Assembly: GCF_026210795.1 (NCBI RefSeq)
Contig: NC_089460.1
Location: 1,756,001-1,820,000 of the forward strand
Direction: 5' to 3'
DNA length: 64,000 nt
Source: Rhizophagus irregularis
Taxonomy: Eukaryota; Glomeromycota; Glomeromycetes; Glomerales; Glomeraceae
The notes under the pieces are model-generated. The model worked only from the letters and a program-made list of their open reading frames with translations, ran no database searches and was not told the DNA's origin. Numbering within the stretch: position 1 is the first letter of the stretch; each line of letters begins with the position of its first letter. This document shows positions 1 through 64,000 of this stretch, piece after piece. The position numbers and the translations under genes were made by a program.

Positions 1-447
1 GCCCTGCAACTTAATGTAGGCGCAAAAAGCGAAATAAAATTGTCAGTCAGACAATCACTCGCTTACTTGCAGAAGAATTAATATCTTGAACCAATATTCT
101 TATTAAATTAAATAATAATTGAACATTTTGAGTAATTTATAAAATTTAAAAATTTATAAACTAATATTCTAGACAAAAAATAAAATAAAAAATTAATAAA
201 ATTCGACAATATTTATTTGTATTCATGACAATTTAAATGTGGAGATAATATCTGATTAATAATTTGCAAGAATCTATTATTAATATTATTTTAAAATGGT
301 TTAGTAATAATAACACTGATTAGATTTATACTATCAATTTAGTGAAATTTTTGGCATAGACATGACCGACCTTATTAAATGAACTTAAAAGTGTTATGCT
401 CTCTAAGTGCACATACTACGTACATCTTCCATAAGTGTTACTGTATA
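1..447. other. A+T-rich spacer
   Basis: No reading frame with a coding look, no RNA gene and no inverted-repeat element was recognised here. The stretch leads into the 62-bp minisatellite that begins near position 448. Confidence 0.6.
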
Positions 448-1193
448 TGAATGCGTGATTGACAATTGTATCAAATTGTATCGAGCACTTAGATTTAAAA
501 GTTTAAAAGTGTAAATGCTAGCATAAATGCGTGATTTTGACAATTGTATAGAATTGTATCAAGCACTTAGAGATTTAAAAGTTTAAAAGTGTAAATACTG
601 ACGCAAATGCGTGATTTTGGCAATTGTATCGGGCACTTGGAGATTTAAAAGTGTAAATGCTGACATAAATGCGTGATTTTGACAATTGTATCGGGCACTT
701 GGAAATTTAACAGTGTAAATGCTGACATAAATGCGTGATTTTAACAATTGTATCGGGCACTTGGAGATTTAACAGTGTAAATGCTGACATAAATGCGTGA
801 TTTTGACAATTGTATCGGGCACTTGGAGATTTAAAAGTGTAAATGCTGACATAAATGCGTGATCTTGACAATTGTATCGGGCACTTGGAAATTTAACGGT
901 GTAAATGCTGACATAAATGCGTGATTTTGACAATTGTATCGGGCACTTGGAGATTTAAAAGTGTAAATGCTGACATAATGCGTGATTTTGACAATTGTAT
1001 CGGGCACTTGGAAATTTAAAAGTGTAAATGTTGACATAAATGCGTGATTTTGACAATTGTATCGGGCACTTGGAAATTTAACAGTGTAAATGCTGACATA
1101 AATGCGTGATTTTGACAATTGTATCGGGCACTTGGAGATTTAAAAGTGTAAATGTTGACATAAATGCGTGATTTTGACAATTGTATCGGGCAC
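448..1193. repeat. 62-bp tandem repeat (minisatellite), about 12 copies
   Basis: About twelve head-to-tail copies of a 62-bp unit, recognisable by the core ATGCGTGATTTTGACAATTG followed by TATCGGGCACTTGGAGATTT. The first two copies are more diverged and carry an internal duplication of AATTGTAT; copies from about 600 onward differ by only a few substitutions (GGAGATTT/GGAAATTT, AAAAGTG/AACAGTG). The unit includes the palindrome ACAATTGT. A 95-codon open frame on the minus strand across 831-1118 is a by-product of the repeat and is not annotated as a gene. The high similarity of the inner copies points to recent unequal exchange or slippage. Confidence 0.95.
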
Positions 1194-4100
1194 CATGTAT
1201 TTTTATAAATAAATGCTATTAACTTTGGTAAATAAATGTAATTTTCATAATTCCACTTATGTTAAATCCAATTTATTTCACACTTTTGATTTTATAATTC
1301 CAATTCATAATTCCAATTACTGTAGACCTTTTATTTATAGAAAATTCAATCTTATATTTTACATCTTTTGATTTATAAATTCAACTATTCTAATTAGATA
1401 TAGCTAATTCAACCTTTTATTTTACATATTTTATATCTTTTGATTTTATAATTCCAATTCACCTTTTATTATTAGACCTTTAACTTTAATTCGACCTTTT
1501 TTATTTTGCATCATGTTTTAATTCCAATTCACTTAATTCACTCACTTGATTCATCAATATTTTTATAATTCAATATTTCAAATTCACTTATTTACATATT
1601 ATGAAATTCCTTACAATAAAAAAAGAATAATTCTATAATTAAATTTGAAACATTTTAATAATATAATTAAATTATTTCAAAGAATTACTTGTTACGATAA
1701 AATCACGTCACGCGTTTAACCTTGGTGAAACGCGTATATCCGTAAATCCGTATATTACAATGTACACATAACATATATATGTATATAATATAAAAAAAAA
1801 ACAATATTATAAAATAATAAGAACAATATTTAATATATAATATTTTTTTTTATAAAAGTTTAATTCATTCTTTTTTTAAAATTCATTATCGGTCCTTGAC
1901 CGATAATATTTAATGAATAAATCTAAAAGTTAATAGGTTCAAAAAGTTTAAACTTTAAAAAAACTTTTTTTCTTTTAAGGAAATCATACTCCTTTAAAAG
2001 TTCATAATTAAAAATTATTTTAAATTTGGTTAATTGATACCTTTTTAATATTATTGATTACTTTTTTTTTCTTTTTTTTTTTCCTTTGTATTAAATATTT
2101 AACAAAGAAAAAATATATATATATATATAATCTATTTAACATCTTAACTATCGGGGTTAATAATCCGAAAAATCATTTGTTTTACATGTAAGAAGAAATA
2201 ATTCTCATTTTAGATAAACTTTAAATTTTATCACATTTATCACAATTTTTAAACAAGAGTCATTTTAAAAGAAAAAACCCCGAGTCATAGAAGAAATGAT
2301 TTTAAAAAGCGAGGTTGATCTGAAAATACCTGAAACAAAGGGGTATTGAGTGGCTATTGGCTTTGATTGGCTTGTAGTGGCAAATTAAACTAATAAGGAT
2401 AAAAAGTGGCTGAGATAGAAAATTCGAAACATGGAAAAGTATTATGATACACCAAAAAAGGGTGTGGCTGATGAGAACACGCCATTTATCTTAATTTTTC
2501 TTAATAAGCGAGAATAAAATGAAATTAATAAGATGAAACCAGAAAAAAAAAAAAAGATTTAAAGTTTTAAGTAATAAGCGAAAAAAGATTATCATTTTAT
2601 CATTTTTTTATTTTTTAAAAGAAAAAAAAAAGTATCATAAAAAGTTTAGCTTATAAACGAACGATAAAGAAAAAAAAAAAAGTGTTTTTTTTTTTTCTGC
2701 AGGGCTATAAAAGTAATGTAAAACTGTTTCAACAAAATTAATTTAGTAATTAATTATCGATAAAATTTGTAAAAATAGGAATGAGATGACCTTTAATATT
2801 GTATTATTAACGGCTATTAACGGCTATTATTAAATAAGAAATGCATTCCAAAGATTTTTAATCAAGCGTAATATGGTATGTATTCCTAAAAAAGTTTTAA
2901 TTAAATAATTAAAAAGAGATTCTAAAGAGGGAAAATTTTGACAGCTGAGCACAAAGGAAAAGGAGTAACAAGAAAATCACTTCCTCATGTTCATTCATTT
3001 CATTCAAAAAAAAAAAATATACTTGCATTTTTTTGGAAAGTGATGCAAAATGAAAGAATATTTAACGGAAGAAAGTTAAGTAATGATTGGTAAAAGTATA
3101 CATGATATCAATGAATTATATCCAAAAATTAAAATATTGTTTAGATAAAAGAAGACAATAAAAAAGGTAGATTACAATAAACCCAATTTTTACGAATAAA
3201 AAACCGTGTAACTGATCGTCGTAAAATATTCACCATGATCATCATAATTATAAAGATCCTCCAAAAAAAAAAAACATGAATACAGACATTTTTTTTTTTT
3301 AAAAAAAAAATAAAATAAAAATAAAGGGGATAATTGACAAAGAAGAAACTAATAACATGAAAAATTTCATGCAGTGCCGAATTTCCTAAAAAGTCAGAAA
3401 TAAACCTTAAATAATGTTTTATGTAAATTATGTTATTTAAACTTATTAAAACGGGAGTAATTGCAAAAAATAGCATATGGTAGAAATACATAATACATAC
3501 AATACATACATACTTTATACAAACTTTATACATACTTTATATTACTTAATGATTACCAAGACAATTTCTAATCTTTAGTATTACTTTACACAACAAGTAT
3601 TGGACGATAGGGGTGGTATAAATATTGGGCGCGTTTTTTGCCACATTATTTTTCAATAGTTAAAAAAATATTGTGCGTGTACGTTATGTAGTATAATAAC
3701 ATAATAACATGATAGTACATACTTATTTATTTACACAAAAGATTAAAAACTTTTTTCATTAAATTCATGAGAAATTTTAAGGACGTAAAACAAGCGAAAG
3801 TAAATAATGGCGCAAAGTAATAATTTTTGCTTGGAGCACGAAAACGGTTTGGCGCTTTAATAAAGTCATAAAAGGAGATAAGGAGACTAAACTTCGGTAA
3901 TGTCCTTGTGATTTTTATCCCTGATGATTTTTTTAAAATTCGAGAATGGGATAAAAAATAAAAAATCGCGTTGTTATCATGTAAATTCATGTAAATTCAT
4001 GTAAATTCATGTAAATTAATGTAACAAACGAAAAAAAAAACGAGACCCTTTTTTGTTTTTTTTTAAAGAATATTGATAAACAGGGATAATTTCTAATTAA

Positions 4101-4785
4101 GAATTAGGATGCGTAAAATAACTGAATTGTTGATATGTTGATATTTTGATATGTTGATATGTTATTGTTATGTGAATTCTTTGCATTGAATAATAATAAT
4201 AAATAAGCAATGCAATTTATCCTTTTTTTTTGTTAAAAAAAAAAACAAAAAACTTTTAACAACTTAATATAATTCGGAAAAACCTTTTTCAGTAGAAACA
4301 TAATTTTCTTTTTAACAAATAACGGATTTAAATTAATTAATCTTTTGTTTTTCAGAATAAAAACAGATCGAATTTAAAAAGTAAAATTTTCCGATATTTA
4401 ATAATATTAATATTTTTAGAAATCGAATGATTGTTAATATGGCTTTTTTTTTTCTCATACACAACAAAACACAACATGAAACGAAAAAGCCTTTTATCTT
4501 TAATTTTATTTCCAAAGAATAAACAAGATACATTCTTATTATCATGCACAAAAAGTACAAAAATCCCTCAAAAGTTTTAAATACTTAAAAATTACTTCTT
4601 ATCTTTACTATTCAATATACTATTTTTGGTATTTGTTTTTTTAAAATAAACATTTCAATAAAAATATTCCCGATTTTTGCTTCAATTTTCAAAAAAAAAA
4701 AAAAAACTCTTTTAAAAAAAAAAGTTATTCTAATTTACTAAATTTGGATTGTAATATAAAATATTTATTTACATTAAAACAAGTT
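1194..4785. other. A+T-rich gene-free spacer
   Basis: Poly(A)/poly(T) tracts dominate. Short open frames on the minus strand (3141-3533, 3727-3990, 4333-4560) are rich in Phe, Tyr, Ile and Lys as expected from A+T-rich noise. Small local repeats occur: four copies of an 11-bp CATGTAAATT-type unit at 3978-4020 and several TTGATATGT units at 4130-4170. A slightly G+C-richer patch with GGGGTGG and GGGCGCG lies at 3600-3640, but nothing around it reads as an exon. Confidence 0.6.
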
Positions 4786-5022
4786 TTAATATTTCAAATG
4801 ATGCATACACCGCATATCAATTGCATTTAAATTTATTAACATTGTGCTTTTATTGGAAATATTTGAAATACCATTTGGTATTACAAAATAGATCATAAAT
4901 TCATTGGATGTTCTTAAAAATAGCAAACACTTTGGAATTTGTCCAAATTTAGTTAATTTTAATTCATCTTTTTTGTTTTGATGTTTCAATTGGGTATTTT
5001 TGGCTTCCGTTTTTTTTATTTC
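4786..5022 (-). CDS. Possible orphan terminal exon (unidentified; weak ABC1-kinase-like look)
   Basis: On the minus strand a TTTTTCAG acceptor-like site is followed at 5022 by 78 open codons ending in TAA at 4786. The composition is protein-like: a charged Lys/Glu/Gln start, then KFGQIPKCLLFLRTSNEF and a tail ending MRCMHHLKY. The segment around GQIPKCLLFLRTSNEF vaguely recalls the C-terminal helices of ABC1/ADCK-type kinases (xxPxxLLLLLRTNxL), but this is a weak impression. There is no ATG in the frame near the start and no convincing upstream exon on the minus strand between 5023 and 6036. It is therefore either the last exon of a gene whose other exons I cannot see, or a relic. The Zn-cluster gene lies upstream on the same strand about 1 kb away. 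Confidence 0.3.
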   Translation of the reverse strand, partial: EIKKTEAKNTQLKHQNKKDELKLTKFGQIPKCLLFLRTSNEFMIYFVIPNGISNISNKSTMLINLNAIDMRCMHHLKY

Positions 5023-6036
5023 CTGAAAAATAAAAAATAAAAATGAAAAAGAAAAAAAAATTTATTTATGATAAAGTTGCATCAAAAATGAATTATTTGT
5101 AAACATATTAGGATGGATCTATATAATAACTGACAACGATCAAAATTATCAAATCATTGAACTCGGATTAAAAAAAATTGGTTCGTCGTTGTCATCGTTT
5201 TTATCGTCGTTATCGTCTTTCAAGTCATTTTTTAATCTTGATCAAATGTATTTTTTACACTTTAAAAAATAAAAAAAAATTACACTACACGCAAAATAAA
5301 TAAATTGAATGAAATGATGATTTTTTTTTTGTTTTTTATTTATTAATAATAATAATAATAATTTTTTTTAATATATATATATAATATTTACACAAATTAA
5401 AAAAAGAAGAAAAAGGAAAAAGAATAGAATTGAAGAAAGAAAATAATAATAAAAAAAAAACCGCTAATAATAATAATAATAATAATAATAAAAGAAAAAA
5501 ACTCTTAAAATTATAGAAACTATATATGAAAAAAAAGTTCTTATAAAAAAAAAGGAAATAAAATAAAAGGGGAAAAAAAATAAAAAATAAAAAATAAATA
5601 AGTAACCTTCGTAATCATCTATGTTTAAGGTGTATTTCGTTCCTTCTTGCATATATAATAATACAACAAAAAAAAAATCACTTTTTTTTATTTTTTTTTT
5701 TATTTTAAACAAAAAAAATGTATGATGAAAAAAATGTATATGTATAGAGTGAAAAAAAAAATCTTTACAAATTTAAATTTTTTTTTTTTCTTTTTATAAA
5801 AAAAAAAATCATAGATACAAAGTATATATATAATAAATACAAAAAAAGTTTCCTTGAGGGAAAAAAAGTGCGTGTTTATGGTTTTTGATTATGGTTGTGA
5901 ATGAAAAAAAAAAATGTCCTTATTGTAATAATACTAACAGAAATGATAAATAGTAATGTTATTATTCAAAAGTTTTAAAAATGTTTTTTTGTTTTTTTTT
6001 TTAAAAAAAAAAATAAATAAATTATAAATCTACTAA
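5023..6036. other. Spacer downstream of the Zn-cluster gene, with microsatellites
   Basis: Mostly poly(A)/poly(T). (TAA)n runs lie at about 5341-5362 and 5465-5491. This interval should contain the 3' UTR and polyadenylation region of the minus-strand transcription factor, but no single site stands out in such A+T-rich DNA. Confidence 0.55.
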
Positions 6037-7077
6037 TTAATTACTATTTAAATTCCAAGAAGTCATTGGTTCGTCAGTGGGAGAAGTTGTTGTTGGAGGC
6101 AAAAAATTCATCGGATTCATCGTGTTCATCGTATTCATTGTGTAGTTACTATCCATATAATAAGGATTGTATGAATCATAAAAGGAGAATTCTGAAGCGG
6201 CACTGGTTGTTACAATTGGTGCTGGGTGTTGTGAGACGTTATTTGATGAATTATTATAACATTTTGATTCAGGATGAACTTGTTGTCCATTAGTTGGTGG
6301 TGTGGTAGGTCCCCCACTTGTTGTATCATCGTTATATTCAAAGCCACCTGAGTCGGAACCCCCTTCGTCATCCCCTGATTGTAAATTAAGAGATGTATTC
6401 ATATCACTATATTGTGGAATCATCATTGAATCGACTGATAAAATGTTTTCACCCGCTTGATAAGGTTGGGCCAAGTAATTTTCTTCAATTTTCTTAAACA
6501 TATCAGAAGAGGGAAAAGCTGGTAAAAGTTGAGCGTCCGAGTTTGCACAATCAACGAAACGTTGCAAACTTTTCATTATTTCTGCAATACATTTTCCGTC
6601 ACCAAGACGTTTTAAAAGTTCAAAAGTAATTGGTAAAACTGGCCTTATGCATCTACTTTGTTTTAAAGCGTCTCTTAAACCTTCAAATAATGGTTCGTAG
6701 GATACAAAATGTTCTTTTGATTCATAAAGGAGACAAAGTATTTCCTTTTCAATATCTTTTGTTTGTAACTGTTCAGCTACATCACTTGTTATCGCGATTA
6801 ATTGCTCTTCGACTGCATTAAGTCTTAACTTTAAGGATTCTACTTGCTTGTTCTTACGGGGAGAATTGTCATATTTGCAGTGTTGGGGATCGCAGTTGCT
6901 ACAGGGTTTACCAGTTTCGGCATCACCATCACATTTTATCTTCCCTTGTCGACAACGTTGGCATGCCCTTTTATTAATAGGACCACGAGTTCGCTTCGCT
7001 AATACGTTTGCGCTGTTGTTGTTATTATTTGATGATTGATTTACGTATCGAGGTTGACCTGGTCTTGTTGCAGTCAT
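6037..7077 (-). CDS. Zn(II)2Cys6 fungal-type transcription factor
   Basis: A 346-codon uninterrupted frame encodes a DNA-binding regulator expected to act in the nucleus. The binuclear zinc cluster lies at residues 39-67, with cysteines at 39, 42, 49, 59, 62 and 67 (CX2CX6CX9CX2CX4C). It is preceded by a basic stretch (AKRTRGPINKRA) and followed by a basic linker (SPRKNKQ) and a short coiled coil (about 78-108, VESLKLRLNAVEEQLIAI) that could mediate dimerisation. Residues 105-190 form a helical middle region; residues 225-346 are acidic and Asn/Ser/Thr/Met-rich, resembling an activation domain. The fungal-specific domain of large Gal4-type proteins is absent. The last Cys spacing of 4 is shorter than the usual 6-8. 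The ATG at 7077 is the first in frame. Gene targets cannot be inferred. The absence of introns contrasts with the other genes of the window. Confidence 0.9.
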   Translation of the reverse strand: MTATRPGQPRYVNQSSNNNNNSANVLAKRTRGPINKRACQRCRQGKIKCDGDAETGKPCSNCDPQHCKYDNSPRKNKQVESLKLRLNAVEEQLIAITSDVAEQLQTKDIEKEILCLLYESKEHFVSYEPLFEGLRDALKQSRCIRPVLPITFELLKRLGDGKCIAEIMKSLQRFVDCANSDAQLLPAFPSSDMFKKIEENYLAQPYQAGENILSVDSMMIPQYSDMNTSLNLQSGDDEGGSDSGGFEYNDDTTSGGPTTPPTNGQQVHPESKCYNNSSNNVSQHPAPIVTTSAASEFSFYDSYNPYYMDSNYTMNTMNTMNPMNFLPPTTTSPTDEPMTSWNLNSN

Positions 7078-9370
7078 TGTTAATAAGTTTTTATTTAACA
7101 GACGTTTTGAATTCTAATGTTTAAAATGTTTAAATGAAGACGACAGTTTTCTTTGTAAATAAAAACGAAAAAAAATAAAGCTTGATTGAAAAGTTTTTTT
7201 TTTTTTTTTTTGTTGAAAAAAAAATAAATAAATTTAAATTTATCTAACAAAAAAAATTTTTTTTTAAAAAAAAAGTTTTTTTTTTTCTTTTGAATTTGTT
7301 TGTTTTTGAGTGTTTATATAGAAAAAAAAAGGATAAATTTTTAATATTTTAATTTTTTTTTTCACAACGAGAAGAGAAGAGAAATTTGGTATCTAAAAAT
7401 GGGGGATTCTATCTTTTTTATATTAATTTTTAAAATAACACATATATATTATCTGCCGTAGTATTGTATGTTTAAAATATTTATATTTGTTATTTTAAAA
7501 ATCCACTTTACCTCATTTACATCAATATAAAAAAAATTTTTTTTTTTTAATAAGGATAAAATTAAAACCTATTATCACAATCACAAATTTTTGTTTTAAA
7601 ATTTTTTATCACTTATCACATATCACTGTATCGCAACTACCTGGTCACAAAATTTTTCAAATTTTGATATTTTTGGAAATATGAATTAAAAAAAAAATCG
7701 AATGTTGAAAGAAGAGAAAACGAAAATTTTTAAAATATATTAGAATATAAAATAACTAATTTTTTTTTACTTGACTTTTTTTTACTTTAATCTTGTCAAC
7801 TTTCATTCTTTGTTAAAAAAAAAATATATAATAATAATAATAATAATAAAATTTTTTTTTTTTTTTTTTTTATTTTGTACACATTTTCATTTTCATTAGT
7901 AATCATTAAAAAAAAAAATTCTAAAGAATTCTGTTTCATTCTTTTCTTACGAATTCCCTTACGAAATTTTTTTTTTATTTTATGCCAAAGGGAACAAACG
8001 AAATGAACATATTCCAGCCTAATCTTTAGAAAGTCAGATTTTCTAAATAAATCTAATTAAATAATCTATCTTTCTCCAGTTTTTTTTTTCGTACATAAAA
8101 AAAATTTGGTACAAATCATTAAAAATCCAATCAAATTTTACTTGAATCAAAATTTTTTTTTTTCTTTGCCATTTTCTATTTATAGAAACATAACACATTA
8201 ATTTTTTTTCCATGAAATTTAAGTTTTAATACTTTAAAAAGTCAATAATGAAAAGATTTTTTTTTTTTTTACATTTAGAACGTTTTCTACATCTATTTTT
8301 TTTTTCTATTTATTTTTCTTTTTGTTTTTTTTACAACTTTTATTAATTTATTTAGAATATCGAAAAAAGAATTCTTCATTACAAATCTCAATTATTATAT
8401 ATATCAGTCCAAAAGATTAAAAATTTTTGTGGCTTAAACTTTTTTAAAAACCAGAATCGGTTAGAAGGTCGATCTATTGAGAATGGTTTAGCATGGTACG
8501 AATAAAATTATTGCAGGAGTGGCGAAATGGCTGGGATGATCATAAATATATTAATTATATATATATATATATTTGAATAGGTGAAAATATGATAAATATA
8601 CGTGATTAAATAATAATTGTCACCCTTAAACATATATTATTGTTACGCAAATCCTGAAACAAAATGAGAATTTAGGAAATCCCGTTTTCTTTTTTTTTAT
8701 TTTAAAAAAAAAATAAAAATAAAAAATAAAATAAAATAAAATAAAAAGGAATTAATAATATAATACCAAGAGAAATATTTTGATATTGTTTACAGCTAGG
8801 AAATAAGTTTTTTTTTTTTTTGCAATAAAAACAATTATTTAATCGAAAATTTCAAGGCACGGTAAAGTACATTATTTGTTCAATGGATATATATGATAAT
8901 GTACATATTAATCTATTAATCAATAAATAATAATTCAATGTTTCAATATTTTAAATGTTTCCCCGAAATTGAAAGTGAAAATTTCATATTACCATAGGAT
9001 AATCTACGATCTCGTGAATACAAATCCCAGGTATATTTTGAATTGGATACATGGGATTACAACCAACCCATACAAACCCGAAGGAAATCTTAATTTATCT
9101 CTTGGTAACACCAACTAACCAATAATGTAAATTAAGGATTTTAAAGTAGTATTGTTCATTATGTAACTTGTATTAAAAAATAAAAATAATAATAATAATG
9201 TGTGACTCATAATTATAATTATATTATCATTTTCAATACGTTTTAAATATTTTTTTTTTTAAAAAAAAAAACGTGGGATTCTGTGTAAATCTGCGTAATT
9301 TTATACCCAAATTATCCAAATTAGAACAATTTCCAGTTCTAGATTCTTTGACGATAAAGTTCTTGGCAGA
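7078..9370. other. Upstream region of the Zn-cluster gene and A+T-rich spacer
   Basis: The first several hundred bases must hold the promoter and 5' UTR of the minus-strand transcription factor; long T and A tracts (for example 7195-7290) are the only visible features. Further on, a tRNA-like 5' half at about 8513 has no matching 3' half and is not called. At 8998-9112 a G+C-richer patch is open for about 35 codons on the plus strand after a CATAG acceptor-like site (reading SREYKSQVYFELDTWDYNQP), which may be an exon relic of something I cannot identify. Confidence 0.5.
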
Positions 9371-9625
9371 TCACAGGTGGGGTTATGTGGGTTATGTGGG
9401 TTACTGTTGGTTGGTTATAAATGTTAATTAATATGTGGCTATGTGAAATTATGTAGATTATGTTGATTAATGTGGTGGATAAATGGATTATGTTATTATG
9501 TATATTATGTATATTGAGTTGCGTGAGTTACGTTAGGTTACGTGAATTACGTTGGGTTACTTTTACGTTTGGTTACTTTTGTTACGTTGGGTTACGTTGG
9601 GTTACGTTGGGTTACGTGGGCTATG
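9371..9625. repeat. Degenerate GGGTTACGTT / GGGTTATGTG short tandem repeat
   Basis: A G+T-rich strand made of about 9-11-bp units, GGTTATGTG on the left and GGGTTACGTT on the right, the last five nearly perfect at 9572-9620. It differs strongly in strand asymmetry from its A+T-rich surroundings. The unit resembles but is not the TTAGGG telomere repeat. Confidence 0.8.
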
Positions 9626-12600
9626 TTGAAGTAAATCGATTATTTCTTCCGTTGATGATGATGATGACATTTTTTTGATATTTTGGGTAATATAATGGAA
9701 CATTATGCATTAGTTTTTTGGTCATGTGTATTTTCACCCGACAACTTTTTTTTTAAAAAAATTATTTGAAATTTATCCCATGACCCAAAGAAAATTATTT
9801 GGCCCATGACCAATTCATGATCATACCCTTTCTTATCTTTGATCATTGTTAAAATTGCTTATCATGATCCTAACCATACATCCGAAAAATTTTCATTATT
9901 TACCATATTTAATAATAAATGTAATAAATGTAATAATAATAAATGTATACGAAAAAAATATGTCTTTTTAAAAAATACATATTATCTTTTTTTGTGATAT
10001 CAAAATATGTGATTTATGAATTATCAAAAAAAAAAAATATATATCCATCCATTCGTTTAGATCTTTATTAAATCTTTATAACAAAGAATAACTTTTTTTG
10101 AAAGTTCAGTTTTAACTTGATTTAGTAAAAAAAAAAAAAAAATTTTTTTATACTTTTTTTTGAGCATTAAAAACGTTCATGCAATCCTTTTTTGCCAAAG
10201 GAAAATATATTATCAATATATTTTCTTTTTTTTATTTATTTATTTATTTATTTATTATTATTATTATTATTATTTTTTTTTCTTTTTATTTCCTCTTTCA
10301 ACAACTTTCAACATTTTCAACATTTTCGGCATTTTTTTTTAAAAAAGCATCTTTTGGTTAGATTAATTACTTTATATTCAAATAACTTATTATATTAATA
10401 CTTTAATACTTTATACGAATAATATATTATTACGAATAAATTTATTATTATATGAATACTTAAATACTTTATTATAAATACTTTATTATATGAATACTTG
10501 AATACTTTATTATACGAAATACTTTTATATTTTATTATACGAATACTTTTATACTTTATTCAAAAATATTTTATTTTATTCAAAATATTTCTTTATTAAA
10601 AATACTTCTTTATTCAAATACTTTATTCAATAGTACTTTATTCAAATATCTTTTTTTCGTTCAAATCCGTTTTCGTAAAACGCACGACTTTTTTTTACAA
10701 AAACAGGTCTCGGTCCCTTCCCCCTCTAATATTTACCTCGATACCTTTCTCACCTATTTTCTCACCCCCAAAAAAAAAACTTCCAAAGTAAATTACGCCA
10801 TTTAATTACAAAAATGAAAAAAAAAAATAGTCTACAAAGTCGAAATTTTCCTTTTTTGATTACAATTAAAATATAATTTTTTTTTACATATCATTTACAT
10901 ATGATAATATAATATTATTAAATAATATTAATAATGATAATAATATCTAATATTATTATTATTATTATTATAATAATGTGTTTATAATATATATATATAT
11001 ATGTATCTATTAGCCTATTTGCCTCTCACTTTATTATTATTACCAAAAATAAAATTAAGGTTTTGTTATTTCCAAAAGAACTAAAACTGTTCCCCAGTCA
11101 TATTAAAAAAAAAAAACTGTGAAACTTTATTTTATTAATGTTATCATCAAATAAATAAATAAATGGGTTTTTTAAAAAAAAAAAACCAATGAACCCGAAA
11201 CCCGTAAGTTTAATAATGTGTGATTATCATTAATGATTTATTATTGTTTGAATGAAAAAAAAAAAAAAAAAAAAAAAAAAAATTAAAAATAAAATAAAAA
11301 ATAAAAAATAAAATAAAAAATAAAAAATAAAACAAAGCGGTTAATATAACACAGAATACATCATAAAAAGTGTAATTTTTTGAAACATATTTTTTTTTTT
11401 TGAGGGAAAAAAAATTTTTATATGAAAATAATATTACGCACTTCAATAAAAGGTTTTTTTTTTTCGGGACGGGAAATTTTATTTACAAAAAGTAAGTTAT
11501 GATATAATGTTGTGATTACGAACAACATATGATGATATCATTTATCTTTTTATTCATTAAAGGTCAGATGAGCAGAGAATCAAGGGATTCTGGACCTTTG
11601 ATAAGCCACAACTTCGCATTAGATAGCCATAGATGGCCGTAGATAGTCTTATTCCAATTAGGTCAATTTATGTGTTACTTTATAACATCATTAAACTGCG
11701 TGTGTAATGCTGATTTACTTATGACATAAAAAAAAAAAGAAAAATTTGGGGGAATATTTCTTACTTGGCTGATGAAACTCAAAATACGCCTCACGAATAA
11801 TCAACAAATCGATTAGTTTTTATTGACCACAGCAAATGAGGAAACTGATACAAAAAAATAAGAAGATGAGTTGCATAATATAAATTATAAAATTCAAATG
11901 ATTTTTTTACAAACAAAAAATTCCCCCTTACATGATGTATTCCTAAAATGGTAATTAAACAATGAATTAATTGCTGCGTACGTTCATTTCATATATTGAA
12001 TGAAATTAAACAAACATAAATAGCGTAGTAAAAAGTGATAATATATGTATAATGTATGTATGTATGTATGCTACGGGAAAATAAAAAAATAATATATTGT
12101 AAATATTTTTTTTTTAAAAAAAAAATCCTTTTTATTTCCTGAAAAAGTGAGATTAACAACTTTCAATTAATTAAATTCTAATTAAATTCAAAAAATCAAA
12201 AAAATCGATATATAAAAAAAAAATCGATATTTGAATATTGACAACCTTATTATATAATACGGTTGGACCACTTATGAAAATGTTTGCATTAATTCGCATA
12301 ATCTATTAAACATTAAACTTTCTAAATATGTCTAAATATGTTTAATTTTTCCTTCATCCTTTCATCACAAAGGAAGAGATTCAATTTTTAATCACATTCA
12401 CATTATATTTTTTTTTTGTGTAATAAATATCAGATGAGAATATTTTCCCGAAGGTACAGTAACTCATTATTTTTCCCGTATTTGATAACTGATAAGATAG
12501 GAAATTATTGTATTAATATGATTTGTTCAAGTTCACGAGAAAAAAAAAAAACTGATCATATGAGAAAGAATGATAATTATTGTTGTTGTTGTGGTTGTTT

Positions 12601-15600
12601 TCTTTCCGTTGTTGAATTGATAGGATGTTAATTCATGCAATATTCTGTGTAAATATTTGTTATATTGACTAATCCAAAAATGTTTAATTTTTCGTAAAAA
12701 AATTTGATTTTATTCAATTATTATGTATTGTGTAATAAATCACGATGGCTGCACGGAATGTATGGAAGAGAATAATGGGATAATATATCATCATGTCAAA
12801 TAATTGATAATACTGATAAGATAATGACAAGATAGGAAATATTTTGAATATTTGGTCATGTTCACCTACACTAAAGTTCACGAGACGTTATAAGAAAGAT
12901 ATGAAAGAAAACTGATCATATGAGAATGAAGCATCTCTTACGAAAAATTTTCGAACTTTTTAATAATTTTTGGTAATTCATTACAAAGAAAAAATTATCT
13001 TAGAGGTCATTAGGTTGTCAAATGATCAAAAAAAAATATTTTAAATTAGTTTTTTTTTTTCTTTAAGGTTTTTTTTTGTAAACATTAAACTTGTCGATAT
13101 AAAACGATTAATTGGTTTAAAGAGAGAGAGGGTTTCAATGAAATTATAAATTTGGATTAAATCGACAAGTCATGTGGGACAATATTAATACAAGATGATC
13201 ATGTGGGATGGAAAATTCATTCAAGAATAGTTATGTAGAAGAAATCATGTGCGTTCTAGGGATTTCATTATTATTGTGCATTATTAAAATATTTGAACAG
13301 AACATTTTTTTATTGAAACACTTTATCACTTTTATTAAACATTTTAGGGTTGAATGGGGCATAAATGCGAGAATTTTAATGTGATTAATGAGAAATAAAT
13401 GAGAAATTATAACGATATAATCATAATATTTTTTTTTTTAGAATTAAAAATTCAAAAATATACACAAATATATACATTATGCATTTAATACTTTAAAAAA
13501 ACTGACAAAGGTCTTTGTCATTTTTTATGTAACAAATTTATATAATTTATATAATAATATTAAAATAAAATATATATATTTTAAAATATTTTAAAATATT
13601 TTTGTTATTTTTGTTTTGTTTTTTTAAAAAAAAATTTGGTTACAGTAATAATATCCGTAAAAATGAGAAGATAAGAAAAATAATATATGTAAAAAGTATA
13701 TATGTATAAGTATGCACACACAAACCACACAAACATATTTATTTTTTTTCAGCCATCAAAAAAAATAACTTAATTCGAAAATTGCACAAAGCATTTTTTT
13801 TCCCTCAATTTATAAATAAATTAAATAAATTATTTTTTTTAATATTAAAATGGTGATGATTATAAGTAAATCTTTTAAATAATTCTAAAATAATCCTAAA
13901 ATAATCCTAATAATCCTAATAATCTTAATGGGTATTATGACGATCCCAAGTCCCAACGAATAAAATTTCTTCCAACCAATTAAAAATTGACAAAATGAAA
14001 TAAACTAGGAACGAGTTCATAAATCATAATAATAGGATTGAATGTAGTAATACATTATTGTAGTAAAAAATTGTTGTAAAATCCCCAACTTTGGATTTAA
14101 GTTGCGGATGTTATTTAGATGTGTTACTTTTGTTACTTTGTATACTTGCTATACTTTTTTCCAAATTTGGTTTGGTCCTAATTTTTTATTGTGAATATAA
14201 AAGGACAAGTATTGTGATGGCTTTTTAAAGGGGGGGGATGATGCATGAAACCATCAAAAAAAAACACGTTTTTTTATTTCAGCCATAAAAGTAAGAAATA
14301 TAAAAGGAAACCTTTGAAAGCTGGGTTGTGAGTTGAATAAGAAAAAGGGTATAGTCCCATATTACAATTACATTATACAACATTGTTGTATTCCAATGGC
14401 GATTTTTGATTTTTTTGTCGTAATAAAAACAAGTTTTTCTGTAAGTTCTGTAAATCTACATACATTATACATCATGCATATATTAATTTCCTTTTCACTT
14501 TCATCCTCTTTTTTTGGGACACATGAACAATATTTTATTTTTTTTTATTTTTGATTTTTTTTGAACAAATATGATATTGTAATCATGAGATTCTTATAAA
14601 TTGATTTGATAATAAAAAATTTCGTGTGAAAAAATTTAATTTTCCTTAAAAAAAAAAATAAAAAAAATAGATATTCAAATAAGAAATCTAGAATGCTTAT
14701 TATCTTACATGAAAGTTTATATTCTTGTTTTTGTTTTCGCAAATAACCGAAATAAAATTTATATTTTGTTTATAATTTAACAAAATACTTTATCTTTTTT
14801 AACGGTTCCTTGTAAAGAATAAAAAAATAAAAAAATAAAATAAAAATAAAATAAAAAAATAAAAAAGACGTACACAAAAAAAAATTAAAAATAAAGTGAT
14901 CACAAAAAAATGTGAGTAAACGAAGATGCAAGCCACAATTTGACATCATTTTTATCACAATATTTTATTTATCACATTTATATTATGAATATCCCAATTT
15001 TTTTTTTTATAAAAAGAATCTAAAAAAGGATTTGAATAAAAAAATTTATTCGACATGAAATTTTTTCGTAACACATGAAATAAATACAAAAATTTTCTTA
15101 TCTAATACAAAAAAAATATTAAAAATAAATATATATTTTTTAATATGTTGATATGTTGTATCAATTTGTTGTGGCGTTTTTTTTTTTCTTTTATGTAATT
15201 TTTTTTTTAACTGCGCATATTATTCCATCATTATACTTTTATGTTGTGTACATTTTTATTATGTATAATGACTAAGTTAAAAATTTTTTTTTTTCCACCA
15301 ATTTTTCACTTGGCATTCAATTGGCGTAGCTATTAAGGTTTTTTTTTGCTCATTAACCGCAGTTTATCATCTAAACATTGTTTATGCATATTATGATGAA
15401 ATTAGTACAACTTTTTATTTTACTGCGTGTGATAAATAATAATAATTTTAAATTAATAATAATAAAAAAAAAAAATTTTTTTAAATTTCTCTTTTTCTCA
15501 GTACCTTCTCAAGAAATTCTCAATCAAGAAAAATCTTCAATGTTTATTTTTTTGTCAATCTTGGCAATAATAATAAACCCTTGGCAAATCATAATAATGA

Positions 15601-15636
15601 ATTAAATCTTCACGTAAAAAATGTATCGTAATTGTA
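9626..15636. other. Long A+T-rich gene-free region with microsatellites
   Basis: No supported gene in about 6 kb. Notable local structure: (TTA)/(ATT) runs at about 10236-10276 and 10950-10972; a degenerate array of ATACTTTATTAT-like units at 10396-10650; an A35-type run with AAATAAA slippage at 11253-11330. A G+C-richer patch at 11560-11660 is open for about 25 codons (ESRDSGPLISHNFALDSHRW) but has no partner exon. Segments at 12465-12575 and 12795-12930 share diverged phrases (GATAAGATAGGAAAT, AAGTTCACGAG, AAAACTGATCATATGAGAA), indicating an old local duplication of roughly 350 bp spacing. Open frames here are low-complexity. Confidence 0.55.
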
Positions 15637-16015
15637 ATTTGCCAAGATTTTCTTGAGTACAAGGAAAAGAAGGAATTTAATAAATGTATTATAATTTATT
15701 CTCGCCAAGATTTTCTTAAATGCAAGAACAAGAAGGAATTTAATAAATGTATTATAATTTATTCTCGCCAAGATTTTCTTGAATGCAAGAACAAGAAGGA
15801 ATTTAATAAATGTATTGTAATTTATTCTCGTTACCAAGATTTTCTTAAATGCAAGAACAAGAAGGAATTTAATAAATGTATCGTAAATTTTATTCTCGTT
15901 AACCCTACCAAGATTTTCTTAGGTGCAAGAACAAGAAGGAATTTAATAAATGTATCGTAATTTATTCTCGTTAACCTTGCCAAGATTTTCTTAGGTACAA
16001 GAATAGAAGGAATTT
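15637..16015. repeat. About 66-72-bp tandem repeat, six copies
   Basis: Six copies of a unit containing AAGAAGGAATTTAATAAATG and ATTCTCGCCAAGATTTTCTT. The first three are 66 bp, a multiple of 3, which keeps a repetitive minus-strand frame open (ARINYNTFIKFLLVLAFKKIL repeated). Later copies contain a 4-9-bp insertion (GTTACC / GTTAACCCTACC) that lengthens the unit and closes the frame. I regard the frame as a by-product, since nothing around it extends it. Confidence 0.9.
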
Positions 16016-16555
16016 AATTAAAATATAACCTTTAATATAACCTTTAATATTTTTATAGACTTTTTTTGTAAACTTTTTTATAAACTTTTTTAATTTCTTT
16101 CCTTCTCTTCCAAATCCCCCCTCAAAAAAATAAAATAAAAAATAAATTTATAAAATCGGTATGTTCAATAGAAAAAAATGTCAATCATACAAAATAATAC
16201 AAATAATAGCATTCATTTTTAATCCTTTATCCATTGTTTTAAATTTTGTTTATTCTTATTTTCTTACCGAACGTGTATATATAAAGTAAGTGGCTTTAAA
16301 ATTAAAAGCCACAATATTCACAATATATCATTCAAATATTGTTAACTTTTTAATATGCATTATTGAAATCGACAAATATAACGCACGTACAATATGTACC
16401 TTCGATCTCTATGTGAGAATATTTATTAAGTAATAGATAATATTTATGTTATTGATTTGTTAGTGATGCCCCTTTTTAGTTTTACTCAAAACAAAAACAT
16501 TTCATTTTCTTAGATGGCGTGCAAAAAAAAAAAACCTGTTTTACCAATCACAAGT
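16016..16555. other. A+T-rich spacer
   Basis: Nothing recognised between two tandem repeats; no plausible exon. Confidence 0.5.
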
Positions 16556-16695
16556 CGACAGTTGGACATTTGGAAAGTAAACCAGTTGTAAAGTAAGACA
16601 GTTGAAAAGTAAAACAGTTGAAAAGTAAGACAGTTGAAAAATAAGACAGTTGAAAAGTAAGAGTCGTTGAACAGTTGGATAGTTGAACAGTTGAA
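16556..16695. repeat. 15-16-bp tandem repeat (AAGTAAGACAGTTGAA)
   Basis: About eight imperfect copies of AAGTAAGACAGTTGAA. A purine-rich strand with an open minus-strand frame rich in Phe, Ser and Gln that is a repeat artefact. Confidence 0.85.
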
Positions 16696-19600
16696 GTTGG
16701 ACAAAATTATTAAAAAAAAATTTTTTTTTTTGATCATCATACCACATCTTTAAAAAAAGTTTCTACCTTCTTAATAAAAGCATTCTTAAAAAGCATGCTT
16801 TCAATATACAGCCAATATATTCTTTTAATATGCTTCCAACTTTCTAAAACACTTTCTTATAAATTTCTTATAATGACCTCTTTATTCTCCTAAAGAATGA
16901 TTTCTTTTGTTTCGCTAATTTGGTTTGAAGAAAAAAAAAAAAAAAAAAAAAAATTTTTTTTTTAATCCCTTTAAATAAATAAATAAATAAATAAATTTCT
17001 TTTTCTTTGTTATGACTTTCTATAGTAAAATAATCAATGAGGCGAATCATTCATTTCATTGATTGATCAATGAGAAAACTCCGGTAAGACTCCGAGCAGA
17101 TCATTTATTTATTCATTTGTGATCATGTGCATTTCTGTATTTCCATTTCAATAGTAATAAGTGTGAAAAATTATTGATTGATTGATTGACAATAATGGTA
17201 TTATAAAAACAACGCGTTATTTAATAGTAATAGTAATAACCGAAAATTTTTTTTTTTATATAAAAAATTACGTTATATTAGTTTTATTTTTACTCCCTAA
17301 AATAGGTTACGCCTTCCTAAGAAAATAATAATTAGTGGAATTCCTTTTTGTGTGATCTTGAATGTTTGAATGAATATCCAAAAACATTAACAAATAAAGT
17401 AATGTAACAAAGTAATCCAAATTCATTCGAATTGAAGAAGTTCTTTTAATATAAATAAATGACATTTATTATAATATAATAATAAATGCGAATATGCGGA
17501 ATATGCGATAATATAATAAATACGTTATAATAAATGCGTTATAATAAATGCGTTATAATAATGCGTTATATTATATGTTATAAATGAAATAATATAATAA
17601 ATAATAAATGCAATGAATGCGTTATATTATATGTTATAAATGAAAATGAAAAAAAGCGTTGAATTAAATAAATGAAATAATAAATATATCACAAATATGC
17701 AAATATATTATACTATACACAGTAAGTTTTTTTTTGTACAGAACCAATCGTTAGCATTTATTCACAATTATTCCTTATCGAGTAAACTAGTAAAATAAAG
17801 ATATAAATTATCTTATTATCAATTGAACATAAAAACTGTTATAATAATTAAATCATTTATTTAATCTTACACGAAAGTATGAATCATGAGATATCTTCAA
17901 TCTTTTTCCCTTTTTTAATAATAATTAAACTTTAAAAAAAAAAAAAATGAGATGAAATGAGATGAAAATGAAAATGAGAAAAAACATAGCCACATAAAAT
18001 AATAACATAATCAAACCACTCATGGGCCCTTTTTTTTTCTTTGTTTAAATTAATCCAATCCATTGTACCATAAGTTATGTAAACAAGTTCGTTTTAAGTA
18101 AATTTTTTTTATCCGGTTATTTACCCTTTTATAAACTCTTTACATCAATATTGTTTGAACTCTTTTACATTAATTTGTTGAAAATAAATATTAATAAATA
18201 AATATTAATGCAATGTAATGTGGTGTACCTTCTTATATCCGAAATTTTTTTTAAATTGTTAATCGCGTATTATTATTGGAAAATTCGTCCTAGTTTTGGT
18301 GTGTATTATCTTTTCTCGTTTCATTTTTTTTTTATACATTAATCAATTACTTCATTTATTTTCTCCTTATCCAAATGGTTTCTAATGGTAAAATGGTTAC
18401 CTTGCTCCTAAATCTCCTAAATCAAATATGGTATCAACCAACACCAATCAAAATACAATCATAATCATTATTATAATATTTTTGTGATATTAATAATAAT
18501 ATATTAATCATGATATATATGCATTGTATTGTATTCATTATATATATGCACATATCATATAAAATGTAAAGGATCGATCATTTTAAATTGATTTAGGTGA
18601 TTATTACAAAATCGTTTTAAAAAAAAATAATATATATAATATAAAACGCGTTTAATAATTAATTGTGTGGCGTGGTCAATGTGGTTAATCAATTCAACAT
18701 TTAACCGCATTTACTACGCCATAAATAATACGCCATAAATTAGCAGCCACAATTTATAACTTTCATTGCCCTTTTTAGCAGGAATTATAAGAATTTAAGA
18801 ATTATGTAAAGTAAGCTGTTTATATAAGTTTGTGGTACAACGTGATGTTGAATTTGATGGACGTTACAAATTATTACGTAACGATTAACAACGAAACAAA
18901 ACATATTTTACAAATTTAAAGAAGAAAAAATAATTTTTTTTCCTTGTTTTTTTTCAACTCCAGGTCGGCTTAGCGTTTCGAAAACCAAACTTGGTACCGT
19001 GATAAAAAAATTATTTGTGATATGATATAAATTTTATATCCCAAACGAAAAAAAAAAATAATAAAAAAAAAATATATCTATTTTTCACATATAGTAACGC
19101 ATTTGATATTGTTTTTTTTTATTGTTTGTTTACTAAAAAAATTTTCATAAAGGAATTAACATTATTAGGAATAATATTATTTTTTACTAAATTTTAAGAA
19201 ACAAGTTTAATTCCAGATTTTTATTTAATAGGTAAGATCTGACACTCTAAATCTAAAAATAAACATAATTCTTTATCGTACTTTACTAAAAATAAACAAA
19301 GTAAAGTTTTTTTTTGGATGGTATCATATTATGAATTTACTTTTAAAAAAAAATTTTATATGTTTATATGTTTATTATATTATTATATTATATTATTATT
19401 ATATTATTATGTTTTTTTATATTATAGATATTTTTTTTTTTGTAGGTTACATTTTAATTTGAAACAATAATAAGATCGATTGATAATCAATTATTAAAAT
19501 ATAGTTTATGACTATTTAAGGTTAAAGAAATTATTTTATTTTTAGGATGGGCAAACTTTTTTTACATGAAAAAAAAAATATTTTATAAACAAAAAAAAAA

Positions 19601-20310
19601 ATGAATTTCACAAATTTGGTAAAAAAAATACACAAAAATAAAAATAGATTTTTTAATTTTTTAATATATTAACCAATTAAAATTAATAAAGTTACATATA
19701 AATAATAAAAAAAAGTAATGATCTTCTATTTGTTTTGTTTTTTTTTTTTTAAAACTTCATATAAGAAGAATAAACAATATCCCTTTATAAAACTTTAATT
19801 TAACAGCCGATATAATGAACAATAGTTTACATCAATTTTTAATTTAAAAAAAGTTTTTAACGTCGGCAATTTACGATCAAGCACAAACAATCATTTTTCA
19901 CTCCGTCAACAATCATCTGAAACATATTTACTAACGTGATGTAATACTATACCGAGTTAAAAAGACGTAAGAAATAGTAATCAAATAAATGACGTAAAAA
20001 TATAAAATTTCTAATCAATTTTCGGATGGGAAAGAAATTATTAATCAAAGTATACATGACATAACATAACCTAGTCGGATAAATTTAGATTTCAAATTCA
20101 AAATTTGTTTTTTTTTTTTAAAAGTTTCAAAGTTAAATTAAGTAAATAAAGTTGCATAAATTCTAGATTATGAAACTTAATAATATTTGTTATGTATTTA
20201 ATAATGGCAGCTATATAATGACGACTATAATTAGTAAACCTGTATTAGGAATATCATAATGACGAAATTATGAAAGACGAGGAAGGTTTTACGAAAAGAA
20301 GCTTTTAAGA
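16696..20310. other. A+T-rich gene-free region
   Basis: Poly(A)/(T) tracts, TTTATTTA runs (16970-17000), a degenerate array of AAATGCGTTATAAT units at 17470-17640, and (TTA)n slippage at 19370-19420. The motif TAATACGCCATAAATTAGCAGCCAC near 18720-18750 repeats ACGCCATAAAT twice. No gene is supported. Confidence 0.5.
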
Positions 20311-20765
20311 AAAGAAGGTTAAATAAGTTAATTTACGTTAATTTACGAAAAGGTTAATTTACGTTAATTTACGGAAAGGTTAATTTACGTTAATTTACGG
20401 AAAAGTTAAGTTACGAAAAGGTTAATTTACGTTAATTTACGGAAAAGTTAATATACGTTAAATTACGAAAAGGTTAATATACGTTAAATTACGAAAGGTT
20501 AATTTACGTTAATTTACGAAAAGGTTAATTTACGTTAATTTACGGAAAAGTTAATTTACGTTAATTTACGAAAGAAGGGTAATTTACGTTAATTTACGAA
20601 AAGGTTAATTTACGTTAAATTACGAAAAGGTTAATTTACGTTAATTTACGGAAAAGTTAAGTTACGTTGATTTACGAAAAGGTTAATTTACGTTAAATTA
20701 CGAAAGAAGGATAAGTTACGTTAAATTACGAAAAGAAGGTTAAGTTACGTAAAGGTTAATTTACA
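20311..20765. repeat. About 26-bp tandem repeat built on TTAATTTACG
   Basis: Roughly seventeen copies of a 26-bp unit, each made of two TTAATTTACG half-units separated by GAAAAG or GGAAAAG. The array is bounded by variants at both ends (ACGAAAAGAAG). On one strand it is G-poor yet contains regular ACGTTAA motifs, i.e. one CpG about every 10 bases. Confidence 0.92.
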
Positions 20766-20934
20766 AAATTACGAAACTAATAAAATTTTATTACGAGACT
20801 TACGAGACTTACGAGACTACATTAAACTTTATTATATAATTTTATTACGAAACTATATATCATATATCTTGATCTAGTCATTCTTTTATAATATTTTAAT
20901 AAACATCTTTACAATAAAATACATTTTATTGCAT

Positions 20935-21130
20935 TATTGTATTATTGCATAACCATCTTTGCAACAAAATACATTATTACATAAACGCCTTTGCAACAAA
21001 ATACATACATTAAACGCCTTTGCAACAAAATACATTAAACGCCTTTGCAACAAAATACATTAAACGCCTTTGCAACAAAATACATTAAACGCCTTTGCAA
21101 CAAAATACTTTATTTCATAAACATCTTTGC
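20935..21130. repeat. 24-25-bp tandem repeat (ACGCCTTTGCAACAAAATAC)
   Basis: Six to seven copies of ACGCCTTTGCAACAAAATAC plus ATTAA spacers, the central four nearly identical at 20988-21105, flanked by diverged copies (ACATCTTTGCAGTAAAATAC, ACCATCTTTGCAACAAAATAC). Confidence 0.9.
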
Positions 21131-24100
21131 AGTAAAATACATTTTATTGCATTGCATTATTGCGTATAACAAATACACAAACCAACACAAACACACTACT
21201 AATCCCCTTCCCAAAGTTTTAAATGTGATAAAATATAACTTATCTTCGATCTCATTTAGATGGTGACATAAATAATACGAACCTGAGTTGAGTGAATTCA
21301 TTATTTACAAATAATAATATAAGACAAAGACATTCAAGTATAAAGAAAAATAGGAAACAAAACATTTATTCGTTAATCATAGTTAATCATTTCCTGCATG
21401 ATGGTTACAATCGACGGGAAGTAAATATAAGTAAATATTAAAAGTAAATAGTAAATAGTGGTAATTAAAATTAAAATTTTTTTGTTTTAGGAGAAAAAAA
21501 ATTGTTTCAAGTAAATAAATGTTTCTTCTTCTTCTTCATTTACTTCGTCTTCTTACTGCTTCCTTTTTTTCCTTTGTCTTGATTAATAATGATTTAATTG
21601 GTTTCCATTAAAATATTTGGTTTGCTATTTGCTATGCATAAAATTCATCCGTAACGTTTTATCGTTTCATAATAATAATTCAAAACTTTAATTAAACACA
21701 AAAAAAAAAACTTTTTTTTTTTGAAAAATGTTCTCGAACATATGGTCGTGCAAAACTGCAAATCAAAATTATGTAATGTAACATGAAGAAAATTCTGGAA
21801 TTTGTGCTTCTTTGTTCCACGAATGTATATTAATTTCCAAATTCGTTAATTCGGCCGGAGAACTGAACAAAGAAAAAAAAATAAAATAAAAATATATTTA
21901 AAAATATTTAATTTTAACAATTAACACACACATCTAATATTTATCAACCCTTGTTTCTGTTTCAAAAAAAAAAAAAATATTCATAAATTTCATTTATTTA
22001 TTTCCCAATTATTTTGATTATCACAAAAGTCACAATCTGTTTTATCCCTTTCACACCTTTTTCACATTTTTTTTTTTTTTAAATCAACTATGTGAAATTT
22101 CATTTTCATCCCCGTTCTTTGACACATCAGGGTTAGTAAATTTAATAAAGTTAACCAATATAAGATAAGTAACTAAGTAACTTTCGGTTCAACTTAATTA
22201 CCGAAATTTATTGTATAAATAATTAATTAATTAAACTGATAGACGGTTGCTCTTAATTTATTTATACCGACTTAACCAATAAAGGATAATTAATATTCGG
22301 TAAAATCAAATACCGAAATTAAGCCGACAATTACCCGATAATCACTTAATTTATCATCCTTATTCCTTATATGACGCCGAAAGTTCATATATTAAACTAT
22401 TTTAAGTCGATCATTCATATAAGCAATATAGGGAAATGAGTGATTAAAAATAGATTTAAACTATTTAACAATGGATTTACGGCAAAGAAGTAATGCACAC
22501 GCGAGTTTCATCGATTTAATGCTTATTTATAGTATATATGTAAAAAAAAAAAAAATTTAAGTTTTTATTTTCCTATTAAGAAAATAAAAATATGCAAAAA
22601 ATTTTATTGTTTTAGTTAAAACAAAGAATCATAAAGAATTTTAAAAAGAATCATGAGTCAAAAAGTTAGAGAATGATAAAAATAGAATAAAATATTTTTT
22701 ATATGCATATTTTTTTTTTTTTTTTCCATTATCTCAATTATTTCGATTAATAAGTAAAAAAACATGATTTACGGTATAAAATCAGTATAAGGTATGTATC
22801 TTCAAAATATAACAAAGTACAAAAGTACAATATGCGAATCAAAAAAATAAAAAAGTAAAATAAATATCTTTATCAATTTTAGAAAATTCTAGGACAATTT
22901 TTTTCTATGAGGAAATGCACATCATTATGTAACACAATGCGGTTAATCATTTCGCAGTTATTCTATCAACATTTCTTTATAGAATGAAAACCACTTTGTA
23001 TTCACGTGAACTTGGAATTTTTTTTTTCCCTCGATTTGATTGTTATATTTCCTAATCAATGACAATTAATTTCTTTTCTCCTTTGTTATTTTTTTTTTTA
23101 AGGTTTTTATTTATTTATTTATTTTTGCATATCACAAGGTTTCCGATTCCTGAAATAGAGAATGACACATTTTATATATTCAGTATGTACAATCAATCGG
23201 GTATTACGGGACTTATATATATTACAATATATTAAAGGTATTTATAAATTACAATGTTAATATTAGATTTACAATGTTAATCTTGGAGGTATTTATAATA
23301 TTAAAGAATATCAAAAAAGTATTTACGCCCTCTAATCACAACTTTCTTTTAGATAATATGAACGAAAATATGTTTATCAAAATTATTTATGACAAAAAAA
23401 CTATTATAAACCTTATTATAAATCTATTATTATAAAACGTTAATCAATTAACCAAGATAATATATTGAATAACATGATCAACCCTTTCAAAGGATCGGAT
23501 TCGGGAGTATAATGAATAAAATATGAAGGAGTATTTTTTTTCATAAAAGATGCGCATGTATTACGAAAGTTGATTGCATCATTGTTCTTGTTACTGCGCC
23601 AACGGTAATTCGGTAAAATCAAATCTTTAATTAATTAATTAAGATTAACTAAAAATTTTAACGGTATAAAATGAGGATAAAACGGGTATAAACGGTATTT
23701 TAATATTTATAACAATTTAGATATAATACTACATTTTACTACATTTATTACATTTATTACATCAATTATTGTTCGAGTTGAAGTACGGAGATTCCTTAAT
23801 TAAAAGTGCAAAATATTACCCCTTGTTTCTCGCTTCTAATTTGAAACAATAAATACGCGGGAGTTTAAAAAATTTTCTTTGTATGAACACAATAAAGTTT
23901 TCTTTTCGTTGAAATTCTTTAATTGATAAAGTATAATACATAATAGGATAAGAGTTGAAAAAAAAAATCTTAAAACTGTATCACTCATACATAATGTACG
24001 TATTGTACGTATCACTATACTCGGTTACTATAAATAAATTTTTATTATAAGAGATATGTATCTTGTTATTCTTGTCACGTAAATGGAAAGTCTTTTTTTG

Positions 24101-26640
24101 ATTTTAAAGTTCATTGTGAAATATTTTATATTCGAAGATAATTAATTATAATATTTTAATTAATTATATACTTTAATTTACTTTATAATTTTAATATATA
24201 CTTTAATTTAAGGAATCTTTCAAATATCACTTATAAGCCACATAGTTTTATTGGTAAAAAAAAAAACAAGAGTTTCGAGTTCTTTCGATCCTTAAGTGAT
24301 TATGTGATACAATTTATTTAATTATTTAATTTATTATTAGTAAAAAAATAAAAAAAAATAAAAAAAAAGGTAAAAAATAAAGATAAAAAAGTTTTACTTT
24401 TTTAAAATATTTATATTTATATATATATATATACAAATATATATATTTTCTCTTAAAAAAGCTGTTTCCCAACTAGAAATAAAAAATTTGTTTTTTGATA
24501 CGATTTTGCATCATACAACGCGAATCCTTTGATTTGATTTGATTTTTTTTTTGTATAACCAAATGTTATCTAACATTTTAAAAAATTTATTTTTAGATAA
24601 AGATTACAACTTTAATTTCTTTAAAAGTAGAAAATCAAAGATCTAAAATTAGGTTATCTTTTATTATTGGCTGATTTAAATTTAAAATTAGAATTGATCC
24701 TAACTTTATTTAGTTTGGTTTGATCGATCATTATCAAAAAAGGAATTTTTTTTATAAATAACTTTTACAAATTTTGGTAAATTAAATAGATTGGCGCAAT
24801 CGGCAAATTCAAAAACTTAATCGATTATTACCATTAATTGCATTTTATTACCTAAACAAATATTATAATAAAAAATATTTTGGAAAAAATGTTATCGTCA
24901 CCCGCGAAATTGTACTATAATGGATATTGAGAAACGTTAATCTAACCTAATCTGATTTATTTGTTTTTACTTTAAAATAATCCACTCCTTAAAAAATAAA
25001 ATAATATAAAATAAAAAAAAATATATACAAAGAAACCAAATTTAATATTTCATTTGAAATTTCTTTTTTTAAAAAAATCGAATCAAATAAAATTAAAGTA
25101 AAGAAATTTAAACATAGTAGAAAAATATGGAAATCATGGTAAAATGTTCGTGTATTACTATTTTAAAAATATGGGGAAACTCACGATTCAATTTTTGGTA
25201 ATCTGTAAAATAAAAATCTTGATTTTAATGTGATATCACTTATATTCTGGCGTAATCTTTGTTATTATCAGGAGCCAAATTACTATATAAATTATCATTA
25301 ACTTAATACGAGAAATTTTTCCTGTTTCATGTCATTGCGCTGAACTTTTTTAGGTAATACTAATGTCATGAATCCTAAGTATCCTAATCCTAAACAATAA
25401 TATTAAGATATGAAACGTGGTAAAAAAGAAAGATTTCGATTAATTAAATAAAGAAAAAAAAATGAGATGAAAAAATGAAACTTTTCAACATACAAACATA
25501 CTGTACAAACAGATTATAAAAGGAAATCGGAGATTTTGTTTCAAACAAAAACAAAAAATAAAATTTTTTAAACTGTATAAACTGTATGATTAATGTGATA
25601 CTTTATTCTGGTAGTTAACTTCGTGATATAATTACCTAAATGGTCTAAATGGTAAATAAAAAAAATTATGCAGCGAAGGGGGGAATAAAAAAAAAAATTC
25701 TTATTGTTTCATATCCCTGCGTTGTAACTTATGATTTTAATATTGTTTCATTTTCTCTCTCTATCTGCTAGTATACACACTACTATACTATACACAATTT
25801 TTAAATTTTACTCCCCTGTCCTTTGTTATCTTATATTGTGTTTAATTATTGTTTATATTGAATCTCATTATTATTCTAAAAACATTTGTTTCTTTTATTT
25901 CTTGTTTGTTTTTCTCAATGAAATTTTTATATTTTCGTAAAATAATTTTAATGTATTTAAAAGTACAAAAAAATTATACAAAAAAGAATATATACATATA
26001 TTATGTAATGAATTTGGTCATCGGATAGATGCAGTTTGCCAAGCAGTCATTTTGTTTTTCATAAATATTAAATATTAATATTATGTGATAAAGTGACAAT
26101 AACCGGCTTTTATTTACGATATATTATTTTCATTTATTTATTTATTTTTTTTAAAAAAACAATATTTAATGTTGGAAAAAAAAAACATTTGGTAAATATT
26201 TTGAAAATTATATTAAAGACAAAGAAATACAAAGAAACAAAGGAAATTTTTTTTAGTTTCTATATCGGTCAAATTATATATTAATTTGGAAAATGTAATA
26301 ATTATGAAAAAATGAAATATGATAATATTAACGGATAAGAATAAATCAATCAAACGCGAGATTTTGTGAACAATCGTGATTCGTGACACAGTCAAAAACC
26401 CGAAATTCTTGATGATGGTAGTTACAACTTACAAACTTACAACGTGTTAGTACATTATTGACTACACTAGAAAATAATCCTAAACTATAAAGTAATAAGT
26501 ACTAAACTAATCCTCCAATAGGACCGACCGCCTTGCCATTAACAAAATGATGTGTCATACATATTTGTATCAATTTTACGAACTTTATAGTTTAAATGTC
26601 ATATGATCGCGGAATTTAATGAACTTACCGAGTTATTAAT
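21131..26640. other. A+T-rich gene-free region
   Basis: No gene supported in about 5.5 kb. Short open frames (for example 23440-23622 minus, 25731-25940 plus) lack splice-site context and partner exons. At 22130-22400 TTAACC/GGTTAA and ACCGAAATT motifs recur without forming a clean element. Confidence 0.5.
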
Positions 26641-26644
26641 TGAG

Positions 26645-27118
26645 TTTTAATACGTAAATTTGGAATTACTACAATATATCAACTTAGCATACACAGACCA
26701 AAGATATTTTGACCAAATTACCACCTAAATTCTACCAGAATTAAGAATTTTAAGCCGTATATTAATTAGGATACTCCCTGTACGGTAAATAACTAATACG
26801 TAAATTTGGTATAACTAGTAGTTGTATTGCACAAGATACACTATACACTACTTACAGTACTTGATCAAGACCATGCCATTTTATGATATTTTGGCTAAAA
26901 ATTAACCTAAATTCTAATAAATTCTACCAGAATTAAGAATTTTAGGCCGTATATTAATTAGGATACTCCCTGTACGGTAAATAACTAATACGTAAATTTG
27001 GTATAACTAGTAGTTGTATTGCACAAGATACACCATGACATTTTATGATATTTTGGCTAAAATTAACCTAAATTCTAATAAATTCTACCAGAATTAAGAA
27101 TTTTAGGCCGTATATTAT
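26645..27118. repeat. Three-copy tandem duplication, 150-190-bp unit
   Basis: Three consecutive copies share AATTCTACCAGAATTAAGAATT followed by TAGGCCGTATATTAATTAGG and ATACTCCCTGTACGGTAAAT, then ACTAATACGTAAATTTGG and TAGTAGTTGTATTGCACAAG. Copy junctions fall near 26800 and 26990. Copies 2 and 3 are almost identical, so the duplication of that pair is recent. Each copy holds a small inverted repeat (TCTACCAGAATTAAGAATTTTAGGC). No coding potential is apparent. Confidence 0.85.
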
Positions 27119-27898
27119 ATCGGATCTCTAAAGTCTATAACTTAGGATACTCGATACTCTCATCAGAGAATACGTCTTTTCCCGTACAGTATATAAACGA
27201 ATAATTCGTATTATCTATTTTATCAACATTAACAAAAGCTAAAAAAAAAAAATCGTCAAAAAATAACTCCAAATTTTTCCAACAGTCACATGACTTTTAC
27301 ACGTTTTTTTTTCGAAATAACGCGTAATAAGTTACAGACTTACAGTATCATGTTAATTTTATAGAAAAATGTAAAGGTGAACTGGTCTTAACGAAGAATG
27401 GGTTATAACTTATAAGATAATATGGTCAAATAATTAAAGCTTAGAATTAATTAAGACAATTTTGTGATTAGTACCACTTTTTTGTCGTACGATTTTTGTG
27501 AAAACTTTGTTCGACTTTAAATAGATGACACACAGATCTCTTTAAGGAATTAAGGTATTCGGCAGCTTATAATATGAATATTAGCCTGTATATTATTTTT
27601 TTTAATGTCGTGCAAATTATAAATCGTTCTAACGAAGTTTAAAAAATAATTTTATTATTTATTTTCAAATAGGTTGAAGCATATTTTCTTAAAAATATTA
27701 ACAATTATTTTGGTATTTTAATATATGGGATCCAGATACGTGAATTAATGGATTCTTTTAAAAAATACACCAAAAAAATAAGTATCTTTTTAAAATAATA
27801 AAAACTTTATTATCCAAATTTATTTACTTTTCAGGTCACTCTAAGGTAATTTCAAAATTGTTAAATGATCTAAGATGAAAATGCTTTTTGAACAAGCC
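27119..27898. other. A+T-rich spacer
   Basis: No gene or element recognised between the three-copy repeat and the small hAT-like element at 27899. Confidence 0.5.
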
Positions 27899-28030
27899 CA
27901 GTGATGTGCTCTTGGCACTATTGGAAGCACCTTTAGAAAGATTGGAAGCATAATTTTCTAATAAAACCATTTAGATTGAAAACTTCCAACCAAATTTTTA
28001 TATTATTGGAAGTACAAAAGCACATCACTG
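27899..28030. mobile_element. 132-bp hAT-like MITE
   Basis: Terminal inverted repeats begin CAGTGATGTGCTCTTGG at the left and, read inward from the right end, CAGTGATGTGCTTTTGTA, followed on both arms by ATTGGAAG or TTCCAAT motifs. The flanks are AACAAGCC and GACAAGCT, an 8-bp target duplication with two differences (ACAAGC shared). The CAGTGATGTGC end is typical of hAT elements in general. No coding capacity, so it would depend on a transposase elsewhere. Confidence 0.75.
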
Positions 28031-29032
28031 GACAAGCTGAAAGTGCTGCTTCCCCTGAAATGTCAGTCGCAATTCTTTATTGTAACCATCAATATGCAAT
28101 CTAATGTAATCCATTCAAGAATTCTAGCCTACGCGATGGAAATTTTTAGCAAATCCTCCAATAAATATTCCTATCAATAGAATGATAGAATGTTTAGTAA
28201 AATCAGTTTGCGGTCTTTAAATTTCTGTTTGTGATTCCTTCGACAAAACCAAAGATTAATGTGATTAGTAGTGGGTCGAAAAAAACTAGTAGTAAGAATT
28301 AATTCATAATTTTTTAGAAAATTCTTGTAAATAGTTAGCAGAAAATTGATTCCTAGTTATTAGTAATTTCAGTTATGCTAATTTTTTTTGGTTTAAAAAA
28401 CGTTATGATACCCATTCGGTTCGTTTGAAATTTGTCTTAAAAATACTATAAATAACATGTGAAAAACCTGGATGAGACTGGTTAAACTAGTTGATCTTGG
28501 ATGAGAAAAATCCATTAATATATAAATTTACTATCTTACTCATTCATAGAATATTTTAAGTAGACCTTGGTAAACTCGAGATCGGTACCCTATATTTCAC
28601 AAAATCAGTAAAATAACTCCCCTCTAATATTGAATTCAATACTAATTCATTCTCATTCAGCCTTTCATAATGGCAATTTTATATTAAAATTTTGAACAAA
28701 AAAAAAAAAAGAAAGAAAAAAGGTGATAATGAGCGTTTAAATAACAAAAATATTAATTAATAAATTAAATAATTTTTATTATCTAACCTTAAATTTGTTG
28801 TTACAAAGAATTTTAGCAATGCTCTTACTATATTCTTATATAAAAGGCATTGATTGTTATTATTATTAAAAAAAAAGAAAAAAAAAACTATGCGATATTG
28901 TTTGATTTTTTATGTTAATTAAGAATTGTAATTTAAAAGATTTTAACAGTTAAATAGTTTTTTAAATTATATTTACATAACAAGAAATTATATCTTGTGA
29001 AATTTTTAAAAAGTTATGCATATGGGGGATTC
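28031..29032. other. Spacer including the 3' flank of the N-acetylglutamate synthase gene
   Basis: A+T-rich with poly(A) tracts at 28700-28730 and 28868-28888. The last hundreds of bases should contain the 3' UTR of the minus-strand gene that stops at 29033; I do not see a distinctive polyadenylation signal. Confidence 0.5.
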
Positions 29033-31002
29033 TTAAAATGAGGGTGGAATATTTTTGGCAGTTTCGACATAGTCTTTTAACTTATTAATACCATCATTTC
29101 CATACCAAAACATCATCCATTGAGTTCCGGGAATTCTATGATTACCATCGGATCTTTCAAAATACCTATGAAAAAACGAATAATTATAATGATTAATTAA
29201 AAATTCGGAAGTTTTTAAACCAAAATTTATACATCAAAATTTATACATCACAAAAAATTTATATATTACGTACCATTTGTTTACGCCATTATTGCACCGT
29301 GATCGCCACATCAAATTCGGATATCTTATTTGCAATTGTTTCCATAATATGTCCGCAATACCTATTCCTTGATTGTTAGGCGATACGGCAAATTTATCTA
29401 AGTAAGGTACATCACCTTCCATAGATACTATTGCAGCACCTTGGTAATCCCCTGTTACTATTACTAAATCTAACCTCTTCTTCATTCTATCAATAAAACC
29501 TTTAGTATCCAACTTTTTCCCGAATGAAGCCTCAATAAGAGAATTTAAAGAAGGTATGTCGATGGTTGAAAGTGAATTATGATAAGTGACCGGCATACCA
29601 TATCGGATTACTGTTGTAGCTGTTGATGGCGTTGTAGGTGCCATAAGTGGTAAAGATGATGAAAATAATGGTTTATCGGTGATTAGATTATTTATTAGTC
29701 CTCTAGGGGAATATGCTGGAGCCATAATTGCTGATGTAGTAGAAGGCAAGCCTTCCAAACAAGTTTTTATCATTTCAAAATTTTCAAGACCCGTTGGGTG
29801 GGTGAATTTCCATTGTGGATTCTCCTTATAACTTCTCTTAATATCCTCATATTCTTGTTGGATATTTATAAAAACATGAGATCCTTTCCTTTCTTCAGAT
29901 GGAACACCGCCTTCCGAATTGATAACAATGATTTTCATGGGCTCAAGGTATGAAGTTTTCAAATCTAAACATGCGTTTGATAAAGATCTTGAAAGAGCTA
30001 TCATCCCTGAATTTGGATGAATCGTTCTTTGCGTAGAAAATTCATCTAGAGCTACGGGAAGGATGATAGGAATGTGACCCAGTTTTAAGGAAGAATTTAA
30101 CCATGATAATGATACATCGATTGATGATGAAATCTGTTTGATATTATCAATTTTCTCAGATTCATTATGAGCAAGATTGAAAATACCGCTATATACAGGA
30201 GTGGCCCTTCCACCTGCATTCTCTAATGCTTCACAAACATTAGCACTGTCTTCCCTCATCCATGTTGTTAATTCACTGAATCGGGAATGACCGAGCTTCA
30301 ACAATTCACTCCATTCATCATTATCCAAAACAACAATCGGCATCAATCCTAAATTTTGTAAGCGAACCAATGTATTACTGATAGATTTTAAATCTAAAGA
30401 GGTAAAAGGACCTTGAACTTTAATCAAAGCAATATGTTCACATTTAGTTTCAAATAAAGAATCAACAAATTCTTTTTCTTTTGGTAAATGTTGTGGTTTT
30501 TCTAGTTGAACTTCCTTTAAATCATTTTCGGGAATAGCTGATTTCTTAATTTCTACGGAAGTAGAAGTAGATGGAACAGGGGGTTTTCTATGAGGTAATG
30601 TGAATCGTTTAATATATGACATTGCCTCCCTTTGACTAGGAGTCGTATTTAAAACTTCTAATATAAGGGACTTTGAAAAAAAAAAAGATTAATTTGAATT
30701 CAATACAAAGTTATTTACGAGCAAGCCTTTAAGAGAATATTAAGAACACATACTCTGAATTTGACATTGTTTTTAAAAATTGGAGTTTCCGTTTTTTGCT
30801 GCTCAACTAATGTCTATTCAATATAAAATAATATCATGAATTAATTTTTTATTTCCAAAGATAATAAATATTCATATCATTTTGATAACTTTACCTCTAA
30901 TACTGCTTTGGAAGCATGATATTTCCGTTTATAATGATAGTATGAAGAAGTTTTTGGTATAAACTTATTATTAAGAATTAAATTCTGCGGTAATCTTATC
31001 AT
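29033..31002 (-). CDS. ARG2: Mitochondrial N-acetylglutamate synthase (Arg2-type)
   Basis: Four exons on the minus strand: 31002-30895, 30813-30754, 30670-29274 and 29165-29033, with introns of 81, 83 and 108 nt (GTAAAG/GTATGT/GTACGT donors). All phases close into 565 codons. It makes N-acetylglutamate from glutamate and acetyl-CoA, the first step of ornithine/arginine synthesis. The N terminus (MIRLPQNLILNNKF, Arg/Lys/Ser-rich, no acid residue) looks like a mitochondrial targeting peptide. Residues about 120-360 form the amino-acid-kinase-like fold; the GNAT acetyltransferase domain is about 435-555, with KFAVSPNNQGIGIAD (acetyl-CoA loop, about 482-496) and MWRSRCNNGVNKWYFERSDG spanning the last splice. 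Length fits fungal Arg2 proteins. The ATG at 31002 was chosen because upstream exons supply the presequence; the internal ATG at 30622 would remove it. Divergent from the tRNA deaminase gene. Confidence 0.93.
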
Positions 31003-31631
31003 TTTTTATTTATATAATATGTAATGATTGATGAAAATGAAAATTCGAAAAAAGTAAAAGTAGTCTTTGATGGCAAAATACTAATTTATGTTTTAATTAT
31101 AATATATTCAATGTCACATGATTCAATAGTATTTATGTCATGATCATCATCTTTTGCCACATTACATTTTTATGGTATATAAAGAAGCGCGGGAATATTA
31201 TTGAGCATGTGTATCTAATCTTGATTGATTTGATTGAAGGGTATTGCGAATAAAATGATTCAATTATGATTATCAGGACGTAATCATAACGATTATCTAT
31301 GATCATTTTAATCATTTTAATCAAAATGATCAAAAAATTAATATAAATTTAATATAATTATGGGAAGATAAAGCACCGACCATTTTTAATAGATGCATCT
31401 AAACTCTTTTTGAAATTAATTAATAACATTATGTACACAATAATGTACAAACAAAGTAAATTATTGTCAATAATATTTGTAGGAGTAATAACTGGTCATT
31501 AATAATGCTCGTCATTCGCTCATTATCCATGTTATTTTCAATAGTATTTATAAAATTAGGTCAAGATCTACTTTATGCATCATAATTTATAATCCGTTTT
31601 TTCTCTATCTCTCAAATTTCGGAATTCTTCT
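31003..31631. promoter_or_regulatory. Divergent intergenic promoter region (ARG2 / TAD2)
   Basis: The 629 bp between the two start codons must hold both promoters unless they are further away. A TATATAAAG sequence at 31176-31184 on the plus strand is the most TATA-like element, but lies about 450 bp before the Tad2 start. ATGATCAT and AATCATTTTAATCA motifs recur at 31140-31330. Which gene each serves cannot be told from sequence. Confidence 0.5.
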
Positions 31632-32602
<971 letters not shown>

Positions 32603-33189
32603 TTATAGCTCGATAATAATAATAATAATTTCTTATTTTCAGTTACCAGATCACACAAGAATTATTTTTGTGATACAAAGTTCCATGAATACTTATTTCA
32701 ATTATTCATGCATCTTCTGTTTATTACAATTAATAAAATTAGTTAACTAAATGCCCCCTTTGTATTGATAATACATAATTCGTATAGGAGATGTTTTGTC
32801 AAAAAAAGTCTCGCCTTAATGATTACAAAAAAAAAGAATGAGAATGAAAGTTCCATACACCATACTAGATAAGTAATTTGTACACTTGGATTGCTGAAAT
32901 ATTATATGCTCGAAATAAATCCCCTAAACGAAAATATGATGTGTACTTAGTTGCATTTTATATAAATTCGTATTCAATTACGGAATGATCGATTAAAGGA
33001 TTGATAGAAAATTTGAGATCACCCCTTTCCGAAAACTCTAAAATTTTAAGAAATACCTCTCGTGCCACTCATGTTTCATAATAACAACATTGTGCTTAAT
33101 ACGTGATTACAGTGCAAAGATCTTTTCTTTTGAAAATTTTATATAATCAAAGCAAACTATATGTGACCTATATATAAATTATTCAGAAT
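32603..33189. other. 3' flank of TAD2 and spacer
   Basis: A (TAA)n run at 32613-32628 follows the stop codon closely and probably lies in the 3' UTR. Nothing else recognised. Confidence 0.5.
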
Positions 33190-33690
33190 CTTATATAACT
33201 TTTAAAATTTATATTAATAGTTTCAGATTAAAATATCAATATGATGTCCACTTTGTAAACTCCAAAATATATCATATATAGGTGTAATATAATCTGGATA
33301 TTCCAATAGAAAATTGTCCCATTTAATGAATCTGCTGCTATATATCTCCTGTTAGTTCTAAATAAAGCAAGTTCTAGCCTAATTAACATCAGTTTTATAT
33401 CCATCAGAATGTAATATTTGTTTAATATCATAAAACTATCTTAAATGTATTATTATATAAATTGATTAATATTGTAATACCATTTGAAAAGTAGAAACAG
33501 ATGTAATAATATCTTCAAAATGTTCTTTTTTCAATAATTCACAAATTACATTATATCAAATAATATATATTCCACCCATATTTTCATCTTTTTTATGTAA
33601 TATATCATTATATTTTACAAGATAATCCAAATATTATTTAATGAAATTTGACAAGTTACTTTTCAATAAAAAAATATATTATAAAAAGAC
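33190..33690 (-). pseudogene. Relic of an unidentified gene
   Basis: On the minus strand, coding-looking segments succeed each other in different frames and are broken by stops. From 33690 downward I read LSNFIK-stop-YLDYLVKYNDILHKK, then ICELLKKEHFEDIITSVSTF, then DIKQILHSDGYKTDVN, and finally WDNFLLEYPDYITPIYDIFW with SLQSGHHIDI near 33200. Composition (Asp, Glu, Lys, Trp balanced against hydrophobics) is much more protein-like than surrounding noise. I do not recognise the family. The switch of frame without clear splice sites argues for a decayed copy. Confidence 0.4.
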
Positions 33691-34427
33691 TATTATTTTC
33701 TTTTATTTTTTTTACATAAAAATTATTTATATTAATTTATAAAAAAATTTATTTCTTACCTAAATGATTTTTATCTTTCTGCATGTAGATTATTTTGCTA
33801 ATTATTTTTAAAAAAATAATTTTTGAAATTAATAATGGTGTAGTTAGCTAAAAAAAAAAGAGCTGAATTCCTGATTGCTAATTATTTGAACCAGTTTAAT
33901 TACAGAAATCCCCTGAAATTTTACATGATTTATACCTGAATCAGATTTAAATAACATTGCAGCTAATTATTTTTTGGCTAACTATAACCATTATTTGAAA
34001 TTATAATTTATAATTTTACCTACTCTATAAATTTACTTAGAAAATTTTAAAGTTTACATGAGGTGTTTAAACACAGGTCATGTGAAATATAATGACATCA
34101 ATGTCACACACTTGTCACACCCTTTTACTTTTCTATGTAATATATGTATTTAAGTATTTTTGAATGCTTTGCAAGTTTACTTAAGACATCAAAAGGGGTT
34201 TTAAATGCCATTTTTGACTTATATATGAAAAACTGTTTTTGCTGATCATTTTCTAAATTTTTTTAAAAGCGATTGGCAAAATCAATTATTCATAAAGGTA
34301 AAGTCAAAACTGACATTCAAAAGCCTTTACGTTCTTAAGTAAACTTGTGAAAGCAGGAAAAAATCCATTTATCTATTAATTTTAAAGTTTATACTTTTAG
34401 TCAAAATGGCAATAATCACATGACCTG
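33691..34427. other. A+T-rich spacer
   Basis: No gene or bounded element recognised. The bases 34428-34435 at its right end form the left target duplication of the next element. Confidence 0.5.
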
Positions 34428-34435
34428 GGTTCAAA

Positions 34436-34732
34436 AGGACCCCGGATATCTCCAAAACAGGTCATAAGTCACACTTTCGGCAGATTGGCCCTTTTTATTT
34501 TTAGGCCAAAAAATCGTTTTTTGTAAATATCTCGGCATCCAGTGGTCCAATTTTGATGAACTTTCTTTTAAATTGTAGAGCTAAATGAGGGCTACAAAAT
34601 AAAAAAAAGTTCATTAAAATTGAATTACTGGATGCTGAGATATTTACAAAAAACGATTTTTTGAGTTTCAGCAAAAAGGGTGTTTTTGGCCAAAAGTCCA
34701 TTATGACCTTTATATTAGATATCCGGGGTCCT
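34436..34732. mobile_element. 297-bp foldback MITE with perfect 8-bp target duplication
   Basis: Ends AGGACCCCGGATATCT and its complement AGATATCCGGGGTCCT-like arm (with a few changes inside), followed inward by GGTCATAA on both sides. The two halves are inverted along nearly the whole length: AAATATCTCGGCATCCAGTG on the left against the complement of CTGGATGCTGAGATATTT on the right. The flanks are identical: GGTTCAAA at 34428-34435 and GGTTCAAA at 34733-34740. An 8-bp duplication fits hAT, P or Merlin-type transposases; the terminal bases do not decide. A related copy lies at about 40855-41117 and a half copy at about 55794-55915. Confidence 0.85.
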
Positions 34733-34740
34733 GGTTCAAA

Positions 34741-35814
34741 TATCTCGTATTCAAATAGAAATTGCCATTTACTTAATATCTTAAGAAAAGTTATAAATAC
34801 TATTTTTAACATATTTGATAATTTATAACTTGGAAATGAGAAATATTAAATCTTAATTAGAGTGAAAAATAAATTTATTTTTAATATATTAATTTATTAA
34901 AAGCAAATAACTGAAAAATATTTAACAATTTTTAAATTATTTATTTTCTAAAAAAAGTAAAATAATTGAATTTTTAATAGAAAAAAATAAAAAATATCTG
35001 ACTTTTAAATCAAATATATATATATATATATTAATAAAATAATTATAGAAAAAAAAAAGTTTTTTGTTAAAAATAAAATTCAATATTTTATTAATTTTAT
35101 TATATTAAATATTCATTAAAGCAAATAACTGAAAATAACAATTTTTAAATTACATTTTTTTAAAAAATATAATGATTGAATTTTTAATAAAAAAAAAATA
35201 AGAAATATTTATTTAACTTTAATAAATTAAAAAAATATATATATTATATATTAATGAAAAAAAAAGTTCTAAAATTCAATAATTTATTTATTATAAAATG
35301 AAAAAATATTTTAAATATTATTAATAATTCAAATTAATTAACATCTGAAAGAAAAATATATTATTAATATTGCTTGAATATTAAATTATATCAATTTGTA
35401 AGTTTTCTTTATAATAATTTATATATATTTTACAAAATTTTACTTAATAAATAAATTTTACATATATAAAATACTGATTTGATCTTTAAAATTAAATTAC
35501 TTAGTAAATATTAATCTAATTGCTATAAAATTATTGTTATTTGATTCCTCTTAATGAGATTATTTCAATAAATTTAAGATCATTAAAATCTGATTACTAG
35601 AATCTGTAATAATAAAATAAAGTTAAAATATTTAATATTACACAAATTTTACATATATAAAATGTTAATTTGATCTTTAAAATTGGATTGCTCAATCCAA
35701 TTGTTATGAAATTACTTTCATTTAATAAGGTAAATTCAATAAATTAAAGAATATTAAAATCTGATTATTAAATTTTAAAATAATTATATTTTAATAAATA
35801 TCTCTTTATAATTA
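34741..35814. other. Very A+T-rich spacer
   Basis: Alternating TTAAT/AATAAA sequence with (TA)n at about 35013-35032. Two segments (34860-35040 and 35050-35290) share phrases such as AAAGCAAATAACTGAAAA and GAATTTTTAATAAAAAAAAA, suggesting an old duplication. Also TTTACATATATAAAATACTGATTTGATC repeats in similar form at 35458 and 35648. No coding potential. Confidence 0.5.
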
Positions 35815-36104
35815 TAGTCAACTCTCTATAAATACATCCCCCTTGGGATCAGGTATAAGAGTGCATTTAAAAAGGATAAGTATTTATAGAATACATATAA
35901 ATCTATATGATATTAATCTAAAATTAAGGTAATACAAAATCTTATAAGTAAACTATATAAAATTTTTTTATAAAGGATGCATTTACAGAATACATATATA
36001 TAAAAATCATGCATTTAGCATTAAAATCCAAGTTGAAACTAAATAAAAGGTGCATTTATAGAGGATGTGCATTTATAGAGGGTGCATTTATAAAGAGTTG
36101 ACTG
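35815..36104. mobile_element. 290-bp pogo-type MITE (TAGTCAACTCTCTATAAATA ends)
   Basis: Left end TAGTCAACTCTCTATAAATA and right end, read inward, CAGTCAACTCTTTATAAATG, followed by CACCCTC and repeated GTGCATTTATAGAG motifs. The TA dinucleotide on both sides (35813-35814 and 36105-36106) fits the Tc1/mariner/pogo superfamily. No coding capacity. Related ends occur at 52293 and 56691, and a similar CAGTCAACC start at 36564. Confidence 0.8.
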
Positions 36105-37322
36105 TATATATAATTACATATATATATAATTTTTAAGTAATTTGTAAATATAAATTATAGACTTTATATATAAAATTTGAGACATTCAACTAAATGATTA
36201 TATAGATAATATAATTATAATAAAAATAACTATAAAAAAAATTAACTGTATTTTATTTAATTATATTTTGTAAAAATTGCAATAGATTCAGTAATATTTT
36301 TACAGTTATAATATTTATAGCATTTCTTTAAAATAATAGTAATACTAAAATGTAAATTTTTAGAATATTTGAAATATTTGTAATTTTTTTAATCTTTTGT
36401 AAAATTTTAAAATAAACTATTATATTGTTATTCTGTTAATAAGTTAATTATAAATAATTATGTGAAATAATATTAAATATTTAGTTAAAAAAAATAGGTT
36501 TTTATAAAATTTTATATATAACAAAAAATATATAAAAATAATCTCTTAGTATAAAATTAACTACAGTCAACCCCTTTATTTATAAATATTTCCTATATAA
36601 ACACTTCTCTTCTTAAAGCACACATTTTTTAGTTCCAATTTTTTATATATAAAATACTTCTTTTATAATCACTTTATTAATTATAAGTATAATCTCATCA
36701 ATAATTAGTCCTATATTATAATAAATATATATAAAATTCTTCCTGCATAAGCACATAAATCATGATTTAATAAAATAACTAATAAAATATGTGTTATATA
36801 CATAGTTTGCATTTTAAATTATACATAACTAGTAATTCCCTATTTTCATATAAATACGTAATTCGTAATTCTGGTAACTAATTACCAGATTTTTTAAAAA
36901 ATACATAAATACGTAATTATTTATACTATATATAAATATTATTAGCTAATTATGATTTATGAATCATATACTTTTTTATATAAGTTATATGTATTTTTAT
37001 ATATAAAAATACTAAAACTATCAATTTTGACATTTTTTATGTATTTTTATATATTAGGGAATTTTTAGGATGCAGATCTATAAAGAATTACAAAATTTGC
37101 AATTCTTTGCATTTTTTTTGCATTTTTTTATGCATTTTTATGAAGTTCTGCAAATTTTGCAATTTCACAGATAATTGAATATTTTTTCATAAAAATCTGC
37201 AAAATTTTGCAATTTTACAGATTTCTGCAGATTTGTTAAGTAGTAATTTATAAGAATAATCAAAAGTTAAACTGTTACATTTTTAGTAGCTTATTTTTTT
37301 TTTTAGCTTTTATTAAATCTTT
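36105..37322. other. Very A+T-rich spacer with a solitary CAGTCAACC transposon end
   Basis: At 36564 TA is followed by CAGTCAACCCCTTTATTTAT, resembling the pogo-type ends, but I do not see its partner. At 36840-36900 CTGGTAACTAATTACCAG is a perfect palindrome. At 37070-37240 TGCAAATTTTGCAATTTCAC and related TGCAAAATTTTGCAATTTTA phrases recur. No gene. Confidence 0.5.
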
Positions 37323-37326
37323 TTAA

Positions 37327-37700
37327 GGGTAGAGTGTATCACGTGATACTTCATATAGATCGACTTGTCAAATTCCTTATTACATAGTAGCACTATTTTC
37401 TGTACAATATAAACTTTTGTAATACTTAACATAAATGGATAAAATTTATATCGTTAGAAAGCCACAATTTTGAACTTTTATTTTTTTAATTAAAAAAACT
37501 TCTTTTATAAAAAAAATCTTTAAAAAACACCTAATGAAGTTGCGACTAGGCATATATGTTTTTGTGACTAGGCAATCTTGAATTTTATTGGTTGTTAGTA
37601 TCAGTTGTATATTTAAAATGTAAACAAATGATCGGCAAACCTATAGTAAAATAATTTGCCACCCGCTACATATAAAAAATGATCGACATATACTCTACCC
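37327..37700. mobile_element. 374-bp piggyBac-like MITE in a TTAA duplication
   Basis: Ends GGGTAGAGTGTATC on the left and, read inward from the right, GGGTAGAGTATATGTCGATC. The element is bounded by TTAA at 37323-37326 and 37701-37704, the hallmark target of piggyBac elements. The palindrome GTATCACGTGATAC sits just inside the left end. The centre has AAGTTGCGACTAGGCATATA and GTGACTAGGCAATC as a short direct repeat. No open frame. Only one copy is visible here. Confidence 0.7.
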
Positions 37701-37704
37701 TTAA

Positions 37705-38064
37705 ATTTAAACTTTTTTTTAAGTTTTAAATTTTACTTTTTTTTCCTTTGAAATTATTCAAATTTATTTTTTTTTTGAAATTATTCAATTTTTACTACTT
37801 TTTTCTGTGAACTTATTCAATTTTATTACTTTACTTTAACAGTTATTTTTTCTTTAAAGTTATTTAAACTTGCTTATCATATAAATTGAAATGACAAGAT
37901 TTGATAGTATATGAAACTATTTAAAAAATATTTTTAATATTCTTTATTCTTCATTTTTATAGGTTTCAGTACTTCACAGTTTTTTAAAACTTTAAAATGG
38001 TAAGTTTTGCAATATCTTAAAACTTTAAATTTTTTTTATTTTTTATAAATGAATATTTCTAACT
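37705..38064. other. A+T-rich spacer
   Basis: Repeated TTATTCAATTTTTACTACTT-type phrases at 37745-37870. At 37930-37998 a sequence resembling one unit of the 102-bp array downstream (TTTAAAAAATATTTTTAATA then TTCATTTTTATAGG) appears in isolation. Confidence 0.45.
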
Positions 38065-38275
38065 AAAGCTCCGCATAAGCCAGCTTGAGCTGAATCAGGA
38101 TATGGCTCGGGTTCAATTCAAAAAATTATACAAAGCCAATCTGAGTTAAGCCACAAATTTTTATGGTTTAGTTTGATACAAGCTAAACTATGATAATACT
38201 TAGCTTAAATCAAATAAATCAAGCTGAATTATAAAAATTTTGGCTCAAACTAAATTAGGTTTGAGCTAATTTATT
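38065..38275. mobile_element. Truncated relative of the 1.28-kb TAAAGCTC-ended element
   Basis: TAAAGCTCCGCATAAGCCAG followed by CTTGAGCTGA, GGCTCGGGTTC and repeated AGCT/GAGCTAA phrases matches the end of the element at 45587-46867 (TAAAGCTCYGCATGAG with AGCT-rich subterminal DNA). I find no opposite end nor a duplicated flank, so only one end and some subterminal sequence remain. Confidence 0.55.
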
Positions 38276-38559
38276 TATTTATCATTTCAAAAAAAAAGTT
38301 GGTTTACTTTAAATAAAATAAGATTTTTTAAACTAAATCATAAAAAAAAACTAATCTTATCTCGATTTATTGAAAAGTACTTGTTAAATTAAGCTTTTTA
38401 TTTACTTTTTTGTATTTATAAAATAGTATTTAAAGTGTAAATTTTAATATTGAAAAAATAGTCAAAATTCTAATTAGTTTAATTTTACATGACATAATTA
38501 AAAGTTGATTAAAAAAAATCTAAAAATTTTTATTTTTATTTTATTAAAAATCATACATA

Positions 38560-39240
38560 AAAAGTTTCAAGAAGAGAATTTGGCATTTATTTAAAGAAAT
38601 ATTAAAAATGTTTCTTTATTCTCTATTTTTATAGGAAATGGTCTTGAAGACCTTAGATAAGTTGTAATTTAAGGGTGTTACTTAGAATGATTACCTTGAG
38701 AAACATTTTTAATGTTTCTTTATCTTTATTTTGTAGAAAATGGCCTAGATCTTAAATAAGTTGTAATTAAAAGATGCTATTTAGAACTTATTTAAAGAAA
38801 TATTTTTAACATTTCTTTATTCTTTATTTTTGTAAAAAACGGTCTTAAAAACCTTGGGTAAGTTGTAATTAGAAGGTGCTATTTGGAATTTATTTAAAGA
38901 AATATTTTTAACATCTCTTTATTCTTTATTTTTGTAAGAAATAGCTTTAAAGATCTTGGGTAAGTTGTAATTAAAAAGTGCTATTTGAAATTTATTTAAA
39001 AAAATGTTTTTAACGTTTCTTTATTCTTTATTTTTGTAGAAAATATCCTTGAAGACCTTAAATAATTATTAGTAATTGGAAGTACTATTCAGAATTAATT
39101 TAAAGAAATGATTATATACCATCTTTTTATTCTTTATTTTTGTAAAAAATATCCTTAAAGACCTTGGGTAATTGCTAATTGAAAGGTGTTATTCAAAATT
39201 AAAAAAATGGCTTTAACGTTTCTTTATTTATTTTTAAGTG
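38560..39240. repeat. About 102-bp tandem array with exon-like modules, six copies
   Basis: Six units of about 99-105 bp, each composed of TATTTAAAGAAATATTTTTA, ACATTTCTTTATTCTTTATT, TTTGTAG, a core similar to AAAATGGTCTTGAAGACCTT, then GGGTAAGTTGTAATTA. The core is a 13-bp palindrome GGTCTTGAAGACC in the best copy (38640-38653). The core is preceded by a pyrimidine-rich tract ending in TAG in three copies (units 1, 2 and 5) and followed by GGTAAG in two (units 3 and 4), so a unit looks like a 22-nt exon between an acceptor and a donor, with one or other site decayed in each copy. No long frame runs through it. A plain minisatellite is the simpler reading. Confidence 0.8.
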
Positions 39241-39597
39241 AACTGTAAATGTATTTTATAACTTTAAATAATAATTTATAACCAATTGATTTTTTAATTT
39301 TTATATCATTGTAATTAAATTAACTAATATAAATACCTATATTTATAAAAATTTTACTTTTTTTTATAAAAATGGCTGTTTGAAAATTCCACTGCAAAAG
39401 TAGCAAAAGTAGTTAATTATCTATTATTAGATGTTAAACTAATTTGATAACTTACCAAGTTGTAATTATTTATAAATAGTTATTATTCAGATGTTAAAAA
39501 AAAAAAAAGAAATTTTGATAATTTAACATTTGGTAATCCAATTTAATTCATTTATTTTATATTTTCATTATCCAACAAAAAATATTTTATATACTAT
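39241..39597. other. A+T-rich spacer
   Basis: Nothing recognised between the 102-bp array and the hAT relic. Confidence 0.45.
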
Positions 39598-41875
39598 TTG
39601 AATTCTGAAATAATGGATAATCCTTTTTCACTTTATCCTGTTCTCACTCCTACTATTAATCTTGAAGAGAAAACTAATTCTTTCTCAACCAGTAAAAGAT
39701 CCCTTATTTATCAATATTTCACTTATAAAACTTCAAGATACTATTACAATCATTGTCCTAAAAATTATTTAGACGAATCAACTTTTACACTTTGGTGTCA
39801 TATAAGTAATAAACACTGAAAAATTCTTGCTGAATCTCAAAATCAAGAGAGAAATATCAGTAAAATGAATAAGTTTGTAATTTCTGACCAAAAAGAAAAT
39901 GTAAATTTAATAATAATAATAATATTATTATTATTATTAACCAATTAACATATGTATCTTTTTTTAGTTAACCAAAAAGGATTTTGAAAAAAAGTAATTC
40001 GTTGGATAGTAAATAATGATCAGTTATTTAATGTGACTGAAAATAAAGAATTTTGAGACATGTTAACATTTATTCAATTGGGTATACATATTCCTTCTAC
40101 TGATACTCTTTAACGAGATGCAAATAATAACTTTAATACTGCAAAGTATACATTTAAACAAGAACTGCAGGTTAACGATTTAATATATAATAGAACTCCA
40201 AACATTATATATACAACTCAGAGATTGACTTTTCTTCAAACATACATAGTGTCTTTATCTTTATTAAATTTATTAGAAATATTTACAATTAAACAAATTA
40301 CAATAAAAGAAACAATTAAAAATAAATTAACTAAAAATAAAGTTATATAGTCTCCTAAAAAGTGATAAAAGTAAAATAAAAATCTAAACTAAAGATAATT
40401 ACTAGTACACTAACACTTTCTAGATCATTTCCCATGTGGTCATGTTATATTTCAAGTACAGTAAATGCAACTATATTAATTAAACAATGAAAAGTGCATC
40501 CATTATTAAAATCGATATCCAATACTGTTAAAAAAGCAGTTATCTGATAGTACCATTAAACGACTCAGAAAATCCAAATAATGATTAAACTAATTTAATC
40601 CTTGAATGATCAAGTTCTTAATCCAATTTATGTTAGCATTACGTAACTGCACAGTGTGGGTTAGAGGTAATAAAGTAGAGACAAGCGAGTACGAAAACTT
40701 AAGCAAATTTGAAGGCTTTAGATAAGTCTTGAGATTAGTTGAGATATTGACAGAACGTTCACAGCGGCTTTTTTCAAAAGTACAGATGTCCCAAACATGT
40801 CTGCGCATTTTGTGGATAAAATTATTATAAATTGCAGATATGACTTTGCATATGAAGGAGTGAGAGGTTAACTTTTTGCAAATTGACCCTAAATTTCAAA
40901 AAAAAAATCAGGTTCATTTTGGCATCCAGTGGTCCAATTTATGTGAATTTTTTTGTTTTGTAGCTCTTATCGAGTTCTACAAAATAAAAAAAAATACGCA
41001 TGATTCAGATCACTGGATGCTGAGATAATCACAAAAAACTTAAAATAAAAAAGAGCAAATTGGGTTTTTTTGGCAAAAAGTCAGTTATGACCTATATAAG
41101 AGATGTCTGAGGGTCCTTATATAATCATATTTAATATACCAATAATATTTATTAAATCAATCTAAATAAAATAAAGGAAGCATCTGATCGCTTATCTTTC
41201 ACAGTAAACACTTGGACTAGTAAGAATCAAATCCCTTTTCTTGGGATAAACGTTCACTGGATAAATAAAAAATGGGAATTAAAATGTACTATATTGGATT
41301 TTTGTATTTTATCAGGATCCCATATCAGAGTTAACTTGGCAGAAAAATTTTTAAATACCCTTCAAGATTTTGGAGTAATAACGAAGGTAATTTTCTAATT
41401 GTTTATTTATAATTTATATTTTTTTTATCTTGTTATTAACTAATAATTGTTTATGATATATATATATAGATATTGGCAATTAGATGGACAATGCTTCCAA
41501 TATGGATGTAATGTTAGAAAAAATTTTGCAGACTTTAAAATTACAAAATATAATTTTTCATCCAGAAAATCAACGCGTTCGATATTAGCCGTGAAAAAGT
41601 TAATAGATTGTCTTTATGTGGCTCATATATCATATGAAAATGAAGATTTTTTTTGAAGCTATTGAAGACAATAATGACAAATTGAAAGATGCTATATATA
41701 AGGTAATAAATATTATTGCAAAATAATTATCTATACAATTAAAATTTGAATTATTAATAATTGATTTATTAAATTTAAAGCTTCGTAAGATTGTAGTAAA
41801 AATTAGAGCATCTTCCAAGCGGCATGGCCTATACTTTAGTGACATCATTTTGCTGCGCATTTCATGTGACTGACA
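39598..41875 (+). pseudogene. Decayed hAT transposase (BED finger plus RNase H-like parts), interrupted
   Basis: Plus-strand segments recall hAT transposases: an N-terminal BED-like finger region at 39613-39820 (SLIYQYFTYK, C in NHCPK, then WCHISNKH), a stop, then at about 40000-40170 NDQLFNVTENKEF and HIPSTDTL followed by RDANNNF with TGA and TAA stops between. At 41170-41385 KEASDRLSFTVNTWTSKNQI and FLGINVHWINKKWELKCTIL carry the first catalytic region, then NLAEKFLNTLQDFGVITK up to a GTAATT donor-like site. After it DNASNMDVMLEKIL (41487-41530, second Asp region), NIIFHPENQRVRY, and LRKIVVKIRAS near 41785. Stops and frame shifts make it non-functional. A foldback MITE (about 40855-41117) and an unrelated 40400-40850 stretch separate its parts. 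Confidence 0.75.
40855..41117. mobile_element. Second copy of the AGGACCC foldback MITE
   Basis: Right end, read inward, AGGACCCTCAGACATCTC then TATAGGTCATAACTGAC; internal arms GGCATCCAGTGGTCCAATTT and the complement of ATCACTGGATGCTGAGATAA match the element at 34436-34732. The left terminal bases are eroded, so its boundary is approximate and I cannot read a target duplication. It lies inside the hAT transposase relic. Confidence 0.7.
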
Positions 41876-42425
41876 ATATAAATGAACATTAATCTTAGTA
41901 AACTCTGTCTTCCACGATACTAATAAATCTCCTGGGGAAAAAAATAATTTAGATTGATTTAGATTGCAAGCCCCTGTTAAGTCCGTAATCTCAAAAATAT
42001 GTATCTTGATCCGTCACATGTATTAATCTTGACAACTGCATGTACGTTGTTGATCACATATATTTTACAATACACCATGAATAGGATTAACAACGTGCAT
42101 ACAGGTGGTCAAGTTTCACGTACGTGATGGGTTAAGAAGATTGCATCACCAGATCAAAGTAACACAGCGCTAAATATAAGGAGAAAACATTGATCTTCTT
42201 TCATCATCTATCTTACACTTTTCTCACAAAATCCCTTCTTCAAATTGTCAATTCCTCCAAGTTCTCCCTGGAAATCAGCAGGTAGAAGATTTTGAAACAA
42301 AATTGACAACATATTCCACAATTATCCCAAGCTATTAAAATCATTCCCAAGAGAAGATTCGTAAGTTTACCTCACACAGGTTTCTTTAAGTTCTACCTAA
42401 TGTTGCCTCATATAATTACAGTTTG
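41876..42425. other. Spacer or upstream region of the Uma2-like relic
   Basis: A less A+T-rich stretch without stops-free exons. Phrases CTTGACAACTGCATGTACGT and CAACGTGCATACAGGTGGTC at 42030-42115 form an imperfect inverted repeat with GTTGATCACATATATTTTAC. This may be the 5' region of the following gene relic. Confidence 0.4.
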
Positions 42426-43440
42426 CCCCTACAGAGTGGATCGAGAATTTCATTGAAAAATTACAACATTTTTCTTAAATGAAACGAAAAAGTTGGATAT
42501 AAATTTTCTTGGGAGAAGGGAATGTGTATATTGTTGAAATGGCCAGTACAAAACATGAAGCTATCATATGTTGGCTGATATCTTTAGAATCCCAAATAAT
42601 GGCGTGAGGTGTAGATCAATAAAAGTTCTTGAACAATCCTGTAAGGGATCCTTTCGTAAACTCTGTCTTTGGCTTGTAATAACAATTCACATTTTTCCTA
42701 TAGACCATTTTAATCTGATCAACTCCAGAGAAAAAAGGGCACAGGACATTGCAGTTTGTCCGAGTACTAGAATTATTGCAAGACCTAACATTTCGCATCC
42801 TGGACCTCCTCCGAGTGATTTAGATGTATGTATATATTTATTTTTGAGTCACTTTCCAACATTAATATATTAATATATTTGCGTAGGGCTTTTCCTATGC
42901 AAGAATTATTGTGGAAGTGGCCAACACTCAGGATATTAATGCATGGAATACAAAATGTGAAATGTGGATGTGCGAGCGATACATACAATTTTGTTTTTGG
43001 TATAAAACTTGATCGAATTAGAAATAATGGAAATCGATCAATGTTAGTATGTCTAGTTATCTATTTATTTTTTCTGTAGTTTCATTCTAAGAATAATTTT
43101 ATTTTTTTTAAAAAAAAAAATATTAGGCAAGATTATGGACGCGTATGAACCCAATTTTAGCAGGATTTGTAGCATTAACTGATCCTACTTTACCGGGAGT
43201 ATCTGTCAAATTTGTAAGTAAAATGATCTCTGTTAGTATTTTCTTATCAAATGTCAGATGCTTTAAAGTGTAACTTTGTAATATAATAGTGGGACTTTGG
43301 CACTTTGCAGTACAGTGGTGATAATCCTACTGGTTGCATACGAGCGGGACTTCCTAATTACCAAACCACTATTCTGGTTTTAGCTGTTTTTTGGAATCCC
43401 CTGATAGTTGTAAATGCTGGTTTAAAACTGCAAATACCGC
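42426..43440 (+). pseudogene. Uma2-like / PD-(D/E)XK nuclease-fold gene relic with intact introns
   Basis: Plus-strand exons read in several frames. The first part has ENFIEKLQHF and GEGNVYIVEMASTKHEA (42440-42565); the next, in another frame, NNGV...KRAQDIAVCPSTRIIARP and SHPGPPPSDLD up to a GTATGT donor at 42826. After an intron ending GCGTAG (42886) follows GFSYARIIVEVANTQDINAW then TKCEMWMCERYIQF, a +1 shift, and FGIKLDRIRNNGNRSML to 43046. Exon 43127-43213 encodes ARLWTRMNPILAGFVALTDP to VSVKF; after the AATAG acceptor at 43289 comes WDFGTLQYSGDNPTG. QDIAV (normally PDxxV) and IIVEVAN are the positions of the PD and E of the nuclease fold known from Uma2 (PF05685)-like proteins. Two or more frameshifts make it a pseudogene if the sequence is right. 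Family naming is from memory and moderate. Confidence 0.55.
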
Positions 43441-43825
43441 TGGTATATAGCAGCACTTCCTCCTATAATTACCATTCCTAACTTTATCATTAATTTATTC
43501 GAAATTCAACAAGAAGTTCTAGAGACACATGGGCTGGAGATTAAAATTTGGTATAGTAAAAATTCAATATAAAAAATCTGTACCTGAATTTTTTCTTCAT
43601 TATAGTAAGTTATTCACTATATAAAAATTCTAAAAATTCAAGGGTGAACTGTATATAGAAATTTGTTATAAAAAGGTTACTTACATCTGTGAATTTACAA
43701 GTTTTCTTTATTTAATGTTATACTGCATTTTATTAGTAAAATTCGGTGTACAAAGATTTGAAATTCGTTATATTAAAATTCGCTATAGAAAGGCCTAACT
43801 GTTGTATATAATATGTGAAAGGATG

Positions 43826-43985
43826 GAATCTGTGATTGACTTACTTGCCAGACTTGTGGCTAAGATTATTACTGGACTTGAGCCTAAGAAGGTTTTTAGG
43901 ATTAGAATTGAGGAGTTAGGACAGATACTATTGCTGAAAATGCCAGAAGTGATGATGCAATTGCCAAAGTAGTAAAACTATTTAT
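43826..43985 (+). pseudogene. Coiled-coil gene fragment
   Basis: Two frames read MESVIDLLARLVAKIITGLE and then, after a frame change near 43918, RTDTIAENARSDDAIAKV. Heptad-like Leu/Ile/Ala spacing and the TIAENAR phrase resemble coiled-coil segments that I recall as common in Rhizophagus proteins. It may be the 3' part of the Uma2-like relic upstream, or a separate fragment. Too short and too broken to assign. Confidence 0.35.
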
Positions 43986-44600
43986 ATATAAATACTGTAT
44001 ATATTTAATATAATTTTTTAAATCAGCTTTTTAACAGAAACATTCTTAATAATTCTTTGAATATATAATATCAAAAATTACTTTTGCTATAATATTTGCA
44101 AATTGATTAATTTGAGTTTTAGCAAATTCAACAATTTGTTTATTTCTTAATTTGGCATTAAATTTTTCATAATTTTTATAGTAATATTGATTTCAGTTTA
44201 TTCAGTTATAGCTATAGGTTTATTTTGTAAAAATAAAATTAAAAACTTTTGCTAATTTGCATTATTCAGCCTTTGATATGCAAAAATTTATAAAGAAGAG
44301 ATATTTTAAATATATAATTTTTCATAAAATGAAGCTTTAGACAAAGTAATTATTGATAATATTAATAATAATAATTGAAATATAGTTTGATAATTGGAAA
44401 TACTATATTAATCAATAATATTTATAATAATTAAATTTTCTTATATATAACTTATTTATTTACATATTTTACATAAATTTCATTAATATTATCCATTTTC
44501 AGATCTTTTGAATCCTTTTTTCTTTATATTATTCAAAGATTTATAATATTTTTATATTTCTTTAATTTTAATTTTAATTCCAATAATTAATTTATTTATC
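43986..44600. other. A+T-rich spacer
   Basis: No gene recognised. (TAA)n-like slippage at about 44355-44375. The TA at 44601-44602 is the left target duplication of the pogo-type end that follows. Confidence 0.45.
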
Positions 44601-44602
44601 TA

Positions 44603-44726
44603 CCGTAAAATCTTGAATTTAAGCACCTACCGAATTTAAGCACCTCTGTCACTTTTGCTGCAATGTCTGTATAAACTAAAATCTAACACCTCTAAATTTA
44701 AGCACCCCTAAATATAAATTTTACGG
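44603..44726. mobile_element. Possible 124-bp pogo-type MITE or duplicated transposon end
   Basis: CCGTAAAATCTTGAATTTAA at the left and, read inward from the right, CCGTAAAATTTATATTTAGG, with TA on both sides. AATTTAAGCACC occurs three times inside. It is either an independent MITE or a rearranged end of the larger pogo element. Confidence 0.5.
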
Positions 44727-45109
44727 TACAAAATTACGTAATACGATATATCAAAATTTTATTTTTTTTAAAAAATTATTTTGGTATAGCAAAACTCTTT
44801 TATACACCAGCGTTAATTGATAAAATTTTTCACAAATAATAATAAAATAACTATATAAACACAAAACATTTTTAATTTATTTCATCCTTTTTTAAGTTAA
44901 AAACATTTATTTCGGCCTTTTTTAAAGACACTTTTTTACAATTCCCTTTTAAGTTAGTCTGAAAAAATTATTTTTCTTATTGTGGGAATATCTGACAACT
45001 TTGATGAACGGACTTAATTAATATTATGGTAAATTAAAAAGGGAAAGGGTATAGATTAAGAAATGTAAATAAGAAATGTTCTAAGCTTTAACATTTCTTT
45101 TCTTCATTT

Positions 45110-45315
45110 TTAAGGACACCAGCGGACCCAACTTCTTGGAACTTAAATGGACTGAAAGGTAAATTAGATAGTTGTTTTTTGTTTAATTTAAGTTTGAATT
45201 TTTTTTAATATTTTCTTTTGTATTAAGAACAGCTTTGGATTTTTCGAATTAAATGTGATGAGATTATGCCGAACTATGACAATAAACTTATTGACAATAT
45301 CGAAATGAATGTAAG
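45110..45315 (+). pseudogene. Two exon-like fragments, unidentified
   Basis: After a TTTTTAAG acceptor-like site, a fragment reading GPNFLELKWTE (45128-45162) ends at a GGTAAAT. After TATTAAG (45226) follows EQLWIFRIKCDEIMPNYDNK then LIDNIEMN ending at GTAAGA (45312). They look like two exons of one gene on the plus strand, opposite to the transposase, between the transposase stop codon and the left inverted end. Family unknown. Confidence 0.35.
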
Positions 45316-45586
45316 AAAATTTTTTATTTGGTTATTTAATTGCAGACAATTTCAACATCATCACCTAACTCTTCTAAATTTCCTTTTTCATACTCAGCAA
45401 TCAATCTATTAATTTCTTCATAGACTATATTATCCTCTGACCCATCCAATAAATTTGAAATAGAACATTTTTTAAATGAATTAAAAATAATTTGATCTGA
45501 AATGGCATTCCAAGATCGTTTGACCCATCCACATACTTCACTTATCCTTGCTTTTTTTAAGTTACCCCTTCAGTTACACTTGAACC

Positions 45587-46867
45587 TAAAGCTCTGCATG
45601 AGCTGAGCCGGCTCACGAGCTGGCTCAAGCTTTTCAATCTGAGCCGAGCTGAGCCACGATTAAATTGGCTTAGTGGCTCGCGAGCTAGCTTGAAATGAGC
45701 TCGAGCCGGTGATAAGTTGACTAAAAAAGCTTCAAGCCAGTAATAGGCTCAGCTCAAAAAGCTCGAGCTGGCTTGAGTTATCATACAAAAAACGTTGCGA
45801 AAACGTTTTTTGTATAATATTATATTAAAAAAAGCGATTTCGAACGTTTTTTAATTCTTTAGTAAAAAACGTTGCGAAAATGTCTTTTTCACTATATTAT
45901 TTTAGAAAAAAATGTTTTGCAACGTTTTTTTAAATTCTTTAGTAAAAAAATGTTGCGAAAACGTTTTTTTCATTATCTAATATTAGAAAAAAACGTTTCG
46001 CAACATTTTTCTAAATTCTTTAATAAAAAAATGTTGCGAAAATGTTTTTTTCACTATATTATATTAGAAAAAACGTTTCTACGCGTTTTTTAAGTTCTTT
46101 AATAAAAAAACATTGCGAAAACGTTTTTTTCACTATATTATATTGGAAAAAAACGTTTCGCAACATTTTTTTAATTCTTTAGTAAAAAATGTTACGAAAA
46201 CGTTTTTTTAATTCTTTAGTAAAAAACGTTGCGAAAACGTTTTTTTCACTATATTATTTTAGAAAAAAACGTTTCGCAATGTTTTTTTAAATTCTTTAAT
46301 AAAAAAACGTTGCAAAAACGTTTTTTTCACTATATTATATTAGAAAAAATGTTTCACAAGCGTTTTTTAAGTTCTTTAATAAAAAACGCTTGCGAAAACG
46401 CTTTTTTTCACTATATTATATTAGAAAAAAATGTTTCGCAACGTTTTTAAGTTCTTTAATAAAAAACGCTTGCGAAAACGTTTTTCACTATATTATTTTA
46501 GAAAAAAACGTTTTCGCAACGTTTTTTTAAATTCTTTAGTAAAAAAATATTGCGAAAACGTTTTTTTCACAATATTATATTAGAAAAAAACGTTTTGCAA
46601 CGTTTTTTTAAGTTCTTTAATAAAAAAACGTTGCGAAAACATTTTTTTCACAATATTATTTTAGAAAAAAATGTTGCGAAACGTTTTTTTGAAGATAAAG
46701 CTCGAGCCTGGCTTGGCTCGAGCCATAAAAATCACTGGCTCCATCGGCTCACTTTAGCTTGAGGCCGAAACCTTTTATGGTTCGGCTTATTCTGGCTCAG
46801 GCCAAATTTTTTTCGAGCTGAGCCGAGCCAGACTGTGGCTGCGTCAAAGCACTCATGCGGAGCTTTA
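45587..46867. mobile_element. 1.28-kb TIR element with perfect 8-bp target duplication
   Basis: Ends TAAAGCTCTGCATGAG at the left and TAAAGCTCCGCATGAG read inward from the right (15 of 16 identical). The flanks CTTGAACC (45579-45586) and CTTGAACC (46868-46875) are a perfect 8-bp duplication, as made by hAT-type transposases. Subterminal 200 bp on each side are packed with AGCT, GAGCC and CTCGAGC words, unusual G+C here. The centre is an 81-bp tandem array. There is no transposase frame; open frames of 70-73 codons follow the repeats. It sits inside the pogo-like transposase gene, codon frame GGT TCA AG. Confidence 0.9.
45790..46695. repeat. About 81-bp tandem array of AACGTT-type hairpins, ten copies
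   Basis: Each unit reads AAAAAACGTTGCGAAAACGT then TTTTTCACTATATTATATTA then GAAAAAAACGTTTCGCAACG then TTTTTTAAATTCTTTAGT. The two outer words are inverted complements (AACGTTGCGAAAACG against CGTTTCGCAACGTT), so each unit can fold into a hairpin with a TATA-rich loop. Spacing of the CACTATATTAT marker is about 76-82 bp with one 116-bp unit. Confidence 0.9.
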
Positions 46868-48659
46868 CTTGAACCACTTTTACACATCCATTTGTACCAT
46901 TCTTTTCATAAATTATCTTTAAAAGGTTTGTTTATTGATACGTCTAATGGTTGACATACACTAGTTAATCCTCCAGGAATAACAGCTAATTGAAAATTAT
47001 GTTCTTTAAATTTAGCTTTAACACTTTCTTCCAAGTAACCACGAAAAGAATCATACAACATTATAGCAGGTTCTTTTGACAAATTTTCAGACATCCAAAT
47101 TTTAAATAAAAAATCAATGTAATTCTTCATTAAGTCTGAAGTCATCCAACCTTTATCTTGAAACTAACAAATAACACCTTTTAGAATAACTTCACCTCTT
47201 GGAAGTTGTTTACCTTTAAAAATACATATTGGTGGATATTTTGTTCCATCTATAAATAAATACAATGAACTTATTAATTTGATATATAAAATAATTAAAA
47301 AATAAAAAAATAAAACTTCTTACCTGCAGAACAAGTTAGAACTACAGTAAAATGATTTTTATCATTTCCAGTAGTACGAATATGCACTGTTTTATCACCC
47401 TTATTATTAACAGTTATATTTCCTGCCATGTCAAACTATACAGGAGTTTCATCCATATTAAAAATACTATTCAAATTAAAATTATATAGTGTTCTTAGTC
47501 TTATAATATATCGTCTAAATTCATCTAATTTTTCTTCTAAATCCTCAGGCAATTTTTGAAAAATTTTGGTTCTTCTCCTTAATGACAATCCAAATCGTTT
47601 CATAAAAGAATTAATCCAAGAAAGATTCCCTTGGAATTCATACTCTTCCGCTAGATATAATGCTTGAATTGAAGATTCTTTAAGAATTTTACACATTTGT
47701 AATCTTATGGAGATATAATTAACAGTAAACCCTTTTTTCCGCTATTCTATTATCCAACTGTATAAAATCTTTTTTGCTTTAGGATAAAAGGCTTTTCTTC
47801 CTGGAGTTTCAGAACGTTTTTTCTTTTTATTTTCCTCTTCCCATTTAGAACTTTGTCTTATCCATCTTCCTACCATAGGTGCATCTAAATTAAAATGCTT
47901 TGCTGCAGCATTTCTTTTATTTTCTTGGACATACTTAACTACTATTAATTTTTCTTCAAGTGAATATGATGTACACACTGGTCGAAATAGTCCAAATCGG
48001 CTAGAAATCAGATGTCCGATTTTAGGCTGAATTTGGTGATAAAGATGGCCGAATTATCAATCCAAAAAAAGTTCCGATTGGCAGGCCGATCGATGCCGAT
48101 CAGAATGTCAGAATTGTATCCGAATTGTTTAGTAATTTTTGATTCGAATTGTTTAAAAAATATTTTCAGATCAAGATAAATTTTGCCTGAATTATAGCAA
48201 TTTTAGTTTGAATTTTGTCTGAATTATGGCAAATTTTAGATGATTTTTTTCGAATTTTGTCTGAATTTTGTCTGAATTTTGTCTGAATTTTAGATTGAAT
48301 GTGGATGATTTTTCCAAATTTAGTTTTAATTTTATTCAATTTTATTAGACATTTTAAATTACATTGTTATTAAAAATTACATTTAATATATATTCTTTAA
48401 TTAATATGTCTACCTTTCTAATCTAAAACACACCTATGCTATATTAATACCTATAATAAATCATTCTAAACTCGCTATTTTTAACCTAAAAAATAAAAAA
48501 CAAAAAGAATTAATAAAAAATTAAGCAAAAAACTCACCAACAATTTACATTTTAAAACTCACCTTTAAATTACTTCTATAGCTCCTATACCAAAATCTTG
48601 CGTGCCAAATATTCGCCATATTTTCATTAATATATTCAAATACTCTCGTTAATAGACAC

Positions 48660-50060
48660 GAAGGCTGGTCGCCTAAAAAAAAGAGTAAAATGAAACGTTA
48701 GTAAAAAACGCTTCGTTAAATGAATTAATTAAAAGTAATAACTAGTAAAAAATATCCCTCACCAAACTTCTGACGAGTCGTCCAAATATCGAAGAACCGG
48801 CCGTCTATAAATAGAAAAAAAATGATACATTAGAAACGTTTCATTAAGAAAATTATTTATTCAAAAAAACTCTATTCGGTGTTCTGGACAAAAAAAAACA
48901 AGAAAAATGAACGTTATCTAACGTTCATTATAAAAAAAATTAAAATATTCGAAGTTTTACCTTCGAAATTCCATTCAGAAGAACTGAAAACCTACAAAAA
49001 ACCAAATGAAACGTTAGTAACGTTTTGTGTTAAATAAAAACAATATTTTCGAAGTTACCTTCAAATGGAGTCTGGGACCTGTATCTTTCTTCGCGTTCTG
49101 GACTTACAAAAAAATAAGAACGAACATTAATTAACGTTCATCAAATAAACACAAATAAACAAAAAAAAAAACTTTTTTTCGAAGTTTCACCTTCGAAATA
49201 GTGCCTGGGAAGCCGAAAACCTAAAAAAAAAAGAAAACTGAAATGTTAGTCAACGTTTCGTTCAAATAAAATAACAAAAAAAAATCGGAATTTCGAAGAG
49301 GTACCTTCGAAATTCCATCCAGATATACGGAAACCGGAGAGCAAAACCTAAAAAAAAAGAAAATAATCGAAACGTTAGTCAACGTTTCGCTAAAATAATA
49401 CAAAAAAAAAAATATCTATGATTGAAGTCACCTTCGAAATGGAGTCTGGAACCGTACCTTCGGCGTTCTGGCTATACAAAAAAATAAGAAAAACGAACGT
49501 TAGAGAATGTTCGTTAAAAAAAAAGATTTTTTTTTTCCGAAGTTTACTTTCGAAATGGAACCGTTCCGTACCTATAAAAAACAAGAAAACGAACGTTAGC
49601 TAATGTTCGTTAAATAAAACTAAGAAAAAATTTCGAAGGTTTATACCTTCGAAATGGAGTCCAGCGACGTCCTGGGCCTGCAAAGAAAAAAAACAACGTT
49701 AGTTACCTAACGTTCCGCATTAAATAAAATAAAAATTCTTCGGGGCTTTACCCTCCTTCCAAGTCTCCGGAAGGTTCCTAAAAGTGAAAAGAAATTGGAA
49801 CGTTTAATAGTAATATCTACTAACGTTCATAACTTAAAAAAAAAACTCTCTTTATTTACTTTCTGAGAAGTTTTGTCAATTACGAAGCGTCTTGAGGGTC
49901 TATAATAAAAAAAAAAGAAGGTGGAACGTTAATAAATGTATACTAACGCTCCAATTTAAAAAATAATCCCTTCTCTCTAATACCTTCTAAGTGCCGTTTC
50001 GTTAGTTCTGAGATTGTCCTAAATGAATTTTTCCACCATTCGCATGAGGATCGGAATGTT
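48660..50060. repeat. Degenerate 100-130-bp tandem array with paired palindromes, about twelve units
   Basis: Units contain a variant of GAAACGTTAGTCAACGTTTC and a variant of TTTCGAAGTTTTACCTTCGA then AATGGAGTCTGG, separated by poly(A). The first word is an inverted repeat around AACGTT; the second pairs TTCGAA with TTCGAA. Examples at 48912, 49010, 49234, 49369, 49496, 49594, 49695, 49800 and 49924. The palindrome is better preserved than the surrounding bases, which differ in length. Confidence 0.85.
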
Positions 50061-50424
50061 AAATGGTGTCCGGAAGGTCCCTACAAAATAAAAAAAAGAT
50101 TGGAATTTTTTTTTATAAAAAAAAGATGGATATCCGATGATCTATCTGATCAACAAAAAAAGAGCTGGTTTTTGGAAATACTGGCATATCAATCTATCGT
50201 TAAAAATTAGGCGTTTTTTTTGCATTTATTAAAATATTTTGCAGAAAAAACATTCCGGTATTTTGCCGATTGCTCCAATTGCTTGTTCATACAATTTCCT
50301 TTTTCATTTTGAATAATTTTTTACTCGCTTAACTCCAAACCTCCTCCATTTGATTTAGCTGATTTGAAAGCTAAAGAGAAACAATTCCGATCTAATAATA
50401 AATAAGGAAAAATATTATTAAATT

Positions 50425-50765
50425 GAAATGCCAGAAATAAAAAAAAAATTATTATTACCGGCATACCAATATCCATCCACAAAATGGGTCGTTAAATCGG
50501 AACATTGGAACCTGCAAATAATAAAAAAAGATATTTTTTTGATACCAGCATACCGATATTATGTACAAATAAAGAATATTTTCATTAAATCGGAATGTCA
50601 GAACCTACAAATGATATAAAAAAATAAAAAAAAAATATTTTTTTATTATTTTCATTTCATTACAGTAAATCGGAATGCTTGGAATAAAAAAAACTTTTGT
50701 TTTCTTCAACACCAGCATACTGATATTTATTAAATCGGAAAAAATTGAAATTCTTTTATCAATTC
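50425..50765. repeat. About 110-bp tandem repeat, three copies
   Basis: Units share ATTACCGGCATACCAATATC and AAATCGGAACATTGGAACCT with AAATAATAAAAAAAGATATT between. It lies inside the CACTG element. Short frames here (50428-50619, 50675-50866) follow the repeat and are not genes. Confidence 0.75.
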
Positions 50766-51104
50766 CCAATTTAAACCATAGAGCAATAAAAGAGAAATAT
50801 TTTGTTTTGAGAAAAAAAAAGGTTAAAAGGTTTAATATTTATCCAAAAGAAGCAAAAAAAAAGTAATCTTAAAGCTAAAATTATACTTTTAATACAATAC
50901 GCGTCGCGTCTTATTATAATTGATCAGCAAATAGTAATTGTTATAATAGTTTAAATAGTTTAATTTTGATTGATACCCAATTGAAATATGAGCAAATTTC
51001 TAATAAATCAAAGTAAGAAAGTACAATTCAATCATAAATAACATATATCAAATAATATGAAAAGATTCGACATTCAATGTCGAATATATCTTATTTCAAC
51101 TAGT

Positions 51105-51785
51105 ATGCCACAAATCAGAAGTGCCAATTTGTAATTTTAGCCAATATTGAGCAAATTTTAGGCTGATTTGCCATTTTTTTTTGATTTTAACTAGCCTCAA
51201 TCAGCCGTCAATCAAATATGATGAATTTTTGCTGAATTTTTATCAAATTTTTATCAAATTTTTATTGAATTGTCAATTTTCCAATTTTCCATAAATCTGA
51301 AGTACATATTTGAATATTGGGCAAATTTTAGGTTGATTTGCGCATTTTGTCTGATTTTTTTTTTGATTTCAACTAGCATCAATCAGCCATCAATCAAATA
51401 TGATGATTTTTTGCCAAATTTTTATTAAATTTTTATTGAATTGTCAATTTTCCATAAATCTGAAGTACATATTTGAATATTGGGTAAATTTTAGGTTGAT
51501 TTGTCATTTTGTCTGATTTTTTTTTTGATTTCAACCAGTATCAATCAGCCGTCAACCAAATATAATGATTTTTTGCCAAATTTTTATTGAATTTTTATTG
51601 AATTTTTATTGAATTATCAATTTTCCATAAATCTAAAGTACATATTTGAATATTGGGCAAATTTTAGGTTGATTTGCCATTTGTCTGATTTTTTTTTTGA
51701 TTTCAACTAGCATCAATTAGCCGTCAATCAAATATGATGATTTTTTGCTGGATTTTTATTAAATTGTCCGATTGGCATCAATCAG
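51105..51785. repeat. About 170-bp subterminal tandem repeat, four copies
   Basis: Copies share AAATCTGAAGTACATATTTG, AATATTGGGCAAATTTTAGG, TTTGATTTCAACTAGCATCA and ATCAGCCGTCAATCAAATAT. Spacing 178, 165 and 172 bp. Near the right end of the CACTG element, the position where CMC transposases bind in known elements. Confidence 0.88.
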
Positions 51786-52292
51786 ATGTGCCGATTTGTA
51801 ATGTCAGTCGATTTTGGTCTGATTTTTAGCTGATTTTCCATATGTCCGATTTTTTTGATTTTGATCAGTGACATTGTCTTACACCCACTTTTTTACGTGT
51901 CATTTCTACTAGAAATATTGTTAAAACGTGTGAAGAATTTTTGAAAGAAATAGGGTAAGATGTACGTTGATGTACATTGATTAAAAAAATTAATAGTAAA
52001 ATCAAAATTAAGCATCATTACCAATTTTGTCTATCACATGACTGCAAAAAGGGGGTGCTTAAATTCGAGATTTTACAGTACTTTTTTTTTCTAAATAAGT
52101 AACTTTATTTTGATCAATAAAATAAAAAATTAAATTATATTAACTTTCTTTAGGTTTTTTTTAATATATTTTATAGTAAAATTGATAATTTTTACTAATT
52201 TGCATTATTTAGTTTTTAATGGCTTATTATTTAGAATTTGGATTCGTGTATCCATCTATCTATAAATATATATCTATAATAAAAATTTAATA

Positions 52293-52375
52293 CTGTCAAC
52301 TTTTTATAATTGCATACCCTTGAGATCAGGTATGAGTATGCATTTAGAGAAAATGTGCAATTATAGAATTGAACC
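52293..52375. mobile_element. Pogo-type MITE end, partial
   Basis: TA then CTGTCAACTTTTTATAATTG and CATACCCTTGAGATCAGGTATG match the left end of the element at 35815 over about 50 bases (including CTTGRGATCAGGTATRAG). An inward GTGCAATTATAGAATTGAACC at 52355-52375 may be the collapsed opposite end. Confidence 0.55.
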
Positions 52376-52599
52376 AATTATGTAATTTATATATAAATGT
52401 ATTATTTATTAGGAATTAATTATAAGAAAATTACAAAATTAAAATAATCATTTAAAATATTGATCTATAGTAATTTGTTATATTAAATTAATCCGCTTTT
52501 TCTTAATAAAATTTTCAATTTTGCCTAATAATTTTATTTGTTTACTTTGAATTTTCTTGCTAAAGTAAAAATAAATTTACCATTTTTAAACTTCATGAT

Positions 52600-53990
52600 G
52601 TATTATTGATGCAAATCTCAATACTATCATCTATTTTATCTGGATGATTTGTAGGTCCATTCTTAAACATATCTGCAAATTTTGAAATATTAGAAACTTT
52701 ATAAATTATATTTTCTTCTGGAATGGTTAAAAATTCTTTTATTTGCATCATATTAGGTAAATTAAGAGCTTCAATTGCTTTACTAAGTTCATCATCAATA
52801 TCATCATTATTAATATTATTTTCAAAAGTATCTGAAAGAATTTTGACATAATTCTAACAGTTTTTAATAGTAGATACTGTAACTTCATTTTAATCTTATA
52901 TGATATATTAAATCGCTTGTAAGATATTCATTTTCAAATCTTATATAAACTGGCCAGCTTTAATTTGTTCTAACATCCATCTAAATAAAAAAAAAATTTA
53001 TAACATAATAAAAACAATAAAAATTTAATTTATTGAATATGATGATGGCAATAATGTTTTTTAAAAAACATAATTATTCCAGAATTCATTGGTTAAAGTT
53101 TTGAAGTTATGTTAGAAGGTAAAAAATAAACTTCAACATTTTCAAGAACCAGATTACTTATCTTATAGCTTGTACAATTATCAAGTAGTAATAAAATACA
53201 TTCTCTATTGTGTTTTATACCAACTAAATGATCAAATTCTTGAAACTACTTTTAAAAAAGAATTAATACTAGCATCTAGGCTTTAGCATTACTTCTATAA
53301 GTTATTGGTAAATTGCAAATATTAATATGTTTAAAGTATCATAGATTTGCATATTTATCAATTATTAAAGGAGATAACTTATATGAACTATCAGCATTTG
53401 CATATAAAGCAATTGAAAGGCATTTTTTACTTTTTTTACATCCAGAAAGCTATTTGTAGTTAATGTTCGATCTGGCTCTAATTTAAAATATTAATATAAG
53501 AAAATAATATAACCAGTATTTTTATAAAATTTTAAAAAATACCAATAAAAAAACCCTATTTCATTCATATTATAAATTCGATTAGGAGAATATTCAGCAC
53601 ATTTACTTTATAATAATGGCAAAGCTTCAGCAATGGCATTTTCATTAGCAGAATCTGCTTCTTCATGAAACTTTACCTAATAAATACCATTGTATTCCTT
53701 AAAATTTTGAAGCTATCTATTGGAAAATTAAATAAATAAAAGTTAAATAACATTAAATAAAATAAAATAAAAGCAATAAAATGAAAGAAAGTATTCCTTT
53801 AAGGACTTTCAGTTTATTAGCTAATATTCAATTAATATAGCATTATTTATAATTGTTTTATGCTGATAATATAAGATAAATTCTTTAAGAGCAAATTCAA
53901 ATTCAGAGACAATAACAGCTTTATGTCTTTTTATTTTAGATTTCGTAACTTCTGTATTAAGTCATTTTTCTTTACTTTGCAAAATCCGTA
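52600..53990 (-). pseudogene. Second, older pogo/Tigger-like transposase relic
   Basis: Minus strand, from 53990: KRHKAVIVSEFEFALKEFIL then YYQHKTIINNAI (CENP-B-type helix-turn-helix), WLQNFKEYNGI and KFHEEADSANENAIAEALPL with stops, then YSPNRIYNMNEIGFFY (53540-53590), the usual first catalytic Asp in MDETG here changed to Asn. Further on, PDRTLTTNSF, ICNLPITYRSNA, then ILLLLDNCTSYK with the second Asp and LENVEVYFLPSNITSKL-stop-PMNSGII (53080-53170), where a QP is now a stop. At 52640-52850 SDTFENNINNDDIDDELSKA and IEALNLPNMMQIKEFL form the C-terminal tail. Many stops and frame shifts show it is older than the one at 45336-51903 and from a different subfamily. Confidence 0.75.
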
Positions 53991-54935
53991 TAATTGTAAA
54001 TTAACACTCCACTTTTACTATATCTATAATCCATATAAAAATTAAATTCAGATACAGATAATTTAAAAAAATTGAATGAATAATCCATATATCTATGTTA
54101 TCCATATTAGGCTGTTCCAATTTAATTATTTGTTTAATATTCAGACCTTTTGAAAAAATTAAGGGGGAAGGAGGATTTAAGTTAAACAAACTAAACAAAT
54201 AAATATAGAAAAATTTGAAAATTTCAGGCAAAATTTAAAGAAAATATTTATTACTATATATTTATTAACTTTTAAATTTTTTCAAAAATAAAGTATTTAT
54301 TAATATATGTTTATTAAATTTCAAATTTTTTAAAAAATAGAAGGGGGTGGAAACGTAACTAGGTATTTTAAAAATGTATAATTTATCATTTTGAAATTCA
54401 ATATTATTGGTACTTTTGATTTATAAATAATAATATTAAATCTGCCATATTTGTTTTTTCTTTATATAAAAATTTGAAACTACAAATTGAAATGTTTTTT
54501 TTCTTTTAATTTATAAAAAATAGCATTAAAAAAAAAATTCTGTATAATAAACTTATAAGATTTTTGTCAGATATTAAGTAGTATTTCGCATGAATCAAAT
54601 TTTTCCTCTAAAATTTGATTCAATTTGAATTTGATTTGAACTTAATTTGACTTCTAAAAATGATTATCTCAGGATTTAGTTATCCAATTTCAATGATTTT
54701 TTTTTTAATCAATAGTTCTCATTATCTTAATCAAAATAAAAAAAATCATTGAAATTGAACTGCTCGATTAAAGTTATTCATAAAATACATTTTTACCTTT
54801 CAAGAGCAATTAGGGTCACATTATATCATAAATTGATTTGTACAGAACACTATAATCAAGAATTTAAAGAAGATCATATTCAGTAAATCTATTAGTACTG
54901 TTATATTTCTATAATCTTAACTTATAAAACTCTTA
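53991..54935. other. A+T-rich spacer with an inverted-repeat remnant
   Basis: At about 54655-54790 TTATCCAATTTCAATGATTT and AAATCATTGAAATTGAACTG face each other around a 60-bp centre; GAATTTGATTTGAACTTAAT lies outside. This may be an eroded foldback element. No gene. Confidence 0.5.
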
Positions 54936-55100
54936 ATATGGGCACTTTGCAGTAGAAAGGGACAAAACTACTAAAAAAATTCAAATTTTCTTTTATATGC
55001 CAAAAATATTCTAAATGCTATAATTTGTTCAGATTTTATATTAACTCATTTTTTATTTTTTTTAGTAGTTTCATCCTTTTCTACTGTAAAGCACCCATAT
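54936..55100. mobile_element. 165-bp TA-flanked MITE (ATATGGGCACTTTGCAGTAG)
   Basis: Left end ATATGGGCACTTTGCAGTAG then AAAGGGACAAAACTACTAAA; right end read inward ATATGGGTGCTTTACAGTAG then AAAAGGATGAAACTACTAAA. About 35 of 40 bases agree. TA at 54934-54935 and 55101-55102. Tc1/mariner-type target. No coding capacity. Confidence 0.85.
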
Positions 55101-56495
55101 TACTACTTAAAATCTACTATAATTTGTAATGATAAATTTTGAAAGAACAGACTTATTATTTAAATGTCTATTTATTACAAATATGCAATTATTAATTGAA
55201 GAAATATGATATTTAGAACTATTTTTTTTTCCCATTACATAAAAGTTTGTATCCAATTTGAACTTTGAAGTTAAGTAATCAGTATTTTATATCAATTACT
55301 GTAAATAAAATTATAAATCTCACTATTAATAGGCTTTTTATAAGTAAAATTTGCTTTTAATTTTTTATAAAATCATTTATCTTTATTATTTTACATCTTT
55401 AAAATATTAATAAAAAGGTTTTATATAAAAAAGAAAATTAAAAAATGAAAAAATGAAGATAAATAAAATTGGATAAGAAAAAAAATAATAAAAGTTTAAT
55501 TTATAAATTTATTATAGCTTAATTTAAGTTTAATAAAAATTTAAATAAAGCATTATAATGTTATATAATAATATTATTATACTTATGTTGATAAATATAA
55601 ATTTTATTGAATTAATCTAAATCTTATTTTATAATGTAAATCACAGTGCTTTTTTTTAATATATAAAGTATATTTCTTTTTTTTTTCTGAAAAAAATCTT
55701 TATTTTTTTTAATTTTACTATTTAAATATTTTAATTTTACCTAAAAAATATATTTTTAATTATACTATATAAGTTTTTAAAATCCTTTATTTATAAAAAT
55801 TGAATTATCAAATGCTAAGATATTTACAAAAAATAATTTTTTGAATTTTAGCAAAAAAAGGTGATTTTAGCTAAAAGGTAATTATAATTCATATATTAAA
55901 TATCTAGAGTTCTGATAAAATGAATTTTATTATTATATGAAGAATAAAATATAATAATAAAAATTAAAATAAATACTTTTTCAAAGTATATTTTATTATT
56001 AATTATAGATAAAATTACTAAAAAAATATGATTTGTAATTTATTATTTAAATATTTTAATTATAAAAAATTTCTAACTTGAAGATAATTAAGATAATTAA
56101 AAATTTATTATTTAAATTATAAAATTTTATAATAATAATGATTTGATATATGCAAAATTTGTAAAATTTTATATTAAAAATAGATCTTTACTTTGCTATT
56201 AAAAATGCTTAAATAAATGGATTTTTTATAATGTTAATTTACTTAAATTTTAATTTTGAATTTTCTTACTTTTTAAAATAAAAAAAATACCTAAAATACC
56301 TTAAATTTTTATATATTAAAATTAAGTATATTAAAAAAAATCACCATGATAATCACAAAATTTTATCTTGAATTTAAAATCCAAATCATATATTTATTAT
56401 CAACCAAGAAAACCCCCTTTCAACATTGCTTTGACAATATATTTATTCCAGTTCTATTTAGAAAAGTGAATAGATTCAGAATTGAGACTAAGGTA
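55101..56495. other. Very A+T-rich spacer with a half copy of the foldback MITE
   Basis: At 55794-55915 TTGAATTATCAAATGCTAAG, ATATTTACAAAAAATAATTT and GGTAATTATAATTCATATAT followed by ATCTAGAGTTCTG is a decayed right half of the AGGACCC foldback family at 34436 and 40855. The rest shows no gene. Confidence 0.5.
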
Positions 56496-56691
56496 TGTCA
56501 ATTCTCTCTAAATGCACTCTCTCTAAGTGCACGTATTATATATTTTTTCTCTAAATGCACCCTCTTACTCAGTCCCAAGTATATAGAGATCATATAAAAT
56601 TTCCTTTTCTAAATGCATTCCCTCTCTAAATGCACGTTTTTTCAAATTTTCATTATGGTCCTAAGGGGGTACACTTAGAGAGAGTTGACTG
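56496..56691. mobile_element. 196-bp pogo-type MITE with CTCTCTAAATGCAC repeats
   Basis: Left TGTCAATTCTCTCTAAATGC, right read inward CAGTCAACTCTCTCTAAGTG, both next to TA (56494-56495 and 56692-56693). Inside, TCTCTAAATGCAC or TCTCTAAGTGCAC recurs five times. The same end family as 35815-36104 and 52293. Confidence 0.75.
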
Positions 56692-56699
56692 TAATAGAT

Positions 56700-57065
56700 T
56701 TACTTGCTTATGGATTATGATTCAACATCTGAAATCTTGAATTATGCATCAGATTTTACCTAGAGCCGTTAAGATTGGTGAACAGAGTAATGAAAATATC
56801 TCTGCATTTAACAGACCTAAAAAAATCTTGGAAATTAACCAAAAATTCAGAGACTACTGGTTCTTATTACCCTTCTTGAGTTAAAAATACTACTTGTGAT
56901 GCTAGCCACAACATTGAAACTTATATTGCTATTTTGATGCAAAGCACTCTAACAATTATAATGATGTGATGTTACCCATTGTTGTTGCTATTTCATCTAT
57001 GTTCTTTCTTTTTGATAATTGCAACTATGCGATTATGATACAGATCTTAAAAAAAATTAAATAGC
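56700..57065 (+). pseudogene. Coding-like fragments, unidentified
   Basis: Plus-strand phrases in three frames: LPRAVKIGEQSNENISAFNR (56754-56815), KNTTCDASHNIETYIAILMQ (56884-56943) and MLPIVVAISSMFFLFDNCNY (56970-57030). Amino-acid composition looks protein-like, but there are frame changes and stops and no splice sites to explain them. Family not recognised; probably a decayed mobile-element or host fragment. Confidence 0.3.
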
Positions 57066-57173
57066 CAAATTTAATTCTAAGTTATAAATATTTCTCAGTT
57101 AATAGTATTAATATGTAATTTACTTTACAATATTAAAACCAATTTAATTTTCTGAAACAAAAAAAAACAAAGC

Positions 57174-59189
57174 TTATCTAACTCTAGAAAGTTTTCTAGC
57201 AAATTCGATTATAGAACGAGCTGGGCGCCCTATAAATTTTTAATAAAAAAGAAAAATTAAAAATTATCCTTTACCTATACGAATACAAAAAGTATATTTG
57301 ACATACCAGTTGCTCCTTTAACATTATAATAAGAGTCTTCACTAGCATTCATAATACATGCCATATCAATATGAGCATATCTAATCTTATTAAGTTCATC
57401 AGCATCTTTATCGATAATATTTCCCTCAATTATACCATAATCCTTCCCTTTTTCAGTATCAGTAATATCCCTGCCTACAGTTCCTTCATCACTTAGTCCA
57501 TATACAAATTCTTTAAGAAAAATAGCAGCCTTACAAGAACTTCCATATTTATTACCACTAGAATTAATGTAATCTGCTACATCAGATTTAGTCATAGATT
57601 TTAAATAGAAATCATCAAGTGGCATGCGCCATAAAGGATCATTTGCAATTTTTCCCGCCTCAGCAAGTTGTTCCCATAGTTTATCGGAATTAGTATAAAT
57701 TCCAGCATATTTACCTATACCAAGAGCTACTCCTATTGCACCTGTTAAGGTGGCCAAATCAATAAGACTGTGTGGTTGAAACGTCGAACTTGTATAGTAT
57801 AATGCATCAGCCAAGATCAAACGTCCTTCAGCGTCTGTGTTATCAACCTAAATTATAAATAAACTCATATGAATTGTACATCTCAATTTAGATCAAATGA
57901 ATTCGAGAGTATCATACCTCAATGGATTTACCATTCATGGCAACGACAACATCTCCTGGTTTTGTTGCATGACCGGAAGGTAAATTCTCACATAAAGGAA
58001 CAGTTACAACCACGTTGATTGGCAATTCGAGTTTTGCTATTCCATACAATGCAGCCGTTACTGCTGCACCGCCACCCATATCTATTTTCATTTCAGACAT
58101 GCCTGCGGGGAATTTCAATGAAATTCCACCACTTTTTTCATAGGACAGGAAATTTTTATAAAATAAACTTAATATAAACAATCTAAAAGAATAATAAAAA
58201 CTTACGAATCAAATGTAATGCCTAAATAAAATATTATTTTAGTAATTTTATTTTAAACAAAAAAAGCCCAAATAAAATAATACCTTTTCCAACTAAAGCC
58301 AGAGGTTTATCGCCGTCTTTTCCACCTCTATAATGAATTTCCAAAAACTTTAAAGGTTCGTCTGAACCATTAGCAACAGATAGAAAAGATCCCATTTTTT
58401 TTCCTTCAACCCAATCTCTATCTCTAACAATAACTTCAATATTGGGAAGATCTTTTAATACAGATTTTGCATTTTCAGTAAAGATAGTTGGTGTCATATG
58501 ATTCGCCGGAGAATTTCCTAATGTACGAGCGAAATTTTGAGCATTTGCGTAAATTAAACCGGTTTCCCAAGTAAGATCGGATGATGATAATGTTCCAAAT
58601 GGTGAGATTTTAACAGATGGGATTTGATTTTGAGCAGATTTTAACCGATCCGGTTTAAAAAGAGCAAGAGTTGCACCTTCAGATGCACCTAATTTAATAG
58701 AAATAATGATTTTAATATATATAACGAAAAAAAAACAAAAAAAAGTTAAAAGATATTAAAATACCATGTTCATTAGTCATAACATCAATTGCAATGTTTT
58801 TTGCTCCTTGATTACGCAACGTGCGAACACCTACAGCAGCCTGTAAATGTATTAACAACCATTTATGAACGAAATGTTCATCACGCGACCAAAGGACAAG
58901 AATTTTTGTATTATACCGCAACACGAGCTTTTTCCAAAGAATCTCTCTCGTTTTCAGGTTTAGTTCCCAAACCAACAACAGCAATTTGTGAAGGCAAACC
59001 TTCTTCACTGCCAATTCCATACAAAACTCTTACTTCGCCCAGTTTTCCTTTAACTCCAGCACATTGTAGCTGCTGTTTAATAGTTTGTCGTATTTTTTCA
59101 GTAATCTTCTTTGATGCTGTTTCAGAAAATGAACCGTCCTTATAAACACCCAAAACTAATGCATCAAAGCTTGAAAGGTTATTGCTCAT
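57174..59189 (-). CDS. Cytosolic leucine aminopeptidase (family M17)
   Basis: Seven exons on the minus strand: 59189-58917, 58840-58765, 58688-58284, 58221-58206, 58131-57918, 57847-57307 and 57229-57174; introns of 76, 76, 62, 74, 70 and 77 nt. All phases join into 526 codons. The enzyme removes N-terminal residues, preferring leucine, from peptides in the cytosol and is normally a hexamer with two metals per subunit. Residues 1-150 form the N-terminal fold ([10 protein letters not shown]); [10 protein letters not shown] precedes the catalytic domain. Metal and catalytic residues are all present: Lys251, Asp256 (ITFDSGG), Lys263, Asp274 (MKIDMGGG), Asp333 and Glu335 (NTDAEGR), Arg337, one position off the bovine numbering. 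No targeting peptide is evident. Exon 4 has only 16 nt. The start at 59189 is the only in-frame ATG before the fold. Nothing looks damaged. Confidence 0.95.
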
Positions 59190-59512
59190 TATTGAAATAA
59201 ATCAATAGTTTGTTCGATTAGTCAAAAAAAAAATGCTTCCTGAACAATTTTAGGTCTAAAGGTTTTGAAAAAGATTTATATCTTGTTTAGATTGTAGATC
59301 TTTTCTTAATCGGTAAATCAAAAAATAACGCGAGAAATATGATACGTTGAATTTTGAGTAGAGTACCATTCAGATGAAAGATTAACCTTTTTTTTTATTG
59401 AAACTCAGTCTATAGGTCCTCTAAAAAAACCTTAATATTCGACCAACGAAATTTTCAATCCAATATTGGTAATAAATATTAAGTAAAATGTGCGTGCCAT
59501 AATTGAACCTCA
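59190..59512. promoter_or_regulatory. Upstream region of the leucine aminopeptidase gene
   Basis: 323 bp between the aminopeptidase start and a possible plus-strand start at 59513. It should contain the promoter; a run of A and CGAAATTTT motifs are visible, but no specific site can be named. Confidence 0.45.
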
Positions 59513-59587
59513 ATGAAGATGTTCGATACTGCAAGAATTAAAATTGAGGAAGATCTTGGTGTTATAGATTGGAAACCGAATTTCAAG
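59513..59587 (+). CDS. Possible first exon of an unidentified gene
   Basis: ATG at 59513 opens 25 codons (MKMFDTARIKIEEDLGVIDW then KPNFK) ending at a GTAACT donor-like site. The composition is protein-like and the position, divergent from the aminopeptidase, is a plausible gene start. I could not connect it to any convincing next exon. Confidence 0.25.
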
Positions 59588-60339
59588 GTAACTAAGGTAA
59601 CTACAAAAATATTATTAATGGATCGTTTCTAATGAATAAACTTTTGTAAGAGCATCCATTTATTGATATTTCCTATCCAATCCGGCGAATTATAATATGA
59701 AGTATGTATACAGCATACTACCTAATGGATTAACTCCGAGTGGCTCTACGAATAGGGATTAGCAACTTATTTCTGAAATGATTTGGACTGCATTCTTCCA
59801 TAAACTTTACCCTTCCAAGACTACTTGATTGATCTCTCAATAAAAGTTATAATCGTCATCTCTACTTTTATTTGCGACAGTTTACTATTAGTAATAAAAC
59901 CTTATTAAATAAATACATACATGTATGATCTCTTTAACTTTTTTATCACACGTTTTCTTTTTGCATTATTTAACAATTATACAAAAGGAAAAAAAAGAAA
60001 AGCTCTCAAAATAAATAGACACTAATATGATAATTGACCATTGAACTATGGACGAACTGAAGTCATTGTTAAATGCTTTATTTAATTATCTATTAAATTG
60101 TTGAAATTTAAAATCATACCTCTGAATTGTAATAACTTTTCTACAATAAAGATCATTGGTATAAATTATACCTTTTTTTTAATAAATTACCTTTTTTCTA
60201 CCCTTCTATCCCTTCTTTTTGTATGATGAAAGTAGAGACAAAATAAATATCTTTAAAATAATTCACTATAAATATTTACCATTTTGGTTGTTACTTCATA
60301 GATCTAATTAAATGAATATAAACATAGACCTCTTTTTTT

Positions 60340-60705
60340 ACATACATGCTGATAATCTCCGAATAAATGCTGCTTTTAATTTGATTAAAGTAATGGATAA
60401 TCCACATTTTGTAAGTTGAAGAATGTTTAATATTTGATTTTATTATCCATATAATCAGTAATTACCGTTTAGTCTTAGAATTCTGTTCTATTTTTCGTTA
60501 TTAAACTGTTTCTTAGACGTCAAATTTTTTCTTATAGAACTAGTAGTGCAGCAACAAAAAGATGAAGAACAATATGGTCTGGAAAGGCAAATTTTTGGAA
60601 AGAAATTCGGAAATTATATGTTGCCAGAAACATTGGGATTATTTTTTTTTACGGATTTTGTTTTAATCAAATTCTGTATAAAACAATCTCAAAGAAGTCG
60701 ACGAT
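60340..60705 (+). pseudogene. Exon-like fragments, unidentified
   Basis: At 60343-60410 YIHADNLRINAAFNLIKVMD then NPHF runs to a GTAAGT donor. After TTTCTTATAG (60538) the frame LVVQQQKDEEQYGLERQIFG then KKFGNYMLPETLGL continues to a poly(T) tract. The two fragments do not join in phase at the visible sites, so either a small exon is missing or the gene is decayed. Family not recognised. Confidence 0.3.
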
Positions 60706-61761
60706 AAATTAAATCAATCAATGCTTGATACTTATGCAAACTTAGAATGTTTCAGTTAACAAACCTCATTTTTCATGTCGTGACAATTATCATATGTGTT
60801 CATCATATAGGCTAGTCTCACTTGTTCAAATCTGACTAGTAAATTAATAACTCCTCAACTAATTGGATTTTAGTCAATTGATACTTCATTGGTAGATAGT
60901 CAAATTGATTCTACAGGAAATCAAGCAGACGGCGATATTAAATCATAAAATCAATATATACTGGTTTTGGACTGGAATATTCTATAATCACATCCTGCTG
61001 TTATATATTCAACAAGTTCCCGATAAGATTCTGCGTAATGTCTTTTAAATATACAGTATATGTATTTCGTTTACAGTTTAAAGGTTAGAATTATTTATAA
61101 ATAGAGCTTTTTTCTAAATATAATTGTCCTGAATTTTATTTTATCGGAAAAATTTCCGAGTATCTCGTTTTTACGAAAATTTTAACGGGTACAAGTATGA
61201 AAAAGAAATCGGGTACAATATGGAAAATTATATCAAGTATATACGGAATCTTACTGTACAGGTTTCTAAATTTCTAAATAAATGAGAAATACGATTAAAA
61301 AGGTAGGTATATAAATTAGTCCATTAGGCACAGTTTTATCGGTTCAATTGGATAAGGAATTATAATTCTAAATTCGGGTGACAAAAGGATTCGAGTGCGT
61401 TCTGGACAATTTTGTTTATTTGTTTATCTATTTTTACAATGCCATAAAAATTCTGTTTAACGTTGACCTTTCTCAATCGATAAGTTACAGTTGAAGAGGA
61501 TATTTTTTTTTTTACTAGTGACATATCTTTTTATGATAAAATCAAAATCAATTAAATGAAAGGGGAAAGGTTTTTATAATAAAATCAAATTTATAAATGA
61601 AAACTAATTAGGGATGACGTTGAACAAAAATTTAAATTATAAACGATCATTCACCAAGATTAAAGTTTGCTAAATGTTACATGTGTAGGGTTGTGGTGTA
61701 GGGTTGTATGTTACACCCTGAAGTTATTTCATTGTAACATTCAATAACATTCAATTATTTT

Positions 61762-62316
61762 AGTGATACAGCATTTTCTTGATGATAATATTTGTCCATT
61801 GCCATTTTCTCAGTTTCTAAATGGACAGGAACAAAAGCTTTGGATTGGCAAAAGTATCTTAAAATTAAAAATAATAGCAAGAATGAGTTGAGCATGATAA
61901 AAACGTATTGTAATTCAAAAAAAAAGAGAAGAAAGAAAATTACAACTTATTACCTTTTAAAAGTAATAAGAGATAGGTCAAATCGGTACTGAACAATAGG
62001 TAATGTTGGTAAAAACTGATTCATAACAAATGCGGAATAGCGGCCTTTCCCATATTAATAAATTAAAGGTTAACAAATGTTTTTTTCGCCACTGATTTAA
62101 TGCTTTTTCACAAAAATTTCACAAAATAACTAAATATAAGGACATGAAGCAATTGAAGTATTACTTTTTGAACCAAAAAACTTAACATTAATCCGACATT
62201 ATATGATACATGATGATAAACGGTCTGATTGAAGAAGATTATTATTTTCAAACAACTAATAACACTAATAACTTAAAGAATATGTTAGCAGAAATTAAGA
62301 AAATTCTGGATAGTTA
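61762..62316 (+). pseudogene. Coding-like fragments, unidentified
   Basis: After a TTTTAG acceptor-like site at 61762, IQHFLDDNICPLPFSQFLNG then QEQKLWIGKSILKLK is open to about 61890. At 62143-62230 HEAIEVLLFEPKNLTLIRHY then MIHDDKRSD, followed in another frame by LIEEDYYFQTTNNTNNLKNM then LAEIKKILDS and TAA (62316). A one-base change near 62225 would join the last two. The family is not recognised. It could be a decayed gene or a multi-exon gene with unseen exons. Confidence 0.3.
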
Positions 62317-64000
62317 AAAAGATTTTCGACGAAAATGTTATTTAAAAAACGTAACTTACGATTTTAATTATGAAATACAGTATTATTCAATTAATTCCCA
62401 GATTTACCCATTATTTCAAAAATTATACATGCATGGTTTCACTCAATGCTATCCTTTATCCGAATAGTTCGTTCTTATTAATTTTTTTTTTTGTTTTAAA
62501 TTAATAAAATTAATAATTAGCATATATTATTATTATTAAAAAATGTTTGACGATCAATCATAAGGTTTTTTTTTTCGGTTTGCCTTAGTTAATAAATTAA
62601 ACACAAAATTATAAAGAATTAAATAGAAACTTGTATTCGATAATATAATTTGTTATAAGACATCATTCGATGGAAAAAAGTAAAGTTCTGAATATCAGTT
62701 AATAATAAAGTTTATTAAACATCCAAATATTTATATTAAATTTACTATATTAATTGTCCTAATAATTAATTAAAAGACAAAAAGTAGGTTCATTGAACAG
62801 AGAAATTTCATTTTTGCTATTTGCTGAGACAGACAGAAAGAACGAAAGTATTGTGATACGATATAATAAATAATGTATTACCTACCCATTTTGTTGAACA
62901 AAAATTATAAATGAAATCTTTTGAGTGAAAACTTTTTGGCTTAGTAACCTCTTTAAGGAGGAAGGTTAACACCTTCAACCAATAAAACGATGGTAAGTAC
63001 CATGAGATAAATTTGGTAATAAGGAGATTAATTAATTCAAAAGGATAGGTTGAATCATGGATTTAGTTACCTTTATAGGGATATCCGTAAAGGATCAAAA
63101 GCCACTTTTTTTTTTTTTTTAAATATAAATTTTATATATATTCCAACAATTTTTTAACGAAAAAAAGAAAAAAAAGTATTATATATTCGGCAATTAAAAA
63201 TCAACTAGTAATTTATTTATATTACGTAATAAAAAGGACAAGAAATGTAAATCATTAACGCGAAGAACATGTGATCTCACAAAGAAATCCAACTTTTGGA
63301 TGATTGGGACAAAGGGATAAATAATAATAAAAACACGTGTTTTTATATTTTAGGTTTAGCCAATTGTTCAATTGTTCCCAGACTACCCCCCTACAAAAAG
63401 ATGTATATTGATATCGATAACATAACAGAAGCCAATACCCCGATTTGGATGATATTACGATTTAATTTTTAAGATAATCTTACTCCAGATCGTTTGATAA
63501 CTACGCGTAACTTTAACTAAACCAAATTCAATAAATACCATAAAAATAAATTTATCGATAAGGTTAATTTTTTTACTTATAAAAATTATCCAGATTTGTA
63601 CACTGTGACACTTAAAATACATACGCGTAAGTTTAAATTATAAACAAAATCAGATGAAAATCCGGAATTCTTGTCTTAAATCGATTGGTTTATAAGTAAG
63701 GAATTTTCACTGAGTTGAAAATGTACAAAAGAGTGTAATACTTAAAATTATTCTAAGAAGATGTTCTTTTTTTGTGTTTAAATAAACATTATCTTGTTTG
63801 ATTCTTGTTTATTGAATGAGACAAAAAAATATGCCATATTAAGAAGATCTTAAAATGATTGGTTCTTTAAATATTTTTCGTTTGAAGAGAAAAAGTATTA
63901 GTTTAGGAATAATTATATAAACGCGTATTAAAATTTGAAACAAGATTTATTTCTTATAATTCGTCCATAATTGGAATTAATTTATGTTTTTTGTTTTTTT
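62317..64000. other. A+T-rich spacer to the window end
   Basis: No gene recognised. Phrases ACGCGTAACTTTAACTAAAC and ATACGCGTAAGTTTAAATTA at 63503 and 63622 recur, and TTATCGATAAGG lies at 63552. A gene may begin beyond the window. Confidence 0.45.

Follow-up and report, generated by a model that had tools for sequence, protein, structure and literature searches.

A pogo element of Rhizophagus irregularis interrupted by non-autonomous CACTA and hAT transposons, both carrying AACGTT hairpin arrays

Results

A nest of three DNA transposons

A 7.5-kb locus of Rhizophagus irregularis is best read as a low-copy pogo element at a TA site that was later hit by a non-autonomous CACTA element and a non-autonomous hAT element, a reading to which we assign a probability of about 0.97. 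Three sets of element ends, target duplications, sister pogo copies uninterrupted at the insertion points, and larger same-ended relatives encoding the matching transposases were all observed directly. The stretch of DNA that was analyzed, hereafter the window, comprises 64,000 bases (C32:1756001-1820000), and the genome searched comprises 146,748,485 bases in 32 contigs. The features of the host element are as follows.

44603..52078, minus strand: pogo-type (Tc1/mariner) element, flanked by TA and bounded by inverted ends, with a decayed transposase gene on the minus strand
44603..44627, plus strand: left terminal inverted repeat of pogo
52054..52078, minus strand: right terminal inverted repeat of pogo
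51871..51903, minus strand: start of the pogo transposase frame (MTRKKVGVRQC), as far as the CACTG insertion point; reading continues from 47975 as CTSYSLEEKL
46909..47163, minus strand: DDE_1 part of the pogo transposase (PF03184, E 4.9e-14)
45339..45569, minus strand: C-terminal end of the reading frame for the pogo transposase, on the far side of the hAT insertion and of a frame shift of 1 nt

When the flanks were joined by script, with one copy of each duplication kept, the pogo element without its two inserts was 2,289 bases long (~2.29 kb). Its inverted ends, C(C/T)GTAAAATCT.GAATTTAAGCACC, are shared with the other pogo copies together with the TA, which adjoins the window element, all seven other left ends examined, and all four right ends that were reached. 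The DDE_1 domain was also found in sister copy L005 (PF03184, 1.5e-24), and HTH_Tnp_Tc5 (PF03221), a DNA-binding domain of the Tc5/CENP-B type, was above the cut-off in two sister copies (5e-05 and 3.5e-06) and under it, at 0.048, in the window's own pogo piece. We did not see a long open transposase frame in the window pogo or in the five sister copies that were translated. The family resembles the pogo group of Tc1/mariner, whose transposases combine HTH_Tnp_Tc5 and DDE_1, in its TA duplication, short inverted ends, and both domains, but unlike that group it is low-copy.

The window element and five other pogo copies are 94.3 to 95.9% alike in all pairs, and this star-like divergence of ~5% suggests a single burst and subsequent decay. 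There are 333 substitutions private to a single copy, defined as those where at most one further copy departs from the majority, and C>T or G>A changes make up 291 of them; relative to the number of sites, these private transitions are commonest at CG (68/432), followed by CC (63/780), CA (97/1434), and CT (63/1320). Separate, smaller inserts are present in three of the five other copies: the one on contig C16 holds 263 bp, with a T-rich end and a long repeat of the target; the one on C2 holds 368 bp; and the one on C19 holds 295 bp, with a duplication of 9 bp. With the window included, four of the six pogo copies have been hit by inserts.

Uninterrupted sister copies at both insertion points

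Nine other pogo loci were listed, and seven of these were examined at the hAT site, the weak loci C16:1362691 and C20:2344895 being left out. Five of the seven (L002-L006) span the hAT site without an insert and have one copy of the octamer, alike in six to seven of its eight bases. The CACTG site is spanned without an insert by eight of the nine other loci: L069-L073, five of the six pieces, cross it and have ACA or ACG where the window copy has the duplication, and the more distant loci L081 (84%), L082 (72%), and L084 (80%) each span it in a single alignment. L007 and L008 did not align at the hAT site and L074 had no match at the CACTG site, so these three speak neither for nor against nesting. 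All sister copies that align lack the insert and agree in sequence with the joined flanks, so that pogo predates both insertions. The initial annotation, made from the letters of the window, had proposed this order, pogo before the two insertions, and had named uninterrupted pogo copies at odds with the joined flanks as the finding to look for against it; none of the copies that align is of that kind.

The same copies bear on the possibility that the inserts entered pogo before its move to this locus and that the interrupted element then transposed as a larger unit. The intact pogo ends and TA duplication would fit such a history. It is nonetheless very unlikely, given that neither insert is present in the five copies aligning at the hAT site or the eight aligning at the CACTG site, and that the better pogo copies differ from one another in a star-like manner by ~5%.

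The initial annotation had also held that the codons on either side of each insert continue the same protein, and the two sites differ in this respect. At the CACTG site the claim stands: the frame runs cleanly through the duplicated codon as MTRKKVGVRQ-C-TSYSLEEKL. At the hAT site it holds locally, continuity lasting only a few codons; there is a stop within the KDNL*KEW stretch nearby in the window copy, and ~20 nt from the site the window copy lacks 1 base that four of the five sister copies have, the remaining one, L004, having the window's length. At the hAT site the proof of insertion is carried by the sister copies, not by the frame.

The hAT insert and its coding relative

The insert nearer the C-terminal end of the pogo gene is delimited by these features.

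45587..46867, no strand assigned: non-autonomous hAT element of 1281 bp, with exact ends, empty sites, and ends in common with the coding hAT copy C4:3982386-3986880
45579..45586, no strand assigned: left copy of the 8-bp target duplication CTTGAACC
46868..46875, no strand assigned: right copy of the 8-bp target duplication CTTGAACC

The terminal 16-mer of the element, with at most one mismatch, occurs 150 times in the genome, and its reversed control does not occur. Among 100 of these 150 places that were listed, the ends form 17 inverted pairs 0.9 to 4.5 kb apart, the window's own included. By a strict count, perfect 8-bp duplications flank 15 of 30 loci with the window's own, or 14 of 29 others, and three of the four longer pairs; the 15 loci lacking a perfect duplication include some that are truncated or extend past the fetched stretch.

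We did not detect a coding sequence or a transposase in the window hAT insert. Two loci, L037 and L030, have hAT-like open frames, which lie outside the element ends and were therefore rejected as its interior; a coding partner was sought instead by pairing inverted ends. A 4.5-kb copy, C4:3982386-3986880, with the same TAAAGCTC ends as the window insert and a perfect 8-bp duplication, encodes a zf-BED domain (BED finger, 1.5e-07) and, after exon splicing, Dimer_Tnp_hAT (hAT dimerisation, 2.7e-25); its remaining frames had no Pfam match or matches below the cut-off. Compared with the ends of the window element, its own are 84% identical across 184 columns at one end and 72% across 97 at the other. 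The pair at C10:1535744-1539223 was rejected as a normal element, its flanks being mutual inverted copies with no duplication. A genome-wide hAT domain search, in which 150 of 835 candidates were scored and gave 150 matches, did not single out the family.

Superfamilies other than hAT also make 8-bp duplications, among them Zisupton/KDZ, P, Merlin, and some MULEs, and the 1281-bp insert could in principle belong to one of these. Coding sequence is absent from the window element, and the length of the duplication cannot by itself decide between them. The hAT target rule is nTnnnnAn, to which the 15 perfect duplications are a weak fit, with T at position 2 in nine and A at position 7 in eight, in a genome that is A+T-rich. 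Such an origin is largely refuted by the same-ended 4.5-kb C4 copy, which combines a perfect 8-bp duplication with a BED finger and a hAT dimerisation region, and we give it only a slight chance. The window insert is accordingly treated here as a hAT element: the family is like hAT transposons in its 8-bp duplication, in its TAAAG... ends, and in the BED finger and dimerisation region of the same-ended relative, and unlike them in that the window copy is without coding sequence and has its middle occupied by an 81-bp AACGTT hairpin array.

The CACTA insert and its coding relative

The longer insert lies near the start of the transposase frame.

47976..51870, no strand assigned: non-autonomous CACTA/EnSpm element of 3895 bp with CACTG ends, with exact ends, empty sites, and an 8.4-kb same-ended copy that has Transposase_21
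47973..47975, no strand assigned: left copy of the 3-bp target duplication ACA
51871..51873, no strand assigned: right copy of the 3-bp target duplication ACA
51282..51765, no strand assigned: 173-bp tandem repeat adjoining the right end of the CACTA element and partly recurring beside other right ends

Both ends are shared across the family. Among the 40 left ends scored of 121 candidates, 39 others begin at query positions 2 to 8, the element start being position 7; among the 40 right ends scored of 83 candidates, 39 others stop at positions 215 to 227, and 29 of these 39 at 221 to 222, the element end being 221. Pairing of the scored left and right ends gave seven likely copies of ~4.6 to 10.4 kb besides the window's. 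The 3-bp duplication is perfect in four of nine end pairs (the window, C10:662k, C27, and C22) and keeps two of its three bases in another four (C8, C10:5212k, C23, and C2); the C7 pair keeps one of three, with ends 20 kb apart that are perhaps not one element.

No transposase was detected in the window CACTA insert. One of the seven likely copies, the 8.4-kb C2:5114490-5122895, has a 796-residue frame with Transposase_21 (PF02992, 2.8e-11), and its ends are 80% identical to those of the window element over 317 columns and 89% over 685. The family matches CACTA/EnSpm (CMC) elements in its CACTG...CAGTG ends, its 3-bp duplication, the repeats below its ends, and the tnp2-type transposase of the longer relative; it departs from them in that the window copy is without a transposase and carries an AACGTT hairpin array. 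Since the ends of the two inserts match those of the coding C2 and C4 copies, both inserts are non-autonomous relatives of coding families in this genome.

The nest thus joins three superfamilies with duplications of 2, 8, and 3 bp, as the initial annotation had described; the two inserts, whose superfamilies it had not named, are identified through the larger same-ended copies as hAT and CACTA/EnSpm. The boundaries proposed for the elements nested in the pogo transposase gene are likewise confirmed, to the base, by the duplications, the family-wide ends, and the empty sites. That the nest arose as an artefact of assembly or chimerism is scarcely credible: the inserts are highly repetitive and collapsed arrays are possible, but perfect 8-bp and 3-bp duplications lie exactly at family-wide ends, and the published DAOM197198 assembly is described as 42 contigs joined into 32 scaffolds and covered very evenly by reads (PMC10234402).

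AACGTT hairpin arrays in both inserts

The nest itself is an ordinary kind of locus for a genome that is about half repeats. The less ordinary feature is the presence of AACGTT arrays in both unrelated inserts.

45787..46690, no strand assigned: array of AACGTT hairpins with an 81-bp period, in the hAT element
48694..49930, no strand assigned: degenerate array of AACGTT hairpins, in the CACTA element

AACGTT occurs 25 times in the 1,281 bases of the hAT insert, against 0.4 in shuffles, and 13 times in the window outside 45587-51870, against 18. The CACTA insert has 17 occurrences, every one inside 48694-49930. When folded as single strands against 20 shuffles each, the hAT array gave z = -18.1 and the CACTA array z = -6.7; another part of the CACTA insert gave z = -2.4, with 1 of 20 shuffles as good. 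The forward strand of the genome contains 3,812 pairs of AACGTT spaced 2 to 7 bases apart; for three other palindromes of the same composition the counts of such pairs are 466 (TTGCAA), 259 (AAGCTT), and 618 (TTCGAA). The places listed for the AACGTT pairs are the first 100 of the 3,812, all on contig C1, and the loci that were fetched had been chosen for the hAT and CACTA families.

The coding C2 copy shows no excess of AACGTT, with 1 in 8.4 kb against 2.8 expected. In the coding C4 copy there are 8 in 4.5 kb against 1.5 expected, with at most 7 in 200 shuffles, a mild enrichment that argues against drawing a strict line between copies that are coding and copies that are not. A blastn comparison of the two window arrays for shared descent gave no match between them, and a search of one open-access collection found no paper containing both Rhizophagus irregularis and AACGTT. 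The arrays may represent one spreading satellite, or several families converging on the same palindrome. A more speculative reading, which we consider doubtful, is that non-autonomous DNA transposons of different superfamilies repeatedly took up or grew AACGTT hairpin arrays as a shared working module rather than junk; such a module might, for example, bind a host factor or, by folding back, give rise to small RNAs or CpG methylation.

Discussion

The events at this locus can be reconstructed in outline, the cut-and-fill steps from what is known of these superfamilies. A pogo element inserted at a TA site of the R. irregularis genome. A CACTA element later entered its transposase frame at codon 11, where a 3-bp staggered cut was presumably filled in as ACA on both sides, and a hAT element, before or after it, entered the same gene close to its C-terminal end, where an 8-bp stagger would leave CTTGAACC twice. 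Both inserts would have moved by cut-and-paste, using transposase encoded at other places in the genome, probably by the C2 and C4 relatives or similar ones.

The genome of R. irregularis consists of ~50% repeats, according to a curation paper (PMC11075540) which states that two-thirds of the transposable elements remained unclassified. The curated library described there includes CMC, hAT-19, Tc1-Mariner, and Plavaka among its DNA transposons (PMC11075540), and a second study places CMC and hAT among recently expanded groups in this fungus (PMC8647823). The library has group names in common with the window elements, and the three families of the window may already be in it.

The locus shows pogo relics gathering later insertions. 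R. irregularis is an arbuscular mycorrhizal symbiont, and what is gained for DNA-transposon families of this major plant symbiont is a set of ends exact to the base, together with their duplication rules and coding partners. If AACGTT arrays are common to many families, they would pose a testable question about how the genome handles its transposons.

Further Nested Insertions and Element Ends

Sister copies of the pogo element hold three more inserts, on C16, C2, and C19, and the hAT ends of the window insert recur on C21 with a perfect 8-bp duplication, enclosing a PIF/Harbinger-type transposase (DDE_Tnp_4, 1.6e-17). Judged by this interior, the C21 copy (loci L031/L088) is a further transposon nest, in addition to that of the window.

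C16:1691936-1692198, SINE-like insert in a sister pogo copy, T-rich at one end and bearing a long repeat of the target
C2:3368834-3369201, 368-bp insert in a sister pogo copy
C19:1451614-1451908, 295-bp insert in a sister pogo copy; its ends are inverted and a 9-bp duplication is present
C21:3636504-3640556, hAT ends as in the window insert, with the 8-bp duplication
C10:1535724-1539243, pair of hAT-type ends within an inverted duplication

At the C10 locus (L087), one fetched outer 20-base flank is the reverse complement of the other. A BED-finger frame adjoins a CACTG end at locus L057, and at L030 a hAT-type end lies at ~1497, some 300 bases past an open frame (834-1202) containing a hAT dimerisation region; transposon genes therefore also neighbour CACTG and hAT-type ends.

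Hairpin Arrays and Substitution Pattern

The two unrelated non-autonomous elements of the window each carry an AACGTT hairpin array.

Window 45787-46690, array inside the hAT insert
Window 48694-49930, array inside the CACTA insert

Genome-wide, spaced pairs of AACGTT outnumber those of three other same-composition palindromes by a factor of 6 to 15.

Among the pogo copies compared (C26, C32 (1149888), C16, C19, C2, and window 44603-52078), 291/333 private substitutions were C>T or G>A, found in every context and highest at CG; among 20 CACTG left ends, the share was 56/112. Cytosine methylation may lie behind this pattern.
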